Source: Acidithiobacillus thiooxidans ATCC 19377
GTDB lineage: Bacteria > Pseudomonadota > Gammaproteobacteria > Acidithiobacillales > Acidithiobacillaceae
Reading direction: 5' to 3'
DNA: 64,000 nt
Assembly: GCF_009662475.1 (NCBI RefSeq)
Contig: NZ_CP045571.1
Location: 3,346,501-3,410,500, forward strand
Under the pieces are notes generated by a model. That model was given only the letters and a program-made list of their open reading frames with translations, ran no database searches and was not told the origin of the DNA. Each line of letters starts with the position of its first letter. Position 1 is the first letter of the stretch. Positions 1 through 64,000 of this stretch are shown here, piece by piece. Made by a program: the position numbers and the translations under genes.

Positions 1-753
1 TTCCTGGCCATTGGGTGAAAAAGCCGGAGCACTGACAATTTCACCACCCGGCGCGATAGATTGGCGTTTTCCCGTCGCCAGATCCTGCACGTAAATGATG
101 GCGCGGGCATTGGCATAGGTGACATAAGCCAGACGGTGATTGTTGGGTGACCAGACCGGCGAAAATACCGGCATGATGCCCCGAACAATGGGATGCGGAT
201 TCCAGCCATCTGATTCAGCCACCAGCAATTCATAGGTATTACCGGTCTGCCGCACATAGGCAATACGGCTGGCAAAGGGACCGGGTTTTCCGGTGAAAGC
301 CTGATAAATGACATCTGCGACGTGATGCGCGGTCATATGCAATTCAGCGGCCGAACAGGTGAAACGCCGCGCCGTCAACTCCTGCCCCGTGCTGACATTG
401 TAGACATAGACACTGACCGCATACCCGCCATTCAGGGGCTGCACCGAACCCACTGCAAGACCGGTAGCTCCCACGGCAGTCCATTCGGAAGCCTTGACGG
501 CTCCCGGGGCGCGGGGATCACTGGGATAACCCGCTGGCTCAATCACCCGAAACAAACCACTGTGGCGCAAATCATTGCGCACCACATCGGCTACTGAAGG
601 CTGTCCCGGCACGCCCGGACCAAAAGAAGGTATGGCAATGGGCAGAGCCGAAGCCACACTTTTAGTGATTTCTACGGTGAGTGCGGCCTGGGCGGGCAAC
701 ACAAATACTGAAGCCAGCAGAAACAGGGCCAAAGCCCAGAAGCGTTTAGCCAT
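1..753 (-). CDS. tolB: Tol-Pal system protein TolB (3' part beyond window)
   Basis: Periplasmic beta-propeller protein of the Tol-Pal envelope complex, which links the inner-membrane TolQRA proteins to Pal and keeps the outer membrane intact during constriction. About 250 residues are visible from the ATG at 751-753. A signal peptide (start MAKRFWALALFLLASVFVL, cleavage near AQA-ALTVEI) is followed by the TolB N-terminal domain and the first propeller repeats (FSPVWSPNNHRLAYV and FSPNGQE). The reading frame is open to position 1, so the C-terminal propeller lies outside the window. The start overlaps the end of tolA by 8 bases, as expected for the last gene of a tightly packed tolQRAB operon. 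Identification is firm; only completeness is unknown. Confidence 0.93.
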   Translation of the reverse strand, partial: MAKRFWALALFLLASVFVLPAQAALTVEITKSVASALPIAIPSFGPGVPGQPSVADVVRNDLRHSGLFRVIEPAGYPSDPRAPGAVKASEWTAVGATGLAVGSVQPLNGGYAVSVYVYNVSTGQELTARRFTCSAAELHMTAHHVADVIYQAFTGKPGPFASRIAYVRQTGNTYELLVAESDGWNPHPIVRGIMPVFSPVWSPNNHRLAYVTYANARAIIYVQDLATGKRQSIAPGGEIVSAPAFSPNGQE

Positions 754-1795
754 GATTGAGATCCTCCGCGTTCATTTTGAGGTTAATAGGTGTGTTGAAG
801 GCTGAATAGGGCAAACCGATAGGCGGAACAAAAGGTGCGGCGGCTTCCACGGCAGCAATCACCAAATGATCGAAGTGGGCATCACCACTGGATCGAATAA
901 CAACGGGCGTTCCTATCAGTTGTCCCTGGGGTCCAAGGCGTATCTGTATTTCACAAGCAAGGGCCGAAGAAGACACCGGAACCCAACGCTCCGACACCTG
1001 GGTTTTTATGGTGTTTATCAGCATACCGATCATCCGCTGATTTTCCGAGGCCTGCTGGGCGCGGGCAGCGGCCATGTTGGCTTCAGCCTGCAACTTGGCC
1101 TTTGCTTCGGCCATGCGCTGCTGCAAGGCTTTGGCGCGTGCGGCAGCCGCCACTTGGGCCGCCTGGGCTGCCAGTTGTTTTTTGAGTTCTGCAGCGCGGG
1201 CCGCCGCTGCTTTTTCCTCGGCGGCCTTAGCGGCAGCCTGTTGCGCGGCCTTCTCCTGAGCAGCCTTCTCTTGAGCAGCTTTTTCCTGGGCTGCCTTTCT
1301 GGCCGCTGCTTTTTCCTGAGCGGCTTTTTCGGCGGCAGCCTTGGCCTCTTGAGCGGCTTTTTGTCGTGCGGCCAGCTCTTCGGCATGCTTTTCCTGCGCC
1401 GCGCGTGCTGCCGCAATTTGTGCCGCCTTCTGTCTGGCCGCTTTTTCAGCTTTTGATGCCTGTTCAGCGGCAATTTGCGCCGCAGTAGGTGGTGGTGGCG
1501 TCACCGGTTTGGGCTCCGGCTTGGGAACGGGAACAGGCTTGGGAGTTGGCTTAGGAACAGGAACGGGTTTAGGCACCGGTTTGGGTGCAGGCTGAGGGGC
1601 AGGAACCGGTTGCGGAACCGGAACCGGGGCAGGCATGGCGGCCATAGGCATACTGCTGCTCAGTTGTGCCTGCATGGGTTTGTTGCCACTACTCGGTGGC
1701 ACCTGCACATGAAAAGTCCAGAACAGGGCAAACAGTATGGCCGCATTGAGAATAATGGCCAGCAGCAAAGGCCAAAAAGGCTGACGCTCTTTCAA
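746..1795 (-). CDS. tolA: TolA, envelope-spanning protein of the Tol-Pal system
   Basis: Inner-membrane-anchored periplasmic protein that transmits force from TolQR to TolB/Pal. The 349 residues show the expected three-part layout. There is a short cytoplasmic start plus one membrane helix (about residues 8-28). A Pro-rich stretch follows (about 56-101). Then comes a long Ala/Lys/Glu/Gln helical region rich in AAQEKAA-type repeats (about 105-250), and a C-terminal globular domain (about 255-349) with the TonB-C/TolA-like pattern VSERWVPV...IRSSGD..FD...AAV. It starts 4 bases inside tolR (ATGA overlap) and ends inside tolB. The repeats make antisense frames long here, but those have no coding support. 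Confidence 0.95.
   Translation of the reverse strand: MKERQPFWPLLLAIILNAAILFALFWTFHVQVPPSSGNKPMQAQLSSSMPMAAMPAPVPVPQPVPAPQPAPKPVPKPVPVPKPTPKPVPVPKPEPKPVTPPPPTAAQIAAEQASKAEKAARQKAAQIAAARAAQEKHAEELAARQKAAQEAKAAAEKAAQEKAAARKAAQEKAAQEKAAQEKAAQQAAAKAAEEKAAAARAAELKKQLAAQAAQVAAAARAKALQQRMAEAKAKLQAEANMAAARAQQASENQRMIGMLINTIKTQVSERWVPVSSSALACEIQIRLGPQGQLIGTPVVIRSSGDAHFDHLVIAAVEAAAPFVPPIGLPYSAFNTPINLKMNAEDLNHG
1493..1630 (-). repeat. Pro/Lys/Val repeat region inside tolA
   Basis: In-frame degenerate repeats encode PKPVPVPKP-type units (TolA residues about 56-101) just after the membrane helix. The plus-strand DNA shows recurring GGAACAGG/GGTTTGGG blocks. Such Pro-rich linkers stiffen TonB/TolA proteins across the periplasm. 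The copy number is probably unstable through slippage. Confidence 0.8.
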
Positions 1796-2202
1796 TGACC
1801 CTCCGGGCGGGTCAGCAGGCCGACATGGGAAATACCGGCTTCCTGCAGCCGTGCCATCACGGCCATGACCTTGCCATAATCCACATGGGCATCACCACCT
1901 ACCAATACCTGCACCTGACCATGACTGGAAGCGGCAATATGGCGTACATCTGTAGCCAGATCATCCAATGCTACCGAACTGTGACTGTCTTTGAACTGTA
2001 CGGAAATGGTCCCTTGCCGAGTCACGGAAATCAGCACCGGCGGGGTTTTGTCCGAGACCGGTTTAGTAACACCCTTAGGCAGATTCACATTCACGCCCTG
2101 GGTCAGGAGCGGCGCCGAGAGCATAAAAATCACCAACAGCACCAAGGTCACGTCGATATAGGGAACAACGTTCATTTCCGCCATCAAACGCCTTCTTTTC
2201 AT
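1792..2202 (-). CDS. tolR: TolR, Tol-Pal proton channel subunit
   Basis: ExbD/TolR family protein, 136 residues. With TolQ it forms the proton-driven motor that energises TolA. A basic start (MKRRR) precedes a single membrane helix carrying the family's functional Asp in the pattern PYIDVTLVLLVIFM. A periplasmic domain of about 100 residues ends in GLLTRP. The gene overlaps tolQ upstream and tolA downstream by 4 bases each (ATGA junctions), indicating translational coupling and fixed stoichiometry. Confidence 0.95.
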   Translation of the reverse strand: MKRRRLMAEMNVVPYIDVTLVLLVIFMLSAPLLTQGVNVNLPKGVTKPVSDKTPPVLISVTRQGTISVQFKDSHSSVALDDLATDVRHIAASSHGQVQVLVGGDAHVDYGKVMAVMARLQEAGISHVGLLTRPEGH

Positions 2203-2900
2203 GGCTTGGTCTCGGGTACCTGACGATGCAGGATGTTGGTGAACTCATCCATGAACACCTCATACTGGGCATCCAGCTTGTCCAGTTTGTGAATGTAGCG
2301 GTTGTAGGCAGCCGTTGCCGGAATGGCCGCAAAAAGGCCAGCCGCCGTGGCAATAAGGGCTTCGGCAACCGGGGGGGCGACGGTCGCCAGGGTGGCCTGC
2401 CCTGCGACACCAATATGCATGAAAGCGGTCATGATGCCCCAGACGGTGCCCAGCAAGCCGACGAAGGGGCTGACCGAAGACACCGAGGCCAGAAAAGCCA
2501 GACGATTTTCCAGACGGCCAACCTCGCGCATTTGGGCCACACGCATGGCGCGGCGGGCGGCATCGAGGGCATCACTGGGACGAACTTTGCCGCGCTGCCG
2601 CTGAAATTCTTCATAACCCGCACAGAAAATACTGCCGGCTCCGGTTTCCAGATTGGTGTTGCCGGAAACGTGCTGATAAATCTGGCTCATTTCACCGCCG
2701 CTCCAGAAGCGTTTCTCGAAACGGGTCAGGGCCTTGAAAGCACCAGCAAATACCGCCCATTTTTCAAAAATGATGGTCCAGGAAGCAATGGAGGCGATGA
2801 CCAAAAGTACCAGTATGATCTGGACAACAGGGCTGGCATTCAGAACCAGATGGGCTACGGAAAGAGAAGCTGCGGGATGGGTGACAGTTTGAGGATCCAT
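2199..2900 (-). CDS. tolQ: TolQ, Tol-Pal proton channel subunit
   Basis: ExbB/TolQ/MotA family inner-membrane protein of 233 residues. A first membrane helix lies at about residues 20-45. After a cytoplasmic loop, two further helices carry the conserved family pattern SVSPFVGLLGTVWGIM and the Ala/Gly-rich VAEALIATAAGLFAAIPA. It is the first Tol gene of the cluster and sits 6 bases after the ybgC stop codon, the usual ybgC-tolQRAB order. A four-base ATGA overlap couples it to tolR. Confidence 0.95.
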   Translation of the reverse strand: MDPQTVTHPAASLSVAHLVLNASPVVQIILVLLVIASIASWTIIFEKWAVFAGAFKALTRFEKRFWSGGEMSQIYQHVSGNTNLETGAGSIFCAGYEEFQRQRGKVRPSDALDAARRAMRVAQMREVGRLENRLAFLASVSSVSPFVGLLGTVWGIMTAFMHIGVAGQATLATVAPPVAEALIATAAGLFAAIPATAAYNRYIHKLDKLDAQYEVFMDEFTNILHRQVPETKP

Positions 2901-2906
2901 AAAATC

Positions 2907-3329
2907 TCACGGGTGAACACTGAGGGGAAAGGCCTGCAGAAGTTCTGCAGGAATGACGTGGGGACGAAAAGTCTCGGCTTCCAGGCAGACCACTTCCACC
3001 TCGCCACTGCACAAGTGCTTTTCCTTCACCGCAATATCTTGTTGAAAATGCATACGAACCGGGGTCTTGTGAATGATGGCCGATTTTATCTGAAGCAGGT
3101 CATTAAAACGAGCCGGGGCGCGGAAATCCAGATGCGCCCGACGCACCACAAAAAGAATACCGGGATCGCGTTCCAGCACATCCAGTTCATAACCTTTTTC
3201 GCGCAGCATTTCCGTACGGGCGCGCTCCATGAAGCGTAAGTAGTTGGCATGATACACCACCCCGCCATGATCCGTATCTTCATAATAAACGCGGACCTGA
3301 AAGACACTGTCAGCGGCCTCAGAGTGCAT
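2907..3329 (-). CDS. ybgC: YbgC, hotdog-fold acyl-CoA thioesterase
   Basis: Cytoplasmic 4-hydroxybenzoyl-CoA-thioesterase-type hotdog protein of 140 residues; family members hydrolyse acyl-CoA or acyl-ACP and are linked to phospholipid metabolism at the Tol complex. The family signature is clear near the N-terminus: [19 protein letters not shown], with the catalytic Asp in EDTD. The gene lies between ruvB, which it overlaps by 11 bases, and tolQ. This is the classical position at the head of the tol genes. Confidence 0.93.
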
Positions 3330-4344
3330 CGAAAAGTCCCCCGCCAGCCTTAGGTATCGGTAAACCCAACGCCAGATAACTCATTTCCGTGGCGCAGCGT
3401 CCACGCGGCGTACGGATCAGGTAACCACGCTGAATCAGGAAGGGCTCCAGCACATCTTCGATGGTTCCGCGCTCTTCACCAATGGCTGCGGCGAGACTTT
3501 CCACCCCCACTGGACCGCCGGCAAAACGCTCGATGACGGCTTGCAGTAGCTTACGATCCTGACCGTCAAAACCATGCTGGTCGACTTCCATCAAGGTCAG
3601 CGCGGCCTCTGCGGTGCCTTGATCAATTTCCCCGTTGCCGCGCACCTGGGCAAAATCCCGCACCCGCCGCAGCAGGCGATTGGCAATGCGCGGAGTTCCC
3701 CGGGCACGCCGGGCGATTTCCTGGGCACCTCGTAAATCCTGGGTAGTCCCCAGAATATTGGCCGAACGGGTCACAATCTGGGTCAATTCTGCGTCACTGT
3801 AAAATTCCAGATGAAAACTGATGCCGAACCGATCACGCAACGGGGAGGTGAGCAAACCCGCCCGGGTGGTAGCCCCGATCAGGGTGAAGGGCGGCAGGCT
3901 GATTTTAATGGAACGGGCGGCAGGGCCCTCACCAATCAAAATATCCAGCTCGTAATCTTCCAGCGCCGGATAGAGAATTTCTTCGACCACGGGGCTGAGG
4001 CGATGAATTTCATCGACAAATAACACATCATGAGGTTGCAGATTGGTCAGAATGGCGGCCAGATCTCCCGGCTTATCCAGAACCGGTCCCGAGGTGACTT
4101 TCAGACCCGCACCCATTTCCTGGGCAATAATGTGCGCGAGGGTGGTTTTTCCAAGGCCGGGGGGGCCGAAGAGCAGGACATGGTCCAGGGCTTCAGCACG
4201 GCCTTTGGCCGCATCAATATAAAGACTGAGGGATTCGCGGAGTCGCGCCTGGCCAATATAATCCGCCAGCAAACGCGGGCGCAGGGCACGATCCACTGCG
4301 TCGCTGTGGATTTCCTGGGGATTGAGAGGGCCTCTGTCCATCAT
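3319..4344 (-). CDS. ruvB: RuvB, Holliday junction branch-migration ATPase
   Basis: AAA+ hexameric motor that drives branch migration of RuvA-bound Holliday junctions during recombination repair. The 341 residues match the usual RuvB length. Visible motifs are the N-terminal [11 protein letters not shown], Walker [10 protein letters not shown], Walker B FVDEIHRL, sensor-1 IGATTRAG and the arginine finger region LRDRFG. A C-terminal winged-helix domain ends ...[15 protein letters not shown]. Two adjacent ATGs occur at the start (4344 and 4341). It lies in the ruvC-ruvA-ruvB order, 39 bases after ruvA. Confidence 0.97.
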
Positions 4345-4383
4345 GGGGTTGTGACCATCGCGATGCTGGCGGGTTCCATAAAA

Positions 4384-4965
4384 TCAATGGCGTGAAAGTT
4401 GTTGCAAAGCCTGACGGATCAGGTCTTCAAGACTCAATCCATCGCCCAGGTTGCCAATCGTCTGACTGGCCTGTGCAGGCTTATACCCTAATGTCAGGAG
4501 TGCTGCAATAGCTTCCTGGCGCGGATCACCCGACACGGCTTTACTGGTAGGCAACGTGCTGATTCCACCCATTTTATCGCGTAGCTCGACCACCAGTCTT
4601 TCTGCGGTTTTCGGACCGATACCGGGAATGGCCGTCAGCTGTGCCACATTGCCTTCCGCCACCGCTTGACCGAGCTTTTCTGCCGGCAGACCCGAGAGGC
4701 AGGCCAGTGCCACTTTGCCACCAATACCATTGACACGAATCAACAGACGAAAAGTATCGCGCTCAGCCACGCTCATAAATCCATAGAGCAGATGGGCATC
4801 TTCGCGAATGGTCAGATGGGTATGCACCAACAGGGTTTCGCCCGCGTCTGCCATCTGGTAGAAGCTGGACAGGGGCATTTCCAGCTCATAACCCACCCCC
4901 TGGACCTCCAGCCAGAGCCAGGGTGGACGCTTCTGCAGAATGATCCCGCGCAACGAGGTAATCAT
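4384..4965 (-). CDS. ruvA: RuvA, Holliday junction binding protein
   Basis: Tetrameric protein that holds the Holliday junction in a square-planar form and recruits RuvB. At 193 residues it has normal length. An N-terminal OB-fold (MITSLRGIILQK...) is followed by two helix-hairpin-helix motifs, seen as VNGIGGKVALACLSGL and IPGIGPKTAERLVVELRDK. The C-terminal RuvB-binding domain shows AIAALLTLGYKPAQA. It sits between ruvC (21 bases upstream) and ruvB on the same strand. Confidence 0.96.
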   Translation of the reverse strand: MITSLRGIILQKRPPWLWLEVQGVGYELEMPLSSFYQMADAGETLLVHTHLTIREDAHLLYGFMSVAERDTFRLLIRVNGIGGKVALACLSGLPAEKLGQAVAEGNVAQLTAIPGIGPKTAERLVVELRDKMGGISTLPTSKAVSGDPRQEAIAALLTLGYKPAQASQTIGNLGDGLSLEDLIRQALQQLSRH

Positions 4966-4986
4966 GGGCGTCCTTTTTCCAAAAAA

Positions 4987-5487
4987 TCAGACATGGCCGG
5001 CCGCCTGCCAGCGCTGTTGAGTCCGGGCATGATGGGCATGACAAATGGCACAGGCCAGGGCATCAGCCGCATCGGCCTGAGGGTTTTTATCCAGATGAAG
5101 CAGCCAGCGCACCATGCTCTGAACTTGCGCCTTGTCTGCATGTCCAGCTCCCACCGACGCTTTTTTGATTTGCAGGGCGGTGTATTCTTCTACCGGCAGC
5201 CCCGCTTCCAGCAGTGCCACCAGCGCCGCACCCCGGGCCTGACCCAGTTTCAGGGCAGAATCCGCATTGCGGGCCATGAAAACCTGCTCAATGGCTGCTG
5301 TATCGGGTCGATGCTCGGCCAACACCTGCGCCAGATCCCGGTAGATGGCGCCGATACGCTCCAGAAAGGGCCGGCCAGCCACATTCAGGCAGCCATGAGC
5401 CACATGCCGCAACTCGCCACGCGCATCCGACTCGATGATGCCATAGCCGGTGCGCAGAGAGCCCGGATCAATACCGATGATGCGCAA
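4987..5487 (-). CDS. ruvC: RuvC, Holliday junction resolvase
   Basis: Endonuclease that cleaves Holliday junctions symmetrically; RNase H-like fold with Mg-binding acidic residues. The 166 residues begin IIGIDPGSLRTGYG with the first catalytic Asp (residue 7). Further acidic residues follow in AAIEQVFMARN (Glu) and the C-terminal DAADALACAICH (Asp pair). It completes the RuvABC set and lies 26 bases after yebC, a common neighbour. Confidence 0.96.
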   Translation of the reverse strand: MRIIGIDPGSLRTGYGIIESDARGELRHVAHGCLNVAGRPFLERIGAIYRDLAQVLAEHRPDTAAIEQVFMARNADSALKLGQARGAALVALLEAGLPVEEYTALQIKKASVGAGHADKAQVQSMVRWLLHLDKNPQADAADALACAICHAHHARTQQRWQAAGHV

Positions 5488-5513
5488 GGCCGTTTCCTGA
5501 TGGACTGAAAAAT

Positions 5514-6266
5514 TCAGGATGCTGCTTCCAGGCGGGCCATTTCCTCATCGCTGATTTCATAGTTGGCGTACACATTTTGCACGTCATCGTTTTCTTCCAG
5601 GAAGTCGATGAGACGCAGCAGTTTTTCTGCCTCCTCTCCACTTACCTCAATCGTGTTTTCCGGAATCATGGTCAATTCGCTTTCTTCCGGCTGCAAACCG
5701 GCGGCTTCCAGTGCCTGGACCACACTGTGCAAGTCCGTGGCCGCCGTATAGACAGCAATCCGCTCACCTTCATTGACCACGTCTTCGGCCCCTGCTTCCA
5801 GCGCCGCCTCGAGAATTTTGTCTTCATCAGCATCGCCGGGAAAAACAATTAAGCCCAGCTTTTTGAACTGATAGGCAACAGAACCGGCGGTTCCCATATT
5901 ACCGCCGCGTTTGGAAAATATATGGCGGATTTCTGCGACGGTACGAACCTTGTTGTCGGTCATGGTTTCAATCAGGATAGCCACACCCGCAGGGCCGTAG
6001 CCCTCATAAGTCACTTCCTCGTAATCCACGCCTTCCAGCTCACCCGTACCGCGTTTGACGGCGCGTTCAATGGTGTCTTTGGTCATGTTGGCACCATATG
6101 CCTTGTCCAGAGCCAGGCGCAGTCGTGAATTACTGCCCGGATCTCCGCCCCCGGCGCGCGCTGCAACGGTAATTTCGCGAATCAGACGGGTAAATATTTT
6201 GCCGCGTTTGGCGTCTTTCAGTGCTTTCTTGAATTTGATGGTGGACCATTTACTATGCCCGGACAT
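5514..6266 (-). CDS. yebC: YebC/PmpR family protein
   Basis: YebC/TACO1-family protein, 250 residues, starting with the invariant [14 protein letters not shown]. Family members are described as transcription regulators (PmpR) and, more recently, as factors that relieve ribosome stalling; the role here is not decided by the sequence. Also visible are [23 protein letters not shown] and the acidic C-terminal region. The start is preceded by a good AAGGAG ribosome-binding site. It leads the ruvCAB genes, which fits the conserved yebC-ruvC cluster. Confidence 0.95.
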
Positions 6267-6342
6267 AACCCACTCCTTGCTTCTATAACTGACTTATTCT
6301 GGTTGAAATATCGGCCATGATAACGCAAAGGCAAGGATGCCG

Positions 6343-6957
6343 TCATGCAAGTGTGGCAATAGCACTCATGGTCGCCCCCATGACTTCGGCGGCGTCAGCA
6401 TCACGATGAAAATGCAGGGGCACCCCATAGCGTAACAGGGGATGCTGGCGCCGCAGCCAGGTCTGCAAGTCAGAAGCGGCCTGCCGGGCGCCGCCGACAT
6501 GAGCCGGGACCACCGGCGCGGCACTTTCGCGCACCAGCCAGGCGACACCTTTCCGGGTCTCCGAGCGATTGATGCCGCCCTCGGGAAAAATGCCGAGTAC
6601 CCGACCTTCTTCAAGAACATGGCGGGCCTGCAACAGCGCCCGCACATCACGACGATCCCGACGTACCGGAATGCTGTAGGTTTGCTCCAGCAACTGGCGC
6701 ATCAATGGATTGTCGTAGTATTCCCGGGCCACCAGAAAGGACACCACGCGTTGATTGCTGGCGACCAGCAGCAGGGGATCCAGCACCGACACATGATTAC
6801 ACACCAGAATCGCCGCGCCCTCAGCCGGTACGGTACTGTGCTCCCAATGCGCGCCCTGATAAAAGCGCAGATAGGCAGTCAGCAGACGATGCAGATTGCG
6901 CTGGGTCAGCGACCATTCGCCAATCACATCAGCCGGCTGCACAGCGACAGAGGACAT
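6343..6957 (-). CDS. 1-acyl-sn-glycerol-3-phosphate acyltransferase-like protein (PlsC family)
   Basis: Membrane-associated acyltransferase of the PlsC/LPLAT family, likely making phosphatidic acid from lysophosphatidic acid. The catalytic HX4D-type motif appears as CNHVSVLDPLLL, and a substrate-binding motif as FPEGGINRSETRKG. The frame is open further upstream into nadA. I chose the ATG at 6957 (MSSVAVQPAD), which follows the nadA stop codon by 8 bases and gives 204 residues, a normal size for short PlsC proteins. The exact acyl acceptor cannot be read from the sequence. Confidence 0.85.
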   Translation of the reverse strand: MSSVAVQPADVIGEWSLTQRNLHRLLTAYLRFYQGAHWEHSTVPAEGAAILVCNHVSVLDPLLLVASNQRVVSFLVAREYYDNPLMRQLLEQTYSIPVRRDRRDVRALLQARHVLEEGRVLGIFPEGGINRSETRKGVAWLVRESAAPVVPAHVGGARQAASDLQTWLRRQHPLLRYGVPLHFHRDADAAEVMGATMSAIATLA

Positions 6958-6965
6958 GGCGGCCG

Positions 6966-8063
6966 TCAGGACACCATAAGCATGCGTTCCAGGGCCAGAC
7001 GCGCCTGGGCCGCCGTTTCCGGCTCGACCTGAATCCGGTTGCGTACTTGCCCTTCCAGAAGATTTTCCAAGGTCACCGCCAGTTGCTCGGGATCGATGCG
7101 GAACATGGTGGAACACATGCACACCATGGGTGACATGAATTCCACGGTTTTTCCTTCCGCCCGTACTTCGTCAGCCAGACGGGTCACCAGATTGATTTCG
7201 GTGCCTACCAGCCATTCACTGCCTGCGGGAGAGGCTTTGACCGTACGCAAAATAAAGTCCGTAGATCCGACTGCATCGGACATCTGACAGACTTCAAAGG
7301 CCGACTCGGGATGGGCGATGACCTGCCCCTGAGGGTGTTCCCGGCGCCAGCGCTCAATATGCGCGGGCTGGAACATCTGGTGCACGGAGCAATGCCCCTT
7401 CCAGAGCAGAATCCGGGCACGGCGAATCTCCTCGGGCGTCAGTCCGCCCAGGGGCAGCGCCGGGTCCCAAACCGGCATATCCCGCAAGGGGATATTCAGC
7501 TGGTGCCCGGTCCAGCGGCCCAGATGCTGATCCGGAAAAAATAACGCCTTGGGCCGCTGCTGAAAGGACCATTCGAGCACCTTGCGGGCATTGGAAGAAG
7601 TGCAGACCGTACCACCATGCGCCCCGCAAAAGGCCTTGATGGCAGCCGATGAGTTCACATAGGTGACCGGGGTGATTTCCGTCTCCACATCCAGCACCAT
7701 CGCGAGTTCGTCCCAGGCGCGTTGGACCTGCGGGATATCAGCCATGTCGGCCATGGAACAACCGGCGTTCAGATCGGGCAGAATGCTGGCCTGATCGGGA
7801 CGACTGAGAATATCCGCCACTTCGGCCATGAAGTGTACACCGCAAAAAACAATGAATTCCGCTTCCTGCTCGGCTGCCGCCCGGGATAACTGCAAGGAAT
7901 CCCCATGGAAATCGGCATGACGATAGACTTCTTCGCGCTGGTAATGATGCCCGAGAATAACCGCACGTTTTCCCAAAGCGGCTTTTGCCCGGCGAATGCG
8001 GGTATCCAGGTCGGCTGCTTCACTGCGCCGCAACCCCTGCACCATCACTGTCTCTACACCCAT
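6966..8063 (-). CDS. nadA: Quinolinate synthase A
   Basis: Iron-sulfur enzyme that condenses iminoaspartate with dihydroxyacetone phosphate to quinolinate in NAD synthesis. About 365 residues from the ATG at 8063; an upstream in-frame GTG at 8069 is possible, but the ATG has an AGAGGG site at good spacing. Three cluster-ligand cysteines are visible in FCGVHFMAEVADIL, GTVCTSSNA and MVCMCSTMF, and the sugar-phosphate-binding HHYQREEV lies near the N-terminus. This is the long NadA form. Another NAD gene, nadD, occurs elsewhere in the window. Confidence 0.95.
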   Translation of the reverse strand: MGVETVMVQGLRRSEAADLDTRIRRAKAALGKRAVILGHHYQREEVYRHADFHGDSLQLSRAAAEQEAEFIVFCGVHFMAEVADILSRPDQASILPDLNAGCSMADMADIPQVQRAWDELAMVLDVETEITPVTYVNSSAAIKAFCGAHGGTVCTSSNARKVLEWSFQQRPKALFFPDQHLGRWTGHQLNIPLRDMPVWDPALPLGGLTPEEIRRARILLWKGHCSVHQMFQPAHIERWRREHPQGQVIAHPESAFEVCQMSDAVGSTDFILRTVKASPAGSEWLVGTEINLVTRLADEVRAEGKTVEFMSPMVCMCSTMFRIDPEQLAVTLENLLEGQVRNRIQVEPETAAQARLALERMLMVS

Positions 8064-8108
8064 AACCACCCTCTCAGGCGCTGTTGCGCGTGCACAATGT
8101 TCCTTACG

Positions 8109-8558
8109 TTACGAAGCCGCCTGCTGTGCGTCAAGGCGCGCCCCAAAATGGCGATAAATCGCATCCCGGTTGGTCCACGATCCGGTACGGCGGGCCGCTT
8201 CGACCGCCGGCAACCAGGCAAAGTTCACATGCTCCTGATGACGCAGTTGTGGAACCTGAGGCTCGGGCAAAGCCAGGGTGAATATGCGCTCCTCGTTGAA
8301 CGCCACCTCCGGCGCGTAACGCTCCCGCCAGGGTGGCACAATGGGAAAGCGATTCCGTACCCCGGTATCCACCAGTCCTTCCGCCGCAAATCCCGTCTCT
8401 TCACGGAGCTCCCTCACGGCCGCGTCCCGCCAGGATTCTCCCGGTTCCAGACTCCCGGTTACCGACTGCCAGAATCCTTCCGGTTGGGCACGCTCCAGCA
8501 ACAGAACCTGCTGACCGGCGTAGATCATGACCAGAATCGACTCAGGAATTTTGAACAT
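8109..8558 (-). CDS. nudB: Dihydroneopterin triphosphate diphosphatase-like Nudix hydrolase
   Basis: Nudix hydrolase of 149 residues; the NudB family removes pyrophosphate from dihydroneopterin triphosphate in folate synthesis. The Nudix box is complete ([20 protein letters not shown], then TGF). The gene follows aspS with a 17-base overlap, and the aspS-nudB pairing is widespread in proteobacteria, which supports the specific assignment. Substrate remains inferred from family and context, since Nudix specificity is hard to read by eye. Confidence 0.85.
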
Positions 8559-10332
8559 CGGCTCCTACTCCGGGACGCAGGCGGATACCCAGCTCCTGTA
8601 ATTGCTTGTCGGCCACCACGCCGGGGGCCTCGGTCAACAGACAACCGGCTTTCTGGGTTTTGGGAAAAGCAATGACATCGCGAATGGTATCCGCGCCAGA
8701 CATGAGCATGACCAGACGATCCAACCCGAAAGCCAGGCCACCATGGGGTGGCGCACCATAATGGAGAGCGTCCAGCAGGAAGCCGAATTTATCCCGCGCT
8801 TCTTCGGCGCCAATACCCAGGGCCGCAAACACTTTTTCCTGAACTTTTTCCTGATGAATACGAATACTGCCGCCGCCAATTTCATTGCCGTTCAGCACCA
8901 GATCATAGGCGCGGGCCAATGCTGCCCCCGGATTTTCCGCCAGACTCTCCAGATGTGCGCTTTGCGGTGCCGTAAATGGATGATGGGTGGAAGTCCAGCT
9001 ATTATCCTTCTCGTCGTAATCAAACATGGGAAAATCCGTTACCCATACGGGTCGCCATTCACCTTCCAGCAAATTCAGGTCGGCCGCGACGCGGTTGCGC
9101 AGATTTCCCAGCGCCTCGTTGACCACCTTGGCACTGTCGGCGCCGAAAAAGAGAATGTCGCCGACAGCCGCGCCACTACGCTGGAGAATTTCCTGCAGCA
9201 CCTCGGGAGCAAGAAATTTGACGATGGGCGACTGGAGCCCTTCGGCACCCTGATCCAGCGCGTTGATTTTGATCCAGGCCAGACCCTTGGCCCCATAAAT
9301 GGCCGCAAACTGGGTGTATTGATCAATTTGTGCACGACTGAGCTGGGCACCACCGGGAACCCGCAGACAGGCGACACGACCCCGTGGGCGCTCAGCGGCC
9401 TCCCGAAATACCTTGAACTCCACGCTGCGCATCAGGTCGCTCAGCTCGGTCAGCTCCAGGGGATTGCGCAAATCGGGGCGATCCACGCCAAAACGGTGCA
9501 TGGCATCCGCGTAGGTCATGCGTGGGAAAGGATTGGGCAGATCAATACCGAGCACTTCCGCAAACAGGCCCCGAATCATCGGTTCGGCAATACCCATGAC
9601 GGCTTCTTCATCCACAAAAGAGGCTTCTATATCAATCTGGGTGAATTCCGGCTGCCGGTCGGCGCGTAAGTCTTCATCCCGAAAACATTTGGTAATCTGA
9701 TAATAACGATCAATACCCGCGACCATCAGCAGTTGTTTGAACAGCTGGGGACTTTGCGGCAAAGCGAAAAAATGACCCGGCTGGGTTCGGGACGGGACCA
9801 GATAATCGCGGGCACCCTCCGGTGTCGAGCGGGTCAGAACCGGCGTCTCAACATCCATGAAACCGCCACTGTCCAGATAACGGCGCACATAGCTGGTGAC
9901 CTGATGGCGCAAACGCAGGCGTCCCAGCATTTCCGGGCGGCGCAAATCCAGATAACGGTATTTGAGACGCAGGTTTTCAGCAATGTCCTCTTCGTCCAAG
10001 GGAAACGGAACCGGCTCGGAGCGGTTCAGAATCTCGATGTGCGTCGCCATGAGTTCGACCTTGCCACTGGGCATCTGCAGATTTTCCGTACCTGCAGGGC
10101 GGGCCCGCAACACCCCTTCGACACTCAAAACAAACTCGCTCCGGCATTCATTAGCCGCCGCGAAGGCTTCCGCCTGATCAGGATCAGCAACCACCTGAAC
10201 CAGCCCTTCCCGGTCCCTGAGATCAATGAAAACCACACCGCCGTGATCACGACGGCGTTGAGCCCATCCGCAGAGACGCACGGTCTGTCCGATCAGGTTC
10301 TCGTTTATGCCATTACAATAATGTGTCCGCAT
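8542..10332 (-). CDS. aspS: Aspartyl-tRNA synthetase, bacterial type
   Basis: Class II aminoacyl-tRNA synthetase of 596 residues, the bacterial length that includes the GAD insertion domain. An N-terminal OB-fold anticodon-binding domain ([23 protein letters not shown]) is followed by class II motif 1, motif 2 ([18 protein letters not shown]) and motif 3 ([14 protein letters not shown]). Whether it also charges tRNA-Asn (non-discriminating type) cannot be settled here. It overlaps nudB downstream. A hairpin terminator separates it from fmdB upstream, so it probably has its own promoter within 10333-10371. Confidence 0.97.
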
Positions 10333-10371
10333 GCTGCGTCCCGTATAGTTGTGTCAAATTACATCATCAAA

Positions 10372-10398
10372 TAACAAAAGGCCGCCCGACCGGCGGCC
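10372..10398 (-). terminator. Intrinsic terminator after fmdB
   Basis: Perfect 7-bp GC-only stem (10380-10386 with 10392-10398, GGCCGCC/GGCGGCC, 5-base loop). On the minus strand it is followed by TTTTGTTATTT. It lies 34 bases beyond the fmdB stop codon and 48 bases before the aspS start, so it should insulate aspS from fmdB transcription. Confidence 0.75.
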
Positions 10399-10431
10399 CG
10401 CGCACAATCTAGCCCCGCTGCAGGCGCGACG

Positions 10432-10692
10432 TCAATGACAGGCGCAACTGCCGCCCGGGCAAGCGGGCGCGGCACTGCTGGCGGCTTCACTTTTTGTCGC
10501 CCCCCCCTTACTGCCCTTGAAATCTGTCTCGTACCAGCCGGACCCCTTCAGCGCAAAAGCGCCAGCACTGAGCTGCCGCTCCAGGCCCGGTTTGCCGCAG
10601 ACCGGACAATCGGTCAGGCGGGCATCACTCATGCGCTGCTCCGCGCTCAAATGATGTCCACAGTCCTTGCATACATACTCATAAGTTGGCAT
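10432..10692 (-). CDS. FmdB-family zinc-ribbon regulatory protein
   Basis: Small FmdB/CxxC-CxxC-SSSS family protein of 86 residues from the ATG at 10692 (MPTYEYVC), which has a GGAG site 8 bases upstream. A zinc ribbon is formed by CKDCGH and CPVCGK. A flexible Gly/Ser/Ala tail ends in CPGGSCACH, giving extra cysteines that could also bind metal. Family members are annotated as putative regulators; the function is not really known. It is the first gene of the minus-strand housekeeping block, and a terminator follows. Confidence 0.85.
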   Translation of the reverse strand: MPTYEYVCKDCGHHLSAEQRMSDARLTDCPVCGKPGLERQLSAGAFALKGSGWYETDFKGSKGGATKSEAASSAAPACPGGSCACH

Positions 10693-10730
10693 CGTATTCA
10701 CTCCGTATTAGGTTGTAACTGAATATGCCT

Positions 10731-10761
10731 ATTAAATACGTCTTCAGGCACCATTTTTCAA
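10731..10761 (-). promoter_or_regulatory. Possible sigma-70 promoter of fmdB
   Basis: On the minus strand TTGAAA (10761-10756) and TTTAAT (10736-10731) resemble -35 and -10 boxes (5 of 6 each). The 19-base spacer is longer than ideal. It sits in the divergent gap between fmdB and the marC-like gene. Confidence 0.35.
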
Positions 10762-10800
10762 GCGTTCTGTGTACTGCACAGTCTGTCACGGTAATTTTAC

Positions 10801-11457
10801 ATGTCTATCACGCCTGAACTGCATAACGCCCTGCAAACCCTGATTGCCCTGCTCGCCATTCTGAATCCCATCGGGGCCATTCCTATTTTCATTGCCTTGA
10901 CAGCTGACGAAGATCCGGTCCAGCAACTGGCTACCATCAAACTGGCCTCCAGAACCGTTGCTATCGTGTTGCTCATCGCCGCTTTTCTGGGTGAGTACAT
11001 TCTTCAGTTTTTTGGCATCAGTATCGCCGCCTTTCAGGTAGCGGGGGGCATGGTTCTGATGTTGCTGGCCTTCAACATGTTACAGGCAAAATCCAGCCGT
11101 TACCGCCACACTCCGGAAGAAACGGCCGAGGGCATGAGCAAGGAAGCAGTAGCCGTGGTACCACTGGCCATTCCCCTCATGGCGGGTCCGGGTACCATGA
11201 TTACGGTGATTATTGCCCATCATAAAAATGCTTCCTGGTTTGCCAGCGGGCTATTGATTCTGGACATCCTGATCATTGCCGGAGTCGCCTACGCGGCGCT
11301 GCGCCTGGCCCGGCCATTGTCACGGCGTCTGGGCGTAACCGGCATCAACATATCCACCCGAATTTTCGGGCTGGTCCTGGCTGCCATTGCCGTCACCTTC
11401 ATTGCCAATGGTCTGGCAGCACTTTTCCCCGGCCTGGTGCATGTCAGCACCAGCTGA
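10801..11457 (+). CDS. MarC family integral membrane protein
   Basis: Inner-membrane protein of 218 residues with six predicted hydrophobic segments, of the MarC/UPF0056 family. Family signatures visible are LLAILNPIGAIPIFIAL near the N-terminus, the Gly-rich GGMVLMLLAFNML, and VPLAIPLMAGPGTMITV in the middle. Its physiological role is not established; the name comes from the mar locus, but a resistance role was not confirmed. It is a single gene transcribed away from fmdB and converges on the Uma2-family gene 62 bases downstream. Confidence 0.88.
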   Translation: MSITPELHNALQTLIALLAILNPIGAIPIFIALTADEDPVQQLATIKLASRTVAIVLLIAAFLGEYILQFFGISIAAFQVAGGMVLMLLAFNMLQAKSSRYRHTPEETAEGMSKEAVAVVPLAIPLMAGPGTMITVIIAHHKNASWFASGLLILDILIIAGVAYAALRLARPLSRRLGVTGINISTRIFGLVLAAIAVTFIANGLAALFPGLVHVSTS

Positions 11458-11519
11458 TCAGCGCATCATCCTGGATAACCCAGTCAAGCACACGGCCCAT
11501 TGTAGCATCAGGGCGGCAT

Positions 11520-12104
11520 TCAATCCGTCGGCAAAGCTGAAGGCAGATCGACGCCCGCATAGATGTCCTCTACTGAAAGTGCCAGGTCGACACATTGGCA
11601 GCGCAAACGATCGCTTTCAGGGTCATTCAACAACTCGTACCACCAACCTTCAGGATGCCGGCGGAATGCCTCGACAACGATTTTTTCGCTATCCACCAAA
11701 ACATATTCCTGCAGGCTAGGGAGCGTCTGATAAGCTTGTAGCTTTTCACGACGGTCCACATTCGCCGTGCTCGCCGACGATACTTCGACGATAAGGCAAG
11801 GATCTTCCAGATAGAGGGTATCTCCAGACAACGGCGCGCCACAACGCAACACCACATCGGGGTAATAAAAGGCATCTACAGCTTCCACCCGCACTTTCAT
11901 ATCGCTGTTCAGAACCTGACAGTGACTGCCACGGGCTTTTTGCCAGAGCAGTCCATACAGGTTACCGGCAATCTGGTTATGCCGCAGCTTGGCCCTGGCC
12001 ATGGCATAAACCTGCCCGGCCACATACTCATGGCGTATATCTGCGCGCTCCTCACCTTCCAGATACTCTTTGCCAGACAAAGGCCGTAACATGGCTATCT
12101 GCAT
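11520..12104 (-). CDS. Uma2 family (DUF820) putative restriction-endonuclease-fold protein
   Basis: Protein of 194 residues with the PD-(D/E)XK-like core of the Uma2/DUF820 family. The Asp is in YYPDVVL and the E-x-S variant of the ExK element is in CLIVEVSSAST. The usual DRREKLQAYQTLPSLQEYVLVD helix and strand follow. Many genomes carry such genes singly and no biochemical role is firmly known; a nuclease is inferred from the fold. It stands alone between marC and the DUF202 operon, with an AGGAGGAAAGGTC ribosome-binding region before the ATG at 12104. Confidence 0.85.
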   Translation of the reverse strand: MQIAMLRPLSGKEYLEGEERADIRHEYVAGQVYAMARAKLRHNQIAGNLYGLLWQKARGSHCQVLNSDMKVRVEAVDAFYYPDVVLRCGAPLSGDTLYLEDPCLIVEVSSASTANVDRREKLQAYQTLPSLQEYVLVDSEKIVVEAFRRHPEGWWYELLNDPESDRLRCQCVDLALSVEDIYAGVDLPSALPTD

Positions 12105-12219
12105 GACCTTTCCTCCTGACTCAGCGTATCAACAGTCCTCATCATAAAACGTGGAAGCTTCTGTGTCATCGCCGCAAGATGGCAAGAAATAGCGGGTAGC
12201 GCCGGGATGATTCTTCCCT

Positions 12220-13401
12220 TTAGGGCTTGATGTCGCGCCCCAAGCCATATTTTAGGCGGCGGGCAGGCAGATACCAGAACAAACCATCCAGCAGCATCAG
12301 GCAGCCCGCAGCAATCAGAATATAATCGGTGAAACTGTAGGGTGTCGCGCCCAGTATTTTGTGGATGGCCAGACCCAGGCCGATAAATGCCACCCCGGTG
12401 CGGATCAGCGACAACCCGGTTCGGGCGCGCGCGTAAGAGGCGCGGTGACTGGCGGCAATGGTGCGCTGAGCGGCGAGCATATTACGCTCGCGGGCCAGAT
12501 GGGTGCGCTCCTTGCTGGCCGGAACCGGGCGCAAAATCGAACAGTAATGGGGAATGGCCGCCGCCAGTCTGGCCAGGGCACTGTCATCCTCCGCCTCAAC
12601 CGGGGCTTCAGGAAGGTGATAACGATCGGTAAAGCGCACGTTCTCGGTCGTAATATCAATCAAGGCGCTTTGGCAGGGTAGATCCATGCGGCTGCCACGC
12701 ACTTTCAGATAATCGAACAAGCCGATCAGGGCCAGAACAATGCCGACCAACAAAATCGGCAGGTGGTAAGGTGAGAGGTCGTTGTGGGAGACTTTAGTCA
12801 GCACATTGGCCAGTGCCACCATGGCAAGCCCCCAGCGTAGCAACTTCATGGCCGTCCGGGCGCGGGCATGAGCGGTACGATGGGCAGCCAGCTTGGTGCG
12901 CCAGTGCGCCATGGTGTTACGCCAATAGGCCAAGCCCGTGCGCTCAATGCCAATGAGCAAGGGTGCCTCGGCATGCTTGTAGTCCTGTATGTACCAGCGG
13001 ATGTCTTCCTTGAGCGCGACACGAAATTCGTAATGATGGGCAGGGATCAGTTCCTGAACCTGGGCACGCATGCTCAGGTTGTTCGGGTCAGCCGCAGCGA
13101 TGATGACCGTATCGCCCATCTGCCGGATGGGAAACCACTCTCCGGTAAGCAGCACCTTGCCATCCAGGCCCGAAAACAACTGCGGCACGGGCAGGCGCTC
13201 ATCATATTGCGCGATAGCGCAGTCATAATGCCGGGCCAGCGCATCCAGCAAGGTGCAGCGCGTCACGGCCAATTCTTTCAATAAGATGCGTTCGGCGTCG
13301 ATACCGCGCTTGGCGGCACTATGTAGTGCCGACTGGAGCAGGGCTTCACTCAGAATGCCCTGCTCAACCAGGGGATAATAGGGAGATATTTCAGTGTTCA
13401 T
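12220..13401 (-). CDS. MshEN/GspE-N-like domain fused to two DUF202 membrane units
   Basis: 393 residues from the ATG at 13401, overlapping the previous gene by 11 bases. Residues about 8-140 resemble the N-terminal domain of GspE/MshE/PilB secretion ATPases: LVEQGILSEALLQSAL, then LLDALARHYDCAIAQYD, and an IIAAADPNN strand-turn. No ATPase domain follows. Instead there are two DUF202-type units: about 150-240 (ERTGLAYWRNTMAHWRTKLA plus two membrane helices) and about 296-385 (KERTHLARERNMLAAQRT plus two helices ending GLFWYLPARR). MshE N-domains are known to bind cyclic-di-GMP; binding here is inference. The role of DUF202 (YidH-like, also the C-terminus of eukaryotic VTC proteins) is unknown. 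I know no named system with this architecture. Confidence 0.85.
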   Translation of the reverse strand: MNTEISPYYPLVEQGILSEALLQSALHSAAKRGIDAERILLKELAVTRCTLLDALARHYDCAIAQYDERLPVPQLFSGLDGKVLLTGEWFPIRQMGDTVIIAAADPNNLSMRAQVQELIPAHHYEFRVALKEDIRWYIQDYKHAEAPLLIGIERTGLAYWRNTMAHWRTKLAAHRTAHARARTAMKLLRWGLAMVALANVLTKVSHNDLSPYHLPILLVGIVLALIGLFDYLKVRGSRMDLPCQSALIDITTENVRFTDRYHLPEAPVEAEDDSALARLAAAIPHYCSILRPVPASKERTHLARERNMLAAQRTIAASHRASYARARTGLSLIRTGVAFIGLGLAIHKILGATPYSFTDYILIAAGCLMLLDGLFWYLPARRLKYGLGRDIKP

Positions 13402-14884
13402 GCGGATAGTTGGTGCGCTTCCAGGCGCTTTTCGGCTGACTATAATCGGCATCGGCGATTTCAAAACTACCGTCGACAAGTGGTGAACTGCGCTTGACCC
13501 GTTCTGCCGGCAGATACCAGCGCAGGCCATCGACAATGAGATACAGGCCAATGATCACCAACGCGGCATCAAAAATTGTCCAGAGGATGTCTACATGGCC
13601 CGTAAATTCGAAGTAAATATAGAGTCCGGCGCCGACCGTCATGATGCTGAAGCCGGTGCGGATGAAAGCCATGCCGGTGCGCGCCCGGGCCATGACCGTC
13701 CGCAGCCGCGACATGACGTTGCGTTTGTCCGCAAGGGTTGTGCGTTCCAGCGCCAGGCCGGTAGTTGCAAAAACTCCTGGGCGCGCCTGCTCGGCATTGG
13801 CCTCAACTAGCGGATCTATATTGTGGGTATAAAGGCATAAAGAGGGAAAAATGCGGTCCCAAGGCCCGCGTTTGACGTGGGCATTACTCACCGCTTCCAG
13901 CGCCCTATTGGCGGCATCCCGCCCGGGATGGTACCAGAGAAAACCCTCCACCAGCATGAAAAGGCCAATCGCAATCAGACTCCAGTCAAAAATCGACCAG
14001 GGACCGGTAGGAAATTTGCGGATGAAGCCAATACCGATAGCCGCAAAGGCCACACCGGTCCGGGCAAAGGCGAGCCCCGTCCGCGCTTTGGCCATCATCG
14101 TCCGCAGATAGGCCAGAATGGTGCGTTCTTCGGCGAGATTGGTCCGGTCATTCGCCAGGAAACGCCGCCTCTCGACCGGAGAAAGTGCATCCCAGGCCTC
14201 ACGCAGTCCGGCAGCCACCGCAACCACCGGACTGCGTCGAAATGCCATCTGCCCGCCCGGATCAATGACATTCAGGGCTGAATAGTTTTCGGGAACCGCG
14301 TAGGGGAGATAGGTTTTGATGGCGCGCGACTCCTGTCGCGCCGGCAGATACCAGAGCAGGCCGTCAATCATGGCCAGAATCCCGAAAACCAGGAGTGGGA
14401 TTTCAAAAAACAACCAGGCCCCACCACCGAACAGGCGCAAAAAGGCGACACCAATACTGGTCAACGCGACCCCCGTGCGTGCCAGAGCCAGCCCGGTGCG
14501 GCTGCGCGCAAAACGGGTCCGTTGCGCGGAGTAGCGGGTGCGTTCTCCGGCCAGATAGGTACGGACCTTAGCCAGTGGTGTACGCCCGCCATATACGGGA
14601 AAATCGTCATTCAGATCAGCACTGTTTTCAATCAGACGAATGAGATCGGGGCGCGTGGCGACCCTGAAAGTGAGGTTTTCGACACCAAGGGTTTGCCGGA
14701 CATGCGCCAGCAAAGCCGGATCATCCGGTGTACAGACTATGACTTCAGCACTTTCCGCCGTCCAGGCCACAGGCAACCATAACTCGTTTCTCAGAGTGTC
14801 CACGTCGAGTCGGCGGAGGATTGCCTGAGATGCAACCAGCCCCTCGTCGTATTCGACCACGGGACAAGCATAGCGGTCCTTCAA
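13391..14884 (-). CDS. Membrane protein with three tandem DUF202 units and a partial MshEN-like N-terminus
   Basis: 497 residues from a TTG at 14884. Three DUF202-type units follow one another at about 110-190, 243-328 and 375-465. Each begins with an ERT-type helix series (GERTRYSAQRTRFARSRTGLA; DRTNLAEERTILAYLRT; ERTTLADKRNVMSRLRT) and ends with two membrane helices closing on GLLWYLPAR, GFLWYHPGR or GLRWYLPAE. The N-terminal about 95 residues match the second half of a GspE/MshE N-domain. In-frame sequence stays open up to 15002 and still resembles that domain (about 10 more residues, ALPKEKLIDDLKDRY), but holds no ATG, GTG or TTG. The true start is therefore uncertain: a rare start codon, or an N-terminally eroded gene. 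Co-transcribed with the following MshEN-DUF202 gene. Confidence 0.82.
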   Translation of the reverse strand: MKDRYACPVVEYDEGLVASQAILRRLDVDTLRNELWLPVAWTAESAEVIVCTPDDPALLAHVRQTLGVENLTFRVATRPDLIRLIENSADLNDDFPVYGGRTPLAKVRTYLAGERTRYSAQRTRFARSRTGLALARTGVALTSIGVAFLRLFGGGAWLFFEIPLLVFGILAMIDGLLWYLPARQESRAIKTYLPYAVPENYSALNVIDPGGQMAFRRSPVVAVAAGLREAWDALSPVERRRFLANDRTNLAEERTILAYLRTMMAKARTGLAFARTGVAFAAIGIGFIRKFPTGPWSIFDWSLIAIGLFMLVEGFLWYHPGRDAANRALEAVSNAHVKRGPWDRIFPSLCLYTHNIDPLVEANAEQARPGVFATTGLALERTTLADKRNVMSRLRTVMARARTGMAFIRTGFSIMTVGAGLYIYFEFTGHVDILWTIFDAALVIIGLYLIVDGLRWYLPAERVKRSSPLVDGSFEIADADYSQPKSAWKRTNYPHEH

Positions 14885-14958
14885 GTCATCAATCAGTTTC
14901 TCTTTTGGTAATGCTTCTATCGTAATACCCCAAATAAATAACCATCGGCAGCACAGTA

Positions 14959-14982
14959 CTGCGCAGACAAATATCTGCGCAG
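14959..14982 (-). promoter_or_regulatory. Leader hairpin upstream of the DUF202 operon
   Basis: Perfect 9-bp inverted repeat CTGCGCAGA/TCTGCGCAG (14959-14967 with 14974-14982) around a 6-base loop. A third CGCAGA copy lies just beyond. It falls between the predicted promoter and the first gene, in the transcribed leader. No T-tract follows on either strand, so it is not an intrinsic terminator; it could be an operator or an mRNA structure. Confidence 0.5.
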
Positions 14983-15003
14983 ATACGCAGATGCAAACCG
15001 CCT

Positions 15004-15033
15004 ATTATAAACAAATCGTGGCAGCAGTGACCA
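15004..15033 (-). promoter_or_regulatory. Probable sigma-70 promoter of the DUF202 operon
   Basis: Minus strand: TGGTCA (15033-15028, 4 of 6 to the -35 consensus), an 18-base spacer, and a perfect TATAAT (15009-15004). It points at the two DUF202 genes, with transcription predicted to start near 14997. Confidence 0.6.
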
Positions 15034-15096
15034 GCCGTAGTCGCGGGCAATAAAATTTCTGGATAGATAATAATAGATATTATGAATTGATCCATT

Positions 15097-15136
15097 AAAA
15101 AAGGATGCATGGACAGCAAGCTGTCTTATGCATCCT
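15097..15136 (-). terminator. Intrinsic terminator after the dsrE-like gene
   Basis: Strong long hairpin: outer arms AGGATGCAT (15102-15110) and ATGCATCCT (15128-15136), and an inner ACAGC/GCTGT stem. On the minus strand it is followed directly by a run of T (complement of 15097-15102). It starts 29 bases after the stop codon of the DsrE-like gene. Confidence 0.88.
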
Positions 15137-15164
15137 AAGGACGGAAGAACGATCGTAAAGGATA

Positions 15165-15683
15165 TCAGGGTTTGATATAGCTGAAGCCAGCATGCTCCAG
15201 TTGCATGATGCGGACGATGCCTGCCGGAACAATGACCACCGAAGGATCCAGTTTGGGAAGATGGCCGGTTTTCTTCTTGAACTCTTCCATGCTGTTATGG
15301 CACACATCGAACTCCACGCCCTCAGCATTAATCGCGGCAATGCGACTCGCCACCGGGCTGTTGGGAAGATACATTTTGATGCCCGGCCCAAATGCCACGA
15401 CAACAATCTGAACCTTCTGCTGACCAAAATAATTGAGCAGGTTCTGCGCATTATTCAGGGTAAGATTCCAGCGGGCCGGGTTAGCCTGACTGACCTGGAT
15501 CACCACATGATGCTCGGCAAAAGGCAAATCATGAATAAAAGTGGGGTGATTAAAATGAAAATCATGGAGCATCGAAACATTGGCCGAATCGACATTGGCC
15601 GAGGCAGTGGTCATGCCCAACATGCCCATCACCGGCAAAGCGCTGGCTAATACGGCCGCCTTCAAAAAGTTCTTCAATAACAT
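15165..15683 (-). CDS. Secreted DsrE/DsrF-like protein
   Basis: 172 residues from the ATG at 15683, chosen because a GAGGAG site lies 6 bases upstream; two ATGs further upstream fit less well. A signal peptide (MLLKNFLKAAVLASALPV..., cleavage near ASA-NVDS) precedes a DsrE-like fold with VVIQVSQANPARWNLTLNNA, VQIVVVAFGPGIKMYL, an FDVCHNSM segment with the single conserved-position Cys, and a C-terminal VVIVPAGIVRIMQLEHAGFSYIKP. DsrE-like proteins bind or transfer sulfane sulfur in the cytoplasm; this one is exported, so a periplasmic sulfur role is only inferred. It follows the porin gene by 22 bases and shares its sigma-54 promoter. Confidence 0.82.
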   Translation of the reverse strand: MLLKNFLKAAVLASALPVMGMLGMTTASANVDSANVSMLHDFHFNHPTFIHDLPFAEHHVVIQVSQANPARWNLTLNNAQNLLNYFGQQKVQIVVVAFGPGIKMYLPNSPVASRIAAINAEGVEFDVCHNSMEEFKKKTGHLPKLDPSVVIVPAGIVRIMQLEHAGFSYIKP

Positions 15684-15705
15684 TACCATCTCCTCATTAT
15701 CTTCA

Positions 15706-17031
15706 TCAAAAGGCAATCATCGCCTGCATGGCAAATTCATTATCCACGGCATCAGAAATACTATTCGCAACAGGATTAGGCTGATGCGGTACATCCAGCG
15801 TCCGGAAGTAGTAACCGGCCATGATTTTGGTCAGTGGCGTGAAGTGATACTGCAGACCGATAGCCCAGGTCTTGAAAATGCGTTGCTGTGCTGGATCATT
15901 GGGCAAGCGGTCGTAATAGTCATAACGTAAATTCGCTTCAATATGCTTGGTCAAAAACAAGCCGCCTTCCAGCATGTAACCATTAGCCGTGTTCTCACTG
16001 CCGGGATAAAGTTGGGTGTTGGTCAGTGGTGCAGCCAGACCAGGGGCGCTGCTGAATGCCGAAGCTGCCGATATCCAGCCGGTACCACGCATGTACTGGA
16101 AGCGGAATTGCCTGCCCCATTGGTGCATATAACCCTGCAAATACTGCACATCCACGCCGTAGCGATTCATACTGTAACTGGTGTCATTCAATTCAGGGCT
16201 GGCATGTTGATACCAGATACCCGCCTGCACATCGCTACGGAAGGGCCCTTTCCCCCCGAATATATAAGCTTCCTGCAAGCGCGCTGCATACAAAGGACTG
16301 CTGGATTGATTGCCGGCGGCCACCGTGCCAAACATTCCAATCATGGCGCCGTAGGTAAATTCCCAGTGACCGTTACGGAACCAGTCAAAGGCCATGATGC
16401 CTGGATAGCGGAAGGCATTAACACCCAGAGTCTGTTGACCATTAATCAAGTAGGCATTCAGTTTAGTATTGATTTTGTAAGGATTGCTGGAGTTATACAT
16501 TGGTTGCTGCATCAATTGCCCAATCATCGTCGATGACAACACAAAGTTATAACTCATGAATCCTTGCATGGCTCCTTCGGCACTAGGCGCACGAATAAGG
16601 CCCGCTTCAATTCTGGCCCCTGGAATATAACTGAAGGTAAAATGCCCATCAATAAGACCAGGTTGATAACCGCCACGCACATGCGTGAAACCATTATCAC
16701 CAAACTCCCCACCAAAAAAATAGGAAATATGCTTGTTCAGGTTTCCGCGCAACATGATTCGTGCTCGCAGAATATTAGCGGTAGTGCTTTGCGAAAATCC
16801 GGGCGCTATAAGATCAATGTGTGGGATCTGGTTATTTTCAAGGCTGTCTTCATTACCGGGTTGCGCATAAAGACTGGGCTCAATAAACCCAGAAACACCA
16901 AATATCGGGGCTTTGGCAGGAGATATCCCCTGCAATTCAAACCAGTTGGCGGCATGGGCTAACGGGGATAAACCAAGCATGGCTGCTGCGACAATAAGCG
17001 TGTTTCTGGAAATTTTATGGCCGTGATACAT
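15706..17031 (-). CDS. Outer-membrane porin, phosphate-selective-porin-like
   Basis: About 441 residues from the ATG at 17031, which has a GAGGTG site 6 bases upstream; ATG at 17037 is an alternative. A signal peptide (about residues 1-27, ending SPLAHA-ANWFELQG) is followed by alternating aromatic/hydrophobic beta-strand sequence throughout. Examples are ANILRARIMLRGNLNKHISYFFGGEFG and LEGGLFLTKHIEANLRYDYY. The C-terminal residue is Phe (QAMIAF), the outer-membrane sorting signal. The general look is that of the OprO/OprP or short-chain-amide porin group, but the substrate cannot be read. It is the first gene after the sigma-54 promoter at 17133-17148 and is followed by the secreted DsrE-like gene, which hints at a sulfur-compound or anion uptake role (inference). 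Confidence 0.82.
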   Translation of the reverse strand: MYHGHKISRNTLIVAAAMLGLSPLAHAANWFELQGISPAKAPIFGVSGFIEPSLYAQPGNEDSLENNQIPHIDLIAPGFSQSTTANILRARIMLRGNLNKHISYFFGGEFGDNGFTHVRGGYQPGLIDGHFTFSYIPGARIEAGLIRAPSAEGAMQGFMSYNFVLSSTMIGQLMQQPMYNSSNPYKINTKLNAYLINGQQTLGVNAFRYPGIMAFDWFRNGHWEFTYGAMIGMFGTVAAGNQSSSPLYAARLQEAYIFGGKGPFRSDVQAGIWYQHASPELNDTSYSMNRYGVDVQYLQGYMHQWGRQFRFQYMRGTGWISAASAFSSAPGLAAPLTNTQLYPGSENTANGYMLEGGLFLTKHIEANLRYDYYDRLPNDPAQQRIFKTWAIGLQYHFTPLTKIMAGYYFRTLDVPHQPNPVANSISDAVDNEFAMQAMIAF

Positions 17032-17132
17032 GTTCATCACCTCGTAATGTTTTGGCTGAATTTTTATATTATGAAATAAGCGACGACCAACAACTCGGGA
17101 ATACCGCTGACCTTCGCCTTACAAAAAATGGC

Positions 17133-17148
17133 AGCAAGGTTCGTGCCA
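17133..17148 (-). promoter_or_regulatory. Sigma-54 (RpoN) promoter of the porin-dsrE operon
   Basis: Minus strand reads TGGCACG, four bases, TTGCT (17148 to 17133), a full match to the -24/-12 consensus with GG and GC exactly 10 bases apart. The predicted transcription start is near 17122, about 85-90 bases before the porin start codon. Such promoters need an AAA+ activator; a candidate binding dyad lies upstream at 17200-17217. Confidence 0.8.
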
Positions 17149-17199
17149 CCATGAAATCCAAGCTTATTGGTGAAGAGGATCAGCTGATGCGGACAAAAT

Positions 17200-17217
17200 A
17201 GCACAAGGAATTGTGCT
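17200..17217. promoter_or_regulatory. Dyad, likely activator site for the sigma-54 promoter
   Basis: Perfect 7-bp inverted repeat AGCACAA-GGAA-TTGTGCT, centred about 87 bases upstream of the predicted start site, the usual place for an enhancer-binding-protein site. As an alternative it could act as a weak terminator of the MFS gene (7-bp stem, then TATTTTG on the minus strand), but the stem is AT-rich and the T-run short. Confidence 0.5.
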
Positions 17218-17251
17218 TAAAAGAACACAACAAATAATCCATATTCATTTA

Positions 17252-18622
17252 TTAAGGAATACTAATAAATTGTCGCTCTATTTCTTCGAGACTCAAGCCT
17301 TTGGTTTCTGGCACCAGCTTCAGCGTGAATAGTATGGCCAAAAAAGTCATGAGGGCGTAAATCAGAAATGTCGCACCACGGCCAATAGCGCCAACGAGAT
17401 CCAGAAAAACTCCGGCCACCAGCATGTTAGACAGCCAGTTGATCACCGTGGCCAGACTCATGGCGCGACCACGAATAGCCAGCGGGAAAATTTCAGAAAT
17501 CAACAACCAGAATATCGGCCCTAAACTCATCGCGAAAAAAGCGACAAACACTGCCGACGTCACAACGATGAGCGCAGCCCCCAAGGCTCCCTGCAAATTG
17601 GTTAAAAACTCCAGCGAGAGGGCCAGCAAGCTGATCAGCATCCCCCACAATCCCCATAACAACAATTTACGACGTCCCAGACTATCCAAAAAGCGCATGG
17701 AAATAATGGTTGCCAGGACATTCACCAAGCCGATGCCGCCCGTCGCCAGAATGGCCATGAAAGGAGAAGACAAGCCAGTCTCCTGCAAAATCTTCGGCGC
17801 ATAATACAAAACGATATTGATACCGGTGATCTGCTGAAAAACGGCCAGGCCCACAGCGATGACCATCAGGCGCCGCAGTTTCCAGTTATTGAACAGGCTA
17901 CGCAAAGCCATAGGCTCGGTGTTCGCATTGCCCTGCTGTAAGGATTCCAGCTCTTCTGCCACCAGCGCCGTACTGCGCAAATACTGCAAAGCGGATTTAG
18001 CCCGATCGATGAGCCCTTGCCTGATGAGCCAGCGCGGACTCTCCGGCAATATCCACATTCCCACAAAAAGCATAAGCGCGGGCAGGGCTCCTAAGCCCAG
18101 CATCCAGCGCCAGCCACTGCCAAAGTCGCTAAACAGAAGATCCACCCCATAGGAAATGAAAATCCCGATGCTGATGTAAAGCTGATTAATGGTGACAATG
18201 GCCCCGCGCCGCTCTGGCGTGGTAATTTCGGCCAGGTAAAGCGGAGTCACGGTTGAAGCAATCCCAATAGCCAGCCCCAGAAAGACGCGCCCCAGAAAAA
18301 GGAGTGCCACACTGTTGGCCAAGGCTGCCAAAAGACTCCCGAAAACGAACAGTGCGGCGGTTGCCAGCAAAATCCGGCGCCGTCCCCATCGGTCTGCCAG
18401 CAACCCGGAAATAGCGGCACCCAACGCGGCACCAGCCAAGGCCACCGCCACGAACAATCCCTGCATGCTGCCATTGAGCTGGAAGTCATGCGCCAGAAAG
18501 AGCAAAACCCCCGCCACCACCCCGGTTCCATAACCAAACAGGAGACCACCCAGACCAGCTATCACGGCAATCAGCACAAATCGCCAATCCCGAGATTTTA
18601 CAGACTGTTCGGGCTGCAGCAT
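17252..18622 (-). CDS. MFS sugar porter (sugar:H+ symporter family)
   Basis: Major facilitator of about 456 residues and 12 membrane helices, in the sugar-porter family (XylE/GalP type). The start is the ATG at 18622 (MLQPEQS) with a GGGGGA site; an in-frame TTG lies 12 bases earlier. Family signatures are visible: GYGTGVVAG in helix 1, loop 2-3 DRWGRRRI, PESPRWL after helix 6, GLAVFQQITGINIVLYYAPKI, loop 8-9 DSLGRRK and the C-terminal PETKGLSLEEIE. It is the last of the sugar genes, 28 bases after the malK-like gene, and would give proton-coupled uptake alongside the ABC routes. The sugar is not determined. Confidence 0.92.
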   Translation of the reverse strand: MLQPEQSVKSRDWRFVLIAVIAGLGGLLFGYGTGVVAGVLLFLAHDFQLNGSMQGLFVAVALAGAALGAAISGLLADRWGRRRILLATAALFVFGSLLAALANSVALLFLGRVFLGLAIGIASTVTPLYLAEITTPERRGAIVTINQLYISIGIFISYGVDLLFSDFGSGWRWMLGLGALPALMLFVGMWILPESPRWLIRQGLIDRAKSALQYLRSTALVAEELESLQQGNANTEPMALRSLFNNWKLRRLMVIAVGLAVFQQITGINIVLYYAPKILQETGLSSPFMAILATGGIGLVNVLATIISMRFLDSLGRRKLLLWGLWGMLISLLALSLEFLTNLQGALGAALIVVTSAVFVAFFAMSLGPIFWLLISEIFPLAIRGRAMSLATVINWLSNMLVAGVFLDLVGAIGRGATFLIYALMTFLAILFTLKLVPETKGLSLEEIERQFISIP

Positions 18623-18650
18623 GCCATCCCCCAATTTTTATGAATTTTAT

Positions 18651-19766
18651 TTACGCCAAGCGTCGCCCGTCATCCGGATCAAAGAATACGGCACGCTCCA
18701 TATGGAAGGAAAGGAGCGTATTGGTACCCTGCACCAGCTTCGTGGAGGGGTGTGCACGGGCTACTATCGGGGTTTTGTTAAGCCGGGTAAATACCAGGGT
18801 ATCAGCACCCGTAGGTTCTGTCATTTCCACCATAAGCTCCATGGTGTGTAAGGCACTCCCTTCGCGCGCACTTCCCGGATCGGTGATTTGCTCCGGGCGA
18901 ATACCCAGAATCACTTGGCGATCTACAGCACTTTTCAGACCTGACTGCAGAACTGGTGGAAGCGGCAAACGCGAGACGCTCTGTCCTTCTCCCCGCAGTT
19001 CCAGCCAGACGGTGCCGTCACCCTGACAGACGGTAACTGGAATAAAGTTCATGGAAGGAGAACCCATGAACCCGGCAACAAAACGATTGGCAGGATCATT
19101 GTAAATGGCATCGGGGGTGCCCAGCTGCTGTATAATTCCATCATTCATCACGGCAATGAGATCGCCCATGGTCATGGCCTCAATTTGATCATGGGTCACG
19201 TAAACCATAGTGGTTTTTAGTTGCTGATGCAGCCGTTTGATTTCTGTACGCATCTCTACGCGCAGCTTGGCATCCAGATTGGACAGTGGTTCATCAAACA
19301 AAAATAGTGCAGGGCGCCGGGCGATGGCCCGGCCAATGGCCACGCGCTGCTGCTGCCCTCCTGAAAGCTGCCGTGGGCGACGATCCAGAAGGTGGTCCAA
19401 CTGCAGCATGTGCGCCACATCCTGCAAAATCTGCTCGCGTTCACTCTTGGGAACATGGCGGTTAACCAGTCCGAAAAGAATATTGTCGCGGACTGACATG
19501 GATGGATATAAGGCGTAGGACTGAAAGACCATGGCAATATCCCGATTTTTAGGGCTGAGATCGTTCACCCGCCGATCGTTAATGAGAATATCGCCAGCAC
19601 TTTCCTGCTCAAGGCCAGCGATAATGTTCAGCAAGGTCGTTTTTCCACAGCCCGAAGGTCCAACCAGAATCAGAAACTGATTTTCCTCGGTTTCTATATT
19701 AATGCCGTGAAGTACTTCATCCTTACCGAATTTTTTATGAATATCCTTGAGTATCAGGCGTCCCAT
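18651..19766 (-). CDS. Sugar ABC transporter ATP-binding protein (MalK/UgpC type)
   Basis: Cytoplasmic ATPase of 371 residues energising the MalF/MalG-like permeases encoded just upstream. Walker A GPSGCGKTT, Q-loop MVFQSYALYP, signature LSGGQQQRVAIGRA, Walker B LFDEPLSNLDAKLR and the H-loop YVTHDQIEAMT are all intact. A C-terminal regulatory OB-type domain of about 130 residues (GIRPEQI) is typical for the MalK/UgpC subfamily. It starts 2 bases after malG. One such ATPase often serves several sugar permeases, so it could also power permeases encoded elsewhere. Confidence 0.94.
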   Translation of the reverse strand: MGRLILKDIHKKFGKDEVLHGINIETEENQFLILVGPSGCGKTTLLNIIAGLEQESAGDILINDRRVNDLSPKNRDIAMVFQSYALYPSMSVRDNILFGLVNRHVPKSEREQILQDVAHMLQLDHLLDRRPRQLSGGQQQRVAIGRAIARRPALFLFDEPLSNLDAKLRVEMRTEIKRLHQQLKTTMVYVTHDQIEAMTMGDLIAVMNDGIIQQLGTPDAIYNDPANRFVAGFMGSPSMNFIPVTVCQGDGTVWLELRGEGQSVSRLPLPPVLQSGLKSAVDRQVILGIRPEQITDPGSAREGSALHTMELMVEMTEPTGADTLVFTRLNKTPIVARAHPSTKLVQGTNTLLSFHMERAVFFDPDDGRRLA

Positions 19767-19768
19767 TC

Positions 19769-20635
19769 TTATCCCTTTACGGCGCCAGCCGTTAATCCAC
19801 GTACAAAATATTTACCGGCAATCAAATACACCAACAGGGTGGGTAATGCCGCAAAAATGGCAGCCGCCATATCGACATTCCACATATGAACGCTGGTGAC
19901 CGTATCGACCAGGTCATTGATAGCCACAGTGACCGGCTGTTGTCCTCCCTGAGTAAATACCACCCCAAAAAGGAAATTGTTCCAGATCATGGTGAACTGC
20001 CAGATCGCCGTTACCATGATGATCGGCGTACTGACCGGCAACATGATCCGAAAGAAAATACTGAAAAATCCGGCACCATCCACGCGTGCCGCCTTCACCA
20101 GATCATGCGGAATGCCGACGTAATAATTCCGAAAAAACAAAGTCGTAAATGCCAGACCATAAATCACATGCACCAACATCAGACCCGGAACCAAGGTGCC
20201 GGCGATGCCCAGACGACCTTCTACCCAGGCCATGGGTAACAGCACTATCTGGAAGGGAATAATGGTGCCGAGTAACAACATGTAAAAAAACACATTGGAA
20301 CCACGAAAACGCCAATGCGTCAGTACATAACCATTAAAGGCACCAATCGCCGTAGAAATGACTACAGCGGGAATCACCAAAATAAAAGAGTTCAGAAAGT
20401 AACCATGAATTCCTGAACTGGCCGCACCAATAGTGGCGGCACTCCAGGCATGCACCCAGGCATACCAGTTGAGGCTGCTGGGTAGCGCAAGAATACCGGT
20501 TGAGTAAATTTCCGGCATGGTCTTGAAGGCAGTCACCAGCATGACGTAAAAGGGCAATAGGAAAAACAGCGCGGCCAGAGATAAAAGGCTATAAATAACC
20601 CATCTTCTCGGGCTTAAAACGGATGAAGTACGCAT
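19769..20635 (-). CDS. Sugar ABC transporter permease, MalG type
   Basis: Inner-membrane subunit of 288 residues with six predicted helices. The carbohydrate-uptake-1 (CUT1) permease shows a long first periplasmic loop and the EAA-type cytoplasmic motif around VKAARVDGAGFFSIFFRIMLP. Its start codon shares one base with the malF-like stop codon (TGATG), showing translational coupling. It forms the membrane channel together with the MalF-like protein. Confidence 0.93.
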   Translation of the reverse strand: MRTSSVLSPRRWVIYSLLSLAALFFLLPFYVMLVTAFKTMPEIYSTGILALPSSLNWYAWVHAWSAATIGAASSGIHGYFLNSFILVIPAVVISTAIGAFNGYVLTHWRFRGSNVFFYMLLLGTIIPFQIVLLPMAWVEGRLGIAGTLVPGLMLVHVIYGLAFTTLFFRNYYVGIPHDLVKAARVDGAGFFSIFFRIMLPVSTPIIMVTAIWQFTMIWNNFLFGVVFTQGGQQPVTVAINDLVDTVTSVHMWNVDMAAAIFAALPTLLVYLIAGKYFVRGLTAGAVKG

Positions 20636-21522
20636 CAGGCCTGCCTCCTTGAGTCGAGATAAAGGAAGGGCAAGGCAAAAATCATCATGATGACCAGCAT
20701 CATGAGGGCACTGGCTGCGCCCACACCCATTTCACCGCGTTGAAATGAGAAAACGTACATAAAAATGGAGGGGACATTGGTGCTGTATCCGGGCCCACCA
20801 CCCGTCAGGGCAATAATTAAACCGAAGCTTTTGATCGCTAATCCGACAGATAACACCAACGCCACAAAAAAAGTGGGCGCAAGACTGGGCAGAATTACGC
20901 GCAGATAAATACGCGCATGACTGGCACCATCAATCTGTGCCGCTTTGACGATATCCGAACTGACGCCACGCAATCCCGCCAGAAAAATCGCCATCATAAA
21001 GCCAGTCGTCTGCCACACTGCCGCAATGACTACCGTATATATGGCCATGTCTGGATCATCTATCCAGGCAAAGGCAAAATGCGGGAACCCCATTGAACGG
21101 ACAATGGCCTGTAAGCCAAAGCCGGGGTCCAGCAGCCAGCGCCAGGCTACGCCGGTAACCACAGCGGAAAGCGCCATGGGATAAAGAAAAACCACCTGAT
21201 AAAGCCTTTCGCCCTTGATACGCTGGTCCAGAAGAATGGCCAGACCAAGACCGAGAGACAGGGAAATCAGAACATACAGACCGCCAAAAATTCCGAGGTT
21301 GCTTAATGAGCGCCACCAGCGTGAGCTCCCGAAAAGATCATAATAATTGGCCAGTCCGACAAAATGATTACTAGGCAAAATGGTTGAGCGCGTCAAGGAC
21401 AACCAAATCGTCCATAAAATAAAACCATAGATAAAAAAGGTAGCAGCCAAAATAGTCGGCGAAAGCACTATTTTTGCCATCAACCGATCGCGTCCACTGA
21501 ACTCTGCCTTGGTGAATGGCAT
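20635..21522 (-). CDS. Sugar ABC transporter permease, MalF/UgpA type
   Basis: Inner-membrane permease of 295 residues with about six helices. The start is the ATG at 21522 (MPFTKAEFSG), preceded by AGAGGA at good spacing; the frame is open 18 codons further upstream. The EAA motif reads VKAAQIDGASHARIYLRVILP. It is preceded by the substrate-binding-protein gene and an intercistronic hairpin, and followed by the malG-like gene with a one-base overlap. Confidence 0.92.
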   Translation of the reverse strand: MPFTKAEFSGRDRLMAKIVLSPTILAATFFIYGFILWTIWLSLTRSTILPSNHFVGLANYYDLFGSSRWWRSLSNLGIFGGLYVLISLSLGLGLAILLDQRIKGERLYQVVFLYPMALSAVVTGVAWRWLLDPGFGLQAIVRSMGFPHFAFAWIDDPDMAIYTVVIAAVWQTTGFMMAIFLAGLRGVSSDIVKAAQIDGASHARIYLRVILPSLAPTFFVALVLSVGLAIKSFGLIIALTGGGPGYSTNVPSIFMYVFSFQRGEMGVGAASALMMLVIMMIFALPFLYLDSRRQA

Positions 21523-21557
21523 GTGAGGATCCTCTGCAGCACACATCAATGGAACAA

Positions 21558-21584
21558 GCCCGGCCTGTACAGGCATGGCCGGGC
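21558..21584 (-). other. Intercistronic hairpin after the sugar-binding-protein gene
   Basis: GC-only 8-bp stem GCCCGGCC/GGCCGGGC (21558-21565 with 21577-21584) around an 11-base loop, 12 bases past the stop codon of the binding-protein gene. The minus-strand tail TTGTTCC is not a proper T-tract, so it is more likely an mRNA-stabilising or partial-termination structure. Such a structure would keep binding-protein levels above permease levels. Confidence 0.6.
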
Positions 21585-21596
21585 AATACCTAAGTA

Positions 21597-22883
21597 TTAA
21601 TCCTGACTCTTGGCCACTTCTACCCGTTTGGCCATGGCTGCGGCCGCAGCCTGCGGGCTTTCGTTGGAAGTGTAGAATTTATCCAGGGAGTCAATAAATG
21701 CACCGGTGGGCGGACCATAGGTGGACATATTCTGGGAAAAGCTGGGCACCAAACCATTATCCTTACGGGCAACCAGAAACTGTGCCCGGGATTTTTTCTG
21801 GCAGGCATTGTAACCATTCAGGGAAACATTCATCAAATCCGGGATGGAGCCCTTGTACTTATTGAACAGCAACTGGAATTTCGGGCTGACCATGGTTTCT
21901 GCCAGCTTGATTTCCGCCGCCCGCTTCTCGGGAGTATTCTGCCGGAAGAAAATAAAGCTATCGACGTTGTAGATGAATTCCTTGGCCGTACCGGGAAAAG
22001 CCACGCAACCCACTTGTGGACCACCCGGAGTCACATGGAGGAATTCAAACTGGCCATTGGCCCAATCGCCCATGATCTGAAATGCGGCTTTTCCGTGGGC
22101 GACTAAAGCCGTATCAAAATTCCAGGTGCGGCCCGCCAGAGATTTGGGGGTATAGGCTTCAATGGCGCGCAAGCGTTCCAACGCCTTAACCATGGTTGGA
22201 CTGTCAATAGCCTTGGGATCCAGCTTGACAAAAACATCCTTGTACCAGGTCGGTCCACCCGTTTCCAAAGCAATCGGGTCAAATTCAGTGGCAATCATCC
22301 AGCCATTACCGCCACCAGCCATAGGCGTGAAACCTGCAGCCTTGACCTTGGCAAGATCCGCCATGAGTTCTGGCCAGGTTTGCGGAGCGGTGGCAATTCC
22401 GGATTTTTTGAGAATGGCCCGATTGTACCAAAGCCAGTTCAGACGATGCAGATCCATGGGAGCCGCCACATAATTGCCCTTGTACTTCATGTAATCATTG
22501 ATGACTGCTGGGACATTTTTATTCCAGTCTTCAGCTTGAGCGGCAGCGTCAATATTGGCCAAGAGACCCGTATGTCCCCATTGCTGGATTTCCACCCCTT
22601 TGATTTGCGCGGCACCCGGAATCTGCCCTTCCATAAGACGCGTTTTTAAAATGGTGCGCGCCTGGGCACCGCCGCCACCAGCGATGGCGTCATTCTGAAT
22701 ATTCACCCCTTTGGCCTTCATCATTTCCACCAGAACATGCATGGCCTTGGCTTCCGATCCTGCTGTCCACCAGTTGATGACACTCAGGCTGGGGGCCGAA
22801 GCCGCCATCGCCGTTCCCGACAAACCACTACCCAGAGCCAGCCCTACACATACGGCAAGCATTTTTTTATGCATGGATTTCAT
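21597..22883 (-). CDS. Sugar-binding periplasmic protein, CUT1 family
   Basis: 428-residue extracellular solute-binding protein (family 1) from the ATG at 22883, which has GAGGAG 6 bases upstream. A signal peptide (about 1-28, ...SGLSGTAMA-ASAPSLSV) precedes VINWWTAGSEAKAMHVLVEMM, and later LNWLWYNRAILKKSGI, AFQIMGDWANGQF and DSFIFFRQN. The pattern resembles glucose/mannose-type binding proteins (GtsA/ChvE-unrelated CUT1 group), but the exact sugar cannot be assigned. It delivers substrate to the MalFGK-like transporter encoded immediately downstream. The OprD-like porin gene lies 10 bases upstream in the same operon. Confidence 0.9.
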   Translation of the reverse strand: MKSMHKKMLAVCVGLALGSGLSGTAMAASAPSLSVINWWTAGSEAKAMHVLVEMMKAKGVNIQNDAIAGGGGAQARTILKTRLMEGQIPGAAQIKGVEIQQWGHTGLLANIDAAAQAEDWNKNVPAVINDYMKYKGNYVAAPMDLHRLNWLWYNRAILKKSGIATAPQTWPELMADLAKVKAAGFTPMAGGGNGWMIATEFDPIALETGGPTWYKDVFVKLDPKAIDSPTMVKALERLRAIEAYTPKSLAGRTWNFDTALVAHGKAAFQIMGDWANGQFEFLHVTPGGPQVGCVAFPGTAKEFIYNVDSFIFFRQNTPEKRAAEIKLAETMVSPKFQLLFNKYKGSIPDLMNVSLNGYNACQKKSRAQFLVARKDNGLVPSFSQNMSTYGPPTGAFIDSLDKFYTSNESPQAAAAAMAKRVEVAKSQD

Positions 22884-22893
22884 TTTATTCTCC

Positions 22894-24372
22894 TCAAAAA
22901 CGATATTTGAAGTAAAAGCGGTTGCTGAAATACGGGTTTTGATAATGTGGATAACCCGCCTCATTTTGCGCCATGGAAATATCCGTATAATCGGCCACAT
23001 AAAGGCCTTTAAGGATGCTGGACAGGTCATAGGATAAACCGACATCCATGGACCAGAGATGCTGATCGGGAATGGCTGTTCCCGTTGGAAAACCGTAATC
23101 GCCGTTATAAGTATAAACACTGCCACCAAACCCATAACGGACAAGATAACGAATGAAACTGGCATTCAATTTGAGTTTGTTGGCTAAAAAACCAAAGTTG
23201 GAGGCAATTCCGTAAGCATATCCCGGTCCAAAATCGGAAATGCCCGTTTGCATGGTGGTGGTGTAACTGGTACCGCTGAGATCGTTGTAGGGGTGAATCA
23301 TGCCACCATGACGAAAGGAGTTATAATTTACAGGACTATAGCTTGCCACCAAGGCAACATTATCATCGTGATTGCTGCCAAATTTTATACCAATACGCCC
23401 CCCATAAACCTGGGCATCTACCGAATCGGCATTTAGGGCATTCAGATAACTCGTACCGGCTCCAGAGTTTCCTTCAGAAACCACCTGGAAATTTCCGAAC
23501 AGGGAAACATTTTTGGTAAGCGGATGACTGATACCGGCCTGTCCGTAAAACATGTTTGCAAACCCATAAAAGTCGTAATACCAGGCCTGCAAATCAACAT
23601 GACTACCCAAAAACGGGGTTTGATAGCGGGCACCGAGCACATAAAAACCATTGGTATGGGCGCTGGTGTAGCGATTCCCCGTGGTAAAAGTGGCACTGTA
23701 ACGACTGGCATAACTGTACATGCGCGCAGCCATGAAGCTCAGGGTTGCTGGCGACCCACCCAGAGCCATTGGACTATTACCGGACCATTGTCCAACCTTG
23801 GGATGGCCAATAATGTCCACCACCGCGCTGACGCCCGTAAAAGCCCGGGGGTTGTAGGTGTAATAATCCCAATTGGCATATGGAGTATTTATAAATTGCC
23901 GGCCGCCACGAATGACAAAAGGTCCGTAGTGATACTGCAAATATGCCTGGCGAACAATGGCTATGCCATGGCTGGGATAGGGACCGGTAAGCTCCGGGTC
24001 TTCATGTTGGTAAAAACCGGTCCAGGTGGCAAAGTCTCCACCGACTCCCAGACTGAACCCTGCCAGTTGGGGACTGTGTACATACAAATGCCCGCCCAGC
24101 GCCAGGGAATGCGTATCCTGACCAGTATGGGCATGATTGAGGTAGCTAAAGTTAAGCAGGCCAACCATGGCCGATATTTTCGTGTTGGCAATAGCCTTAT
24201 CCAGAATGGAATTGGCAGGAATCAGCGAATTGGTCGGGGTGGCCGCCTGGGACAATGCCGGTGCGCCCAGGGCAATGGCACAGGAAACGGCCAGGCTGCA
24301 GGCCAGAAAGCGTCTGGATGGAATCCTTCCAGACAATGATGGATAATTACTATAATTATATTTTTTAATCAT
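22894..24372 (-). CDS. OprD-like outer-membrane porin
   Basis: 492-residue outer-membrane protein. It has a long signal region (about 1-43, ending LGAPALSQA-ATPTN) and a strand-rich barrel with many Tyr/Phe pairs, for example LQYHYGPFVIRGGRQFINTPYANWD, a typical OprD-family segment. The C-terminus is RFYFKYRF with terminal Phe. OprD-family porins admit small organic solutes; its place between two sugar ABC transporters suggests a sugar or sugar-acid entry channel. A clear AAGGAGAG ribosome-binding site precedes the ATG. It begins 96 bases after the Rbs-type permease gene. Confidence 0.88.
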   Translation of the reverse strand: MIKKYNYSNYPSLSGRIPSRRFLACSLAVSCAIALGAPALSQAATPTNSLIPANSILDKAIANTKISAMVGLLNFSYLNHAHTGQDTHSLALGGHLYVHSPQLAGFSLGVGGDFATWTGFYQHEDPELTGPYPSHGIAIVRQAYLQYHYGPFVIRGGRQFINTPYANWDYYTYNPRAFTGVSAVVDIIGHPKVGQWSGNSPMALGGSPATLSFMAARMYSYASRYSATFTTGNRYTSAHTNGFYVLGARYQTPFLGSHVDLQAWYYDFYGFANMFYGQAGISHPLTKNVSLFGNFQVVSEGNSGAGTSYLNALNADSVDAQVYGGRIGIKFGSNHDDNVALVASYSPVNYNSFRHGGMIHPYNDLSGTSYTTTMQTGISDFGPGYAYGIASNFGFLANKLKLNASFIRYLVRYGFGGSVYTYNGDYGFPTGTAIPDQHLWSMDVGLSYDLSSILKGLYVADYTDISMAQNEAGYPHYQNPYFSNRFYFKYRF

Positions 24373-24468
24373 GGCACTCTCCTTATTTTCAGTATTTATA
24401 GCGCCCTTATGCAGGGTGTATTTGCGATAACCACTCCTTTTTCTCTTTTCCGATCTTTCGGGGGTTCA

Positions 24469-25428
24469 TCAAACCTTACTGCGTTTCTTCAAATAACCGA
24501 GCATGACCGCCAGCAAAATAACAACACCTTCCACCAGCTCGGTATAGAAGGGTGAAATATTCAATAAAACCAGACCATCCAGAATAGTGCTCAGTAACAG
24601 CGCGCCAAGCAGTACACCCCAGACGGTGCCTCGGCCGCCAAACAGATAGACGCCGCCAATAACTGCCGCCGCAATAGCTGGCAGTTCGTCGCCGCGACCG
24701 GCATTGGGGTCAGCAGTGGCCAATTGGGCCGCGAAAATCACACCGGCAAGCCCTGCGGAAAATCCGGAAAAAGCATAGGCCAGACTGCGCAGGCGGCGTA
24801 CCCGAATTCCCGCGCGATAGGCGGCGACACGATTCCCACCGATGGCGTATAAATAAGCGCCAGAAGCGCTCAGACCCAGAAACAGCGCGACCACAATGAC
24901 CATCAAACCCGCAATCCAGACCTGATCAGGGATACCCAGAATGTGGCTTTCGCCAATGGCGTTAAAACCATTGTCATTGATATTCAGGGGCTCCCCATTG
25001 GTGACAATCAGGGTCAGGCTCGAAAAAATGGAAAGTCCGGCCAGTGTGGCTATAAAGTCCGTAATATGGAGATAATTGATGACGACGCCCTGTAAAAGCC
25101 CTGCCGATGTGGCCGCCAAAAGCGCCAGGAACAGCGCCAGGGGCCAAGGAAAACCCAGCAACATCATGGTTGCGGCGAGGGCACCCGTGAGCCCGGCCAC
25201 GGCGCCAACAGAAAGATCAATTCCGGCGACCAACATCACCATCAACTCACTTAATGCCAGCAGCACCAATGGCGCCGCATCAGTCAAGATGCTGAAAAAA
25301 TTATTGGTGGAAACAAAATGGGGGGCGACAAACGCTAAGAAAATCAGCAGGGCAATAAAAGCCAACAAAACACCCTGATCCATCAGAAACTGGCGCAGGG
25401 CGTGCGCCTTCAGTTCCGGGGCGTTCAT
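24469..25428 (-). CDS. Ribose/fructose-type ABC transporter permease (CUT2)
   Basis: Inner-membrane permease of 319 residues with 8-10 hydrophobic segments, RbsC/FrcC type. Family features are MVMLVAGIDLSVGAVAGLTGA, GRGDELPAIAAAVIGGVYLFGGRGTVWGVLLGAL and a basic tail. Its ATG overlaps the ATPase stop codon (ATGA). Together with the adjacent ATPase and binding protein it forms a complete CUT2 importer. Confidence 0.92.
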   Translation of the reverse strand: MNAPELKAHALRQFLMDQGVLLAFIALLIFLAFVAPHFVSTNNFFSILTDAAPLVLLALSELMVMLVAGIDLSVGAVAGLTGALAATMMLLGFPWPLALFLALLAATSAGLLQGVVINYLHITDFIATLAGLSIFSSLTLIVTNGEPLNINDNGFNAIGESHILGIPDQVWIAGLMVIVVALFLGLSASGAYLYAIGGNRVAAYRAGIRVRRLRSLAYAFSGFSAGLAGVIFAAQLATADPNAGRGDELPAIAAAVIGGVYLFGGRGTVWGVLLGALLLSTILDGLVLLNISPFYTELVEGVVILLAVMLGYLKKRSKV

Positions 25429-26210
25429 GCAGCCACCCCCTTACCCACCAGCATGGCTTTGACGACCGTGTTCTCATCCAGACTTTCTGGTTTCCCATCC
25501 AGCGCCTTTTCACCGCGTGTAAGTACCGTGATGCGCGAAGCCACCTGCCAGACGTCGGGCATGGTGTGGGTGATCAGAATCACCGCTACACCCGAAGCCG
25601 CCAACGTCTGAATCAAATGGAGGATGGCAGCGTGCTCGCCGACCCCGATGGCGGCAGTGGGTTCATCCATAATCACCAGCTTCGCCTGCCAGTAAGCGGC
25701 CCGGGCAATGGCTACGGCCTGTCTTTGTCCCCCCGAAAGCTCTCCAACCGGTTGCCGCAGAGGCAGTTCAATAGCAAGCTTCTGGAGAGCCAGCGCCGAT
25801 TGTTTACGCATTTCGCGCCGCGCCAGGATGGGGAAAATACCAAGCAGACGTCTTTTGCGCTCCCTGCCCAGAAAAATATTAGCGGCAACGTCCAGATTTT
25901 CAGCAACTGCCAAGTCCTGATACAAGGTTTCAATACCCAGATCCCGGGCATAACGGGGATCAAACTGACGCACGGTCTGATCATTAAAATGCATCCTCCC
26001 CGCGCTCGGCGCCTGGGCACCGGCAATGATTTTTACCAGGGTAGATTTGCCAGCACCATTATCTCCCAGCAAGGCCAGGACTTCTCCCGGCCAGATGTCC
26101 AGATCAATGTCCCGCAAAGCCTGGACTGCTCCAAAGCGTTTACCAATGCTGCGCAAGCTCAGCAGAGGTGCCTGGCCAGCTCTTTCGCTGACTCTGTCTG
26201 CAGATTTCAT
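25425..26210 (-). CDS. ABC transporter ATPase, single-domain CUT2 type (FrcA-like)
   Basis: 261-residue ATPase with Walker A GDNGAGKST, signature LSGGQRQAVAIARA, Walker B LVIMDEPTAAIG and H-loop ILITHTMPDV. Ribose-type RbsA proteins carry two fused ATPase domains (about 500 residues); this one has only one, as in the FrcBCAK fructose/mannose/ribose transporter. That points to an Frc-like system rather than classical RbsABC. It overlaps both neighbours by four bases. Confidence 0.9.
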   Translation of the reverse strand: MKSADRVSERAGQAPLLSLRSIGKRFGAVQALRDIDLDIWPGEVLALLGDNGAGKSTLVKIIAGAQAPSAGRMHFNDQTVRQFDPRYARDLGIETLYQDLAVAENLDVAANIFLGRERKRRLLGIFPILARREMRKQSALALQKLAIELPLRQPVGELSGGQRQAVAIARAAYWQAKLVIMDEPTAAIGVGEHAAILHLIQTLAASGVAVILITHTMPDVWQVASRITVLTRGEKALDGKPESLDENTVVKAMLVGKGVAA

Positions 26211-27124
26211 GAATGGCTCGGCGCAAGATCCATATGCAAAGGTACCGGAACAAAAACTGTACCCGTAGACAGATAACTGTAACCAGCCTGGACGCCCAGG
26301 GCTCCCATGACTGCTGGCTGCTGCGCCACACTCAGGGCAATTTTGCCTTGTTTTACCAATTGCGTTTCGCCGACACTGCCGCTGCCGATCATGGCGATGG
26401 TGAGTCCTTTTAAACGACCAGCCGCCGCTGCAGCACGCATGGCGCCAATGGCCATTTCACCATTTTCCGAATACACGGCGTTGAGTTTCGGGTTGGCAAT
26501 GAGGACGTCGCGCATAACCGTGAGCCCACCTTCGCGACTAAACCCGCCTGATTGTCTGGCCACCACCTTGATATGCGGGTAACTTTTCAGAACCGACTCA
26601 CAACCGGCGGTTCTCTCATTGGTTGCAGAGGCTCCGGATATTCCCAGAAGCATGAACAAGTTACCCTGTCCATGGAGTTTATTGGCAATATATTGACAGG
26701 CTTGTGCTCCCGCTTGTTTGTTATCCGAAGCAAAATAGGCAATGGCATGACCACCATCAGCCTTACGATCAATATAAATGACGGGAATATGTGCGGCATT
26801 GGCTTTTTCAACGGCAGGGACCAAAGCTTTGGCGTCGGTGGGATTAATCAGCAATAAATTCACCTTGCGGGCGATTAATGTATCTATCTGATTACTTTGT
26901 GTAATTGAATTATTATTACCATCTTCAACCAGTAATTGTACGCCAAGCTTCTTAGCTTCCGCTTCTGCACCACTTTTAATGGTGGCAAAATAAGGGGTCA
27001 TGGCGGACAACATCAGACCGAAAGTATAGTGCTGGGGGGCGGCATCCTGCGCACTCGCCATGCCAGAAAACCCCAAAGATAAAGCCATTGCAGCCATCAA
27101 TACCGAAGTCGTTTTGTTTTTCAT
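26207..27124 (-). CDS. Periplasmic sugar-binding protein, RbsB/FrcB type
   Basis: 305-residue periplasmic binding protein of the LacI/RbsB fold from the ATG at 27124. The signal peptide ends GMASAQDAAPQ. Typical segments are YTFGLMLSAMTPYFATIKSG, the paired Asn/Asp site region VEDGNNNSITQSNQIDTLI, VNLLLINPTDAKAL and IPVIYIDRKAD. It begins 2 bases after the ribokinase stop codon and overlaps the ATPase gene. The ligand is probably a monosaccharide; ribose, fructose or mannose cannot be separated by eye. Confidence 0.9.
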   Translation of the reverse strand: MKNKTTSVLMAAMALSLGFSGMASAQDAAPQHYTFGLMLSAMTPYFATIKSGAEAEAKKLGVQLLVEDGNNNSITQSNQIDTLIARKVNLLLINPTDAKALVPAVEKANAAHIPVIYIDRKADGGHAIAYFASDNKQAGAQACQYIANKLHGQGNLFMLLGISGASATNERTAGCESVLKSYPHIKVVARQSGGFSREGGLTVMRDVLIANPKLNAVYSENGEMAIGAMRAAAAAGRLKGLTIAMIGSGSVGETQLVKQGKIALSVAQQPAVMGALGVQAGYSYLSTGTVFVPVPLHMDLAPSHS

Positions 27125-27126
27125 GG

Positions 27127-28059
27127 TCAAGCCCTCGAGTAATTATTGGAATTTGTCGAAATATTCTGCGCAATAAAACTTTCTATCGTCGCGCGCAGCG
27201 GCAACGAAGCTTGTGCACCTTCACGGGTTGCAGCCAACGCACCTGCGGCGTTGGCAAAAATGACGGCAGATTCCATAGAATGATCGCTGGCAATAGCAGC
27301 ACTGAAGGCACCGGCAAAAGCATCTCCACAGCCTGTGGTGTCGACGACATCGACGCTAAACCCGGGAACAAGACCGGATTTCCCCTGCCTTATCGCCCAC
27401 GCAGCGCCAGCTTTACCGAGTGTAATAACTGCCGACTGCCGTCCTGATGCCAGTTTCTCAACCATGGCAATAGCGTTTTGCGCGTTAACTGGCTCAGATA
27501 AGGCGAGTAATTGCATCGCCTCCAATTCATTAACCAGAAGAATGTCCGCAAGAGAAAGAATTTCTTCCATTTTTTGTTGCACTGGTGAAGCATTGAGGAT
27601 GACTAAACCACCCATCTTGTGCATTTGCTGAGCGCTAGCCTTAACAACTTCCAAAGGAACTTCCAGTTGCATCAAAAGAATATCGCGTTGCTGAATGGCA
27701 GGCAGTACCTGTTCTGGAGTCAGAGCAGCATTTGCACCGGATATGATGGTAATCCGATTTTGCCCGCTTTCTTCCAGTAAAATAAAAGCCAGACCGGTAG
27801 GTGTATCTGAACGGACGAGCGCGGTAAGTTCAAGGTTCTCTTGCACTAGATTGTCGTGGAGGAATTCACCATAGGCATCACAACCCAAACAGGCCACAAA
27901 GCACACCGAAGCACCCGATCTTTGCGCCGCAACCGCCTGATTAGCCCCTTTACCACCGGGATACATCACATAATCGGTACCAAGCACTGTTTCACCAACA
28001 TCGGGGGCACGGGCTACGCGCAGGACAATGTCCATATTGCTGCTCCCGACAACAATCAT
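27127..28059 (-). CDS. rbsK: Ribokinase (PfkB family)
   Basis: 310-residue PfkB-family sugar kinase. The N-terminal signature GGKGANQAVAAQRSGA and the C-terminal signature DTTGCGDAFAGAFSAAIA, with catalytic Asp in GCGD, are complete. SSNMDIV near the start is typical of ribokinases. It phosphorylates the incoming sugar (probably ribose, or fructose if the transporter is Frc-like). It is the first gene of the long minus-strand sugar operon, and no sugar-responsive regulator gene lies next to it. Confidence 0.88.
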   Translation of the reverse strand: MIVVGSSNMDIVLRVARAPDVGETVLGTDYVMYPGGKGANQAVAAQRSGASVCFVACLGCDAYGEFLHDNLVQENLELTALVRSDTPTGLAFILLEESGQNRITIISGANAALTPEQVLPAIQQRDILLMQLEVPLEVVKASAQQMHKMGGLVILNASPVQQKMEEILSLADILLVNELEAMQLLALSEPVNAQNAIAMVEKLASGRQSAVITLGKAGAAWAIRQGKSGLVPGFSVDVVDTTGCGDAFAGAFSAAIASDHSMESAVIFANAAGALAATREGAQASLPLRATIESFIAQNISTNSNNYSRA

Positions 28060-28214
28060 TGCACAACCTCTTGAATATTGCCACGAGGTTTAAACGACTG
28101 CGCAATAAGAGAATGAAAAAGTTTGTTCTTTATAAAAATTATTTTCACCTACACCCCCGAGCCCGAAATGAAAACCCAGGCTATTTTTTCAGAATCTAAC
28201 GCTTTGTGACAGTG

Positions 28215-28243
28215 GGTATAGTCTGAGAATTCACGAAGTGCAA
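28215..28243 (-). promoter_or_regulatory. Possible promoter of the sugar operon
   Basis: Minus strand TTGCAC (28243-28238), a 17-base spacer and TATACC (28220-28215). Matches are modest (3 and 4 of 6). It lies in the 284-base AT-rich gap 28060-28343 upstream of rbsK, where I saw nothing else convincing. Confidence 0.3.
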
Positions 28244-28343
28244 GTTAGAAAGGCATCAAGACAATTAACATATTTTAATTTTATCTAATAGTGGATAGTT
28301 TTAATGGATTTTTCAGAGATTATTACCCAAACCATTATATATT

Positions 28344-29066
28344 TTAATCAGCAAAAACCTTTTGATAAATTTCTTTTGCGAAACTCGTGCTTAACGGCTC
28401 GGCTTCGGAGACCGTGAATTTTTTGTTTGATTCCTCATTGGAGGCGACTCGTAAAGGAAGTACTTCAGGGCTTTTCTTCGCATAAAGCTTGCGTGCAAAA
28501 GCGTATAAATGCGTAACGAAAACAACCTTTATGCCCTTTTCCAGCAGAGCATTACAAATCTGCCAGGCAATTTCGGAGCCCTCACGTTCATTGGTTGCGG
28601 CAAACGACTCGTTAAACAAAACCATAGCTGTCGCTTTGAGTTTAGGGACCAGAGCAGCCATGCGGAGAAGCTCTTCATCAAATTTCCCACTACGCATATT
28701 CGTATCCTCTTCCAGCTTGAAGTGGGTATAAACCTCATCACAAAGACTCGCTGAGAATTGTTCAGCGGCTACTGGAAATCCACTCTGAAGCAGTAACTGA
28801 TTGACGCCCAAAGCTCGCAAAAAGGTGCTTTTCCCGCCACTATTGGCACCTGTTATGAGGATAAATGACTTATTTTCAGCCTGGAGATCATTCAAAATCA
28901 GCTTCTCCTGCTGTAACAGGGCAAGGCAGGGATCATAAAGTTTGCTGGCCACACAAACGGGATTCTGTCCGCTCAACGGTGTTGGAAGGCAGAAAACATA
29001 ACCCCTGTTTTTCAGCGCCGCGCACAAGTTCAAAGCTGCTTGGTAAAAAGCCGACTCATCACGCAA
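28344..29066 (-). CDS. MutS-like ATPase, C-terminal half (second gene, after frameshift)
   Basis: Encodes the ATPase half of a MutS-domain-V protein: Walker A ITGANSGGKSTFLRALG, the Walker-B-like LFNESFAATNEREGSE and FVTHLYAFARKL, matching the MutS THY..L element. It has no plausible independent N-terminus: the homologous sequence continues upstream in frame as FFSRLRDESAFYQAALN and joins the product of 29030-29848 through a one-base shift at 29072-29078. With a -1 shift the two frames would give one protein of about 500 residues, the size of the neighbouring paralogue (529). Either programmed frameshifting or a single-base disruption explains it. Sequence is visibly AT-rich compared with its neighbours. 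Confidence 0.75.
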   Translation of the reverse strand: MRDESAFYQAALNLCAALKNRGYVFCLPTPLSGQNPVCVASKLYDPCLALLQQEKLILNDLQAENKSFILITGANSGGKSTFLRALGVNQLLLQSGFPVAAEQFSASLCDEVYTHFKLEEDTNMRSGKFDEELLRMAALVPKLKATAMVLFNESFAATNEREGSEIAWQICNALLEKGIKVVFVTHLYAFARKLYAKKSPEVLPLRVASNEESNKKFTVSEAEPLSTSFAKEIYQKVFAD

Positions 29067-29848
29067 TCGACTAAAAAATTGAGAAACTGCTGAACAGCAA
29101 CATCCATAATTAACGCTACCGACTCCAAAGCCGCGTCGCGAAATTCGCTCAATGCCGTTAAACCGCTTTCATCACGCTGGGAAATGGTAAAGGAATACTC
29201 CTCTGTAGAACTATTTGATGAGAAAATCTTATGTAGCCAACTGGTTGATGGCTGCTCTCTATTCAGTAAAAATTCGCTACTGCGATTATTATGATCTAAC
29301 CTTGCATTGACAGAAAAACCATGATTAAAACGTAATACGGAATTCTGTAAACGAAGCTTATTCAATACTTCGTCACTGAAATCTGTTTGCAAAAACTTAA
29401 AAAATGACTGCAAACCGGTAGATTCGGCATCTGCATATTGAGTACTCAGATTGCGGATTTTGATCAATTGCGCAAGCAGCATATCCATCAGTTCCACGTT
29501 AGTGCGCAAGCGCCTGCTGGCCGATTTCGCAGATAACCAGAACCTCAAAGAATCCCGATAGGCTTCCAAGGTGTCAAGGCTGAGCTGATAAATCTCGGAT
29601 ACCAACAGCGGATGACGCATGAAATCCTTGAGTATCTGTTGTCGGAAAAGGATAACAGACTTTTCATTGCTACGTTGGCCAAGCAGTATTTTGCGTACAG
29701 CCTCAAGAATTTTTTCATCCTGATTGGCCATTACAGAAAATAATACGGACAATTCCAAATCAGCAATCAACTGTTCTGAATGATCAGGAATAGTATTAAA
29801 ATCATATATCCTGTTATCAGGATATAGCAAGCTGATTTTATTCATCAA
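29030..29848 (-). CDS. MutS-like protein, N-terminal helical half (second gene, before frameshift)
   Basis: 272 residues in the zero frame, mostly helical (MutS lever/core-like region), beginning MNKISLLYPDNRIYDFNTI and running to ALIMDVAVQQFLNF. After that the frame-zero tail (LVDCVMSRLFTKQL, stop at 29030) no longer matches the family. The related continuation is in the -1 frame (28344-29066). The start overlaps the end of the first MutS-like gene by 11 bases, so the two are translationally coupled. It lacks the mismatch-recognition domain of true MutS. Function unknown. Confidence 0.72.
   Translation of the reverse strand: MMNKISLLYPDNRIYDFNTIPDHSEQLIADLELSVLFSVMANQDEKILEAVRKILLGQRSNEKSVILFRQQILKDFMRHPLLVSEIYQLSLDTLEAYRDSLRFWLSAKSASRRLRTNVELMDMLLAQLIKIRNLSTQYADAESTGLQSFFKFLQTDFSDEVLNKLRLQNSVLRFNHGFSVNARLDHNNRSSEFLLNREQPSTSWLHKIFSSNSSTEEYSFTISQRDESGLTALSEFRDAALESVALIMDVAVQQFLNFLVDCVMSRLFTKQL
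29072..29078 (-). other. T-TTT-TTA slippery heptamer at the MutS-like frame junction
   Basis: In the minus-strand zero frame the codons are AAT TTT TTA GTC, i.e. the X-XXY-YYZ heptamer T-TTT-TTA, the same as the HIV-1 gag-pol slip site. A -1 slip gives Phe-Phe-Ser-Arg and continues straight into the ATPase half. A possible 7-bp stem (GTCGATT with AGTCGGC, two wobble pairs) begins immediately after the heptamer, closer than the usual 5-9 base spacer. Confidence 0.55.
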
Positions 29849-31427
29849 TTCCCTCCATCAATCTGTTGTACGTCAAACCGTACTTTTCAGCAAGAGACAA
29901 AGCATAGGCCAAGCCATCTGCGGGCTTTCGACATATTCTGAATGTTCTACGAGTGAGGTCTTCAGTCTCTACCATGCTCATCAAACTGACAATCTGCGGA
30001 CTGATGAGAGTCAGCGCATCAATAAATGTTACCCACACCGTAACTATTTTTTTTGCTAGCAATTTACGGATTATTTGTTCGCTTAAATACAGTGCATCAT
30101 CATAGGTTGTCGAATCGAATAATTCATTCATTATAAAAATACTGGAGGCAGTAGCCTCTTTCAGGCTATCGTGTATCCGGATTAAATCCTCTTCCTGCTT
30201 TCCATGTCCAGCACGAATATCCTCGCGATATGAAAAATGCGTATAAATTGCATCGCAAAAACCAAGCTGTGTATTCAGACCAGGCACTGGACATCCCAAC
30301 CCGGCCAAATGGTGCAGTTGACCAAACATTCTGGCAAAAGTGGTTTTTCCTCCTTGATTGGGTCCAGTGATCACGAAAATTTGCTCGTCATTGATAAGAG
30401 ATAAATCATTAACCACAACCTTCTGCCCGGTTTCTTCCATAAGTCTGGTTGCCAGCGCCAGATCAAATGTCTGTTCGGCCCGCACTTGTTTATTGCTTAT
30501 GTCTATATTTGGAATGCAAAACGCTAATCCCAGATGTTTTAAGGGAGCGATATATTCCAGATAAGCCAGATAGAATTGTAATTCTCGCTCCCAGATCAGG
30601 ATATTATGATCCATAAAAGGATACCGGGAGGCTCTCAGCGAGTCAGATGGATATTCAACCTCACTCGCCACAAGTGGCCGCATATACTGCTTACAATAAC
30701 TATCCAGTCGAGCAAAAGGTTCTGGATACAATTGAGCCACCCCTTCCAATATTTGTGCTTCAACATGGTTTAAATCAACTGTCTGATTGCCTACTATATT
30801 ATCATCATCAAGCGGAATATCCGATAAATATAAATTTTTGGCCACCTCTCCAGCATAGTCATCTTCTTCACAGCGGCGGACAGATACTTTATTTTCTACA
30901 ATGACGACACAATATCTAATTTTTTTTAGACTTTCGCAAAGATTCGCAGTTTTATTTTTAAACTCAACAAATGTACCTGTACATAAAATTTCTATGAATT
31001 GATTGATTAGCTCTTTCAATCCTACTGATTTTACTTGTACTGATTTCAAGCCTTCCAGAAAGTCTTCAAGATTTTTCTGATACCGCAACGCCAGTTCCAG
31101 ATAACAACGTTGCTGTTGCAGTGGGTAATACAAATTCTCTATGCGATCTAACGTGTTGCGAATATCTGCCAAATATTTAGAATATGATAATATAGTTTTA
31201 TAAACCTTTTTCTCCTCGAAGTCTTTCATAATTTCCTGACGATACTGGATTTGTTCCAGATTTTTATTTAAATTATAAAAATATTGATTTAATTTATATT
31301 CTTCCCTGCCGTCAACAATATGACTGATAACCTTATCCAGATTAAGATCATGAAAATAAACAGGTTTAGCAATTTTTACGAACTGCTCCTGATCAGCATC
31401 AACAAAAAGCAAACTCAGCCTTTTCAA
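29838..31427 (-). CDS. MutS-like ATPase without mismatch-recognition domain (first gene)
   Basis: 529 residues. Residues 1-280 are helical with no obvious domain. The ATPase follows: Walker A GPNQGGKTT at about 355-363, an Asn-Glu (MNEL, about 433-436) in place of the usual DE of Walker B, and TVWVTFIDAL where MutS proteins have THY. The loss of that His suggests altered or weak ATPase activity, leaving the partner encoded downstream (which keeps THLY) as the likely active subunit of a heterodimer (inference). AT-rich codon use contrasts with neighbours and suggests horizontal acquisition. It is divergent from glpD across a 240-base gap (31428-31667) with no convincing promoter. Confidence 0.8.
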   Translation of the reverse strand: MKRLSLLFVDADQEQFVKIAKPVYFHDLNLDKVISHIVDGREEYKLNQYFYNLNKNLEQIQYRQEIMKDFEEKKVYKTILSYSKYLADIRNTLDRIENLYYPLQQQRCYLELALRYQKNLEDFLEGLKSVQVKSVGLKELINQFIEILCTGTFVEFKNKTANLCESLKKIRYCVVIVENKVSVRRCEEDDYAGEVAKNLYLSDIPLDDDNIVGNQTVDLNHVEAQILEGVAQLYPEPFARLDSYCKQYMRPLVASEVEYPSDSLRASRYPFMDHNILIWERELQFYLAYLEYIAPLKHLGLAFCIPNIDISNKQVRAEQTFDLALATRLMEETGQKVVVNDLSLINDEQIFVITGPNQGGKTTFARMFGQLHHLAGLGCPVPGLNTQLGFCDAIYTHFSYREDIRAGHGKQEEDLIRIHDSLKEATASSIFIMNELFDSTTYDDALYLSEQIIRKLLAKKIVTVWVTFIDALTLISPQIVSLMSMVETEDLTRRTFRICRKPADGLAYALSLAEKYGLTYNRLMEGIDE

Positions 31428-31667
31428 TTAATAACCTCTTATTTATTAAAGTAATATTCTGTTCATATTTGTGTCATTTATGGTATGCTTCTATCTACCC
31501 GATAAAGCCATTCAGCATAAAATACTTTTGGCATCATTATGTCCTGCACTTACCTTGATTTATCCCATCATATGAACTATCTATAAAGAAATTGGTTGTA
31601 TCTGCTTATTTCGATTTTCCCAAATTCTCAAACTCTATGCGTTATAATCACTATCAGGAGGAGCTTG

Positions 31668-33197
31668 ATGTCTAATTCCTATGACTTACTGATTATAGGC
31701 GGTGGAATCAATGGCGTTGGAATTGCCCGCGATGCCAGCGGTAGAAAACTCTCCGTGCTCCTAGTTGAGCAAGATGATCTTGCCGCACATACATCCTCTG
31801 CCAGCACCAAACTAATACATGGTGGCTTGCGTTATCTGGAATACTACGAATTTCGCCTCGTCCGTGAGGCCCTCATGGAACGCGAACGGCTTCTCGGCAT
31901 TGCCCCCCATATTATCTGGCCTTTGGAGTTTTTTCTGCCCCAAAGCCCAGATGGTCGTTCTTCCTGGCGGATTCGTGCGGGGCTTATGCTCTACGACCAT
32001 CTCGCCCCACGCTCTCGTTTGCCCGGTTCAAAAGCCGTGCATTTCGGACCACATCCAGCAGCGGCAATTCTGAAGTCCGAATTCGCCAAGGGGTTCACCT
32101 ATGCAGATTGCTGGGTGGAAGATAGCCGACTGGTTGCCCTCAATGCTTTGGATGCATCTGAACGGGGTGCAAAAATCCTGACTCATACGCGGCTGCTTGC
32201 TGCGCATCCGGAAAAGCAGCTGTGGAAAGCGCAACTGAAAGATCAAGGAACCGGAAAGGAAACCACTGTTTTCGCCAAGGCTTTGGTCAATGCTGCCGGA
32301 CCTTGGGTCGGTGATGTGCTGGTCAAGGAGCTCGGCATTCAGACCCATAAAACCGTCCGCAAGGTCAAGGGAAGTCACATCATTGTGCCTCGCATTTACC
32401 TGGGTGATTACGCCTTTATCCTGCAAAATCCCGACAAGAGAATCGTATTTGCCATTCCCTATGAGTATGAATACACCTTGATTGGCACCACGGATATTCC
32501 CTACGATGGCGATCCAGCCCAGGTCAGCATCTCCCCGGAGGAAACGACTTACCTCTGTGAAAGTGTTTCCCGTTATTTCCGGACCCCGCTCCATCCAGAC
32601 GACGTTGTCCGCAGTTATTCCGGGGTACGCCCTCTCTATGATGACCATGCGGCCAATGCTTCCGCAGTCACCCGGGACTATGTGCTGGATATGGAAGGCG
32701 GCAATGATATTCCGCCTTTGCTTTCTGTTTTCGGGGGTAAAATTACGACTTATCGACGCCTCGCCGAACACGCCCTGTCCCTGCTTCAGCCCGTTCTCGG
32801 GCACCCCAAGAATCACAGTTGGACAGCAACAGCGCCTCTTCCCGGGGGCGATATCAGCAACGGAGATTTTGCCGGATTCGTCCGTATGCTTTCTGAACAG
32901 TACCAGTTTTTGTCGGCGCATCTGGCTTACCGTCTGGCACGCGCCTACGGCACAAGAGCTTTGAAAATATTAGGTGATGCCCGTCAGATGACGGATCTGG
33001 GTGAAGACTTTGGCGGAGAGCTGACCCAGGCAGAAGTAGATTATCTGGTCACCCAGGAGTGGGCGCGGGAATCAGAGGACATTTTGTGGCGGCGCTCCAA
33101 AATGGCCCTGCATGTGCCTGCTGACACCAACGAGAAACTCAAAGCATACCTGCAATCACCAGAAATCATCGCAAAAATCGGACAAGGAGGAGCCTAA
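31668..33197 (+). CDS. glpD: Glycerol-3-phosphate dehydrogenase, FAD-dependent
   Basis: 509-residue membrane-associated flavoenzyme oxidising glycerol 3-phosphate to dihydroxyacetone phosphate and passing electrons to the quinone pool. The start is the ATG at 31668 with a strong AGGAGGAG site 4 bases upstream; the frame is open 24 codons earlier. The FAD-binding LLIIGGGINGVGIARDASGR and the GlpD signature STKLIHGGLRYLE are clear, as are GTTDIPYDGDP and the later SVFGGKITTYRRLAE. First gene of the glp-dha cluster; glpK follows. Confidence 0.95.
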   Translation: MSNSYDLLIIGGGINGVGIARDASGRKLSVLLVEQDDLAAHTSSASTKLIHGGLRYLEYYEFRLVREALMERERLLGIAPHIIWPLEFFLPQSPDGRSSWRIRAGLMLYDHLAPRSRLPGSKAVHFGPHPAAAILKSEFAKGFTYADCWVEDSRLVALNALDASERGAKILTHTRLLAAHPEKQLWKAQLKDQGTGKETTVFAKALVNAAGPWVGDVLVKELGIQTHKTVRKVKGSHIIVPRIYLGDYAFILQNPDKRIVFAIPYEYEYTLIGTTDIPYDGDPAQVSISPEETTYLCESVSRYFRTPLHPDDVVRSYSGVRPLYDDHAANASAVTRDYVLDMEGGNDIPPLLSVFGGKITTYRRLAEHALSLLQPVLGHPKNHSWTATAPLPGGDISNGDFAGFVRMLSEQYQFLSAHLAYRLARAYGTRALKILGDARQMTDLGEDFGGELTQAEVDYLVTQEWARESEDILWRRSKMALHVPADTNEKLKAYLQSPEIIAKIGQGGA

Positions 33198-33236
33198 GAC
33201 CATACTGTGACAATCTTTTTTGAGGAGGATATCAAA

Positions 33237-34586
33237 ATGTCAAAATATGTAGGGGCCATTGATCAGGGGACAACCAGTACCCGTTTTATTGTTTTTGATA
33301 AACAAGCCAACATTGTTTCCATAGCGCAAAAAGAACATGAACAAATTTATCCCAAACCCGGCTGGGTAGAGCATAATCCGCTGGAGATTCTGACGAACAG
33401 CAACGAGGTCATCGGGGCCGCCCTCGCCAGGGCAAACCTCAGCGCCAGCGATCTGGCGGCGGTAGGCATCACCAATCAGCGGGAAACCACCGTACTCTGG
33501 GATCGTCATACCGGCAAACCCCTTTGTAACGCTCTGGTGTGGATGGATACCCGCACTGACCAACTGGTACAACGCTTTGCCCGGGATGGTGGACAGGGAA
33601 GATTTCGCAGCAAGACCGGACTGCCACTGGCCACCTATTTTTCCGGCCTGAAACTGCTGTGGATTCTGGAAAATGTGGAAGGAGCCCGACGCCAGGCCGA
33701 AAAGGGCGACGCGCTTTTCGGCAACATCAACACCTGGATGGCCTGGAATCTCACGGGTGGCCCTGACGGCGGCGTGCATGTTACGGATGTAAGTAACGCC
33801 AGCCGTACCATGCTGATGGATTTGCAAACATGTGCCTGGGACAAGGACATGCTGGATCAATTCCATATTCCCGAAGCCTGCCTTCCCAAAATCGTGCCAT
33901 CTTCCGCGCCTTATGGAGAAATCAAGACCGCACCACTGCGCGGTACGCCCCTTGCCGGAATGCTCGGCGATCAACAGGCTGCTCTGGTAGGACAAACCTG
34001 CTTCGCTCCGGGAGAAGCTAAAAATACCTACGGAACCGGCTCTTTTCTGCTCATGAACACCGGCACCGAACCCGTACAGTCCAATGCCGGGCTTCTGACC
34101 ACACTGGCTTACCAGTTTGGTGATGAAAAACCCCGCTACGCACTGGAAGGCGCCATCGCCATTACCGGAGCATTGGTGCAGTGGTTACGGGATAATCTTC
34201 ACTTTTTTGATGTCGCCGGACAGATTGAGCCACTGGCGCGGAGCGTACCGGATAATGGCGATGTTTATGTGGTTCCGGCTTTTTCGGGCCTGTATGCCCC
34301 CTACTGGAAAGATGATGCGCGAGGAGTCATTGCCGGCCTGACCCGCTTTGCCAATAAAGCCCATATTGCCCGCGCAGCGCTGGAATCGACGGCCTATCAG
34401 GTGCGCGACGTGGTTGAAGCCATGGAAATTGACAGCGGCATTCCTCTCAGCAGCCTGCGCACGGATGGCGGCATGGTAGTGAATGAGTTACTCATGCAGT
34501 GTCTGTCTGGTCAGAAATGCTGGCAGAATTTGTGGGATGTTTTGTATTGCTGGCATTTGGAGCGGGCTGTGTGGCGGTTGCCGTAG
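33237..34586 (+). CDS. glpK: Glycerol kinase, C-terminally truncated
   Basis: FGGY-family kinase (glycerol + ATP to glycerol 3-phosphate). The start is the ATG at 33237 with GAGGAGG upstream. Normal sequence runs from [16 protein letters not shown] through [25 protein letters not shown] and [14 protein letters not shown] to [15 protein letters not shown], ending at 34499 (421 residues). Intact GlpK has about 495-500 residues. Here the expected last 75-80, including the FQxDILG and TALGAAY segments of the nucleotide-binding domain, are missing. They are replaced by 28 unrelated residues read out of frame through the start of glpF. Activity is doubtful. It looks like a deletion that fused glpK to glpF. 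Confidence 0.85.
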
Positions 34587-35428
34587 TCGGTCTTACGGAA
34601 TCCCACCGGACCATGGTTATTTTTCAGGGGGCAGGGGGCTGGATGGTCATCGTCTGGGGATGGGCTTTTGCCGTGGCCATGGCCGTTTATGTGGCAGGCG
34701 GGGTCTCCGGAGCGCACATCAATCCGGCAGTCACCCTGGCATTTGCCCTCAAGGGTAATTTCCCCTGGCGAAAAGTCATACCCTACTGGATAGCTCAGGT
34801 AGCGGGCTGTTTTGCTGGGGCTGCTATTGTCTACTACGATTATTTCCGGGCTATCAATGCCTGGAATTTGGCCAACCATGTCGTCTCCCGAGCGGATCCT
34901 GGGGGCCTGACCACATTCAGCATATTTGCGACGTTTCCTGCCGCGTATTACGGAAGCCATCTCGGTCTGATGCTGCTTGATCAGATCATCGCGACTTTTT
35001 TCCTGGTGCTTTTTGTTTTTGCCATCATCGACAACATGAACGTGGGACCAGGGTCCAACCTGGCGCCATTGATGATTGGCTTTGCCGTCGCAGCTATCGG
35101 CCTGTCATTTGGTGTAGGTACAGGCTATGCCATCAATCCCGCCCGTGATTTCGGACCCCGTCTGTTTTGCTGGCTGCAGGGCTGGGGACCCAACGCTTTT
35201 CCTGGACCCCATGGTTATTGGTGGGTGCCCATTGTGGGGCCTCTTATCGGTGCCGCCATTGCTGTCTATTTCTACGATTGGTGCATCAGCAGAACCCTCT
35301 GCGTGCGTGCCAGGCTGCTGAAAGAACGTCAGCCCCGTGTTGAACAGAAGGGCCTAGGTTTCAAGCTGGAAAAGCTTCAACAGGCTCTGGATGAAGTCAA
35401 AACTCAAATTGATGGTGCCGACAAATAA
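34499..35428 (+). CDS. glpF: Glycerol facilitator / aquaglyceroporin (MIP family)
   Basis: 309-residue MIP channel. Both NPA boxes are present: [11 protein letters not shown] and [13 protein letters not shown], the second followed by Asp as in glycerol-conducting members. Six membrane helices are followed by a charged coiled-coil-like tail of about 40 residues ([20 protein letters not shown]), longer than usual. The start is uncertain: GTG at 34499 or ATG at 34517 (MLAEFVGCF), neither with a clear ribosome-binding site, because the upstream region was probably lost with the end of glpK. Overlaps the glpK frame by 88 bases. Confidence 0.88.
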
Positions 35429-35444
35429 ACCCGGGAGGTGTGTC

Positions 35445-36446
35445 ATGAAACAATTGGTCAATGCTCCGGATCAGGTTGTCACGGAAGCTTTGCAGGGCAT
35501 GGCCCTGGCTTATCCTGACCTGATCCGTGTCCATGAAAACCCGCATTACATTGTACGCGCCGATGCGCCCAAAAATGGTAAGGTCGCCCTGGTTTCCGGG
35601 GGTGGATCAGGACATGAGCCCATGCATGGCGGTTTTGTGGGTCTGGGTATGCTCGATGCCGCCTGTCCTGGCGCGGTATTCACCAGCCCAACCCCTGACC
35701 AGATTCAGGAAGCCTCTGCTGCTGTACATGCTGGCAAAGGCATTTTGCACATCGTCAAAAATTACACTGGTGATGTTCTGAACTTTCAGATGGCTGCGGA
35801 ACTGCTGCAGAGCGATGGGATAGAGGTGCGCACCGTCATTATGGACGATGATGTGGCTGTTAAAGACTCTTTATATACAGCCGGAAGGCGCGGAGTCGGG
35901 GCCACGGTGCTTGCCGAAAAAATCTGTGGGGGCGCTGCCGAGGCCGGCGCCAGCCTGGATGAAGTCGCCGCATTGTGCAGTTCAGTCAATGCTTCTGCCC
36001 GTTCCATGGGTCTGGCTTTAGGCCCCTGTACCAACCCGGAAACGGGTCAAGCCAGCTTTACCTTGGGTGAAAACGAAATTGAATTTGGTATTGGTATTCA
36101 TGGGGAGCCCGGGCGGCAGCGTATTCCACTGCAATCTGCAGATACTTTGACGGAAATGCTGATGATACCCATTCTCGAGGACTTACCTTTCAAAAAAGGC
36201 GATGAGATCCTGTTATTTGTCAACGGTCTCGGCGCTACTCCTTTGTTGGAACAGTATATTGTTTATCGCGCCGCTGAAACAGTTGCAAAAAAACACGGCC
36301 TCAAAGTGTCCAGGCGCCTAGTCGGTGCCTACATGACCAGCCTGGATATGGCTGGCATTTCCATCACCTTGTTGCGTCTTGACGAAACCATGCGTCAGTA
36401 CTGGGACGCCCCGGTTCGCAGCCCGGCGCTGCGCTGGGGTTTATAA
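35445..36446 (+). CDS. dhaK: Dihydroxyacetone kinase subunit DhaK
   Basis: 333-residue substrate-binding subunit of the phosphoenolpyruvate-dependent dihydroxyacetone kinase. The ATG at 35445 has GGGAGG upstream. Motifs are [35 protein letters not shown] and the His of the HGEPGRQR region, the residue that binds dihydroxyacetone covalently in this family. It acts with DhaL (ADP-bound) and DhaM (phosphoryl donor) encoded next. Produces dihydroxyacetone phosphate, the same product as GlpD. Confidence 0.94.
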
Positions 36447-36461
36447 AGCAGGAGCCTCAAT

Positions 36462-37061
36462 ATGGAATATAGCCTCAATGCACTGAATCAGTGGATTGTC
36501 TGCGCAGAGCATCAATTCAAGACGCAACTTGCCGAGCTCAATGCGCTGGACGCAGCCATTGGTGACGGTGATCACGGCAGCAATCTTGCCCGTGGCTTTG
36601 CCAAGGTCGTCGAAAAGTTGCAGGCAGAGAAGCCAGCAACCCCCGCAGCTTTGTTGAAACTGGTAGGCATGACCCTGATCAGTTCCGTGGGGGGTGCGTC
36701 GGGGCCGCTGTATGGAACCTTTTTCCTCGAAGCCGCCAAAGTCGCCGGAGACCAGCTTCAACTGGACGATGCCGGGCTGGCTCTTTGTCTGCAGGCCGGA
36801 CTGGCTGGCATCCAGAGACTCGGCAAGGCCGAACCGGGAGACAAAACCATGGTCGATGCCCTCAGTCCCGCCGTCAGCGCCCTGAACCACCAGGCCGGAT
36901 TGGAAATGGCTGCACAAAAAGCCCGGGAAGGTCGGGATGCAACGATTCCCATGATCGCCCACAAAGGCCGGGCCAGCTATCTGGGCGAACGCGCCATCGG
37001 CCATGCCGACCCGGGAGCCACGTCTGCGAGCCTGCTTTTTGACTGTCTGGCAAAGCTCTAA
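36462..37061 (+). CDS. dhaL: Dihydroxyacetone kinase subunit DhaL
   Basis: 199-residue ADP-binding subunit. The metal/nucleotide motif AAIGDGDHGSNLARGF and the SSVGGASGPLYGTFFLEAAK loop are complete, as is the C-terminal GRASYLGERAIGHADPGATS. AGGAG lies before the ATG. It begins 15 bases after dhaK and ends 6 bases before dhaM, a compact operon. Confidence 0.95.
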   Translation: MEYSLNALNQWIVCAEHQFKTQLAELNALDAAIGDGDHGSNLARGFAKVVEKLQAEKPATPAALLKLVGMTLISSVGGASGPLYGTFFLEAAKVAGDQLQLDDAGLALCLQAGLAGIQRLGKAEPGDKTMVDALSPAVSALNHQAGLEMAAQKAREGRDATIPMIAHKGRASYLGERAIGHADPGATSASLLFDCLAKL

Positions 37062-37067
37062 GCCGCC

Positions 37068-39407
37068 ATGAGCACTGCCGAATCCAGAATGAATACCGTC
37101 GGCCTTGTTCTGGTTTCGCACAGTCGTGCCCTGGCCATGGCCACAGAAACCCTCATTCGTCAGGTCACCGGTTCCAACGTACGGATGGCCATTGCAGCAG
37201 GGGCGGGTGATGAGGGAGCAGATCTGGGCACAGATGCTTTGCAGATTCTGGCCGCCATTGAATCGCTGGATGATCCCATGGGAACCCTGGTACTCATGGA
37301 CATGGGTAGTGCGCTGTTGAGTACAGAAACCGCCTTGGGACTCCTGTCAGAACCGGTCAGGGCGCGGGTCCTGATGAGTAGCGGCCCCTTTGTGGAGGGC
37401 GCCATGGCCGCTGCCATGGCCGCCAGCGGCGGCGCCGCTCTGTCCGAGGTGCGTCAGGAAGCCGAAAACGGGCTGCGCATGAAACAACAACAATTGGCTC
37501 CCGATAACGCAACGGCCAAAGAAAATCCGCAAATACCAGCTGACTCGCCGGAACATCAGCTCAGTTTGTACTTGGCAGATCCCGCTGGCTTGCATCTGCG
37601 CCCGGCAGCCGCATTGGCAAAACTCGCCCTCGCCCGCAGCACGCCGAGCTTCATAGCAGCAGCAAAACACCCGGATAATCGGGTTTCCGCTTCCAGTCTG
37701 ACCGCCATTCTGGGACTGGACCTGCGCCAGGGAGATGAAATTCATCTCCAGACTTCAGGGCCGGATGCCGATGCATTCCTGGACAGGGCAGCAGCCTGCC
37801 TGCAGGAAGATCAGCATCCTCCTGCAAAAATGCCAGTCCCTGTTGAAAATGAAGCCACAAAGCACTCTCAGGGGGCGGCTCCCGGCTTCGCCCAAGGACC
37901 CCTCATCATCCATGATGAGCTCCTGACGACAGTTCCCCGGTCCTATTGCGATGACTGTGCAGAAGCCCTTCACACATTTCTTGAGGCCGTCGCTGAAGTG
38001 CGGCGACAACTCAGCGATCACCCTATTTTGGAGGCTCAAAATGTGCTCTTGAGTGATCCTGCTCTGCTGAAAAAAACCACCACCCTGATCCAGAACGAGC
38101 ATCTGGATGCCGCCTCTGCCTGGGCACAAAGTATTTCGCAGGCCGCTTCCCAAATCGACGCCCTCAGCGACCCCATACTCCGCGCCCGGTCTGCAGATTT
38201 ACGGGATTTGGGTAATCGGGTTCTCCAGGCCTTGGGAGTGACCGCAGATTTGCAGCCCTGGCAGGGGCCACCCGCTATTTTATTGGTCAATGAACTACTT
38301 CCTTCCGTAGCCTTACGCTTCGACCCCGAACAGGTTCTTGGCGTGATAGATCGACATGGCAGCGCAAACTCGCATGCCGCCATTCTCTTGCGTGGCTCTG
38401 GTATTCCCTACGTCATCAACGCGGACCCCGTTATTTTTGCGAACACTCAATATGTAGCCATGGATGGAAAAACTGGCGAATTATGGCCCGACCCCGACGC
38501 CCGGATTCTCGAAACCTTGCATGATCGGGAACAAATGCATCAGGACCAGAATTCAGCGGGTTCTTACGGCCAAATCACCCTGAGCGATGGCAGCACGCTG
38601 GAGCTTTGGGCAAACGTGGCCAGCACTGCGGAAGCAGCTGCGGCCAGGCGCCTTGGTGCTACGGGTATTGGTTTGCTGCGTACCGAGTTCTTTTTTCTCG
38701 ATCAGCAAACACTTCCAGATGAAGAAAGCCAGTGTCAGTTCCTGCGACAGGTCATGGCCCCCATGCAGGGTCTGCCTATTGTGGTGCGAGCGCTCGATGC
38801 CGGAGCGGATAAGCCATTGACCTTTATGGCCTTGGGTGCCGAAGCCAATCCCGCCCTCGGCAGACGAGGATTGCGCGCTCTGCTCGCGTATCCCGACATT
38901 TTTGCCCTGCAACTGCGGGCCATGCTGCGTGCCGGCCGGGATCACGATCTCCGTATCATGCTGCCTATGGTCACCAACCCTGAAGAATTACGCAGTGCCC
39001 GAATGATTCTGGAGCAGGCGCATCAGCAACTGGAGGCTGCAGGTCTGGCGCATCGCTGGCCCGTGCCGCTCGGGATCATGGCAGAAGTTCCGGCGGTCGC
39101 GCTGTGCATGAAGCAGTTCAATGGTCTGTCGGATTTTGTGTCCATTGGCAGTAATGATCTTACTCAATACACACTGGCCAGCGATCGCAGTAATGCATTA
39201 CTTCAGACCTTGGGTAATGCCGCACACCCGGCGGTCCTTGAGTTATGCCGGAAAATGGTCCAGGACAGTCATGCCCCGGTTTCGATTTGCGGAGAAGCCG
39301 CCGGGGATCCACAAATTGCCCCTTTGCTGGTGGATTGCGGCATCCGCCGCTTGTCGATGGCGCCGCTGCGACTCAGTAACGTGTACAAGCGCGTCTCTGG
39401 CACTTAA
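37068..39407 (+). CDS. dhaM: DhaM phosphotransferase with HPr and full-length Enzyme I domains
   Basis: 779-residue multidomain phosphoryl donor. An EIIA-Man-like DhaM domain (about 8-135, active His in LVSHSRALA) is followed by an HPr domain (about 160-245, active His in AGLHLRPAAALAK). A complete Enzyme I runs from about 275: swivel His in SANSHAAIL, then GIGLLRTEFFFL, ALDAGADKPLTF and IGSNDLTQYTLASDR. E. coli DhaM (about 470 residues) has only an EI fragment. This version carries a whole EI, so it could take phosphate from phosphoenolpyruvate without separate PTS proteins. Start at 37068; an internal ATG at 37089 is possible. Its stop codon overlaps the convergent stop at 39404. Confidence 0.92.
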   Translation: MSTAESRMNTVGLVLVSHSRALAMATETLIRQVTGSNVRMAIAAGAGDEGADLGTDALQILAAIESLDDPMGTLVLMDMGSALLSTETALGLLSEPVRARVLMSSGPFVEGAMAAAMAASGGAALSEVRQEAENGLRMKQQQLAPDNATAKENPQIPADSPEHQLSLYLADPAGLHLRPAAALAKLALARSTPSFIAAAKHPDNRVSASSLTAILGLDLRQGDEIHLQTSGPDADAFLDRAAACLQEDQHPPAKMPVPVENEATKHSQGAAPGFAQGPLIIHDELLTTVPRSYCDDCAEALHTFLEAVAEVRRQLSDHPILEAQNVLLSDPALLKKTTTLIQNEHLDAASAWAQSISQAASQIDALSDPILRARSADLRDLGNRVLQALGVTADLQPWQGPPAILLVNELLPSVALRFDPEQVLGVIDRHGSANSHAAILLRGSGIPYVINADPVIFANTQYVAMDGKTGELWPDPDARILETLHDREQMHQDQNSAGSYGQITLSDGSTLELWANVASTAEAAAARRLGATGIGLLRTEFFFLDQQTLPDEESQCQFLRQVMAPMQGLPIVVRALDAGADKPLTFMALGAEANPALGRRGLRALLAYPDIFALQLRAMLRAGRDHDLRIMLPMVTNPEELRSARMILEQAHQQLEAAGLAHRWPVPLGIMAEVPAVALCMKQFNGLSDFVSIGSNDLTQYTLASDRSNALLQTLGNAAHPAVLELCRKMVQDSHAPVSICGEAAGDPQIAPLLVDCGIRRLSMAPLRLSNVYKRVSGT

Positions 39408-42076
39408 TGCTGAGTACCATGGCTACAACTCAACGCACTCTCTTCGTCATAGACCAGATTACGCAACTCCTTAATCATTTTGTTGTTTTCACATTCAAGA
39501 ACGGAGCCCAGATAAAGAGCATTGGCTACATCTCCGTTATCCAGCGCCAGTTTTGCCTGGCGTGCCAGATGATGTATTTTTTCATGGCGCTGCAAAATCT
39601 GTAAAAACTCGGACTGTTCGCCAAAACGCAGAGATCCGTCCCCCTTAAGCCAGCGACCCAGATGGCATTTTTCTTCGGCATCCTGTTCCAATACATGTTG
39701 CGGGATGGATTTTTGCTCGCGCATGGCCAGCAGAAAATTCTCGGTCCGTTGTCCATGACCTTCCAGCAAAGTCGGCAAAATATCAATGGAAGCATGGCTG
39801 AGCACACTCAAATTCAGATTCTTGAACTGCCGCAACCAGAGGGGAATATCTTCTCCGGGCATGGGCTTGGCAAACAAATATCCCTGCAAGTGACCGCAAC
39901 CCATTTTCGCCAATAATTTAGCATGGGCTTCTGTTTCCACCCCTTCCGCTATCACATCCAGACCCAACATACGACTGGCAGTAATAACGGCTGCTACAAT
40001 AGCCAGGTCCTTGGGGTCGTTGATCATGTCGCGGACAAAGCTTTGATCCAGCTTGACGGACTGGGCGGGGAGCTGCTGAAGATAGGTCAATGAAGCGTTC
40101 CCCGTTCCAAAGTCATCCAGCGCCACCCGTACTCCCAGATCATTGCAGGCAGCCAGACGCTCCTGAGCATGCAGCAGATCGTTCAGTGGTGCCGATTCGG
40201 TAATTTCGATTTCGATCTGCTCAGCAGGTAAATCGGGATATTTTCGTAGAGCTTTTTCCAGATCGTCCAGGAAACGTGCATCCAGTAAATGATGGGCACT
40301 GATATTAACGGAAACGCGCAAGGCAAGTCCTTGTTGCTGCCAGATTTGCCCTTGCCGAAAGGCAGCATCCATCACAAAAATACCCACATCCCGGGCATAG
40401 CGATGATGATCCAGACCGGCCCAGAAAGCTGCGGGACCCAGCAAACCCCGTTCAGGATCAAGAATCCGAAGTAAAGACTCAACCCCCGATACGCCACCAA
40501 AACTGTTGACGATTGGCTGGTAATACAACAGCAACTGATGATTTTTAAGTCCCCTTTCGAGCAGCAGTCGCATATTGGCCGCATTTTGTGCGGCCTCATC
40601 CAGAGTCAGACTATACAGGCTGAGCTGATCCCCTCCCTGTTTTTTTGCCGCATATAATGCCATATCTGCATGCGCCAGAAGGGTTTCTACGGATACTTCA
40701 TCCAGAGGATATAACGTCACGCCCAGACTGGCACTCACATGAATCCACTCGCCATCGATTTCCACGGGCGTACGCACGGTTTCCAAAATCCGGCCACAAA
40801 TGAAGTCCAGGTCGTCTATGGAACTCAGCGACGGAAAAAGCAGCCCGAATTCGTCCCCTCCCAACCTTCCCAAGGTATCGCCAGAACGCAAACATTGCCG
40901 AATCCGCTGGGTGACAGAAAGCAGCAAACGATCACCGGCACCATGTCCAAAACGGTCATTAACCGGCTTGAAACCATCCAGATCCAGCAGCACCACCCCC
41001 AGTAAAGTCTCCTCTCGACTGGCCTGCCGGCGGGCGATTTCCAGGCGATCCATAAATAAAAGGCGGTTGGGTATCTGAGTCAAGGGATCCCGGAGCATGC
41101 GATTACGTAATTGCAAAACGATCTCGCCGAGATGGGCAAACGCCTCAAAATAATCTGACCCGATTCTGTTGAAATATCCTTTTGCCCGAGCGCCAATAAA
41201 ACCTAAACCTTGCAAGTCACCCGACGAAAAGGGCAGAAACACCATCTCCTGAACGCGGGGTCGCAATTTCCGGATCCACTCCGGTGCTGCAGGATCATCA
41301 CTTGAGTAAACCAGGACCTGGTTTTGTTGCAAGGCCTGCCAACAGGGATCTTCTGCAGAATAAGGGAGATAGGGCATGGACAAGCGCAAACCGGCCGAAG
41401 CTTCCAGAGTCAATAGATCATTGACTCTACTGGAGCACAGAAAATAGCCAGCCAGGGTGATATAACGACTTTTACGCGGCAAGCGCTCACATAACACCTG
41501 TAAAAGACTGGTGTTATCCGTATCTTTTTCAATACGGGTGCTTGCCAGGGTATCGAGCAATACATCAAAAACGGCGCTTCGCTTACCATCCGTTTCCCGC
41601 GCTGCCCGGGCGTAGCCGCTTAACTGACTCATCAAGTCACCCATCAGCAGGCTGATGAGAATTTGTCCCAGACGCGAATGGTGTTCGGTTGGGACGTGCT
41701 TTTCCAAAATCGGCTGCCAATGCCGCCAGTAGATGGTGTAGCCACCGGCCAGCCAGGCAGGATCAATGCCTAAATGGTGATGCTTGGCACCCAGTTGCTG
41801 CATGGCAATCTGCCAGGATGGGTTCAGTTGGTTGTTCAGAAGACCATATCCATGCTCTGCCTGACGCTGAACCAGGGCTTCAATTTGTGCTTCTGAAAAG
41901 TTTCTGAAAGCTGCGGCGGTAGCCGGATGTGAAAACAGATAGTTATAAAAATCCCGGGCCAGCTGTTCTGCACTTTGGGCAAATAAACCCCAATACTGGT
42001 CTAGTAAAGTGAAATCTTCACTATCCAGTCCCAAAAAACTGACCAGACTATCTGGCCTTTTAAGGGAGCTATTCAT
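39404..42076 (-). CDS. Globin-coupled GGDEF-EAL cyclic-di-GMP protein with C-terminal CZB-like domain
   Basis: About 890 residues from the ATG at 42076. Residues 1-165 form a globin-coupled sensor; KHHHLGIDPAWLAGGY matches the family's proximal-His region (His99), implying heme and gas sensing. A GAF-like segment (about 185-320) follows. A GGDEF domain has GGDEF intact near 406-410 and an RSGD inhibitory I-site. An EAL domain reads ESL at the signature but keeps VNIS, DDFGTG, EGVET and the QGYLFAKPMP end. About 100 C-terminal residues show the zinc-binding CZB pattern (His, C-x-L-G-x-W, H-x3-H). It could both make and break cyclic-di-GMP. The start overlaps the small upstream gene. Confidence 0.88.
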   Translation of the reverse strand: MNSSLKRPDSLVSFLGLDSEDFTLLDQYWGLFAQSAEQLARDFYNYLFSHPATAAAFRNFSEAQIEALVQRQAEHGYGLLNNQLNPSWQIAMQQLGAKHHHLGIDPAWLAGGYTIYWRHWQPILEKHVPTEHHSRLGQILISLLMGDLMSQLSGYARAARETDGKRSAVFDVLLDTLASTRIEKDTDNTSLLQVLCERLPRKSRYITLAGYFLCSSRVNDLLTLEASAGLRLSMPYLPYSAEDPCWQALQQNQVLVYSSDDPAAPEWIRKLRPRVQEMVFLPFSSGDLQGLGFIGARAKGYFNRIGSDYFEAFAHLGEIVLQLRNRMLRDPLTQIPNRLLFMDRLEIARRQASREETLLGVVLLDLDGFKPVNDRFGHGAGDRLLLSVTQRIRQCLRSGDTLGRLGGDEFGLLFPSLSSIDDLDFICGRILETVRTPVEIDGEWIHVSASLGVTLYPLDEVSVETLLAHADMALYAAKKQGGDQLSLYSLTLDEAAQNAANMRLLLERGLKNHQLLLYYQPIVNSFGGVSGVESLLRILDPERGLLGPAAFWAGLDHHRYARDVGIFVMDAAFRQGQIWQQQGLALRVSVNISAHHLLDARFLDDLEKALRKYPDLPAEQIEIEITESAPLNDLLHAQERLAACNDLGVRVALDDFGTGNASLTYLQQLPAQSVKLDQSFVRDMINDPKDLAIVAAVITASRMLGLDVIAEGVETEAHAKLLAKMGCGHLQGYLFAKPMPGEDIPLWLRQFKNLNLSVLSHASIDILPTLLEGHGQRTENFLLAMREQKSIPQHVLEQDAEEKCHLGRWLKGDGSLRFGEQSEFLQILQRHEKIHHLARQAKLALDNGDVANALYLGSVLECENNKMIKELRNLVYDEESALSCSHGTQH

Positions 42077-42299
42077 CGCTGCAAAAAGCCGTACAACTCC
42101 CCTGTTTAGACAGAACCGCATCCAGCACCAGGCTTTCCAGTGTTTCCGTCGGGCTTACCCCATAGAAAACACTCAGCTCCTTGAGCATTACCCATGCCCA
42201 CTCTGAGAGTGCCACTTGTTTTATTACCGCCGCTTTTTGCCCGATCTGATCATTATCAGGTTTTATAGTAGACATAAATTTTACTTCAACCTCACTCAT
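42069..42299 (-). CDS. Small protein of unknown function upstream of the globin-GGDEF-EAL gene
   Basis: 76 residues; not recognised. A helix-rich central region (KQVALSEWAWVMLKELSVFYG) is followed by VSPTETLESLVLDAVLSK, which recalls ribbon-helix-helix or small regulatory proteins without a firm match. The stop codon (42069) overlaps the start of the globin-GGDEF-EAL gene at 42076, an arrangement that favours real translation and coupling. The ribosome-binding site is poor, and an internal ATG at 42275 is an alternative start. A 15-bp element shared with the pilZ gene lies 110 bases upstream. Confidence 0.55.
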   Translation of the reverse strand: MSEVEVKFMSTIKPDNDQIGQKAAVIKQVALSEWAWVMLKELSVFYGVSPTETLESLVLDAVLSKQGSCTAFCSDE

Positions 42300-42409
42300 T
42301 TATTCTGATGACTATTATATTTTCTCCAGAAAACCAGCCTGGACTTGTAACGAAAATGATACAACTTCTGGGAGGGAAGAGCAAATAGAGAACCAAGGTT
42401 TTTCTTATG

Positions 42410-42424
42410 TATCAAAAATGTAAC
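42410..42424 (-). promoter_or_regulatory. Shared 15-bp element, copy 1
   Basis: Plus-strand TATCAAAAATGTAAC; differs in one base from 43394-43408. It lies 110 bases before the start of the small gene at 42299, within the AT-rich gap 42300-42513. Its equal distance to the gene suggests a common promoter or operator; the factor is unknown. Confidence 0.4.
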
Positions 42425-42513
42425 GATAAGTAACAGCGACACATAATATCATTATTTTCTTAATAAGATATTTAAAGAATTCTCAGAAAATATTAAGCCC
42501 TCAAAATTTTTTA

Positions 42514-43284
42514 TTAAAAAATGCGTGTGTTTCTGGAATATTCCGGTCGCTTCTGAATTTCCTCGGCCTTTTTACATAAATACAAGTGCTCGGCACGTTT
42601 TTTTTGATCGCGGGTGAGAGACATCCGGATTCCGACCAAACATTGACCTGCTGGAGCCCCTTCTTCTTGAACGCGAACAACTGTAACCACCGTTTCACAG
42701 GTTCCGCAGTCCGCAATGGTAAACTCAGCAAGCACATTATCACCGGGCTTGTATGAATCTCTGGGCGCATAAAAGCTGGCACCGCTGGGACTGAAATCGT
42801 GCAGTTGTCCCACCATCTCAGCACCACCCGCCTTGCGTAAGGTAATAGCGCCTTCCAGTCGTACCCGTTTGGCTCTGCGCGAGGCTCTGCGGTAGATCAT
42901 ACGCGGCACATCAAAATAATAGCGACCTTCAAACAAGTATTTCAGATCCGAAAAAAACATAAAAATAAAGTCACCCAATTCAACAAAAATCAGGGCTTTC
43001 TTATAGTCTTCCCGAGCCAGGACACCCTTCAAGCGGAAAAGCAGACTCTCCGATTCACAGCCATCAAAATAAAAGTGTGCGCCAGAATCATTACTGTCAG
43101 CCGAAAAAATTACGGCGTCTCCCAGCCCCTCCGCAGACCGCTCAGAACAGAGCATCGCCGGAATATTTTCAAAGACAGCTTCACCAAACTCCTCCACTAG
43201 AGTTTGCTGATATTCTGCAATACTGAGCCCGCTTCTCAGCGGCAGCATCATACCCAACTCCGTATCGTCAGAAGTCAGTCCCAT
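42514..43284 (-). CDS. PilZ-domain cyclic-di-GMP receptor
   Basis: 256 residues from the ATG at 43284 (GGAGG upstream); the frame is open 17 codons further. The C-terminal PilZ domain has the ligand motifs RRAKR (R-x3-R, about 136-140) and DFSPSG (D/N-x-S-x2-G, about 163-168), both intact, so binding is expected. The N-terminal about 130 residues are of the YcgR-like kind (SGLSIAEYQQTLVEEF...IFMFFSDLKYLF) and may sit at the flagellar motor or another target. Not predicted to be secreted. A natural effector for the diguanylate cyclase encoded next to it. Confidence 0.85.
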   Translation of the reverse strand: MGLTSDDTELGMMLPLRSGLSIAEYQQTLVEEFGEAVFENIPAMLCSERSAEGLGDAVIFSADSNDSGAHFYFDGCESESLLFRLKGVLAREDYKKALIFVELGDFIFMFFSDLKYLFEGRYYFDVPRMIYRRASRRAKRVRLEGAITLRKAGGAEMVGQLHDFSPSGASFYAPRDSYKPGDNVLAEFTIADCGTCETVVTVVRVQEEGAPAGQCLVGIRMSLTRDQKKRAEHLYLCKKAEEIQKRPEYSRNTRIF

Positions 43285-43393
43285 ATACCCTCCAGAAACA
43301 AATGGATAGGCCCCATGATCCGGATGAGCAAACACCAGGGCAATCCAGAAAAATCCAATGAAAATTTACGCTTAAAAATTCTAGACACTTTCT

Positions 43394-43408
43394 TATCAAA
43401 AATGTTAC
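43394..43408 (-). promoter_or_regulatory. Shared 15-bp element, copy 2
   Basis: Plus-strand TATCAAAAATGTTAC, 14 of 15 identical to 42410-42424, and 109 bases before the pilZ gene start at 43284. Same strand, same distance from the gene. Confidence 0.4.
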
Positions 43409-43532
43409 ACCTAATGTCATAAAGGAACAAACACCCCGGCTAAAGCAACCTGTCTGGGGGTGTCCACAAGTTCCCTGGTCTGCGCTACACTGCCCCGCAA
43501 TCAACCCACCACGCTCCCGGATGGAACCCGCC

Positions 43533-45200
43533 ATGGCCCAATATGTATTTACCATGAATCACCTGAGTAAAACCGTACCGCCCAAGCGTGCGCTGCTCAA
43601 AGACATCTCTCTGTCTTTTTTCCCCGGAGCGAAAATCGGGGTTTTGGGGCTGAATGGCTCGGGGAAATCCACCTTGATGAAAATCATGGCCGGCGTGGAT
43701 CGGGAGTTTGAGGGCGAAGCCCTGCCCATGCCGGACCTGAAAATTGGCTATCTGCCTCAGGAGCCCGATGTCGATCCCAACAAGACCGTGCGTCAGGTGG
43801 TGGAGGAAGGACTCGGCGAAATCATCGATGCGCAGCAACAGCTCGAAGCTGTCTATGCCGCTTATGCCGAACCGGACGCCGATTTTGATGCCCTGGCCGC
43901 CGAGCAGGGACGACTGGAAGCCATTGTCGCCGCCAGTGACGGGCACCAGGCAGAACTGCAGATGGAAGTAGCCGCTGATGCTTTGCGCCTGGCCCCCTGG
44001 GATGCGTTGGTGGGCCCGCTTTCCGGTGGGGAAAAGCGCCGTATTGCCCTGTGCCGCCTGCTGATCAGCCGTCCCGACATGCTTCTCCTCGACGAGCCCA
44101 CCAACCATCTGGATGCCGAGTCAGTCGATTGGCTGGAACAGTATCTGCAGCGCTTCAGCGGGACAGTGGTGGCGGTCACCCATGACCGCTATTTCCTGGA
44201 CAACGCTGCCGAATGGATTCTGGAGCTGGATCGCGGCCGTGGCTTTCCCTATAAAGGTAATTACTCAGCCTGGCTGGAGCAGAAAGAAAAACGTCTGGAA
44301 CAGGAAGCACGCAGCGAAGCTTCGCGCCTCAAAGCCATGCAACAGGAACTGGAATGGGTCCGTCAGAATGCCAAGGGCCGGCAAAGCAAGAGCAAGGCGC
44401 GTCTGGCCCGCTTTGAAGAACTCAGCTCCTACGAATACCAGACGCGCAATGAAACTTCGGAAATTTTCATTCCCGTTGCCGAGCGACTGGGTAATGAAGT
44501 CATTGAATTCAAGGAGGTCAGCAAAGGCTTCGGCGACAAGCTCCTGTTTGAGAATCTCAGCTTCAAGATTCCTCCGGGGGCCATCGTCGGCGTGATTGGT
44601 CCGAACGGCGCCGGCAAGTCCACTTTTTTCCGGATGATCATCGGTCAGGAGCAGGCTGACAGCGGTGAAGTAAGCATCGGCGCTACCGTCAAACTGGCCT
44701 ACGTGGATCAGTCCCGCGATGCCCTGGCAGCCAAAAACAATGTCTGGGAAGAAATTTCGGGAGGCCTGGATATTCTCACCGTTGGTAAATTCGAGATCCA
44801 GTCCCGCGCCTATTGTGGTCGCTTCAATTTCAAGGGGAACGACCAGCAGAAACTGGTGGGCCAGTTGTCGGGTGGGGAGCGCGGTCGCCTGCATCTTGCG
44901 AAAACGCTGATTGCCGGTGGTAACGTGCTGCTGCTGGACGAACCGTCTAATGATCTGGATGTGGAAACCTTGCGGGCCCTGGAAGATGCCCTGCTGGAAT
45001 TTGCCGGTAGCGTCCTGGTCATTTCTCATGATCGCTGGTTTCTGGATCGAATCGCCACCCATATCATCGCCTTTGAGGGCGATGGTCATGTCGAATTTTT
45101 TGCCGGCAACTACCATGAATACGAAGCCGACAAAAAGCGTCGCCTGGGTGAAGAGGGGGCCAAACCCCATCGCTTGCGCTTCAAGCCGATTGTTCGCTGA
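43533..45200 (+). CDS. ettA: Energy-dependent translational throttle protein EttA
   Basis: ABC-F ATPase of 555 residues, the exact E. coli EttA length, from the ATG at 43533 (MAQYVFTMNHLSK); an ATG 12 bases earlier also fits. Two ABC domains: Walker A GLNGSGKST and GPNGAGKST, signatures LSGGEKRRIAL and LSGGERGRLHL, Walker B LLLDEPTNHLD and LLLDEPSNDLD. The arm and the inter-domain linker with KAMQQELEWVRQNAKGRQSKSKAR are typical. It binds the ribosomal E site and couples translation to ATP/ADP ratio. The type I RM operon converges on it 34 bases downstream. Confidence 0.94.
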   Translation: MAQYVFTMNHLSKTVPPKRALLKDISLSFFPGAKIGVLGLNGSGKSTLMKIMAGVDREFEGEALPMPDLKIGYLPQEPDVDPNKTVRQVVEEGLGEIIDAQQQLEAVYAAYAEPDADFDALAAEQGRLEAIVAASDGHQAELQMEVAADALRLAPWDALVGPLSGGEKRRIALCRLLISRPDMLLLDEPTNHLDAESVDWLEQYLQRFSGTVVAVTHDRYFLDNAAEWILELDRGRGFPYKGNYSAWLEQKEKRLEQEARSEASRLKAMQQELEWVRQNAKGRQSKSKARLARFEELSSYEYQTRNETSEIFIPVAERLGNEVIEFKEVSKGFGDKLLFENLSFKIPPGAIVGVIGPNGAGKSTFFRMIIGQEQADSGEVSIGATVKLAYVDQSRDALAAKNNVWEEISGGLDILTVGKFEIQSRAYCGRFNFKGNDQQKLVGQLSGGERGRLHLAKTLIAGGNVLLLDEPSNDLDVETLRALEDALLEFAGSVLVISHDRWFLDRIATHIIAFEGDGHVEFFAGNYHEYEADKKRRLGEEGAKPHRLRFKPIVR

Positions 45201-45234
45201 ATGGCAGGCTAGACCCAAAGCGCATACAAGCTTC

Positions 45235-46689
45235 TCAGCGAAGTTTGAGGGCCACATCCCGGAACGAAGCCAATGCGGCTTCCAGATGGTCGATGATCTC
45301 CTGCTGCAATACATCCGGCGGTGGCAGTTCGGCCAGGTCGTCCAGGCTGTCGTCCTTCAACCAGAAGATGTCCAGGCTAGCCTTGTCGCGGGCCATCAAC
45401 TCGTCGTAGCTGAAAAATCTGAACCGCTCTGTGGCAACTCGCTCATGGCGGTTTTCTGGATGGTAGCAAGTGATGAAATCCTGCAAATCTTCCAGCTTCA
45501 AGGTGCGGGTTTTCAGGGTGAAATGCTTGTTGGTGCGCAGGTCGTAGAACCACACGCCCTGGGTATGCACCTTGCCGTCCTTGGGTTTGGCGTCGAAAAA
45601 CACCACGTTGGCCTTCACGCCCTGCGCGTAGAAAATGCCCGTCGGCAGGCGCAGGATGGTGTGTACATCGCAGGTTTCCAGCAGCTTCTTGCGGATTTTT
45701 TCGCCCGCGCCGCCCTCGAACAACACATTGTCAGGCAGCACCACGGCGGCCTTGCCGTCCAGCTTCAACATGCTGACGATGTGCTGCAAAAAATTGAGCT
45801 GCTTGTTCGAGGTGGTTTCCCAGAAGTCCTGGCGCTCGTAGGTCAGCGCGTCGCGGTCCTCCTCGCCATCCTCGTTGGTGATGGTCATGCTGCTCTTCTT
45901 GCCGAAGGGCGGATTGGCCAGCACATAGTCCACCGTGCGCCTGGGCTCGGAAATCAGCGCATCCGAACGCTCCACCAGCGGCTCGCCATCCAGCTCGCCA
46001 ATGCTGTGCAAGAACAGATTCATCAGGCACATGCGGCGCGTATTGGGCACGATCTCGTTGCCGTGAAAGGTCTGGTCGCGCAGAAACTCTTTTTGCGCCT
46101 TGTTCAGTTGCGCGCCCGGGCGCGTCAGCCAGTTGTAGGCACCCAGAAAAAAACCGCCGGTGCCACAGGCCGGGTCGGCAATGGTCTTCATCGGCTCGGG
46201 GCGCACGCAGGTCACCATCGCCTCGATCAGCGCGCGCGGCGTGAAATACTGCCCCGCGCCGCTTTTGGTGTCTTCCGCATTCTTTTGCAGCAGCCCTTCG
46301 TACAGGTCGCCCTTGGTGTCGGTGTCCAGGCTGATCCAGTTTTCCGCGTCGATCATCTGCACCAGGCGTGACAGCTTGGCCGGGTCCTGAATCTTGTTTT
46401 GCGCCTTGAAAAAGATCGCACCCAACATACCCGGCTCCAGCCCCAGCTTGTGCAGGGTGGCGAGGTAATGCGCCTCCAGCGGCTCACCCGTCTTGCCGCG
46501 CAGGCTGGCCCAGTCGAACCCCGGCGGAATCTGCGTGTCGCGGTTATAAGGCTCTTGCGCGTACTCGTGCGCCAGCTTCAGGAACAGCAGGTAGGTGAGC
46601 TGTTCGAGGTAATCGCCATAGCCCACCCCGTCATCGCGCAGGGTGTGGCAGAAGTTCCAGACTTTCTGGACAAGTGTGGAGGTGTTCAT
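45235..46689 (-). CDS. hsdM: Type I restriction-modification methyltransferase subunit HsdM
   Basis: 484-residue N6-adenine methyltransferase. The N-terminal HsdM helical domain (VQKVWNFCHTLRDDGVGYGDYLEQLTYLL, split here only for reading) precedes AdoMet motif I DPACGTGGFFLGAY and catalytic motif IV NPPFGKKS. It is the last gene of the operon, entered through an ATGA overlap from the TOPRIM-like gene, an uncommon position because hsdM usually sits beside hsdS. With HsdS it methylates a bipartite target; with HsdR it restricts. Confidence 0.94.
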   Translation of the reverse strand: MNTSTLVQKVWNFCHTLRDDGVGYGDYLEQLTYLLFLKLAHEYAQEPYNRDTQIPPGFDWASLRGKTGEPLEAHYLATLHKLGLEPGMLGAIFFKAQNKIQDPAKLSRLVQMIDAENWISLDTDTKGDLYEGLLQKNAEDTKSGAGQYFTPRALIEAMVTCVRPEPMKTIADPACGTGGFFLGAYNWLTRPGAQLNKAQKEFLRDQTFHGNEIVPNTRRMCLMNLFLHSIGELDGEPLVERSDALISEPRRTVDYVLANPPFGKKSSMTITNEDGEEDRDALTYERQDFWETTSNKQLNFLQHIVSMLKLDGKAAVVLPDNVLFEGGAGEKIRKKLLETCDVHTILRLPTGIFYAQGVKANVVFFDAKPKDGKVHTQGVWFYDLRTNKHFTLKTRTLKLEDLQDFITCYHPENRHERVATERFRFFSYDELMARDKASLDIFWLKDDSLDDLAELPPPDVLQQEIIDHLEAALASFRDVALKLR

Positions 46690-47387
46690 GGTAGAAAGGC
46701 CTGTGCAATAGACTGGACTCGTTGATCAAACAACGCAGCTTGCGAGCAATGGGATATAACTTGTGTCCACTGCGCTGTTACTACTCCAGCCAGCTTTCTG
46801 TATTGGCGAACACTCTTGCGAATTCTCTGCCCACTGGGTAACTGGGCAAGCTGAGTTTCAAGATGCAGATTGCAATCCAGTCCAGTCAGCAACGCGTGAT
46901 TCGCCGGAAGTGTAGCTGCAGCAAGCCAAGCTTCAGTAGCTTTCGAGGGAATGCAAAACAAGCTCTTCGACCCAGTCGCTGAAATGCCCAGCCAACTCCG
47001 CAACACAGCCTCCAGTGCAAGCACAGTATCTGAGGGTGGTGGACAAGGCTGAGCGCAGGGCAATGGTTGAAGCGCGAGTGCCGCCTGCACAACGGCATCT
47101 CCACAATCCGCATAGCTTTTGTCGGCCACATCTGCATCCAAATGCACCATCACGAGATCAAAATTGCTCAGGGTTGGGTCAGATTCGATGTGTGCCGCAC
47201 CGCGCTGGCGAAACTCTTGACACCATTTGAAAACGCCGCACCAGCCACCGCCCATTTCTGGCCTTGTTGGTTCCGGCTGTAACTGATTGAGCACAAAGGG
47301 GCGTTGCAAAATGGCTTTTAGCGCCGCCTCAATCACGATGAAGTCGGTTGATCCTTCCGCCACCAGCGCAATTCGGGGATCAGACAT
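46686..47387 (-). CDS. TOPRIM-like protein, DUF4276/RloB-like, partner of AAA ATPase
   Basis: 233 residues. The N-terminal VAEGSTDFIVIEAAL (Glu11) and the later VMVHLDADVADKSY (Asp84-x-Asp86) fit the acidic pattern of a TOPRIM-type nuclease fold, and SKATEAWLAAATLP fits the E-x-W element seen in DUF4276-like proteins. It overlaps the ATPase gene by 8 bases and hsdM by 4, so the three are co-translated. OLD, RloA/RloB and PARIS (AriA/AriB) systems pair an ABC/AAA ATPase with a TOPRIM-like protein in antiphage defence. By analogy this should be the effector; that is inference. Confidence 0.75.
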   Translation of the reverse strand: MSDPRIALVAEGSTDFIVIEAALKAILQRPFVLNQLQPEPTRPEMGGGWCGVFKWCQEFRQRGAAHIESDPTLSNFDLVMVHLDADVADKSYADCGDAVVQAALALQPLPCAQPCPPPSDTVLALEAVLRSWLGISATGSKSLFCIPSKATEAWLAAATLPANHALLTGLDCNLHLETQLAQLPSGQRIRKSVRQYRKLAGVVTAQWTQVISHCSQAALFDQRVQSIAQAFLP

Positions 47388-48567
47388 TCGGCATGGCCCC
47401 CAAATTACCCATCAGCCACAATCGTGATAAAGGATATTGCTCATTCATCGCCCGCAATTCGGCACTGATTTCAATTCGGCGCACGACCGTGTACCCCTCA
47501 CTGTTGCGCTCCACTGCAAACAATCTGATTTCGGAGTCAGTCAAATCCAAACCGTCGAGCACGGCTGGATTGTGCGCGGTGAACAACAATTGCCTCTGCG
47601 CATCGCCTCGCGCCAACCAACCGGAAAGCTTGGCCGTCAAACGCCCAACCAGCCGGGGGTTCAATGCCTGATCCAGATTATCGATAGCAAACAATTTGGG
47701 GGCATGGGGCGACAGGCACAGAATGGCGCAGAACAACACATATAGCGCCCCCTCACTCGCATCATAAGCCGTCAAAGTATTGCGACTTTTGCGCATGAAT
47801 CGGTCGGTGAACTTCAGCACCTCCTTGGTGCGTGCCACAGAGGGCGACAAGAGTGATCCGGCAGATGAAGTGGTTTGAATATCGGCGACCCAATCCACCA
47901 GCTCGAAGACGCTATCCAATAACTCATCGTCACTGTCGAGCACCGACTTACGAAACTCGGCAAATCCCTCGGCCAAGCGTCCGCCCGCCAGTCCCACTGG
48001 ATTGCGCGATTGCGGATCGCTCACCATCGCCCGCAAGGTCGGCGTATTAGGCGAGTAAATTGAGAAGTTCTGCAGCCGCTGCATCAATTCGGCAGCTGGA
48101 CTGTCGGTCGGCACCTCCACCAGTTTCAACGCAGCTAATCCTGCTGTGGGCGTCAGGTTGCGCCTGTTACGCACGCCATCGGAGACAATTTCATCATTCC
48201 CGCTGGTCAGTCGCTCAGTTTTGAACGACCAAGCGGGCTCCGGATTATCCAGCGGGTTCAGCAGCGACACCCGATAGCTGGCCGTATTGGCGTTGCTACC
48301 ACTTTCCGCACTCAAACCGATATGCACCGGGACGCTCGCCGATTCAAATGAAGTCTTGTAGAGCCGGGGTACACCTGGGCGAACACCGCGACGCAGCAGG
48401 GATTCATCGTCCACTTTGCCGCTAGCGGCTGCGCCGAGCACACCAATTGCCTCCAGGATATTACTTTTCCCCACCCCATTGGCACCGATAAAACAGTTCA
48501 CCCGCCCCAGTTCTATGGTTTGCGACACGATGGATTTGAAACCATCAATCTGAACGCTGCGGATCAT
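47380..48567 (-). CDS. AAA/ABC-type ATPase, RloA/OLD-like, embedded in the type I RM operon
   Basis: 395-residue RecF/SMC-like ATPase. Walker A GANGVGKSNILEA is at about 28-40 in the RVNCFIGANGVGKS context. A Walker-B region LFAIDNLDQALNPR has Asn where the usual catalytic Glu is expected (DNLD rather than DEPE), followed by a LLFTAHNPAVLDGL His-loop. The middle is helical. It lies between hsdS (64 bases) and the TOPRIM-like gene (8-base overlap). ATPases of this kind inside hsd loci are called RloA in Campylobacter and related bacteria. Probably the sensor subunit of a two-protein defence module. Confidence 0.8.
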   Translation of the reverse strand: MIRSVQIDGFKSIVSQTIELGRVNCFIGANGVGKSNILEAIGVLGAAASGKVDDESLLRRGVRPGVPRLYKTSFESASVPVHIGLSAESGSNANTASYRVSLLNPLDNPEPAWSFKTERLTSGNDEIVSDGVRNRRNLTPTAGLAALKLVEVPTDSPAAELMQRLQNFSIYSPNTPTLRAMVSDPQSRNPVGLAGGRLAEGFAEFRKSVLDSDDELLDSVFELVDWVADIQTTSSAGSLLSPSVARTKEVLKFTDRFMRKSRNTLTAYDASEGALYVLFCAILCLSPHAPKLFAIDNLDQALNPRLVGRLTAKLSGWLARGDAQRQLLFTAHNPAVLDGLDLTDSEIRLFAVERNSEGYTVVRRIEISAELRAMNEQYPLSRLWLMGNLGAMPNV

Positions 48568-48631
48568 AGAATTCCCCCGAATGGCAGCTGAGTCTTTGTT
48601 GTGTAAAAAATATACCCATCAAAATTTGTGT

Positions 48632-50149
48632 TCACGCTGGCTCCTTCGCCTTGCTTCTGCGAGGCATTTTCAATGTATCACGCTCCGCCCGCTCAGCGCG
48701 GATGCGAGCCAGCAGCACGCTGGCGGGTTCGTCGGCCGGGTCTTGCGGCACGAGGTGGCCGGAGAAGGCGGCGCGGAGGATGTTCTGGCGTTGGGCGGCG
48801 GATTGTTTGAGACCTGTCTCCATCGCTGACTCCATTGCCGCGAGTTGCTCAAACTGCTGTGCAAGTGCTTGTCGGATTAGCACCTGTTCAGCGAGTCCCG
48901 GCACGGGAACTGTGGCGCTGACGATGTCTGGCTGGGCGATCTTGTAGATGCCCGCCGAAGTTCTGGCACGGCGCTCTAAGTGGCTTCGCACTACATGTGA
49001 ATCCCAAACCAGACCAATCCAAGCGGGGCTGACCACCGCCTCCACAACTCGCAACCGAATCATGGTGTCCGGATAGGCCACTTGCTCATCGACAGACCCC
49101 ACGAGCCCTGCGCGGCCAACCAAAGTGAGCGAGCCATTGCCACGCACGATCAGCAAATCCCCTTCACTCACAGCGAACGGAGCAGCTTCCTCCGAAGACC
49201 AAGCGCCCAGCTTGTGTTCATGCAGGTCAACCGCACCTGCCTTGATCGCAGTCAGTCTCAGCACCTTCGCGCCATTCTCTGCCGTCGGGACTGATCGCCC
49301 GTTAGCCAAGTCATCCGGTGACAACTGATCCACACTCGCCCACACCCACCCCTGCGGCAGTTCCGGCAAACCGCTGGTGTCGGGTTGCACCGGTTCGGGG
49401 TATTTTTTTTGCCAGTCTTTGGGCGGGGTTTTGTCTTGTTCCTTGAACTTGGCGAGTTGCTTGGCTTCCCAGCGGGCGCGGCGTTCGGTGAGGATGCGTT
49501 GCAGCAGTTGCACGCCCGTCTCGGTGGGCAGGTGCTGTTGCCGCCACTCGGCGGTGAGCGTGCCTTCCACGGCGGCCTTGAGCAGCGACTGGCGGTATTG
49601 CGCCAGCTTCTTCTGCGCGGCCTTGAGCTCGGCCACCCCGGCATCGAGGTCGGAGAGCAGTTCTTCGAGTTTTTCGACGATGCGGGTTTGCTCTTGGAAC
49701 GGAGGCAGTGAAATTTCCCATGACTTGACGATGCCCTGCGATATGTTGGGTTGTGCCCCGCCCTTCCCAGCATCAACAAACGCCTTACTTTGGGAGACTA
49801 GAAAGTAGTAGAGAAACTTGGTCTTGACTGCATCGGGGATGCCTACCGCACACGCTTGGTTCGTCGCTGCATCGATCCCAAGCATTGAAGCTTTTCCGAT
49901 AGTTGCGCCATACATCGCAACCGCGACGGATCCCTTCGGAAAAACCTTAGCGCTTGAGTTTGCAACTGCCTCTTCAGAAATGCTCTCTTCAGTTTGAACC
50001 ACGATTGGCGGCCCAAGCTCGCCGGTTTTCAGCCAGGGAATCGTGCCTGCGTAGTAGCTGGGATTGGACCTCGATGGAGTACCGCCGGAAGACCACTTGG
50101 CGACATCTTCTAGGGCTGCAGTTACCCATCCAACCGGCAACTCACTCAC
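48632..50149 (-). CDS. hsdS: Type I restriction-modification specificity subunit HsdS
   Basis: 505-residue DNA-specificity subunit with the usual repeat build. TRD1 (about 1-155, PVGWVTAALEDVAKWSSGGTP) is followed by the central conserved helix LPPFQEQTRIVEKLEELLSDLDAGVAELKAAQ. TRD2 (about 255-415, PQGWVWASVDQL) is followed by a second conserved helix QVLIRQALAQQFEQLAAMES. TRDs decide the two half-sites, so the recognition sequence cannot be read. It overlaps hsdR by 4 bases. Confidence 0.93.
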   Translation of the reverse strand: MSELPVGWVTAALEDVAKWSSGGTPSRSNPSYYAGTIPWLKTGELGPPIVVQTEESISEEAVANSSAKVFPKGSVAVAMYGATIGKASMLGIDAATNQACAVGIPDAVKTKFLYYFLVSQSKAFVDAGKGGAQPNISQGIVKSWEISLPPFQEQTRIVEKLEELLSDLDAGVAELKAAQKKLAQYRQSLLKAAVEGTLTAEWRQQHLPTETGVQLLQRILTERRARWEAKQLAKFKEQDKTPPKDWQKKYPEPVQPDTSGLPELPQGWVWASVDQLSPDDLANGRSVPTAENGAKVLRLTAIKAGAVDLHEHKLGAWSSEEAAPFAVSEGDLLIVRGNGSLTLVGRAGLVGSVDEQVAYPDTMIRLRVVEAVVSPAWIGLVWDSHVVRSHLERRARTSAGIYKIAQPDIVSATVPVPGLAEQVLIRQALAQQFEQLAAMESAMETGLKQSAAQRQNILRAAFSGHLVPQDPADEPASVLLARIRAERAERDTLKMPRRSKAKEPA

Positions 50150-52926
50150 GCCACCAACTCCCGATTCATCTCATCCATCAGTCCATCCAGTTCGCTGCCG
50201 AACACCTGCCACACGCGCTGCAGCCCGCCTTTGTCGGCCAGTTCGGCGTAATCAAAATCGTCGCGGGCGATGCTGCAACTGCTGGCGATGTGGTCTTTCA
50301 TCAGGCGCAGCCAGTCGGTTTGTTCGGGCGTGAAGGCGGTGGCGCGCTGGGCGTTGTGGCGGAAGATCCAGGTCTGGAAGCGCTTGTCCACCTCGTCGGC
50401 GAAGGGTTTGAGTTCACCGTCCAGCCCCAGCGCAAAGCGCACCAGGCTGATGAGGTCGGTGAGCTGGCGGCGGGACTCGCTGCCTTTCACCTGCCCGGCT
50501 TGCGCGCGGGCGTAGGCGCTCCACAGGCGTTCGGTGGTGAGCATGAGCGGGGGTTTGCTCAGGCGCTCGTGCAGGTCTTCGATCATGGCGAAGGTGAGGG
50601 CGCGGCGCTGGTAGGGCTGCTGGTAGAAAAAATCGAGGGCGGCGATTTCGTCCTTGTGCTGCTGGATGTAGTCGGCAAAGCGTTGAATGACCTCGCGGGC
50701 TTCGCCTTCGGCCTGCTCGGAAAAACCGCTGAAGGTGACTTGATCGAGGTTGATGTGGTCGATGAGCTGCTCGCGCTCGCGGCGGGCGTTGTCGATGGCG
50801 TCGCGCAGTTCGGGGCGGTCGAAGGGCGCGCAGGCGGCGGCCACGCGCTGGGCGCGGGCGGCGTCGATTTCTGCGGGCAGCAGGGCGTCTTCGCTGGCGG
50901 TTTTGCCTTGGGCCTGGGCATTGGCCAACGCGGTTTGCACGATGGCGTCGGGGTCGAGCGCGACGATCAGCCCTTTGCCGAGGGCGGCCACGGAAACGCC
51001 GCCGCTGGCTTGTTCGATGCGCGCCTGCGCCTTGTCGTCGAGCTGCTTGGCCAGGCGCACGAGACGGTTGGCGAGGCTGAGTACGGTGTCGTCGTCGAGG
51101 CTGCCCATCGCCACGCCCTGCAGCAGGTCTTTGAGCGCCACGCCGGACTTTTTCTCCAGCGGGCGGCTTTCGGTTTTCAGCGATTTCTCCACGCCCACGG
51201 CGTCGATCAGCACAAAGCGGGCTTTGGCGCCGTCCGCACTGTTGCTGACGCGCTTGAGACTGTCGCCGTCGAGGCTGCGCACACCACGGCCTTTCATCTG
51301 TTCGTAGTAGCCCTTGCTGCGCACGTCGCGCATGAACAGCAGCACTTCCAAGGGCTTCACGTCGGTGCCGGTGGCGATCATGTCCACGGTGACAGCGATG
51401 CGCGGGTTGTAGTCGTTGCGAAAGCTGCTGAGGATGCTGTCGGCGTCTTCCTCGGCGCGGTATGTGACCTTTTTGCAGAAGGCGTTGCCCTGGCCGTAGA
51501 CCTCGCGCAGGATGTTGATGATGTCGTCGGCGTGGCTGTCGGTTTTGGCGAAGATGAGGGTTTTGGGCGTCTCGCGGCGGCTGGGAAAAATCTGCGTTTC
51601 CACGGCGGTTTTCATCGCCTGGATGACCTGACGAATCTGGCTCAAGTTGACCACGGAGCGGTCGAGTTCCTTGCCGGTATAGGCGGTGTCTTCATCGGTT
51701 TCGCTCCAGCGCTTTTTGCGCGTGGCGCGGTCGCGGTGGTCCACCCATTCTTTGGCCTTCAGCTCGGCGCCCCTTTGGGTGATGTCGGTTTCGATCTCGT
51801 ACACGTCATAGCCGACGTTGACGCCATCGGCCACGGATTGCTCGTAGGTGTATTCGGCGACGATGTTCTCGTTGAAAAAGCCGAAGGTGCGCTTGTCCGG
51901 CGTGGCGGTGAGCCCGATGAGGCTGGCGTCGAAATAGTCGAGCACCTGCTTCCACAGGTTGTAGATGCTGCGGTGGCATTCGTCGATGACGATGAAGCCG
52001 AAGGTTTCCACCGGCACGGCGGGGTTGTAGCGCACCAGCTTTTGCTGCGCCGCCGTCTGCTGCACCTCGTTGAGCGACAGGTCCTCGGCGGATTCGTCGA
52101 TCGGCTCGCCGCTGAGGATGGAATACATGCGCTGGATGGTGCTGATGCACACCTGCGCGTGCGGGTCGATGCTGGGGCTGCTGAGACGCTGCACGTTGTA
52201 CAGCTCGGTGAACTTGCGGCCGTCATCCGGCGGCGTGTAGGCCATGAATTCCTGATGCGCCTGTTTGCCGAGGTTGCGCGTATCCACCAGAAACAGGATG
52301 CGCCTGGCGCCGCCAAACTTGAGCAGGCGATACACGGCGGTGATGGCGGTGAAGGTTTTGCCCGCGCCAGTGGCCATGTGCACCAAGGCGCGGGGCTTGT
52401 TCTGCGCCAGCGATTGCTCCAGCCCGGTGACGGCGCTGATCTGGCAATCGCGCAGGTTGCGTTCGGGCAAGACGGGCATGCGCTCGGCCAGGCGGCGGCG
52501 CAGGGTGTCGGGCTGACCCAACCATGCGGCGAACGTTTCTGGCTTGAAAAAATGGAAAATTTCCCGAGAACGTGGCGCGGGGTCGGCGTTGTCGGTGAAG
52601 CGGATGATCTGGCCGGTAGCCTCAATCAAAAAACGCAGCGGGGTGTTGTCCTTGCGCCATTTGAGGGCTGCGGTGGCATAGCGCTCGGTTTGCTTTTCGG
52701 TGACAGTGATATTTTCACCCGCGCTGTCTTTCTTGGCCTCGATGACGCCCACGGCATTACGGTTGACGAACAGCACGTAATCCGCAGGGCCGGTATCGGT
52801 AGGGTATTCGCGCACGGCGACACCCACCGCTGCGCCGAGGTTGATCTGCTTCACGTCTTGGATCACCCAACCGGCCTGCTCCAGCTTCTGGTCGATTTGT
52901 TGACGTGCCTTAGTTTCTGGAGTCAT
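50146..52926 (-). CDS. hsdR: Type I restriction enzyme subunit HsdR (EcoEI type)
   Basis: 926-residue restriction and translocation subunit. The N-terminal nuclease domain has PADYVLFVNRNAVGVIEAKK (the E-x-K catalytic motif). The SF2 helicase follows: ATGAGKT (Walker A), IDECHRS (motif II, DECH), LTATPD (motif III), and VDMIATGTDVKPLEVLLFMR and QMKGRGVR (motifs V-VI). An EcoEI-type C-terminal domain follows. First gene of the operon, with GC-rich codon use that also keeps the opposite strand open for 991 codons (an artefact). The upstream gap 52927-53143 is shared with the rpmH promoter. Confidence 0.95.
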   Translation of the reverse strand: MTPETKARQQIDQKLEQAGWVIQDVKQINLGAAVGVAVREYPTDTGPADYVLFVNRNAVGVIEAKKDSAGENITVTEKQTERYATAALKWRKDNTPLRFLIEATGQIIRFTDNADPAPRSREIFHFFKPETFAAWLGQPDTLRRRLAERMPVLPERNLRDCQISAVTGLEQSLAQNKPRALVHMATGAGKTFTAITAVYRLLKFGGARRILFLVDTRNLGKQAHQEFMAYTPPDDGRKFTELYNVQRLSSPSIDPHAQVCISTIQRMYSILSGEPIDESAEDLSLNEVQQTAAQQKLVRYNPAVPVETFGFIVIDECHRSIYNLWKQVLDYFDASLIGLTATPDKRTFGFFNENIVAEYTYEQSVADGVNVGYDVYEIETDITQRGAELKAKEWVDHRDRATRKKRWSETDEDTAYTGKELDRSVVNLSQIRQVIQAMKTAVETQIFPSRRETPKTLIFAKTDSHADDIINILREVYGQGNAFCKKVTYRAEEDADSILSSFRNDYNPRIAVTVDMIATGTDVKPLEVLLFMRDVRSKGYYEQMKGRGVRSLDGDSLKRVSNSADGAKARFVLIDAVGVEKSLKTESRPLEKKSGVALKDLLQGVAMGSLDDDTVLSLANRLVRLAKQLDDKAQARIEQASGGVSVAALGKGLIVALDPDAIVQTALANAQAQGKTASEDALLPAEIDAARAQRVAAACAPFDRPELRDAIDNARREREQLIDHINLDQVTFSGFSEQAEGEAREVIQRFADYIQQHKDEIAALDFFYQQPYQRRALTFAMIEDLHERLSKPPLMLTTERLWSAYARAQAGQVKGSESRRQLTDLISLVRFALGLDGELKPFADEVDKRFQTWIFRHNAQRATAFTPEQTDWLRLMKDHIASSCSIARDDFDYAELADKGGLQRVWQVFGSELDGLMDEMNRELVA

Positions 52927-53078
52927 TGAATTTAGCTGTTTGCCTTTTAAGGTCTAGTGCCCAACTTCTGGTTGAATGCGGATCGTTGTAAAACATATCA
53001 ATGTGACGCCACGTTAGCCAGCATTAAAGTGCTTGGAGTTCGGCAGCATCTTAAATGGATTTGGTTGAGTTCGACACC

Positions 53079-53107
53079 TTGACTTTCGGACAGCATCTCC
53101 TTATCTT
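53079..53107 (+). promoter_or_regulatory. Probable sigma-70 promoter of rpmH-rnpA
   Basis: TTGACT (53079-53084), exactly 17 bases, then TATCTT (53102-53107), giving 5 and 4 of 6 consensus bases. The start site would be about 30 bases before the rpmH start codon. A ribosome-binding site AGGAAG lies at 53131-53136. Confidence 0.65.
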
Positions 53108-53143
53108 CTCAGCCCTTAGGATTTACCCGCAGGAAGTGTTCCA

Positions 53144-53278
53144 ATGAAGCGTACTTTTCAACCCAGCATTACCCATCGCAAGCGGACTCACGGCTTTCGT
53201 GCCCGCATGGCGACCAAGTCCGGGCGTCTTGTTCTGAAACGTCGGCGCGCCAAGGGCCGTCAGCGTCTCTGTCCGTAA
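53144..53278 (+). CDS. rpmH: Ribosomal protein bL34
   Basis: 44-residue, highly basic protein: [18 protein letters not shown] at the N-terminus, then RMATKSGR and KRRRAKGR, ending RLCP. This is the complete conserved bL34 sequence. rnpA begins 5 bases after the stop codon, the universal rpmH-rnpA arrangement that typically lies near the chromosome origin. Confidence 0.97.
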
Positions 53279-53282
53279 GTTT

Positions 53283-53633
53283 ATGCATCCGGCGCAGGCG
53301 CATCCTCATCGCTTTACCCGCGAGGATCGCCTCCGTCAGAAAGCGTTGATTCAGCGCACCATTAAACAAGGGCGCAAAAAAGTTTTTCCCGAGTTGGTCA
53401 TGTATACCCTCCCCAATACTGTTTCTCATCCCCGGCTGGGTTTGGCCGTGAGCCGCAAGGTAGGTAACGCCGTCATTCGTAACCGGGTCAAACGTCGTCT
53501 GCGCGAGGCCTTTCGCCTGCAGCAAACGCGCTCGGCAGGACAGGATGTCATGGTGGTTGCCCGGAATGGGGCCAGACAACTCAGTATGCGCGTTATGGGT
53601 GGTTATTTCCGGCAACTGCTGGGGAAAGCATGA
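53283..53633 (+). CDS. rnpA: Ribonuclease P protein component
   Basis: 116-residue protein cofactor of RNase P, needed for 5' maturation of tRNA. The family signature [13 protein letters not shown] is intact, preceded by [14 protein letters not shown]. It follows rpmH directly and overlaps yidD by 4 bases (ATGA). Confidence 0.95.
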
Positions 53634-53845
53634 GCGCGCGCCGCGCAGCCGTGCTGGCGGTTCGTACCTATCAATATGCCATCAGTCCCTTGCTGGGCCA
53701 TCATTGCCGCTTTTATCCGACCTGCTCCGAATATACCTGTCAGGCCATTGAACGCTATGGCATCGCCAAGGGTTCGTGGCTGGGTATCAAACGTATCGGC
53801 CGCTGCCATCCCTGGCACGCGGGCGGTGTTGATCCCGTTCCTTAA
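53630..53845 (+). CDS. yidD: Membrane protein insertion efficiency factor YidD
   Basis: 71-residue YidD/UPF0161 protein with the hallmark [18 protein letters not shown] and [17 protein letters not shown], including its conserved cysteines. It assists YidC-dependent insertion of inner-membrane proteins. It lies between rnpA (4-base overlap) and yidC (14-base gap), its normal position. Confidence 0.96.
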
Positions 53846-53859
53846 TACTCTGGGGCTCC

Positions 53860-55467
53860 ATGGAAAATCAGAAAACTTTTCTTGTCATTGCACTGGCCGT
53901 GGTCTTTTTTCTGTTGTTTCAGGCCTGGCAGGCGCAAAATGCGCCGAAAACCGTGACGCCCGCAACCAGCACCGCCAGCAAGGCAGTCACCCCCAGCGCC
54001 GCTCCCGTCACCGCCCCGACGGTTTCACCCATTAACACGACGGTACCTGCAGCCGTCAGTCAAGCCATGGCTCCAGCGCGCGGCCCCTCTGTGCCTTTCA
54101 GCACCAAGGTGTTTACCGGTCATATCGGCCTGCATGGTGGAGATATCCAGAATCTTGGCCTGCTTGCCTATCCCGTAGCCACCAATAATCCCGCTCCTTA
54201 CCCTATTCTGGACACAAGCTCCGCCAAACTGACGACCCAACAAAGTGGGTTTTTGGGAAGCGACGGACAATTACTCATTCCCCAGTTTGCAGAAGAGAAT
54301 CCCTCTTCGGATACGGACAGCCCGATCGTACTAAAGGGCAAGGCCGGACCTTTGACGATCACCAAAACCTGGGTTTTCCAGCCCGATAGCTATCTTGCTG
54401 AAGAACACATCCAGGTAACCAACAGCGGAACCCAGCCCTGGAACGGCAGCTACTTTGATCAGATTCTGCGCAATGATCGCGCCGAAAGTCACATGTTCAT
54501 GTCCATTTTTACGGGCGCCGTACTGATGCATGGCGGAAACTTCAGTGAAGTCAGTTTTGGTGACATGCGTGACCACCCCCACACGGAAGCAGGGCCTGGC
54601 TGGGCCGGAATGATGGACCATTATTTTCTGGCAGCCGTTCTGCCCGCCGAACAGGCGCAGCATGTGCAGGTTTATGCCCGACCCTCCGGCGGTAATTATG
54701 TGGCGGGGGTAAATACGCCTCTACCCACCCTGGCTCCGGGGCAGAGTACCACCATTACCCAGCAGATTTTTCTGGGTCCCAAACAGCAAAGTCGTCTGGC
54801 GGCACTGGGTCGGGGTCTGGAGCAGACGGTGGACTATGGCTGGTTTGCCATTATTGCCGAACCCATGCATCTGGTACTCAAATGGTTTCATGGTCTGGTT
54901 GGCAACTGGGGTCTGGCCATTATCCTTTTGGTTATTGTCATCAAGGCGATATTTTTCTATCCCTCGGCCATCAGTTACCGGTCTATGGCCAATATGCGCA
55001 AGCTTCAGCCCAAACTGGAAAAACTGAAAAAAGAATGTGGTGATGATAAGCAGAAACTGGGCGCGGCCATGATGGAGCTCTACCGTACGGAAAAGGTCAA
55101 TCCGATGGCGGGTTGTTTGCCGATCCTTCTGCAAATGCCTTTTTTCATTGCCCTTTACTGGGTTCTGGTGGAAAGCGTATCACTCCGCCAGGCACCCTTC
55201 ATCCTCTGGATTCATGATCTGGCGGTGCCCGATCCTTATTACATCCTGCCGCTGCTCATGGGCATTTCCATGTTTTTTCAGCAGCGTCTCAACCCTGCGC
55301 CCGTCGATCCGATGCAGAAAAAAATCATGTCGGCTCTGCCGGTCATTTTTGCGGTGTTTTTCTCTTTTTTCCCGGCAGGTCTGGTACTCTACTGGTTGAC
55401 CAACAACGTCGTTTCCATTGGTCAGCAATATCTGATCACCCGACACATCATGGCCGCCAAAGACTAG
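53860..55467 (+). CDS. yidC: Membrane protein insertase YidC
   Basis: 535-residue Oxa1/YidC/Alb3 insertase of the Gram-negative type. An N-terminal membrane helix (VIALAVVFFLLFQAWQ) is followed by an Ala/Thr/Pro-rich linker and a large periplasmic beta domain (about 80-320). The conserved five-helix core begins near GLVGNWGLAIILLVIVIKAIF and ends with FFSFFPAGLVLYWLTNNVVSI. Acts with Sec and YidD. Confidence 0.96.
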   Translation: MENQKTFLVIALAVVFFLLFQAWQAQNAPKTVTPATSTASKAVTPSAAPVTAPTVSPINTTVPAAVSQAMAPARGPSVPFSTKVFTGHIGLHGGDIQNLGLLAYPVATNNPAPYPILDTSSAKLTTQQSGFLGSDGQLLIPQFAEENPSSDTDSPIVLKGKAGPLTITKTWVFQPDSYLAEEHIQVTNSGTQPWNGSYFDQILRNDRAESHMFMSIFTGAVLMHGGNFSEVSFGDMRDHPHTEAGPGWAGMMDHYFLAAVLPAEQAQHVQVYARPSGGNYVAGVNTPLPTLAPGQSTTITQQIFLGPKQQSRLAALGRGLEQTVDYGWFAIIAEPMHLVLKWFHGLVGNWGLAIILLVIVIKAIFFYPSAISYRSMANMRKLQPKLEKLKKECGDDKQKLGAAMMELYRTEKVNPMAGCLPILLQMPFFIALYWVLVESVSLRQAPFILWIHDLAVPDPYYILPLLMGISMFFQQRLNPAPVDPMQKKIMSALPVIFAVFFSFFPAGLVLYWLTNNVVSIGQQYLITRHIMAAKD

Positions 55468-55532
55468 GGCGGCACGGCTTTTCGCAGCCGGGTTGTCTCA
55501 TCGGTTCCTGAATCGTGGCGAGGTTCTTATAG

Positions 55533-56891
55533 ATGCGCTATCAGCAGGGAGATACCATCGTCGCCATTGCGACGCCGCCCGGAGAGGGGGGCGTCGGCAT
55601 TTTGCGCCTCTCTGGTCCAGCCGCCCTGCGCATTGCCAAGGCCCTCTGCGGACTGGCCCCGGAAAGCCCGAACTGGCCCGCCCGATATGCCCATTTCCGG
55701 CGTTTTTACGGCCGCGATGGCCAGGGCATAGATCACGGTATTACCCTCTATTTCCCGGCACCGCATAGCTATACCGGTGAAGACGTGGTCGAATTACAGG
55801 GACATGGGAGTCCTCTGGCACTGGCCGCCTTAATGCAGGAATCGGTCGCTTATGGCGCCCGTGCAGCGCGGGCAGGTGAGTTTACCGAACGCGCTTTTCT
55901 CCATGGCCGTCTGGATCTGGCCCAGGCGGAAGCCGTGGCAGACCTCATTCATGCGCGCAGCGAAGCGCAGGTACGTGCCGCTTCGGCAAGTCTCGAAGGC
56001 GCTTTTTCCAAGGCTGTCGACGCCATCTATGGGCAATTATTACAACTTCTTGCCCTGGTGGAGGCCGGGCTGGATTTCAGCGAGGAAGACCTCGGCACTG
56101 CGCACGACAGCGCTGTTCATCATGGTCTCGAAACCTTGCAGAAGCAGCTGCTTCACTTGCAACAGCAAGCCCGGCAAGGTGCACGTCTCGCCCGGGGTGG
56201 CCGCGTCATTCTTGCCGGTCGCCCCAATGTTGGCAAATCCAGCCTGATGAATGCGCTGGCCCAACGGGATGCGGCCATTGTTACACCGGTTCCCGGAACT
56301 ACCCGTGACCTGCTGCGCGAGGAAATCCTGCTCGACGGCCTGCCCGTAGAACTCATTGATACGGCAGGTCTCAGGGAATCTCAGGATCTGGTTGAGGCAG
56401 AAGGTATTTCCCGGGCGCGGCAGATTTTGCAAAGTGCCCAGCTGATATTGCTGGTTGCGGACGCCCACACTGGCTGGCAAGCAGAAGACCAGGCCATTCT
56501 CGATACCCTGCCATCCATAGCCCGATTAATTATCTGGAACAAGCAGGATCTGGTAACCAGTCTCCCCAAAGCACCGGCCCACGAAGCCTGTCTGGCCATT
56601 TCTGCGCTGGTCGGAAATGGTTTGGATGCCCTGAAAGCGGAAATCATGCAGCAGATGGGTATGGAAAACAGCGCCTGTGTGTTCAGTGCCCGGCAGCGCC
56701 ATGTGGAAGCACTGGCCGACACGACCGAAAAAGTGGCAGAGGCCGTGCACATGCACCATAGCGCAGCCCCCCCGGAACTGCTGGCTCAGTCGCTGCGGGA
56801 AGCGGCCAATGCCCTGGCGCAAATTACCGGAAAAATTGATGTGGAAGATATTCTCGGAGAGATTTTTTCGCGCTTCTGCATCGGTAAATAA
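55533..56891 (+). CDS. mnmE: tRNA modification GTPase MnmE
   Basis: 452-residue GTPase that, with MnmG, installs the cmnm5 group on wobble uridines. The N-terminal folate-binding domain (DTIVAIATPPGEGGVGILRLSG) is followed by the G domain, with GRPNVGKSSLMNAL (G1), PGTTRD (G2), DTAGLR (G3) and NKQD (G4). The protein ends with the diagnostic FSRFCIGK. It follows yidC by 65 bases and is followed by a strong terminator. Confidence 0.97.
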   Translation: MRYQQGDTIVAIATPPGEGGVGILRLSGPAALRIAKALCGLAPESPNWPARYAHFRRFYGRDGQGIDHGITLYFPAPHSYTGEDVVELQGHGSPLALAALMQESVAYGARAARAGEFTERAFLHGRLDLAQAEAVADLIHARSEAQVRAASASLEGAFSKAVDAIYGQLLQLLALVEAGLDFSEEDLGTAHDSAVHHGLETLQKQLLHLQQQARQGARLARGGRVILAGRPNVGKSSLMNALAQRDAAIVTPVPGTTRDLLREEILLDGLPVELIDTAGLRESQDLVEAEGISRARQILQSAQLILLVADAHTGWQAEDQAILDTLPSIARLIIWNKQDLVTSLPKAPAHEACLAISALVGNGLDALKAEIMQQMGMENSACVFSARQRHVEALADTTEKVAEAVHMHHSAAPPELLAQSLREAANALAQITGKIDVEDILGEIFSRFCIGK

Positions 56892-56910
56892 ATGCAGATC
56901 TTCATAGTAT

Positions 56911-56948
56911 AAAAAGGGCTGGATAACTCTCCAGCCCTTTTATTTTTT
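56911..56948. terminator. Bidirectional terminator between mnmE and hsp20
   Basis: Stem GGGCTGGA/TCCAGCCC (56916-56923 with 56930-56937, 6-base loop) is flanked by A5 on the left and TTTTATTTTTT on the right. The arms extend with A-T pairs. It serves mnmE on the plus strand and the convergent small heat-shock gene on the minus strand. Confidence 0.92.
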
Positions 56949-56964
56949 CAACTATTGCTAAACC

Positions 56965-57417
56965 TCATTCGACGCTGATTTTCCGCCTTTTGGCAGATTC
57001 CGCCTTGGGTAAGACCAGCTCCAGAACGCCATCTTTATAGGCTGCCTTACTCTGGCTGGCATCTACATCAACAGGTAACTGTACCGTCCGTGAAAAATCA
57101 CCATAACGGCGTTCACGATAAATGTACTTACCTTCTTCTTCCGTCTTGTTTTCTTCCTTGCTGCCGCTGATATATACCTGGTTACCATGAACCTGGACAT
57201 CCAGCTTTTCCTTATCCATACCGGGTACTTCGGCGCGAATGACTATTTCGTTATCCCGGTCCAGGACATCAATATGAGCAATATGTGCGCGCACTGAACC
57301 ATTCTGATTACCGTTATTTACCGGACGAAAAACGCCGGGCAAAAGGGAATCAAAAAACTGCTCTACCGGATCCACCGAACGCACCGACTGTACTGAAGAA
57401 TTCTTTTCATCAACCAT
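56965..57417 (-). CDS. Small heat shock protein, Hsp20/alpha-crystallin family
   Basis: 150-residue ATP-independent holdase chaperone. The alpha-crystallin domain (about 45-145) has VRAEVPGMDKEKLDVQVHGNQVYI (read in two parts), RRYGDFSRTVQLP and the closing signature AAYKDGVLELVLPK. A C-terminal I-x-V-type anchor (KISVE) follows. An AAGGAG site precedes the ATG. A near-perfect sigma-32 promoter lies 50-78 bases upstream, confirming heat-shock control. Confidence 0.94.
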   Translation of the reverse strand: MVDEKNSSVQSVRSVDPVEQFFDSLLPGVFRPVNNGNQNGSVRAHIAHIDVLDRDNEIVIRAEVPGMDKEKLDVQVHGNQVYISGSKEENKTEEEGKYIYRERRYGDFSRTVQLPVDVDASQSKAAYKDGVLELVLPKAESAKRRKISVE

Positions 57418-57466
57418 GGAATAATCTCCTTAATTCATCCCGGTGACCTGATCACCATGCTCCAGT

Positions 57467-57495
57467 TAATGGGGCTGCGAAAAACCATTTTCAAG
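57467..57495 (-). promoter_or_regulatory. Sigma-32 (RpoH) heat-shock promoter of hsp20
   Basis: Minus strand CTTGAAA (57495-57489), a 14-base spacer, CCCCATTA (57474-57467): full -35 and nearly full -10 match to the RpoH consensus. The leader of about 43 bases contains a GGTGA/TCACC mini-hairpin that does not cover the ribosome-binding site. Confidence 0.87.
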
Positions 57496-57525
57496 CCCTG
57501 AGAGAAATATTGTTGAAGAAATAAT

Positions 57526-58449
57526 TCAGTATGGATAATCCCAGCCCTCCGGCTGATCCTTGAAACGACGATGCACCCACCAGTATTGTTCCGGGGCCTT
57601 GCGAATGGCTGCTTCCAGCACGGTATTCATGGCCGTGGCGTCTGCCACCGCTGCACCCGCAGGAAAATTTTCGGGCATGGGCACAAACTCCAGTCGAAAT
57701 CCCTGACCACGGGGCAGACGGTAGGCAAACAGACCGAATACCGGGCTCTGCCGGCGCAGGGCCAGCCGCCCCAGCAAAGGAGTGGTACAGGCGGGTCGCC
57801 CAAAAAAAGGGGCATAGTCTCCTTCCCGGGGATCCACATTCTGGTCCGGCAAAATACCCACCACCTGATGCTGCTGCAAAGTATGCAAAAGAGGACGAAT
57901 GCCCTCTTCCTTGGACGTCAACCGTGCGCCACTGCGTCCCCGACCTGCAGCCATCAATGCATTTAACGCCGGGTTGCGGGTGTCCATATACAGCACCGTC
58001 ACCGGCCAGCGATGACCAATATATTGTACGGCCGCTTCCCAGGCCCCCAGGTGGGCGGTAAACAAAATGACACCGCGTCCTTCTGCCAGCGCATCATCCA
58101 CCTGTTCCACACCGCGCACCTCACGAATCAACCGCAAAGCCCGGGGCAAAGGCCAGAACCACAGGGGCCCCAGTTCCAAAGCCGCCTGGCCCAATGCGCG
58201 AAAATGCTGGCGTTGCAAATCGTGGCGCTGCACCAAAGAAAGATCGGGAAAAGCAATGGCCAGATTTGCGTCCACCACCTGGCGGGGTCGCCGCATAATC
58301 CGCCGGGCGACATCGCCGAGCGCGGAACCCAACGCCGCCCGCCATGAACCCGGCAAAACGGCTGCACCACGCAGCAGGGCGACAATCAACCACACCTGCA
58401 ACCGCTGTCCGGGGCTTGCCCTGGAGGATTCGACTGATGATTTAGCCAC
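57526..58449 (-). CDS. Lipid A acyltransferase-like protein (LpxL/HtrB family)
   Basis: Inner-membrane acyltransferase that adds secondary acyl chains to lipid A precursors. Motifs are FTAHLGAWE (HX4E catalytic dyad), ILPDQNVD with [17 protein letters not shown], and a closing [16 protein letters not shown] typical of LpxL. The frame stays open far upstream across nadD, which cannot be real. I chose GTG at 58449 (AGGA 5 bases upstream), giving 307 residues, the family size. Divergent from nadD across 99 bases. Confidence 0.87.
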
Positions 58450-58548
58450 CTGATTCCTGATCTGCTCCGCAAAGCGCACATCATAAACGCGGGACCGGTC
58501 TTTTGTCGCTGTCTTCCCCCCACCTCCACCCTTCGTTATATTCGGGGT

Positions 58549-59205
58549 ATGAAGATTTCCACCAACAATGATCTGGTTATTCTGGGGGGGACTTTCGATC
58601 CCATCCACTACGGGCATCTGCGCGCCGTAGAGGAAGTCCGTCAGGCCCTCAAGACTGCCGAGGTGATGCTGATTCCTGCAGGTCACCCGCCGCATCGTAA
58701 AAGTCCCTGGGCTGCCGCCCAACATCGTCTGGCCATGGCCCGCATTGCCGTCGCCCACCACCCCCGTTTTGTCGTCAGTGATCGAGAGGTGGGACGTGAG
58801 GGGCCGTCCTATACCGTGGACACCCTCCGCACGCTGCGTCTGGAACGCCCGGATGCCTTGCTGGCCATGGTCATTGGCATGGATGCCTTTTTGCGTTTTG
58901 ATACCTGGCGCGACTGGCAACAGATTCTGGAATTAACCCATCTTATCGTCACCGGACGACCGGGCTGGCCAGCTGCCGAGCTCCCCGAAGCCTTGCGGCA
59001 AACCCTCTATCAACGGCGTTGCGACGATATCCACCAGCTCCACCAACAACCCGCCGGCTTCATTTTTTTTCAGACCATCACCGCACTGGAAATCTCCGCG
59101 ACCAGTATTCGCAGCCTGTTGGCCAACGGCCAAAGTCCGCGCTTCCTGTTACCCGACGAAGTATTGGATTATATTGAGAGCAAGGGGCTCTACCAAAGCC
59201 CGTAA
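58549..59205 (+). CDS. nadD: Nicotinate-nucleotide adenylyltransferase
   Basis: 218-residue nucleotidyltransferase of NAD synthesis. The ATP-binding [19 protein letters not shown] and the second signature [13 protein letters not shown] are intact, and GHPPHRK is present. It heads the nadD-rsfS-rlmH cluster, conserved through most bacteria. Complements nadA in the same window. Confidence 0.96.
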
Positions 59206-59228
59206 TTCGACACAAAGGATTATTGCAC

Positions 59229-59585
59229 TTGGCGACAGCAGAAAATCTCCGCGACATTATTGTGACTGTTCTTGATGAACACAAAGCCCTCGATATCAAA
59301 GCCATCGACGTCCGTAAACAGACCGACATTACGGATTATCTGATTATTGCCTCCGGCACCTCCGACCGTCATCTCAAGGCCCTGGCTGATCATGTCATGG
59401 CCCGCATGCGCGAAGAGGGCGTCCGGCCACTAGGAAAAGAAGGGCTCAGCGTGGGTGATTGGGCACTGGTGGATCTCGGCGATGTGGTAGTTCACGTCAT
59501 GCGCCCTGAGGTGCGCGATTTTTATCAGCTCGAACGGCTCTGGGGAGAACTTCCCCAGATGCGTGGGCAAAACGAACGCCGCTGA
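59229..59585 (+). CDS. rsfS: Ribosomal silencing factor RsfS
   Basis: About 118-120 residues, with DITDYLIIASGTSDRHLKALAD and GDWALVDLGDVVVHVM typical of the RsfS/Iojap family, which binds uL14 and blocks subunit joining in starvation. No ATG is available. The start is a TTG at 59229 (AGGA 9 bases upstream) or a TTG at 59223. It lies between nadD and rlmH as usual. Confidence 0.92.
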   Translation: MATAENLRDIIVTVLDEHKALDIKAIDVRKQTDITDYLIIASGTSDRHLKALADHVMARMREEGVRPLGKEGLSVGDWALVDLGDVVVHVMRPEVRDFYQLERLWGELPQMRGQNERR

Positions 59586-59591
59586 TTATTG

Positions 59592-60065
59592 ATGCGGCTC
59601 CGGATTCTTGCCATCGGCAACAAAATGCCGGCCTGGGTGGAAAGCGGTGTCGCTGAATATGCAGCCAGAATGCCGCCGCAGTGTCGGGTAGAATGGCGCG
59701 CCCTGCCAATGGCCAAAAGGGGGCGCAGTGGCGACCCGATCCGGTGGCGGCGTGAAGAAGGCGAGCGAATACGCAGTGCCACGCCTGCAGGGTCCGAGAA
59801 AGTCGCTCTAGAAGTGGGTGGCAAAGTTCTGAGCAGTGAAGCCTTGGCGCAGCGGATGGATGCCTGGTTTCTGGGTGGCCGCGACGTCACCTTCTGGATC
59901 GGCGGGCCGGATGGACTGGACCCCGAACTACAGGCTGACTGGCAATGGTCACTGTCGGCATTAACCATGGCACATCCTGTTGTGCGGGTAGTTTTAGCGG
60001 AACAATTATATCGGGCCTGGAGCATTCAGGCCGGATTACCTTATCATCGTGGCGCAGAGGAGTGA
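59592..60065 (+). CDS. rlmH: 23S rRNA pseudouridine-1915 N3-methyltransferase RlmH
   Basis: 157-residue SPOUT methyltransferase from the ATG at 59592. The C-terminal knot is clear: FWIGGPDGLDPEL, LTMAHPVVRVVLAEQLYRAW and the ending GLPYHRG. It follows rsfS by 6 bases. Confidence 0.95.
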   Translation: MRLRILAIGNKMPAWVESGVAEYAARMPPQCRVEWRALPMAKRGRSGDPIRWRREEGERIRSATPAGSEKVALEVGGKVLSSEALAQRMDAWFLGGRDVTFWIGGPDGLDPELQADWQWSLSALTMAHPVVRVVLAEQLYRAWSIQAGLPYHRGAEE

Positions 60066-60072
60066 CGCTGAC

Positions 60073-60510
60073 GTGAAGCAAATGTGGATAAAACCGGGAG
60101 TCATCCGGATAAGTATTGCCCTGACCCTGAGTCTCGGACTGAGCGCCTGTGCGCAAATGGTGGAAGTCAGCCCCCAGCAGAGCAGTTCGGATGCCATTGC
60201 CGTGCAGGTAGGGCGGGAGCACATTCTGGCCCTTTCACCCGCCGTCAATGATGCCCAGCTGGCACCGGTTAAAAGCGCATTGACAGCGGCTCAATCCGCG
60301 CAGTCCCGGGGCGATTATCTCCTGGCAGAGCGCGAAACCCTGCTGGCGAAAGTATTGCTGGATAATATTCAGGTTCGTCTCAAGAGCTCTCCCGGCAGCA
60401 GCCAGCGTCAGGCCCTGCAGAGCCAGATCGCCAATCTGCAAAGCCAGATCGCCGCAACCCACCAGCAAATAGATGCCACCAAGGCACAAATCGCCAAGGA
60501 GTCTCAATAA
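60073..60510 (+). CDS. DUF4398-type lipoprotein
   Basis: About 145 residues from the GTG at 60073 (GAGGAG 10 bases upstream, in the end of rlmH); an ATG at 60082 is an alternative. A lipoprotein signal (IALTLSLGLSAC, lipobox LSAC) is followed by a helical domain, AKSALTAAQSAQSRGDYLLAERETLLAKV split by one turn, and a Gln/Ala coiled coil (QSQIANLQSQIAATHQQIDA). Function unknown; family members are often paired with OmpA-like proteins, as here (the stop overlaps the next start by one base). Confidence 0.8.
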   Translation: MKQMWIKPGVIRISIALTLSLGLSACAQMVEVSPQQSSSDAIAVQVGREHILALSPAVNDAQLAPVKSALTAAQSAQSRGDYLLAERETLLAKVLLDNIQVRLKSSPGSSQRQALQSQIANLQSQIAATHQQIDATKAQIAKESQ

Positions 60511-61415
60511 TGCGCGTCCACGCCCTGATTGCTGCCGCCCTGTTGTTGTCATTTCCCGCGCTGGCCAGTGCCGATGTCGCAACCACCCGGGTATTACAAC
60601 AATCCCTGCAACGCCTGCAGAATGCCCAGCGCAGCGGGCCGGCCATTCCGCCAGCCACTTTATCGGGCTTGCAGGAATCCCTGCAAATGATGACCCGTGA
60701 TCAGGTCAACCCGGCAATCTTTCAGGTCGACAAAGCCATTTTTGACGCCCGGATGGCGGGCCTGCAGGAACAGCGCCAATCTATTCATCAACAGACCAGC
60801 CTGAATAAGCTACACCAGCAGGTGCAGTCCCTGACCAGGCAGCATCAGGCCCTGCAAAATGAATATGCGCAATTGCGCCAGCAATTGGCCAGCAAAACCA
60901 TGACCGGCGCGCAAACCCAACATTTGCAGGAAGAAATTCAACAACAAAAACAGATGCTACAGGCTGAAGAAAAGCATCTCGCCAGCCTTGCAAAACAAGC
61001 GCCAAATTCGCTAAACGGCTTATCCAGCAGTACCGCCATTACCAGCACCATGAGCCTGCCTGCTTATGGCAAGGCTTTGACCGTATATGCCCGGGTGCAG
61101 GCCGCCAGCGATGGGGTGCATGTCTCCATGCCTGCCGATAGTCTTTTTGGCAGCGATAACCGCCTCAGTAGTGATGGTGAACAACGTTTGCAGGCTATTT
61201 CCCGCATTCTCAAACAAAGTAATGCCCATGAAATTCTGGTGCGGGTAGCGCCCCAGCCGCTGGGAGCCAATGCGGCCACCCAGCGCGCCGAAGCCATTTT
61301 GCGCAATCTGCGGCGTAATGGCGTCCCCGACCAGTCTCTGGCCCTGGCGACGGGTTCCGGCCTGGCAGCGGGAACCGCCGAGCTGCTTCTGGTGAATGCC
61401 AGCCCCACTTCGTGA
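60510..61415 (+). CDS. Periplasmic coiled-coil protein with OmpA-like C-terminus
   Basis: 301 residues. A signal peptide (MRVHALIAAALLLSFPALASA) is followed by an extended Gln-rich coiled coil (about 25-170, QQVQSLTRQHQALQNEYAQLRQ). The C-terminal about 100 residues are weakly OmpA-like: MPADSLFGSDNRLSSDGEQRLQAISRIL and ATQRAEAILRNLRRNGV. The usual peptidoglycan-binding Arg/Asp pair is not complete. Coupled to the DUF4398 lipoprotein gene and overlapping maf by 4 bases. Probably an envelope structural or stress protein (inference). Confidence 0.75.
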   Translation: MRVHALIAAALLLSFPALASADVATTRVLQQSLQRLQNAQRSGPAIPPATLSGLQESLQMMTRDQVNPAIFQVDKAIFDARMAGLQEQRQSIHQQTSLNKLHQQVQSLTRQHQALQNEYAQLRQQLASKTMTGAQTQHLQEEIQQQKQMLQAEEKHLASLAKQAPNSLNGLSSSTAITSTMSLPAYGKALTVYARVQAASDGVHVSMPADSLFGSDNRLSSDGEQRLQAISRILKQSNAHEILVRVAPQPLGANAATQRAEAILRNLRRNGVPDQSLALATGSGLAAGTAELLLVNASPTS

Positions 61416-61999
61416 GCAAGCTGATTCTGGCATCGGCTTCTCCCCGGCGACTGGCCCTGCTCCGGCAACTGGGCTATGACCCGCAGGTGCAGGTTGCGGA
61501 TGTCGATGAAACCGCACAGGCCGGTGAACGCCCGGAAAATCTGGCGCAGCGCCTGGCGCGCAGCAAAGCCACGGCCCTGGCCGGAAGTCATCCAGAAAAT
61601 CTGATCCTTGCCGCCGATACGGTGGTTGCCCTGGCCGGACAAGCATTTGGCAAGGCCCGCGACGCTGCCGACGCCTATGCCATGTACGCGAAACTCGGCG
61701 GGAAAGACCATCAGGTACATACGGCAGTTGCCCTGCTGCATGATGGACAGGTCGATGCAATCCTGCACAGCAGCACCGTGCGCCTGCGCAACATGAGCCC
61801 CCAGGAAATGGCGGATTACTGGGCCAGCGGGGAACCTGCAGACAAGGCGGGGGCCTATGCCATACAGGGCCTGGGTGCGGTTTTTGTCGAACATCTTCAG
61901 GGCTCGTTCAGTGGCGTCATGGGCTTGCCCCTTTTTGAAACGGCCCGGCTTTTAACGCAGTGCGGCTTTCCGCCACCCGCATTTTCAGGATCCACATGA
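61412..61999 (+). CDS. Maf-like nucleoside triphosphate pyrophosphatase
   Basis: 195 residues from the GTG at 61412. Maf signature LILASASPRRLALLRQLG, the catalytic Asp in ILAADTVVAL, and YAIQGLGAVFVEHLQGSFSGVMGLPL are typical. It hydrolyses non-canonical or excess dTTP/UTP (YhdE type). The stop codon overlaps the rng start codon (ATGA), the conserved maf-rng order. Confidence 0.93.
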   Translation: MSKLILASASPRRLALLRQLGYDPQVQVADVDETAQAGERPENLAQRLARSKATALAGSHPENLILAADTVVALAGQAFGKARDAADAYAMYAKLGGKDHQVHTAVALLHDGQVDAILHSSTVRLRNMSPQEMADYWASGEPADKAGAYAIQGLGAVFVEHLQGSFSGVMGLPLFETARLLTQCGFPPPAFSGST

Positions 62000-63486
62000 G
62001 CGAAGAACTTCTCATCAATGTCACTCCCCAGGAAATCCGCGTCGCCCTGGTAGATAACGGCGTACTCCAGGAACTGCAGGTAGAACGCAGCGGCCATCGC
62101 GGACTGGTCGGGAATATATACAAAGGCGTCGTGCGCCGGGTATTACCCGGCATGCAGGCCGCCTTCGTCGATGTCGGACTGGATCGCACCGCCTTTTTGC
62201 ATGCTGCCGACATTCAGGATGACAGCGAGGAACTGAATGGCGAAACCGACATTGAAACACGCCCCGGTCATCATGAAGTCCGCAATGTCTGTACCCTGTT
62301 GCACGAAGGTCAGGAAGTTCTGGTCCAAGTCATCAAGGATCCGGTCGGCAGTAAGGGCGCGCGGCTGACAACGCGGATTACCTTGCCGGGAAGATACCTT
62401 GTCTACATGCCCTTTGTTCCCCGTATCGGGGTTTCCACCCGCATTGAGTCGCCGGAAGAACGATCCCGGCTCAAGGACGAACTCAAAGCCGCCATTCCTG
62501 CTGATGAAGCCGGTGGCTACATCATCCGTACCCTGGCAGAAGGGGTTGAACATCAGGACTTTGTCGGAGACATTGATTTTCTGCGCCGCCTGTGGAGTTC
62601 GATCCGCCGCCAGTTGGAAAACAGCAGTGCCCCCTGCCAGATTCACAGTGATTTGAATCTCGCCATGCGCATGATGCGCGATGTCATGTCGGACAACATC
62701 GAACGGGTGCGCATTGATTCCCGCGAGACTTATGAGGCGGCAGCGAGTTTTTGCCAGCGCGTCATTCCGGAGGTCGCCGACCGCATGGAGCACTATAGCG
62801 GCGAGCGCCCCCTCTTTGATCTCTATAATGTGGAAGATGAAATTGAAAGGGCCTTGCAAAGCCGGGTCACCCTCAAATCCGGCGCTTACCTGATCATTGA
62901 CCAGACCGAGGCACTCACAACGGTGGATGTAAATACCGGGGGATTTGTCGGGCGTCGCAATCAGGAAGACACCATTTTCAAAACCAATCTGGAAGCTGCC
63001 GCTGCCATTGCCCGACAAATGCGTCTGCGCAATATTGGCGGCATGATCATCATTGATTTCATCGACATGGATGATGAAGAACACAAAAGACGGGTGCAGC
63101 GCGCCCTGGAAAAAGCCATTCAGAATGACCGCACCCGCTGCAATATTACCCAGATTTCAGCCTTGGGCCTGGTGGAAATGACCCGCAAGCGCACCCGCGA
63201 AAGCCTCCGCCAGACCCTGTGCGAACCCTGCTCTTATTGTCATGGTCGTGGTTTTCTGAAAACGGCAGAAACCATCTGCTACGAAATCCTGCGGGAAATT
63301 GTCCGGGAAAGCCGGGCTTATCCTGCCGAGCGCTTTGTCGTATTGGCTTCACCCATGGTTATGGAAAAACTGCTCGACGAAGAAAGCACCAGCCTTGCGG
63401 CGCTTGAGGAATTCATCGGCCGCCCCATCAAGGTACAGGCAGAAGCCACCTATACCCAGGAGCAGTACGACATCATTTTGATGTGA
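61996..63486 (+). CDS. rng: Ribonuclease G
   Basis: 496-residue endoribonuclease of the RNase E/G family from the ATG at 61996 (MSEELLINVTPQEIRVAL). The S1 domain (GNIYKGVVRRVLPGMQAAFVDVG) is followed by the catalytic domain with DVNTGGFVG and IIIDFIDMD (Mg-binding Asp residues), and the zinc-link Cys in CEPCSYCHGRG. It lacks the long C-terminal scaffold of RNase E, hence RNase G. Processes 16S rRNA 5' ends. Converges on the comEA-like gene after 12 bases. Confidence 0.95.
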   Translation: MSEELLINVTPQEIRVALVDNGVLQELQVERSGHRGLVGNIYKGVVRRVLPGMQAAFVDVGLDRTAFLHAADIQDDSEELNGETDIETRPGHHEVRNVCTLLHEGQEVLVQVIKDPVGSKGARLTTRITLPGRYLVYMPFVPRIGVSTRIESPEERSRLKDELKAAIPADEAGGYIIRTLAEGVEHQDFVGDIDFLRRLWSSIRRQLENSSAPCQIHSDLNLAMRMMRDVMSDNIERVRIDSRETYEAAASFCQRVIPEVADRMEHYSGERPLFDLYNVEDEIERALQSRVTLKSGAYLIIDQTEALTTVDVNTGGFVGRRNQEDTIFKTNLEAAAAIARQMRLRNIGGMIIIDFIDMDDEEHKRRVQRALEKAIQNDRTRCNITQISALGLVEMTRKRTRESLRQTLCEPCSYCHGRGFLKTAETICYEILREIVRESRAYPAERFVVLASPMVMEKLLDEESTSLAALEEFIGRPIKVQAEATYTQEQYDIILM

Positions 63487-63498
63487 ATACTGATCCAT

Positions 63499-63786
63499 TC
63501 AATCTGGACCTTGCGTGACAATCTGTGGCCGTAGGCGGGCAACAATTTTCGGGCTTAATACGGCACCCAGGGCGGCCGGTCCCGGAAAGGGACCATGTGC
63601 TTCGCGAAAAGCGATAATGGCCGCAGCACGCTTTACTCCTACACCTTTCAAACAACGCAACTGTTCGATACCGGCCTGGTTGATATTCACTTGGGGTGGA
63701 CAGTTTTTACCTTTACCCCAGGCCATGTTGACACCCAGCAAGGTTGTCAGGAGCAGCACCAAAACATAGCGCCACAACGACGGCAT
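63499..63786 (-). CDS. ComEA-like helix-hairpin-helix protein
   Basis: 95 residues from the ATG at 63786. A signal peptide (MPSLWRYVLVLLLTTLLGV, ending NMAWG) is followed by one HhH DNA-binding domain: VNINQAGIEQLRCLKGVGVKRA and AAIIAFREAHGPF. Short ComEA-like proteins bind DNA in the periplasm during transformation; whether this one does so is inferred. It lies 7 bases after the HIT-family gene. Confidence 0.85.
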   Translation of the reverse strand: MPSLWRYVLVLLLTTLLGVNMAWGKGKNCPPQVNINQAGIEQLRCLKGVGVKRAAAIIAFREAHGPFPGPAALGAVLSPKIVARLRPQIVTQGPD

Positions 63787-63793
63787 GCTAGCC

Positions 63794-64000
63794 TCAGCCC
63801 TGTAAGGCCGCCCGAATCTGATCTCCCATGGCAGCCAGCTCCGCTGCCGGCGTATCCGTAGCATGGGCAAAATTCAGGTCCGGAATAGCGTTCATGGGAA
63901 TCAGATGGACATGGGTATGGGGAACTTCCAGTCCGGCAACCATCATTCCGACCCGCTTGCATCCGGTGACTTTTTCCAGCGCCGGAACCACGCGTTTGGC
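63794..64000 (-). CDS. HIT-family hydrolase (5' part beyond window)
   Basis: The C-terminal 68 residues are visible; the frame continues past position 64000. The histidine triad HTHVHLIPM is complete and is preceded by GMMVAGLEVP, as in HinT-like nucleotide phosphoramidases. Substrate undefined. Confidence 0.9.
   Translation of the reverse strand, partial: AKRVVPALEKVTGCKRVGMMVAGLEVPHTHVHLIPMNAIPDLNFAHATDTPAAELAAMGDQIRAALQG

Follow-up and report, generated by a model that had tools for sequence, protein, structure and literature searches.

A conserved gene pair of Acidithiobacillus resembles a pre-joined form of the yeast-type polyphosphate channel

Introduction

DUF202 is, by its very name, a domain of unknown function, and we know of no settled view on the way in which bacteria transport or retain polyphosphate at the membrane. 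The closest described system is the VTC complex of yeast (Vtc1/Vtc3/Vtc4), whose membrane part we take to be a DUF202 domain. According to the accessible text of PMC9911596, VTC is a 3:1:1 pentamer with fifteen transmembrane (TM) helices, the five TM1 helices forming a channel lined by K24 and R31 of Vtc1. The same text reports that replacing channel residues in any VTC subunit abolished vacuolar polyphosphate, and that replacing K24/R31 in Vtc1 raised synthesis in vitro. A second domain of interest is MshEN, found in ATPases such as MshE, PilB and GspE. Its c-di-GMP site lies within the N-subdomain, as described in the available part of PMC5013675. In the accessible part of a second-messenger inventory of Acidithiobacillus, MshE is named among the effectors, though not shown there (PMC6416229).

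Here, we analyzed two genes combining both domains in a window of 64,000 nucleotides of Acidithiobacillus thiooxidans ATCC 19377 (NZ_CP045571.1, positions 3,346,501 to 3,410,500). Our literature searches found no description pairing MshEN with DUF202, nor one linking DUF202 with Acidithiobacillus. The initial annotation of the window had proposed a two-gene membrane assembly and knew of no named system with its design. The searches made likewise gave no described family for this conserved assembly.

Results

Two overlapping genes carry five DUF202 units

Both genes are read from the minus strand and share 11 bases. Gene 1 (13391..14920) encodes 509 residues, with the C-subdomain of MshEN and three DUF202 units, and gene 2 (12220..13401) starts with ATG and encodes 393 residues, with a whole MshEN domain and two DUF202 units. 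This architecture of three plus two units in overlapping genes, already proposed in the initial annotation, was confirmed by Pfam and by HMMs of the units. The proposal that neither protein has an ATPase agrees with our results as well, since the T2SSE ATPase domain characteristic of GspE and PilB had no match in them (Pfam, E<=10). DUF202 (PF02656) was identified in gene 1 with an E-value of 1.2e-14 and 55 bits, above the cut-off of 23.4 bits, while gene 2 alone stayed below it (4.7e-4, 21.0 bits). The units of gene 2 nevertheless match the unit HMMs of gene 1 with E-values from 6.8e-5 to 1.2e-20 (search space set to 10000), and 13/13 scanned members of each gene match both the MshEN and the DUF202 families (E<=0.01). 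When all six frames of the genome were searched with PF02656, the five places listed were all outside the operon, so automated scans may miss it.

Gene 1 contains, all on the minus strand, U1 (residues 116-195, 14336..14575; Arg at 120, 127, 134, 141 and 148), U2 (residues 248-334, 13919..14179; Arg at 252, 259, 266, 273, 280 and 287) and U3 (residues 386-473, 13502..13765; Arg at 393, 400, 407, 414 and 421), the last including the Pfam DUF202 match at 407-469. Gene 2 contains, on the same strand, U4 (residues 148-235, 12697..12960; Arg at 154, 161, 168, 175, 182 and 189) and U5 (residues 292-381, 12259..12528; Arg at 299, 306, 313, 320, 327 and 334). The LWYLPAR ending that had been ascribed to all units holds for part of them: WYLPAR closes units 1 and 5, unit 3 has the near-form WYLPAE, and units 2 and 4 have neither.

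With HMMs of the five single units, gene 1 gives three matching places and gene 2 gives two, both in the window and in 21/21 intact lineages from three families. One weak extra match, overlapping the expected one, was seen inside unit 4 of one lineage. In a tree of the units, these cluster by position: U1 to U4 are each set apart by a single branch (99/96, 96/88, 100/99, 100/100), and the five unit labels require four changes, the minimum possible. Hence, the 3+2 set is old and fixed, and its units are not interchangeable. As it goes back to a single ancestor, the 21 lineages do not represent 21 independent choices of five.

Distribution and neighborhood of the operon

Intact copies of the operon were found in 14 of the 29 genomes of its own family (Acidithiobacillus relatives), in which two further copies are damaged, and in 5/5 and 2/2 sampled genomes of two other gammaproteobacterial families. 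No full-length operon was found elsewhere in the samples searched. Counts over 21 lineages exclude two of the 23 carrier genomes: G006, where gene 1 lacks its first part and gene 2 lies in two frames, and G773, where gene 1 is in two pieces with coordinates in different frames. Locus L011 looks like the same copy as G006.

In the own family, DsrE-like and porin-like genes often adjoin the operon. A conserved gene neighborhood was rejected, as none of these neighbors is shared at the five loci examined in the other two families (L064-L068). By eye, the neighbors listed at these loci looked like unrelated housekeeping genes. We also rejected an origin in mobile elements: a search of plasmids gave no match to gene 1, and an alignment of gene 2 led to no confirmed viral contig. 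No polyphosphate gene was recognized beside the operon, either by eye or among the six scanned window neighbors, and these six include no pilus or secretion gene. The gene of PPK1 is present in 23/23 carriers and in 13/13 non-carriers, and T2SSE ATPases in 23/23 carriers and in 36/36 genomes overall. Since both occur in all 36 genomes, their co-occurrence with the operon is uninformative.

Promoter, leader and start codon of gene 1

Upstream of gene 1, the sequence pattern predicts a promoter-like site, TGGTCA - 18 - TATAAT (15004..15033, minus strand). The perfect TATAAT of the initial annotation stands (15004-15009) and is invariant in 5/5 aligned sequences (the window and four relatives); the -35 element would be TGGTCA with an 18-base spacer, and the promoter-like matches of the region are not clearly above those of shuffled sequences (4 vs 2.4, sd 1.5). 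A leader hairpin had also been noted there. It is present at 14959..14982 (minus strand) with 10 pairs and a loop of 4, and its form is only roughly kept among relatives. The RNA fold of the 114 bases containing it (14900-15013) has a z of -2.56.

Gene 1 probably starts on a non-ATG codon, the ATA at 14918..14920 (minus strand). A Shine-Dalgarno-like GGGG lies 7 bases upstream (14928..14931, minus strand). The apparent start is ATA, ATT or ATC in 17/21 lineages, a Shine-Dalgarno-like run precedes it in 17/17 of these, and 8 of the 17 have no ATG, GTG or TTG in the stretch from the in-frame stop to the conserved core. With an AUA/AUU/AUC start, translation of the first cistron would be low or IF3-dependent. 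If true, this would be a rare case of lasting non-AUG initiation in bacteria. The initial annotation did not mention such a start.

Arginine ladders at the start of each unit

Each unit opens with a long predicted helix in which every seventh residue is an Arg. Of 20000 shuffles per unit, 0-22 gave a run of 5-6 Arg with this i,i+7 spacing. Across the 21 lineages, the heptad Arg are invariant (28/28), against 165 of 279 columns in the same segments, and the strongest conservation falls on these helices, not on the MshEN parts. Using a register picked after the data were seen, 25 Arg make five complete levels of five, and the other three lie in a sixth level. The ERT...RT motif of DUF202 TM1 is recognizable in that Arg levels 0 and +1 are invariant in the five units (21/21), the residue preceding its first Arg being A or S, not E, and U4 ending in RW.

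In the structure models, which are weak (mean pLDDT of 58.3 and 65.9), the first helices are predicted with low confidence to be 50-57 residues long, and a second helix comes after each of them. Hydropathy flags only the first helices of U2 and U5 as membrane-spanning, i.e., two of the five Arg-bearing ones, and indicates no third helix per unit, unlike in VTC. The profile of gene 1 matched no chain of the PDB.

These features could also be those of a poreless membrane scaffold or lipid-binding coiled coil, whose Arg-Thr heptads would offer a surface for binding polyphosphate, nucleic acid or the head groups of acidic lipids, with no ring of units. Regular heptads are equally typical of coiled coils, hydropathy does not flag three of the five first helices, the positions of the helices cannot be read from such weak models, and the channel itself is a prediction. 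We consider such a scaffold unlikely, if worth keeping in mind, as five fixed, non-interchangeable units with complete Arg levels better suit a closed ring, and the solved VTC complex makes a channel from five such units (PMC9911596, in its accessible text).

MshEN domains without the c-di-GMP residues

An MshEN-type domain had been assigned to the start of each protein. This is correct for gene 2, which has the whole domain: the PF05157 match (Pfam 8.6e-11) covers residues 65-145 (12967..13209, minus strand), and the N-subdomain, with most c-di-GMP residues lost, lies at 13222..13401 (minus strand). Gene 1 has only the C-subdomain, with a PF05157 match at residues 26-99 (14624..14845, minus strand; Pfam 4.9e-9), and thus lacks the c-di-GMP-binding N-subdomain. 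Residues 3-142 of the gene 2 model align with 5htl (Z of 13.2, rmsd of 3.6, 138 residues), and in structure searches the model fits MshE, XpsE and the N-domain of PilB from its solved complex with PilZ. The two proteins both retain the C-part (mean identity of 0.74 and 0.79). The N-subdomain is the least conserved among the measured parts of gene 2.

The initial annotation had described the assembly as nucleotide-responsive, with MshEN binding c-di-GMP. Among the ligand positions of gene 2, L10, G11, Q32, R38, G40, G47 and Q61 are kept in 0/21 lineages and R9 in 2/21. Some hydrophobic contact positions are mostly kept (L25 in 19/21, L54 in 19/21, L58 in 21/21), as is G18 (18/21). The two 24-residue RLGxx...LxxxLxxQ motifs of MshEN c-di-GMP receptors were sought with a relaxed motif, taken from the available part of PMC5013675. 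It was found in 0/21 lineages within residues 1-150 of gene 2 and in 0/21 within residues 1-110 of gene 1. In controls, it was found in 3/3 MshE/PilB segments and in 1/4 readable ATPases of the own genome; it was silent in 16/16 other ATPases, hence its absence is common among MshEN domains. We thus rejected c-di-GMP sensing on the lost ligand residues and the missing motif, with controls that work in part. A c-di-GMP-gated membrane device is very improbable, even though the MshEN fold is clearly present in gene 2, some hydrophobic contacts remain, and the NCBIfam motif model matches 9/13 gene 2 members at E<=1; its 19.2 bits on gene 2 are well below the cut-off of 38. An MshEN match alone must not be taken as evidence of c-di-GMP sensing.

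The domains may instead dock partners. GspL and PilM are partners that bind the N-domains of GspE and PilB, and PilZ is such a partner in solved complexes. The operon might then encode an adaptor that serves type IV pili or type II secretion, in which the DUF202 units merely anchor the proteins. The conserved C-parts and the structure matches agree with this, and so do the nearest MshEN relatives found with the gene 2 profile (E down to 2.5e-20), large ATPases that carry the MshEN domain internally and measure about 750-880 residues, the nearest about 770. T2SSE ATPases occur in every carrier, but also in every other genome of the 36. The Arg helices are more conserved than the MshEN parts, the six scanned neighbors include no pilus or secretion gene, and no neighbor seen in the own family recurs at the five loci from the two other families, which makes an adaptor distinctly unlikely. 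In four of the large ATPases, we assigned by reading the sequences a GAF domain before the inner MshEN.

Discussion

A candidate conduit of five units

The sequence features suggest a 3+2 Arg-lined conduit for an anion or polyanion. We give a probability of about 0.4 to the following arrangement, modeled on VTC. The five units would form a single inner-membrane complex, three joined in protein 1 and two in protein 2, with the five long helices side by side around an axis, like the TM1 helices of yeast VTC. The heptad Arg would then stack into five full rings of five and a partial one, running from the membrane into the cytoplasm, where they may guide or hold an anion or polyanion, with polyphosphate as the best candidate. 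The two MshEN-type domains would be cytoplasmic and would provide docking or gating elements for a partner protein rather than sense c-di-GMP.

The link with polyphosphate suggested in the initial annotation from the likeness of DUF202 to VTC is supported as a possibility. The presence of PPK1 in all carriers would fit a polyphosphate conduit. This reading is weakened because PPK1 is also found in non-carriers, because the genome has no VTC-type polymerase and because no polyphosphate gene was recognized beside the operon. It is further weakened by the quality of both models, by a weak alignment to Vtc1 obtained via another DUF202 protein, by the hydropathy profile, which flags only the first helices of U2 and U5 and no third helix, and by the in vitro rise in synthesis upon K24/R31 replacement (PMC9911596, in its accessible text). 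A still more specific version is unlikely as a whole: a covalently pre-assembled hetero-pentameric polyphosphate conduit with five or more five-Arg rings and ligand-free MshEN docking caps, its three-unit chain kept low by an AUA/AUU/AUC start in two bacterial families.

Instead of a polymer conduit, the same Arg evidence would fit a channel that passes small anions such as phosphate, sulfate or chloride, or else a barrier of charge in cells living in acid. All eight relatives with a name are Acidithiobacillus, which are acidophiles. Yet, the Arg rings would be stacked over about 40 A, a length calculated from the canonical helix rise, which exceeds the needs of a small-anion filter. We find this alternative quite improbable. 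In this natural 3+2 concatemer, both the number of units and their order are set, which offers a direct test of VTC-like assembly by five in bacterial DUF202 proteins.

Comparison with known systems

The operon proteins share the fold and Pfam family of the MshEN domain with MshE, PilB and GspE, but they have no ATPase, most c-di-GMP residues are lost, and gene 1 keeps only the C-subdomain. The large ATPases with an inner MshEN differ in having the ATPase architecture and no DUF202 that we could see; the relaxed c-di-GMP motif was found in 0/14 of those examined. The unit HMMs also match small bacterial DUF202 proteins, with L029 and L063 as the best. Six of these proteins were examined: they have 3-4 Arg heptads, and the ladder of the operon thus extends a trait of the family, but they have one or two ERT stretches and, by eye, no MshEN.

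One DUF202 protein of the own genome aligns its ERT with R31 of Vtc1, K24 being seven residues upstream, in a weak match (E-value of 0.026). A second such protein found no VTC chain, nor did the two operon proteins. VTC chains were absent among the 50 Foldseek matches listed for either operon model and among those listed by VIA, which says little given the weak models and the readiness of long helices to match any structure. The VTC-type polymerase PF09359 has no match in the own genome, and Pfam found no SPX domain in either gene. In VTC, every unit is a chain of its own with three TM helices, and there are SPX and polymerase domains. In the operon, two helices are predicted per unit, the units are joined 3+2, all five differ, each has a longer run of Arg heptads (5-6), and the N-terminal domains are MshEN-like. 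VTC has five related membrane units per complex, and the operon encodes five. Both systems have basic residues seven apart at the start of these units, K24 and R31 on TM1 of VTC and the 28 invariant heptad Arg here, with the Arg of the ERT at the R31 position according to the weak alignment through another DUF202 protein. Since the gene pair totals exactly five copies of a module that assembles as five in yeast, it looks like a pre-joined form of the yeast-type polyphosphate channel.

A conserved gene pair joining MshEN-type domains to five DUF202 units

The two genes lie on the minus strand and share 11 bases: gene 1 (13391-14920) encodes 509 residues and gene 2 (12220-13401) encodes 393. Both proteins match MshEN and DUF202 in Pfam, with the DUF202 match of gene 2 reaching 21.0 bits, below the cut-off of 23.4. 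We built one HMM for each of the five DUF202 units over 21 intact lineages. In the window, each of them matched gene 1 at three places and gene 2 at two, and every one of the 21 lineages gave the same 3 + 2 places at E<=0.01, the exception being one overlapping double match inside unit 4 in one lineage. This bears out the overlapping two-gene operon of MshEN-type domains and five DUF202 units described in the initial annotation. The gene pair is real and conserved; the annotation knew of no named system of this design, and we found no description of the pair in the literature searched.

The 3+2 arrangement is present in 21/21 intact lineages. In a tree of the 105 units, U1, U2, U3 and U4 each lie on one side of a branch, U5 is the remainder around the midpoint root, and the five unit labels need only 4 changes, the minimum possible. 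With no more than 89 columns, long branches and a bootstrap that had not settled, the tree is untrustworthy in its inner order. The grouping by position indicates that the units were distinct before the three families carrying the operon split, and that they have not replaced one another since. The 3+2 set is a single ancestral set that was retained, not the outcome of 21 independent events.

Distribution and genomic surroundings

We found eight named relatives, every one titled Acidithiobacillus. Among the 29 genomes of the Acidithiobacillaceae, gene 1 is intact in 14, all of which have both genes, and two more have damaged or cut copies (loci L118 in genome G773 and L119 in genome G006). The other 13 gave no gene-1 match apart from single DUF202 stretches, which implies that the operon was gained or lost within the family. 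The pair is present in 5/5 genomes examined of a second gammaproteobacterial family, where an order-level search returned the same five, and in 2/2 of a third. In two heavily overlapping even samples of the class, full-length matches were found in 6 of 369 genomes for gene 1 and in 7 of 369 for gene 2, all confined to these three families. A phylum sample of 398 genomes gave a full-length match only in the window's own genome. Because only a limited set of candidates per genome is scored in the first pass of these genome-sample searches, a missing match does not prove absence. Plasmids searched with gene 1 gave no match.

Between a DsrE-like gene and the operon, a strong hairpin with a T run behind it (15103-15135, minus strand; fold z -4.14) is mostly conserved across the window and four relatives; it was not listed by a terminator scan with narrower rules. 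Since a TATAAT comes after this hairpin, the operon is probably a separate transcription unit. A gene for a 444-residue protein, named porin-like by eye (15709-17040, minus strand), is found close to the operon across much of the Acidithiobacillaceae; the protein has no Pfam match at E<=0.001. The operon neighbours in this family have none in common with those in the second and third families.

A probable non-AUG start in gene 1

In 17 of the 21 lineages, an ATN codon (ATA in 12, ATT in 3, ATC in 2) follows a Shine-Dalgarno word, GGGG, GGAG or GAGG, at a spacing of 7 bases, or 9 in two lineages; words were chosen from a list of ten, with spacers of 4-12. None of the 17 has ATG at that codon, which in the window is the probable start ATA at 14918-14920 (minus strand). 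Eight of them have no in-frame ATG, GTG or TTG from the upstream stop to the conserved core. At least one such codon exists in the other nine, in most cases either well upstream or as a TTG nine codons ahead of the core; in these lineages the alignment favours ATN without forcing it. The window has two such alternatives, this TTG and, one codon ahead of the core, a GTG. In the last four lineages, in-frame ATG codons occur elsewhere, without such a leader. ATN starts are seen in the Acidithiobacillaceae and the second family and are absent in the third. From GGGG to ATA, no base differs between the window and four close relatives. A sequencing error is unlikely, since 17 lineages agree. Gene 1 probably has a lasting non-AUG start. 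The gene infC itself begins on AUU. Complexes on non-canonical codons are described as being lost faster under IF3 (PMC8266586).

MshEN domains with a possible docking role

The gene-2 model resembles MshE (5htl; Z 13.2, rmsd 3.6 over 138 residues), whose c-di-GMP site is described as two 24-residue motifs in the N-subdomain of MshEN (PMC5013675). We read the ligand positions from the gene-2 alignment, extended gap-free to R9-G11. L10, G11, Q32, R38, G40, G47 and Q61 are kept in 0/21 lineages, R9 in 2, L29 in 4 and L39 in 6; G18 (18/21), L25 (19/21), L54 (19/21) and L58 (21/21) are mostly kept. A relaxed c-di-GMP motif was found in none of the 21 gene-2 and none of the 21 gene-1 proteins. The test can work, since the motif is present in 3/3 MshE/PilB control segments and in one of four readable own-genome ATPases; it is also absent from 16/16 other ATPases. 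With the NCBIfam model of the c-di-GMP motif, the score is 19.2 against a cut-off of 38. The initial annotation's reading of a nucleotide-responsive assembly is therefore unsupported, and, given these losses, docking would be a more likely role of the MshEN parts than sensing.

The MshEN domains nearest to that of gene 2 occur in ATPases of about 750-880 residues (L051-L056, L058-L061, L080-L082, L085), and all 14 examined lack the relaxed motif. A T2SSE-type ATPase of the own genome (L128, G000:C1:2200501-2205000) has one c-di-GMP binding motif match, and would be a likelier c-di-GMP effector of Acidithiobacillus thiooxidans ATCC 19377.

An arginine ladder and comparison with VTC

Every unit opens with Arg at each seventh residue, in a run of five or six; when each 50-residue stretch was shuffled 20000 times, 0 to 22 shuffles reached such a run. 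Aligned on the ERT position of DUF202, these Arg give five full levels of five and a sixth level of three. All 28 are invariant across the 21 lineages, compared with 165 of 279 columns in the same segments (hypergeometric 1.5e-7, chosen post hoc and without correction for relatedness). The Arg helices have a mean identity of 0.89-0.94, against 0.74 for the MshEN part of gene 1 and, in the gene-2 MshEN, 0.79 for the C-subdomain and 0.66 for the N-subdomain. Six other DUF202 proteins examined have three or four heptads each. The predicted models, of weak confidence (mean pLDDT 58.3 and 65.9), give each unit one helix of 50-57 residues and then a second one. Hydropathy picked out the second helix in 5/5 units and, among the Arg-bearing first helices, only those of U2 and U5.

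The membrane parts of the yeast polyphosphate polymerase/channel complex VTC are DUF202 domains. One own-genome DUF202 protein aligns weakly to Vtc1 (E 0.026), with the ERT Arg on R31 and K24 seven residues earlier; a second DUF202 protein searched found no VTC chain. The own genome encodes two proteins of about 220 residues, L001 and L003, in both of which two DUF202-like ERT stretches occur; L003 gives weak alignments to Vtc1 and Vtc4. VTC is described as three Vtc1, one Vtc3 and one Vtc4, together fifteen TM helices, whose five TM1 helices make a channel with basic residues, K24 and R31 among them, inside (PMC9911596). Replacing channel residues in any subunit abolished vacuolar polyphosphate, yet in vitro the Vtc1 replacement increased synthesis (PMC9911596). 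Given this TM1 channel and the alignment of the ERT Arg with R31, the five units of the operon would form a closed five-helix structure lined by Arg. The predicted topology has two helices per unit, so that the chain enters and then leaves the membrane; this would allow several units in a single chain, whereas three helices would not.

Polyphosphate would be the favoured ligand. PPK1 is found in 23/23 carriers, but likewise in 13/13 non-carriers, and a search of the own genome found no VTC polymerase. The link between polyphosphate and metals described for acidophiles (PMC10892726) makes this ligand plausible, and nothing beyond. The gene pair is well suited to a decisive structural test, and a five-unit design resembling VTC is the best lead.
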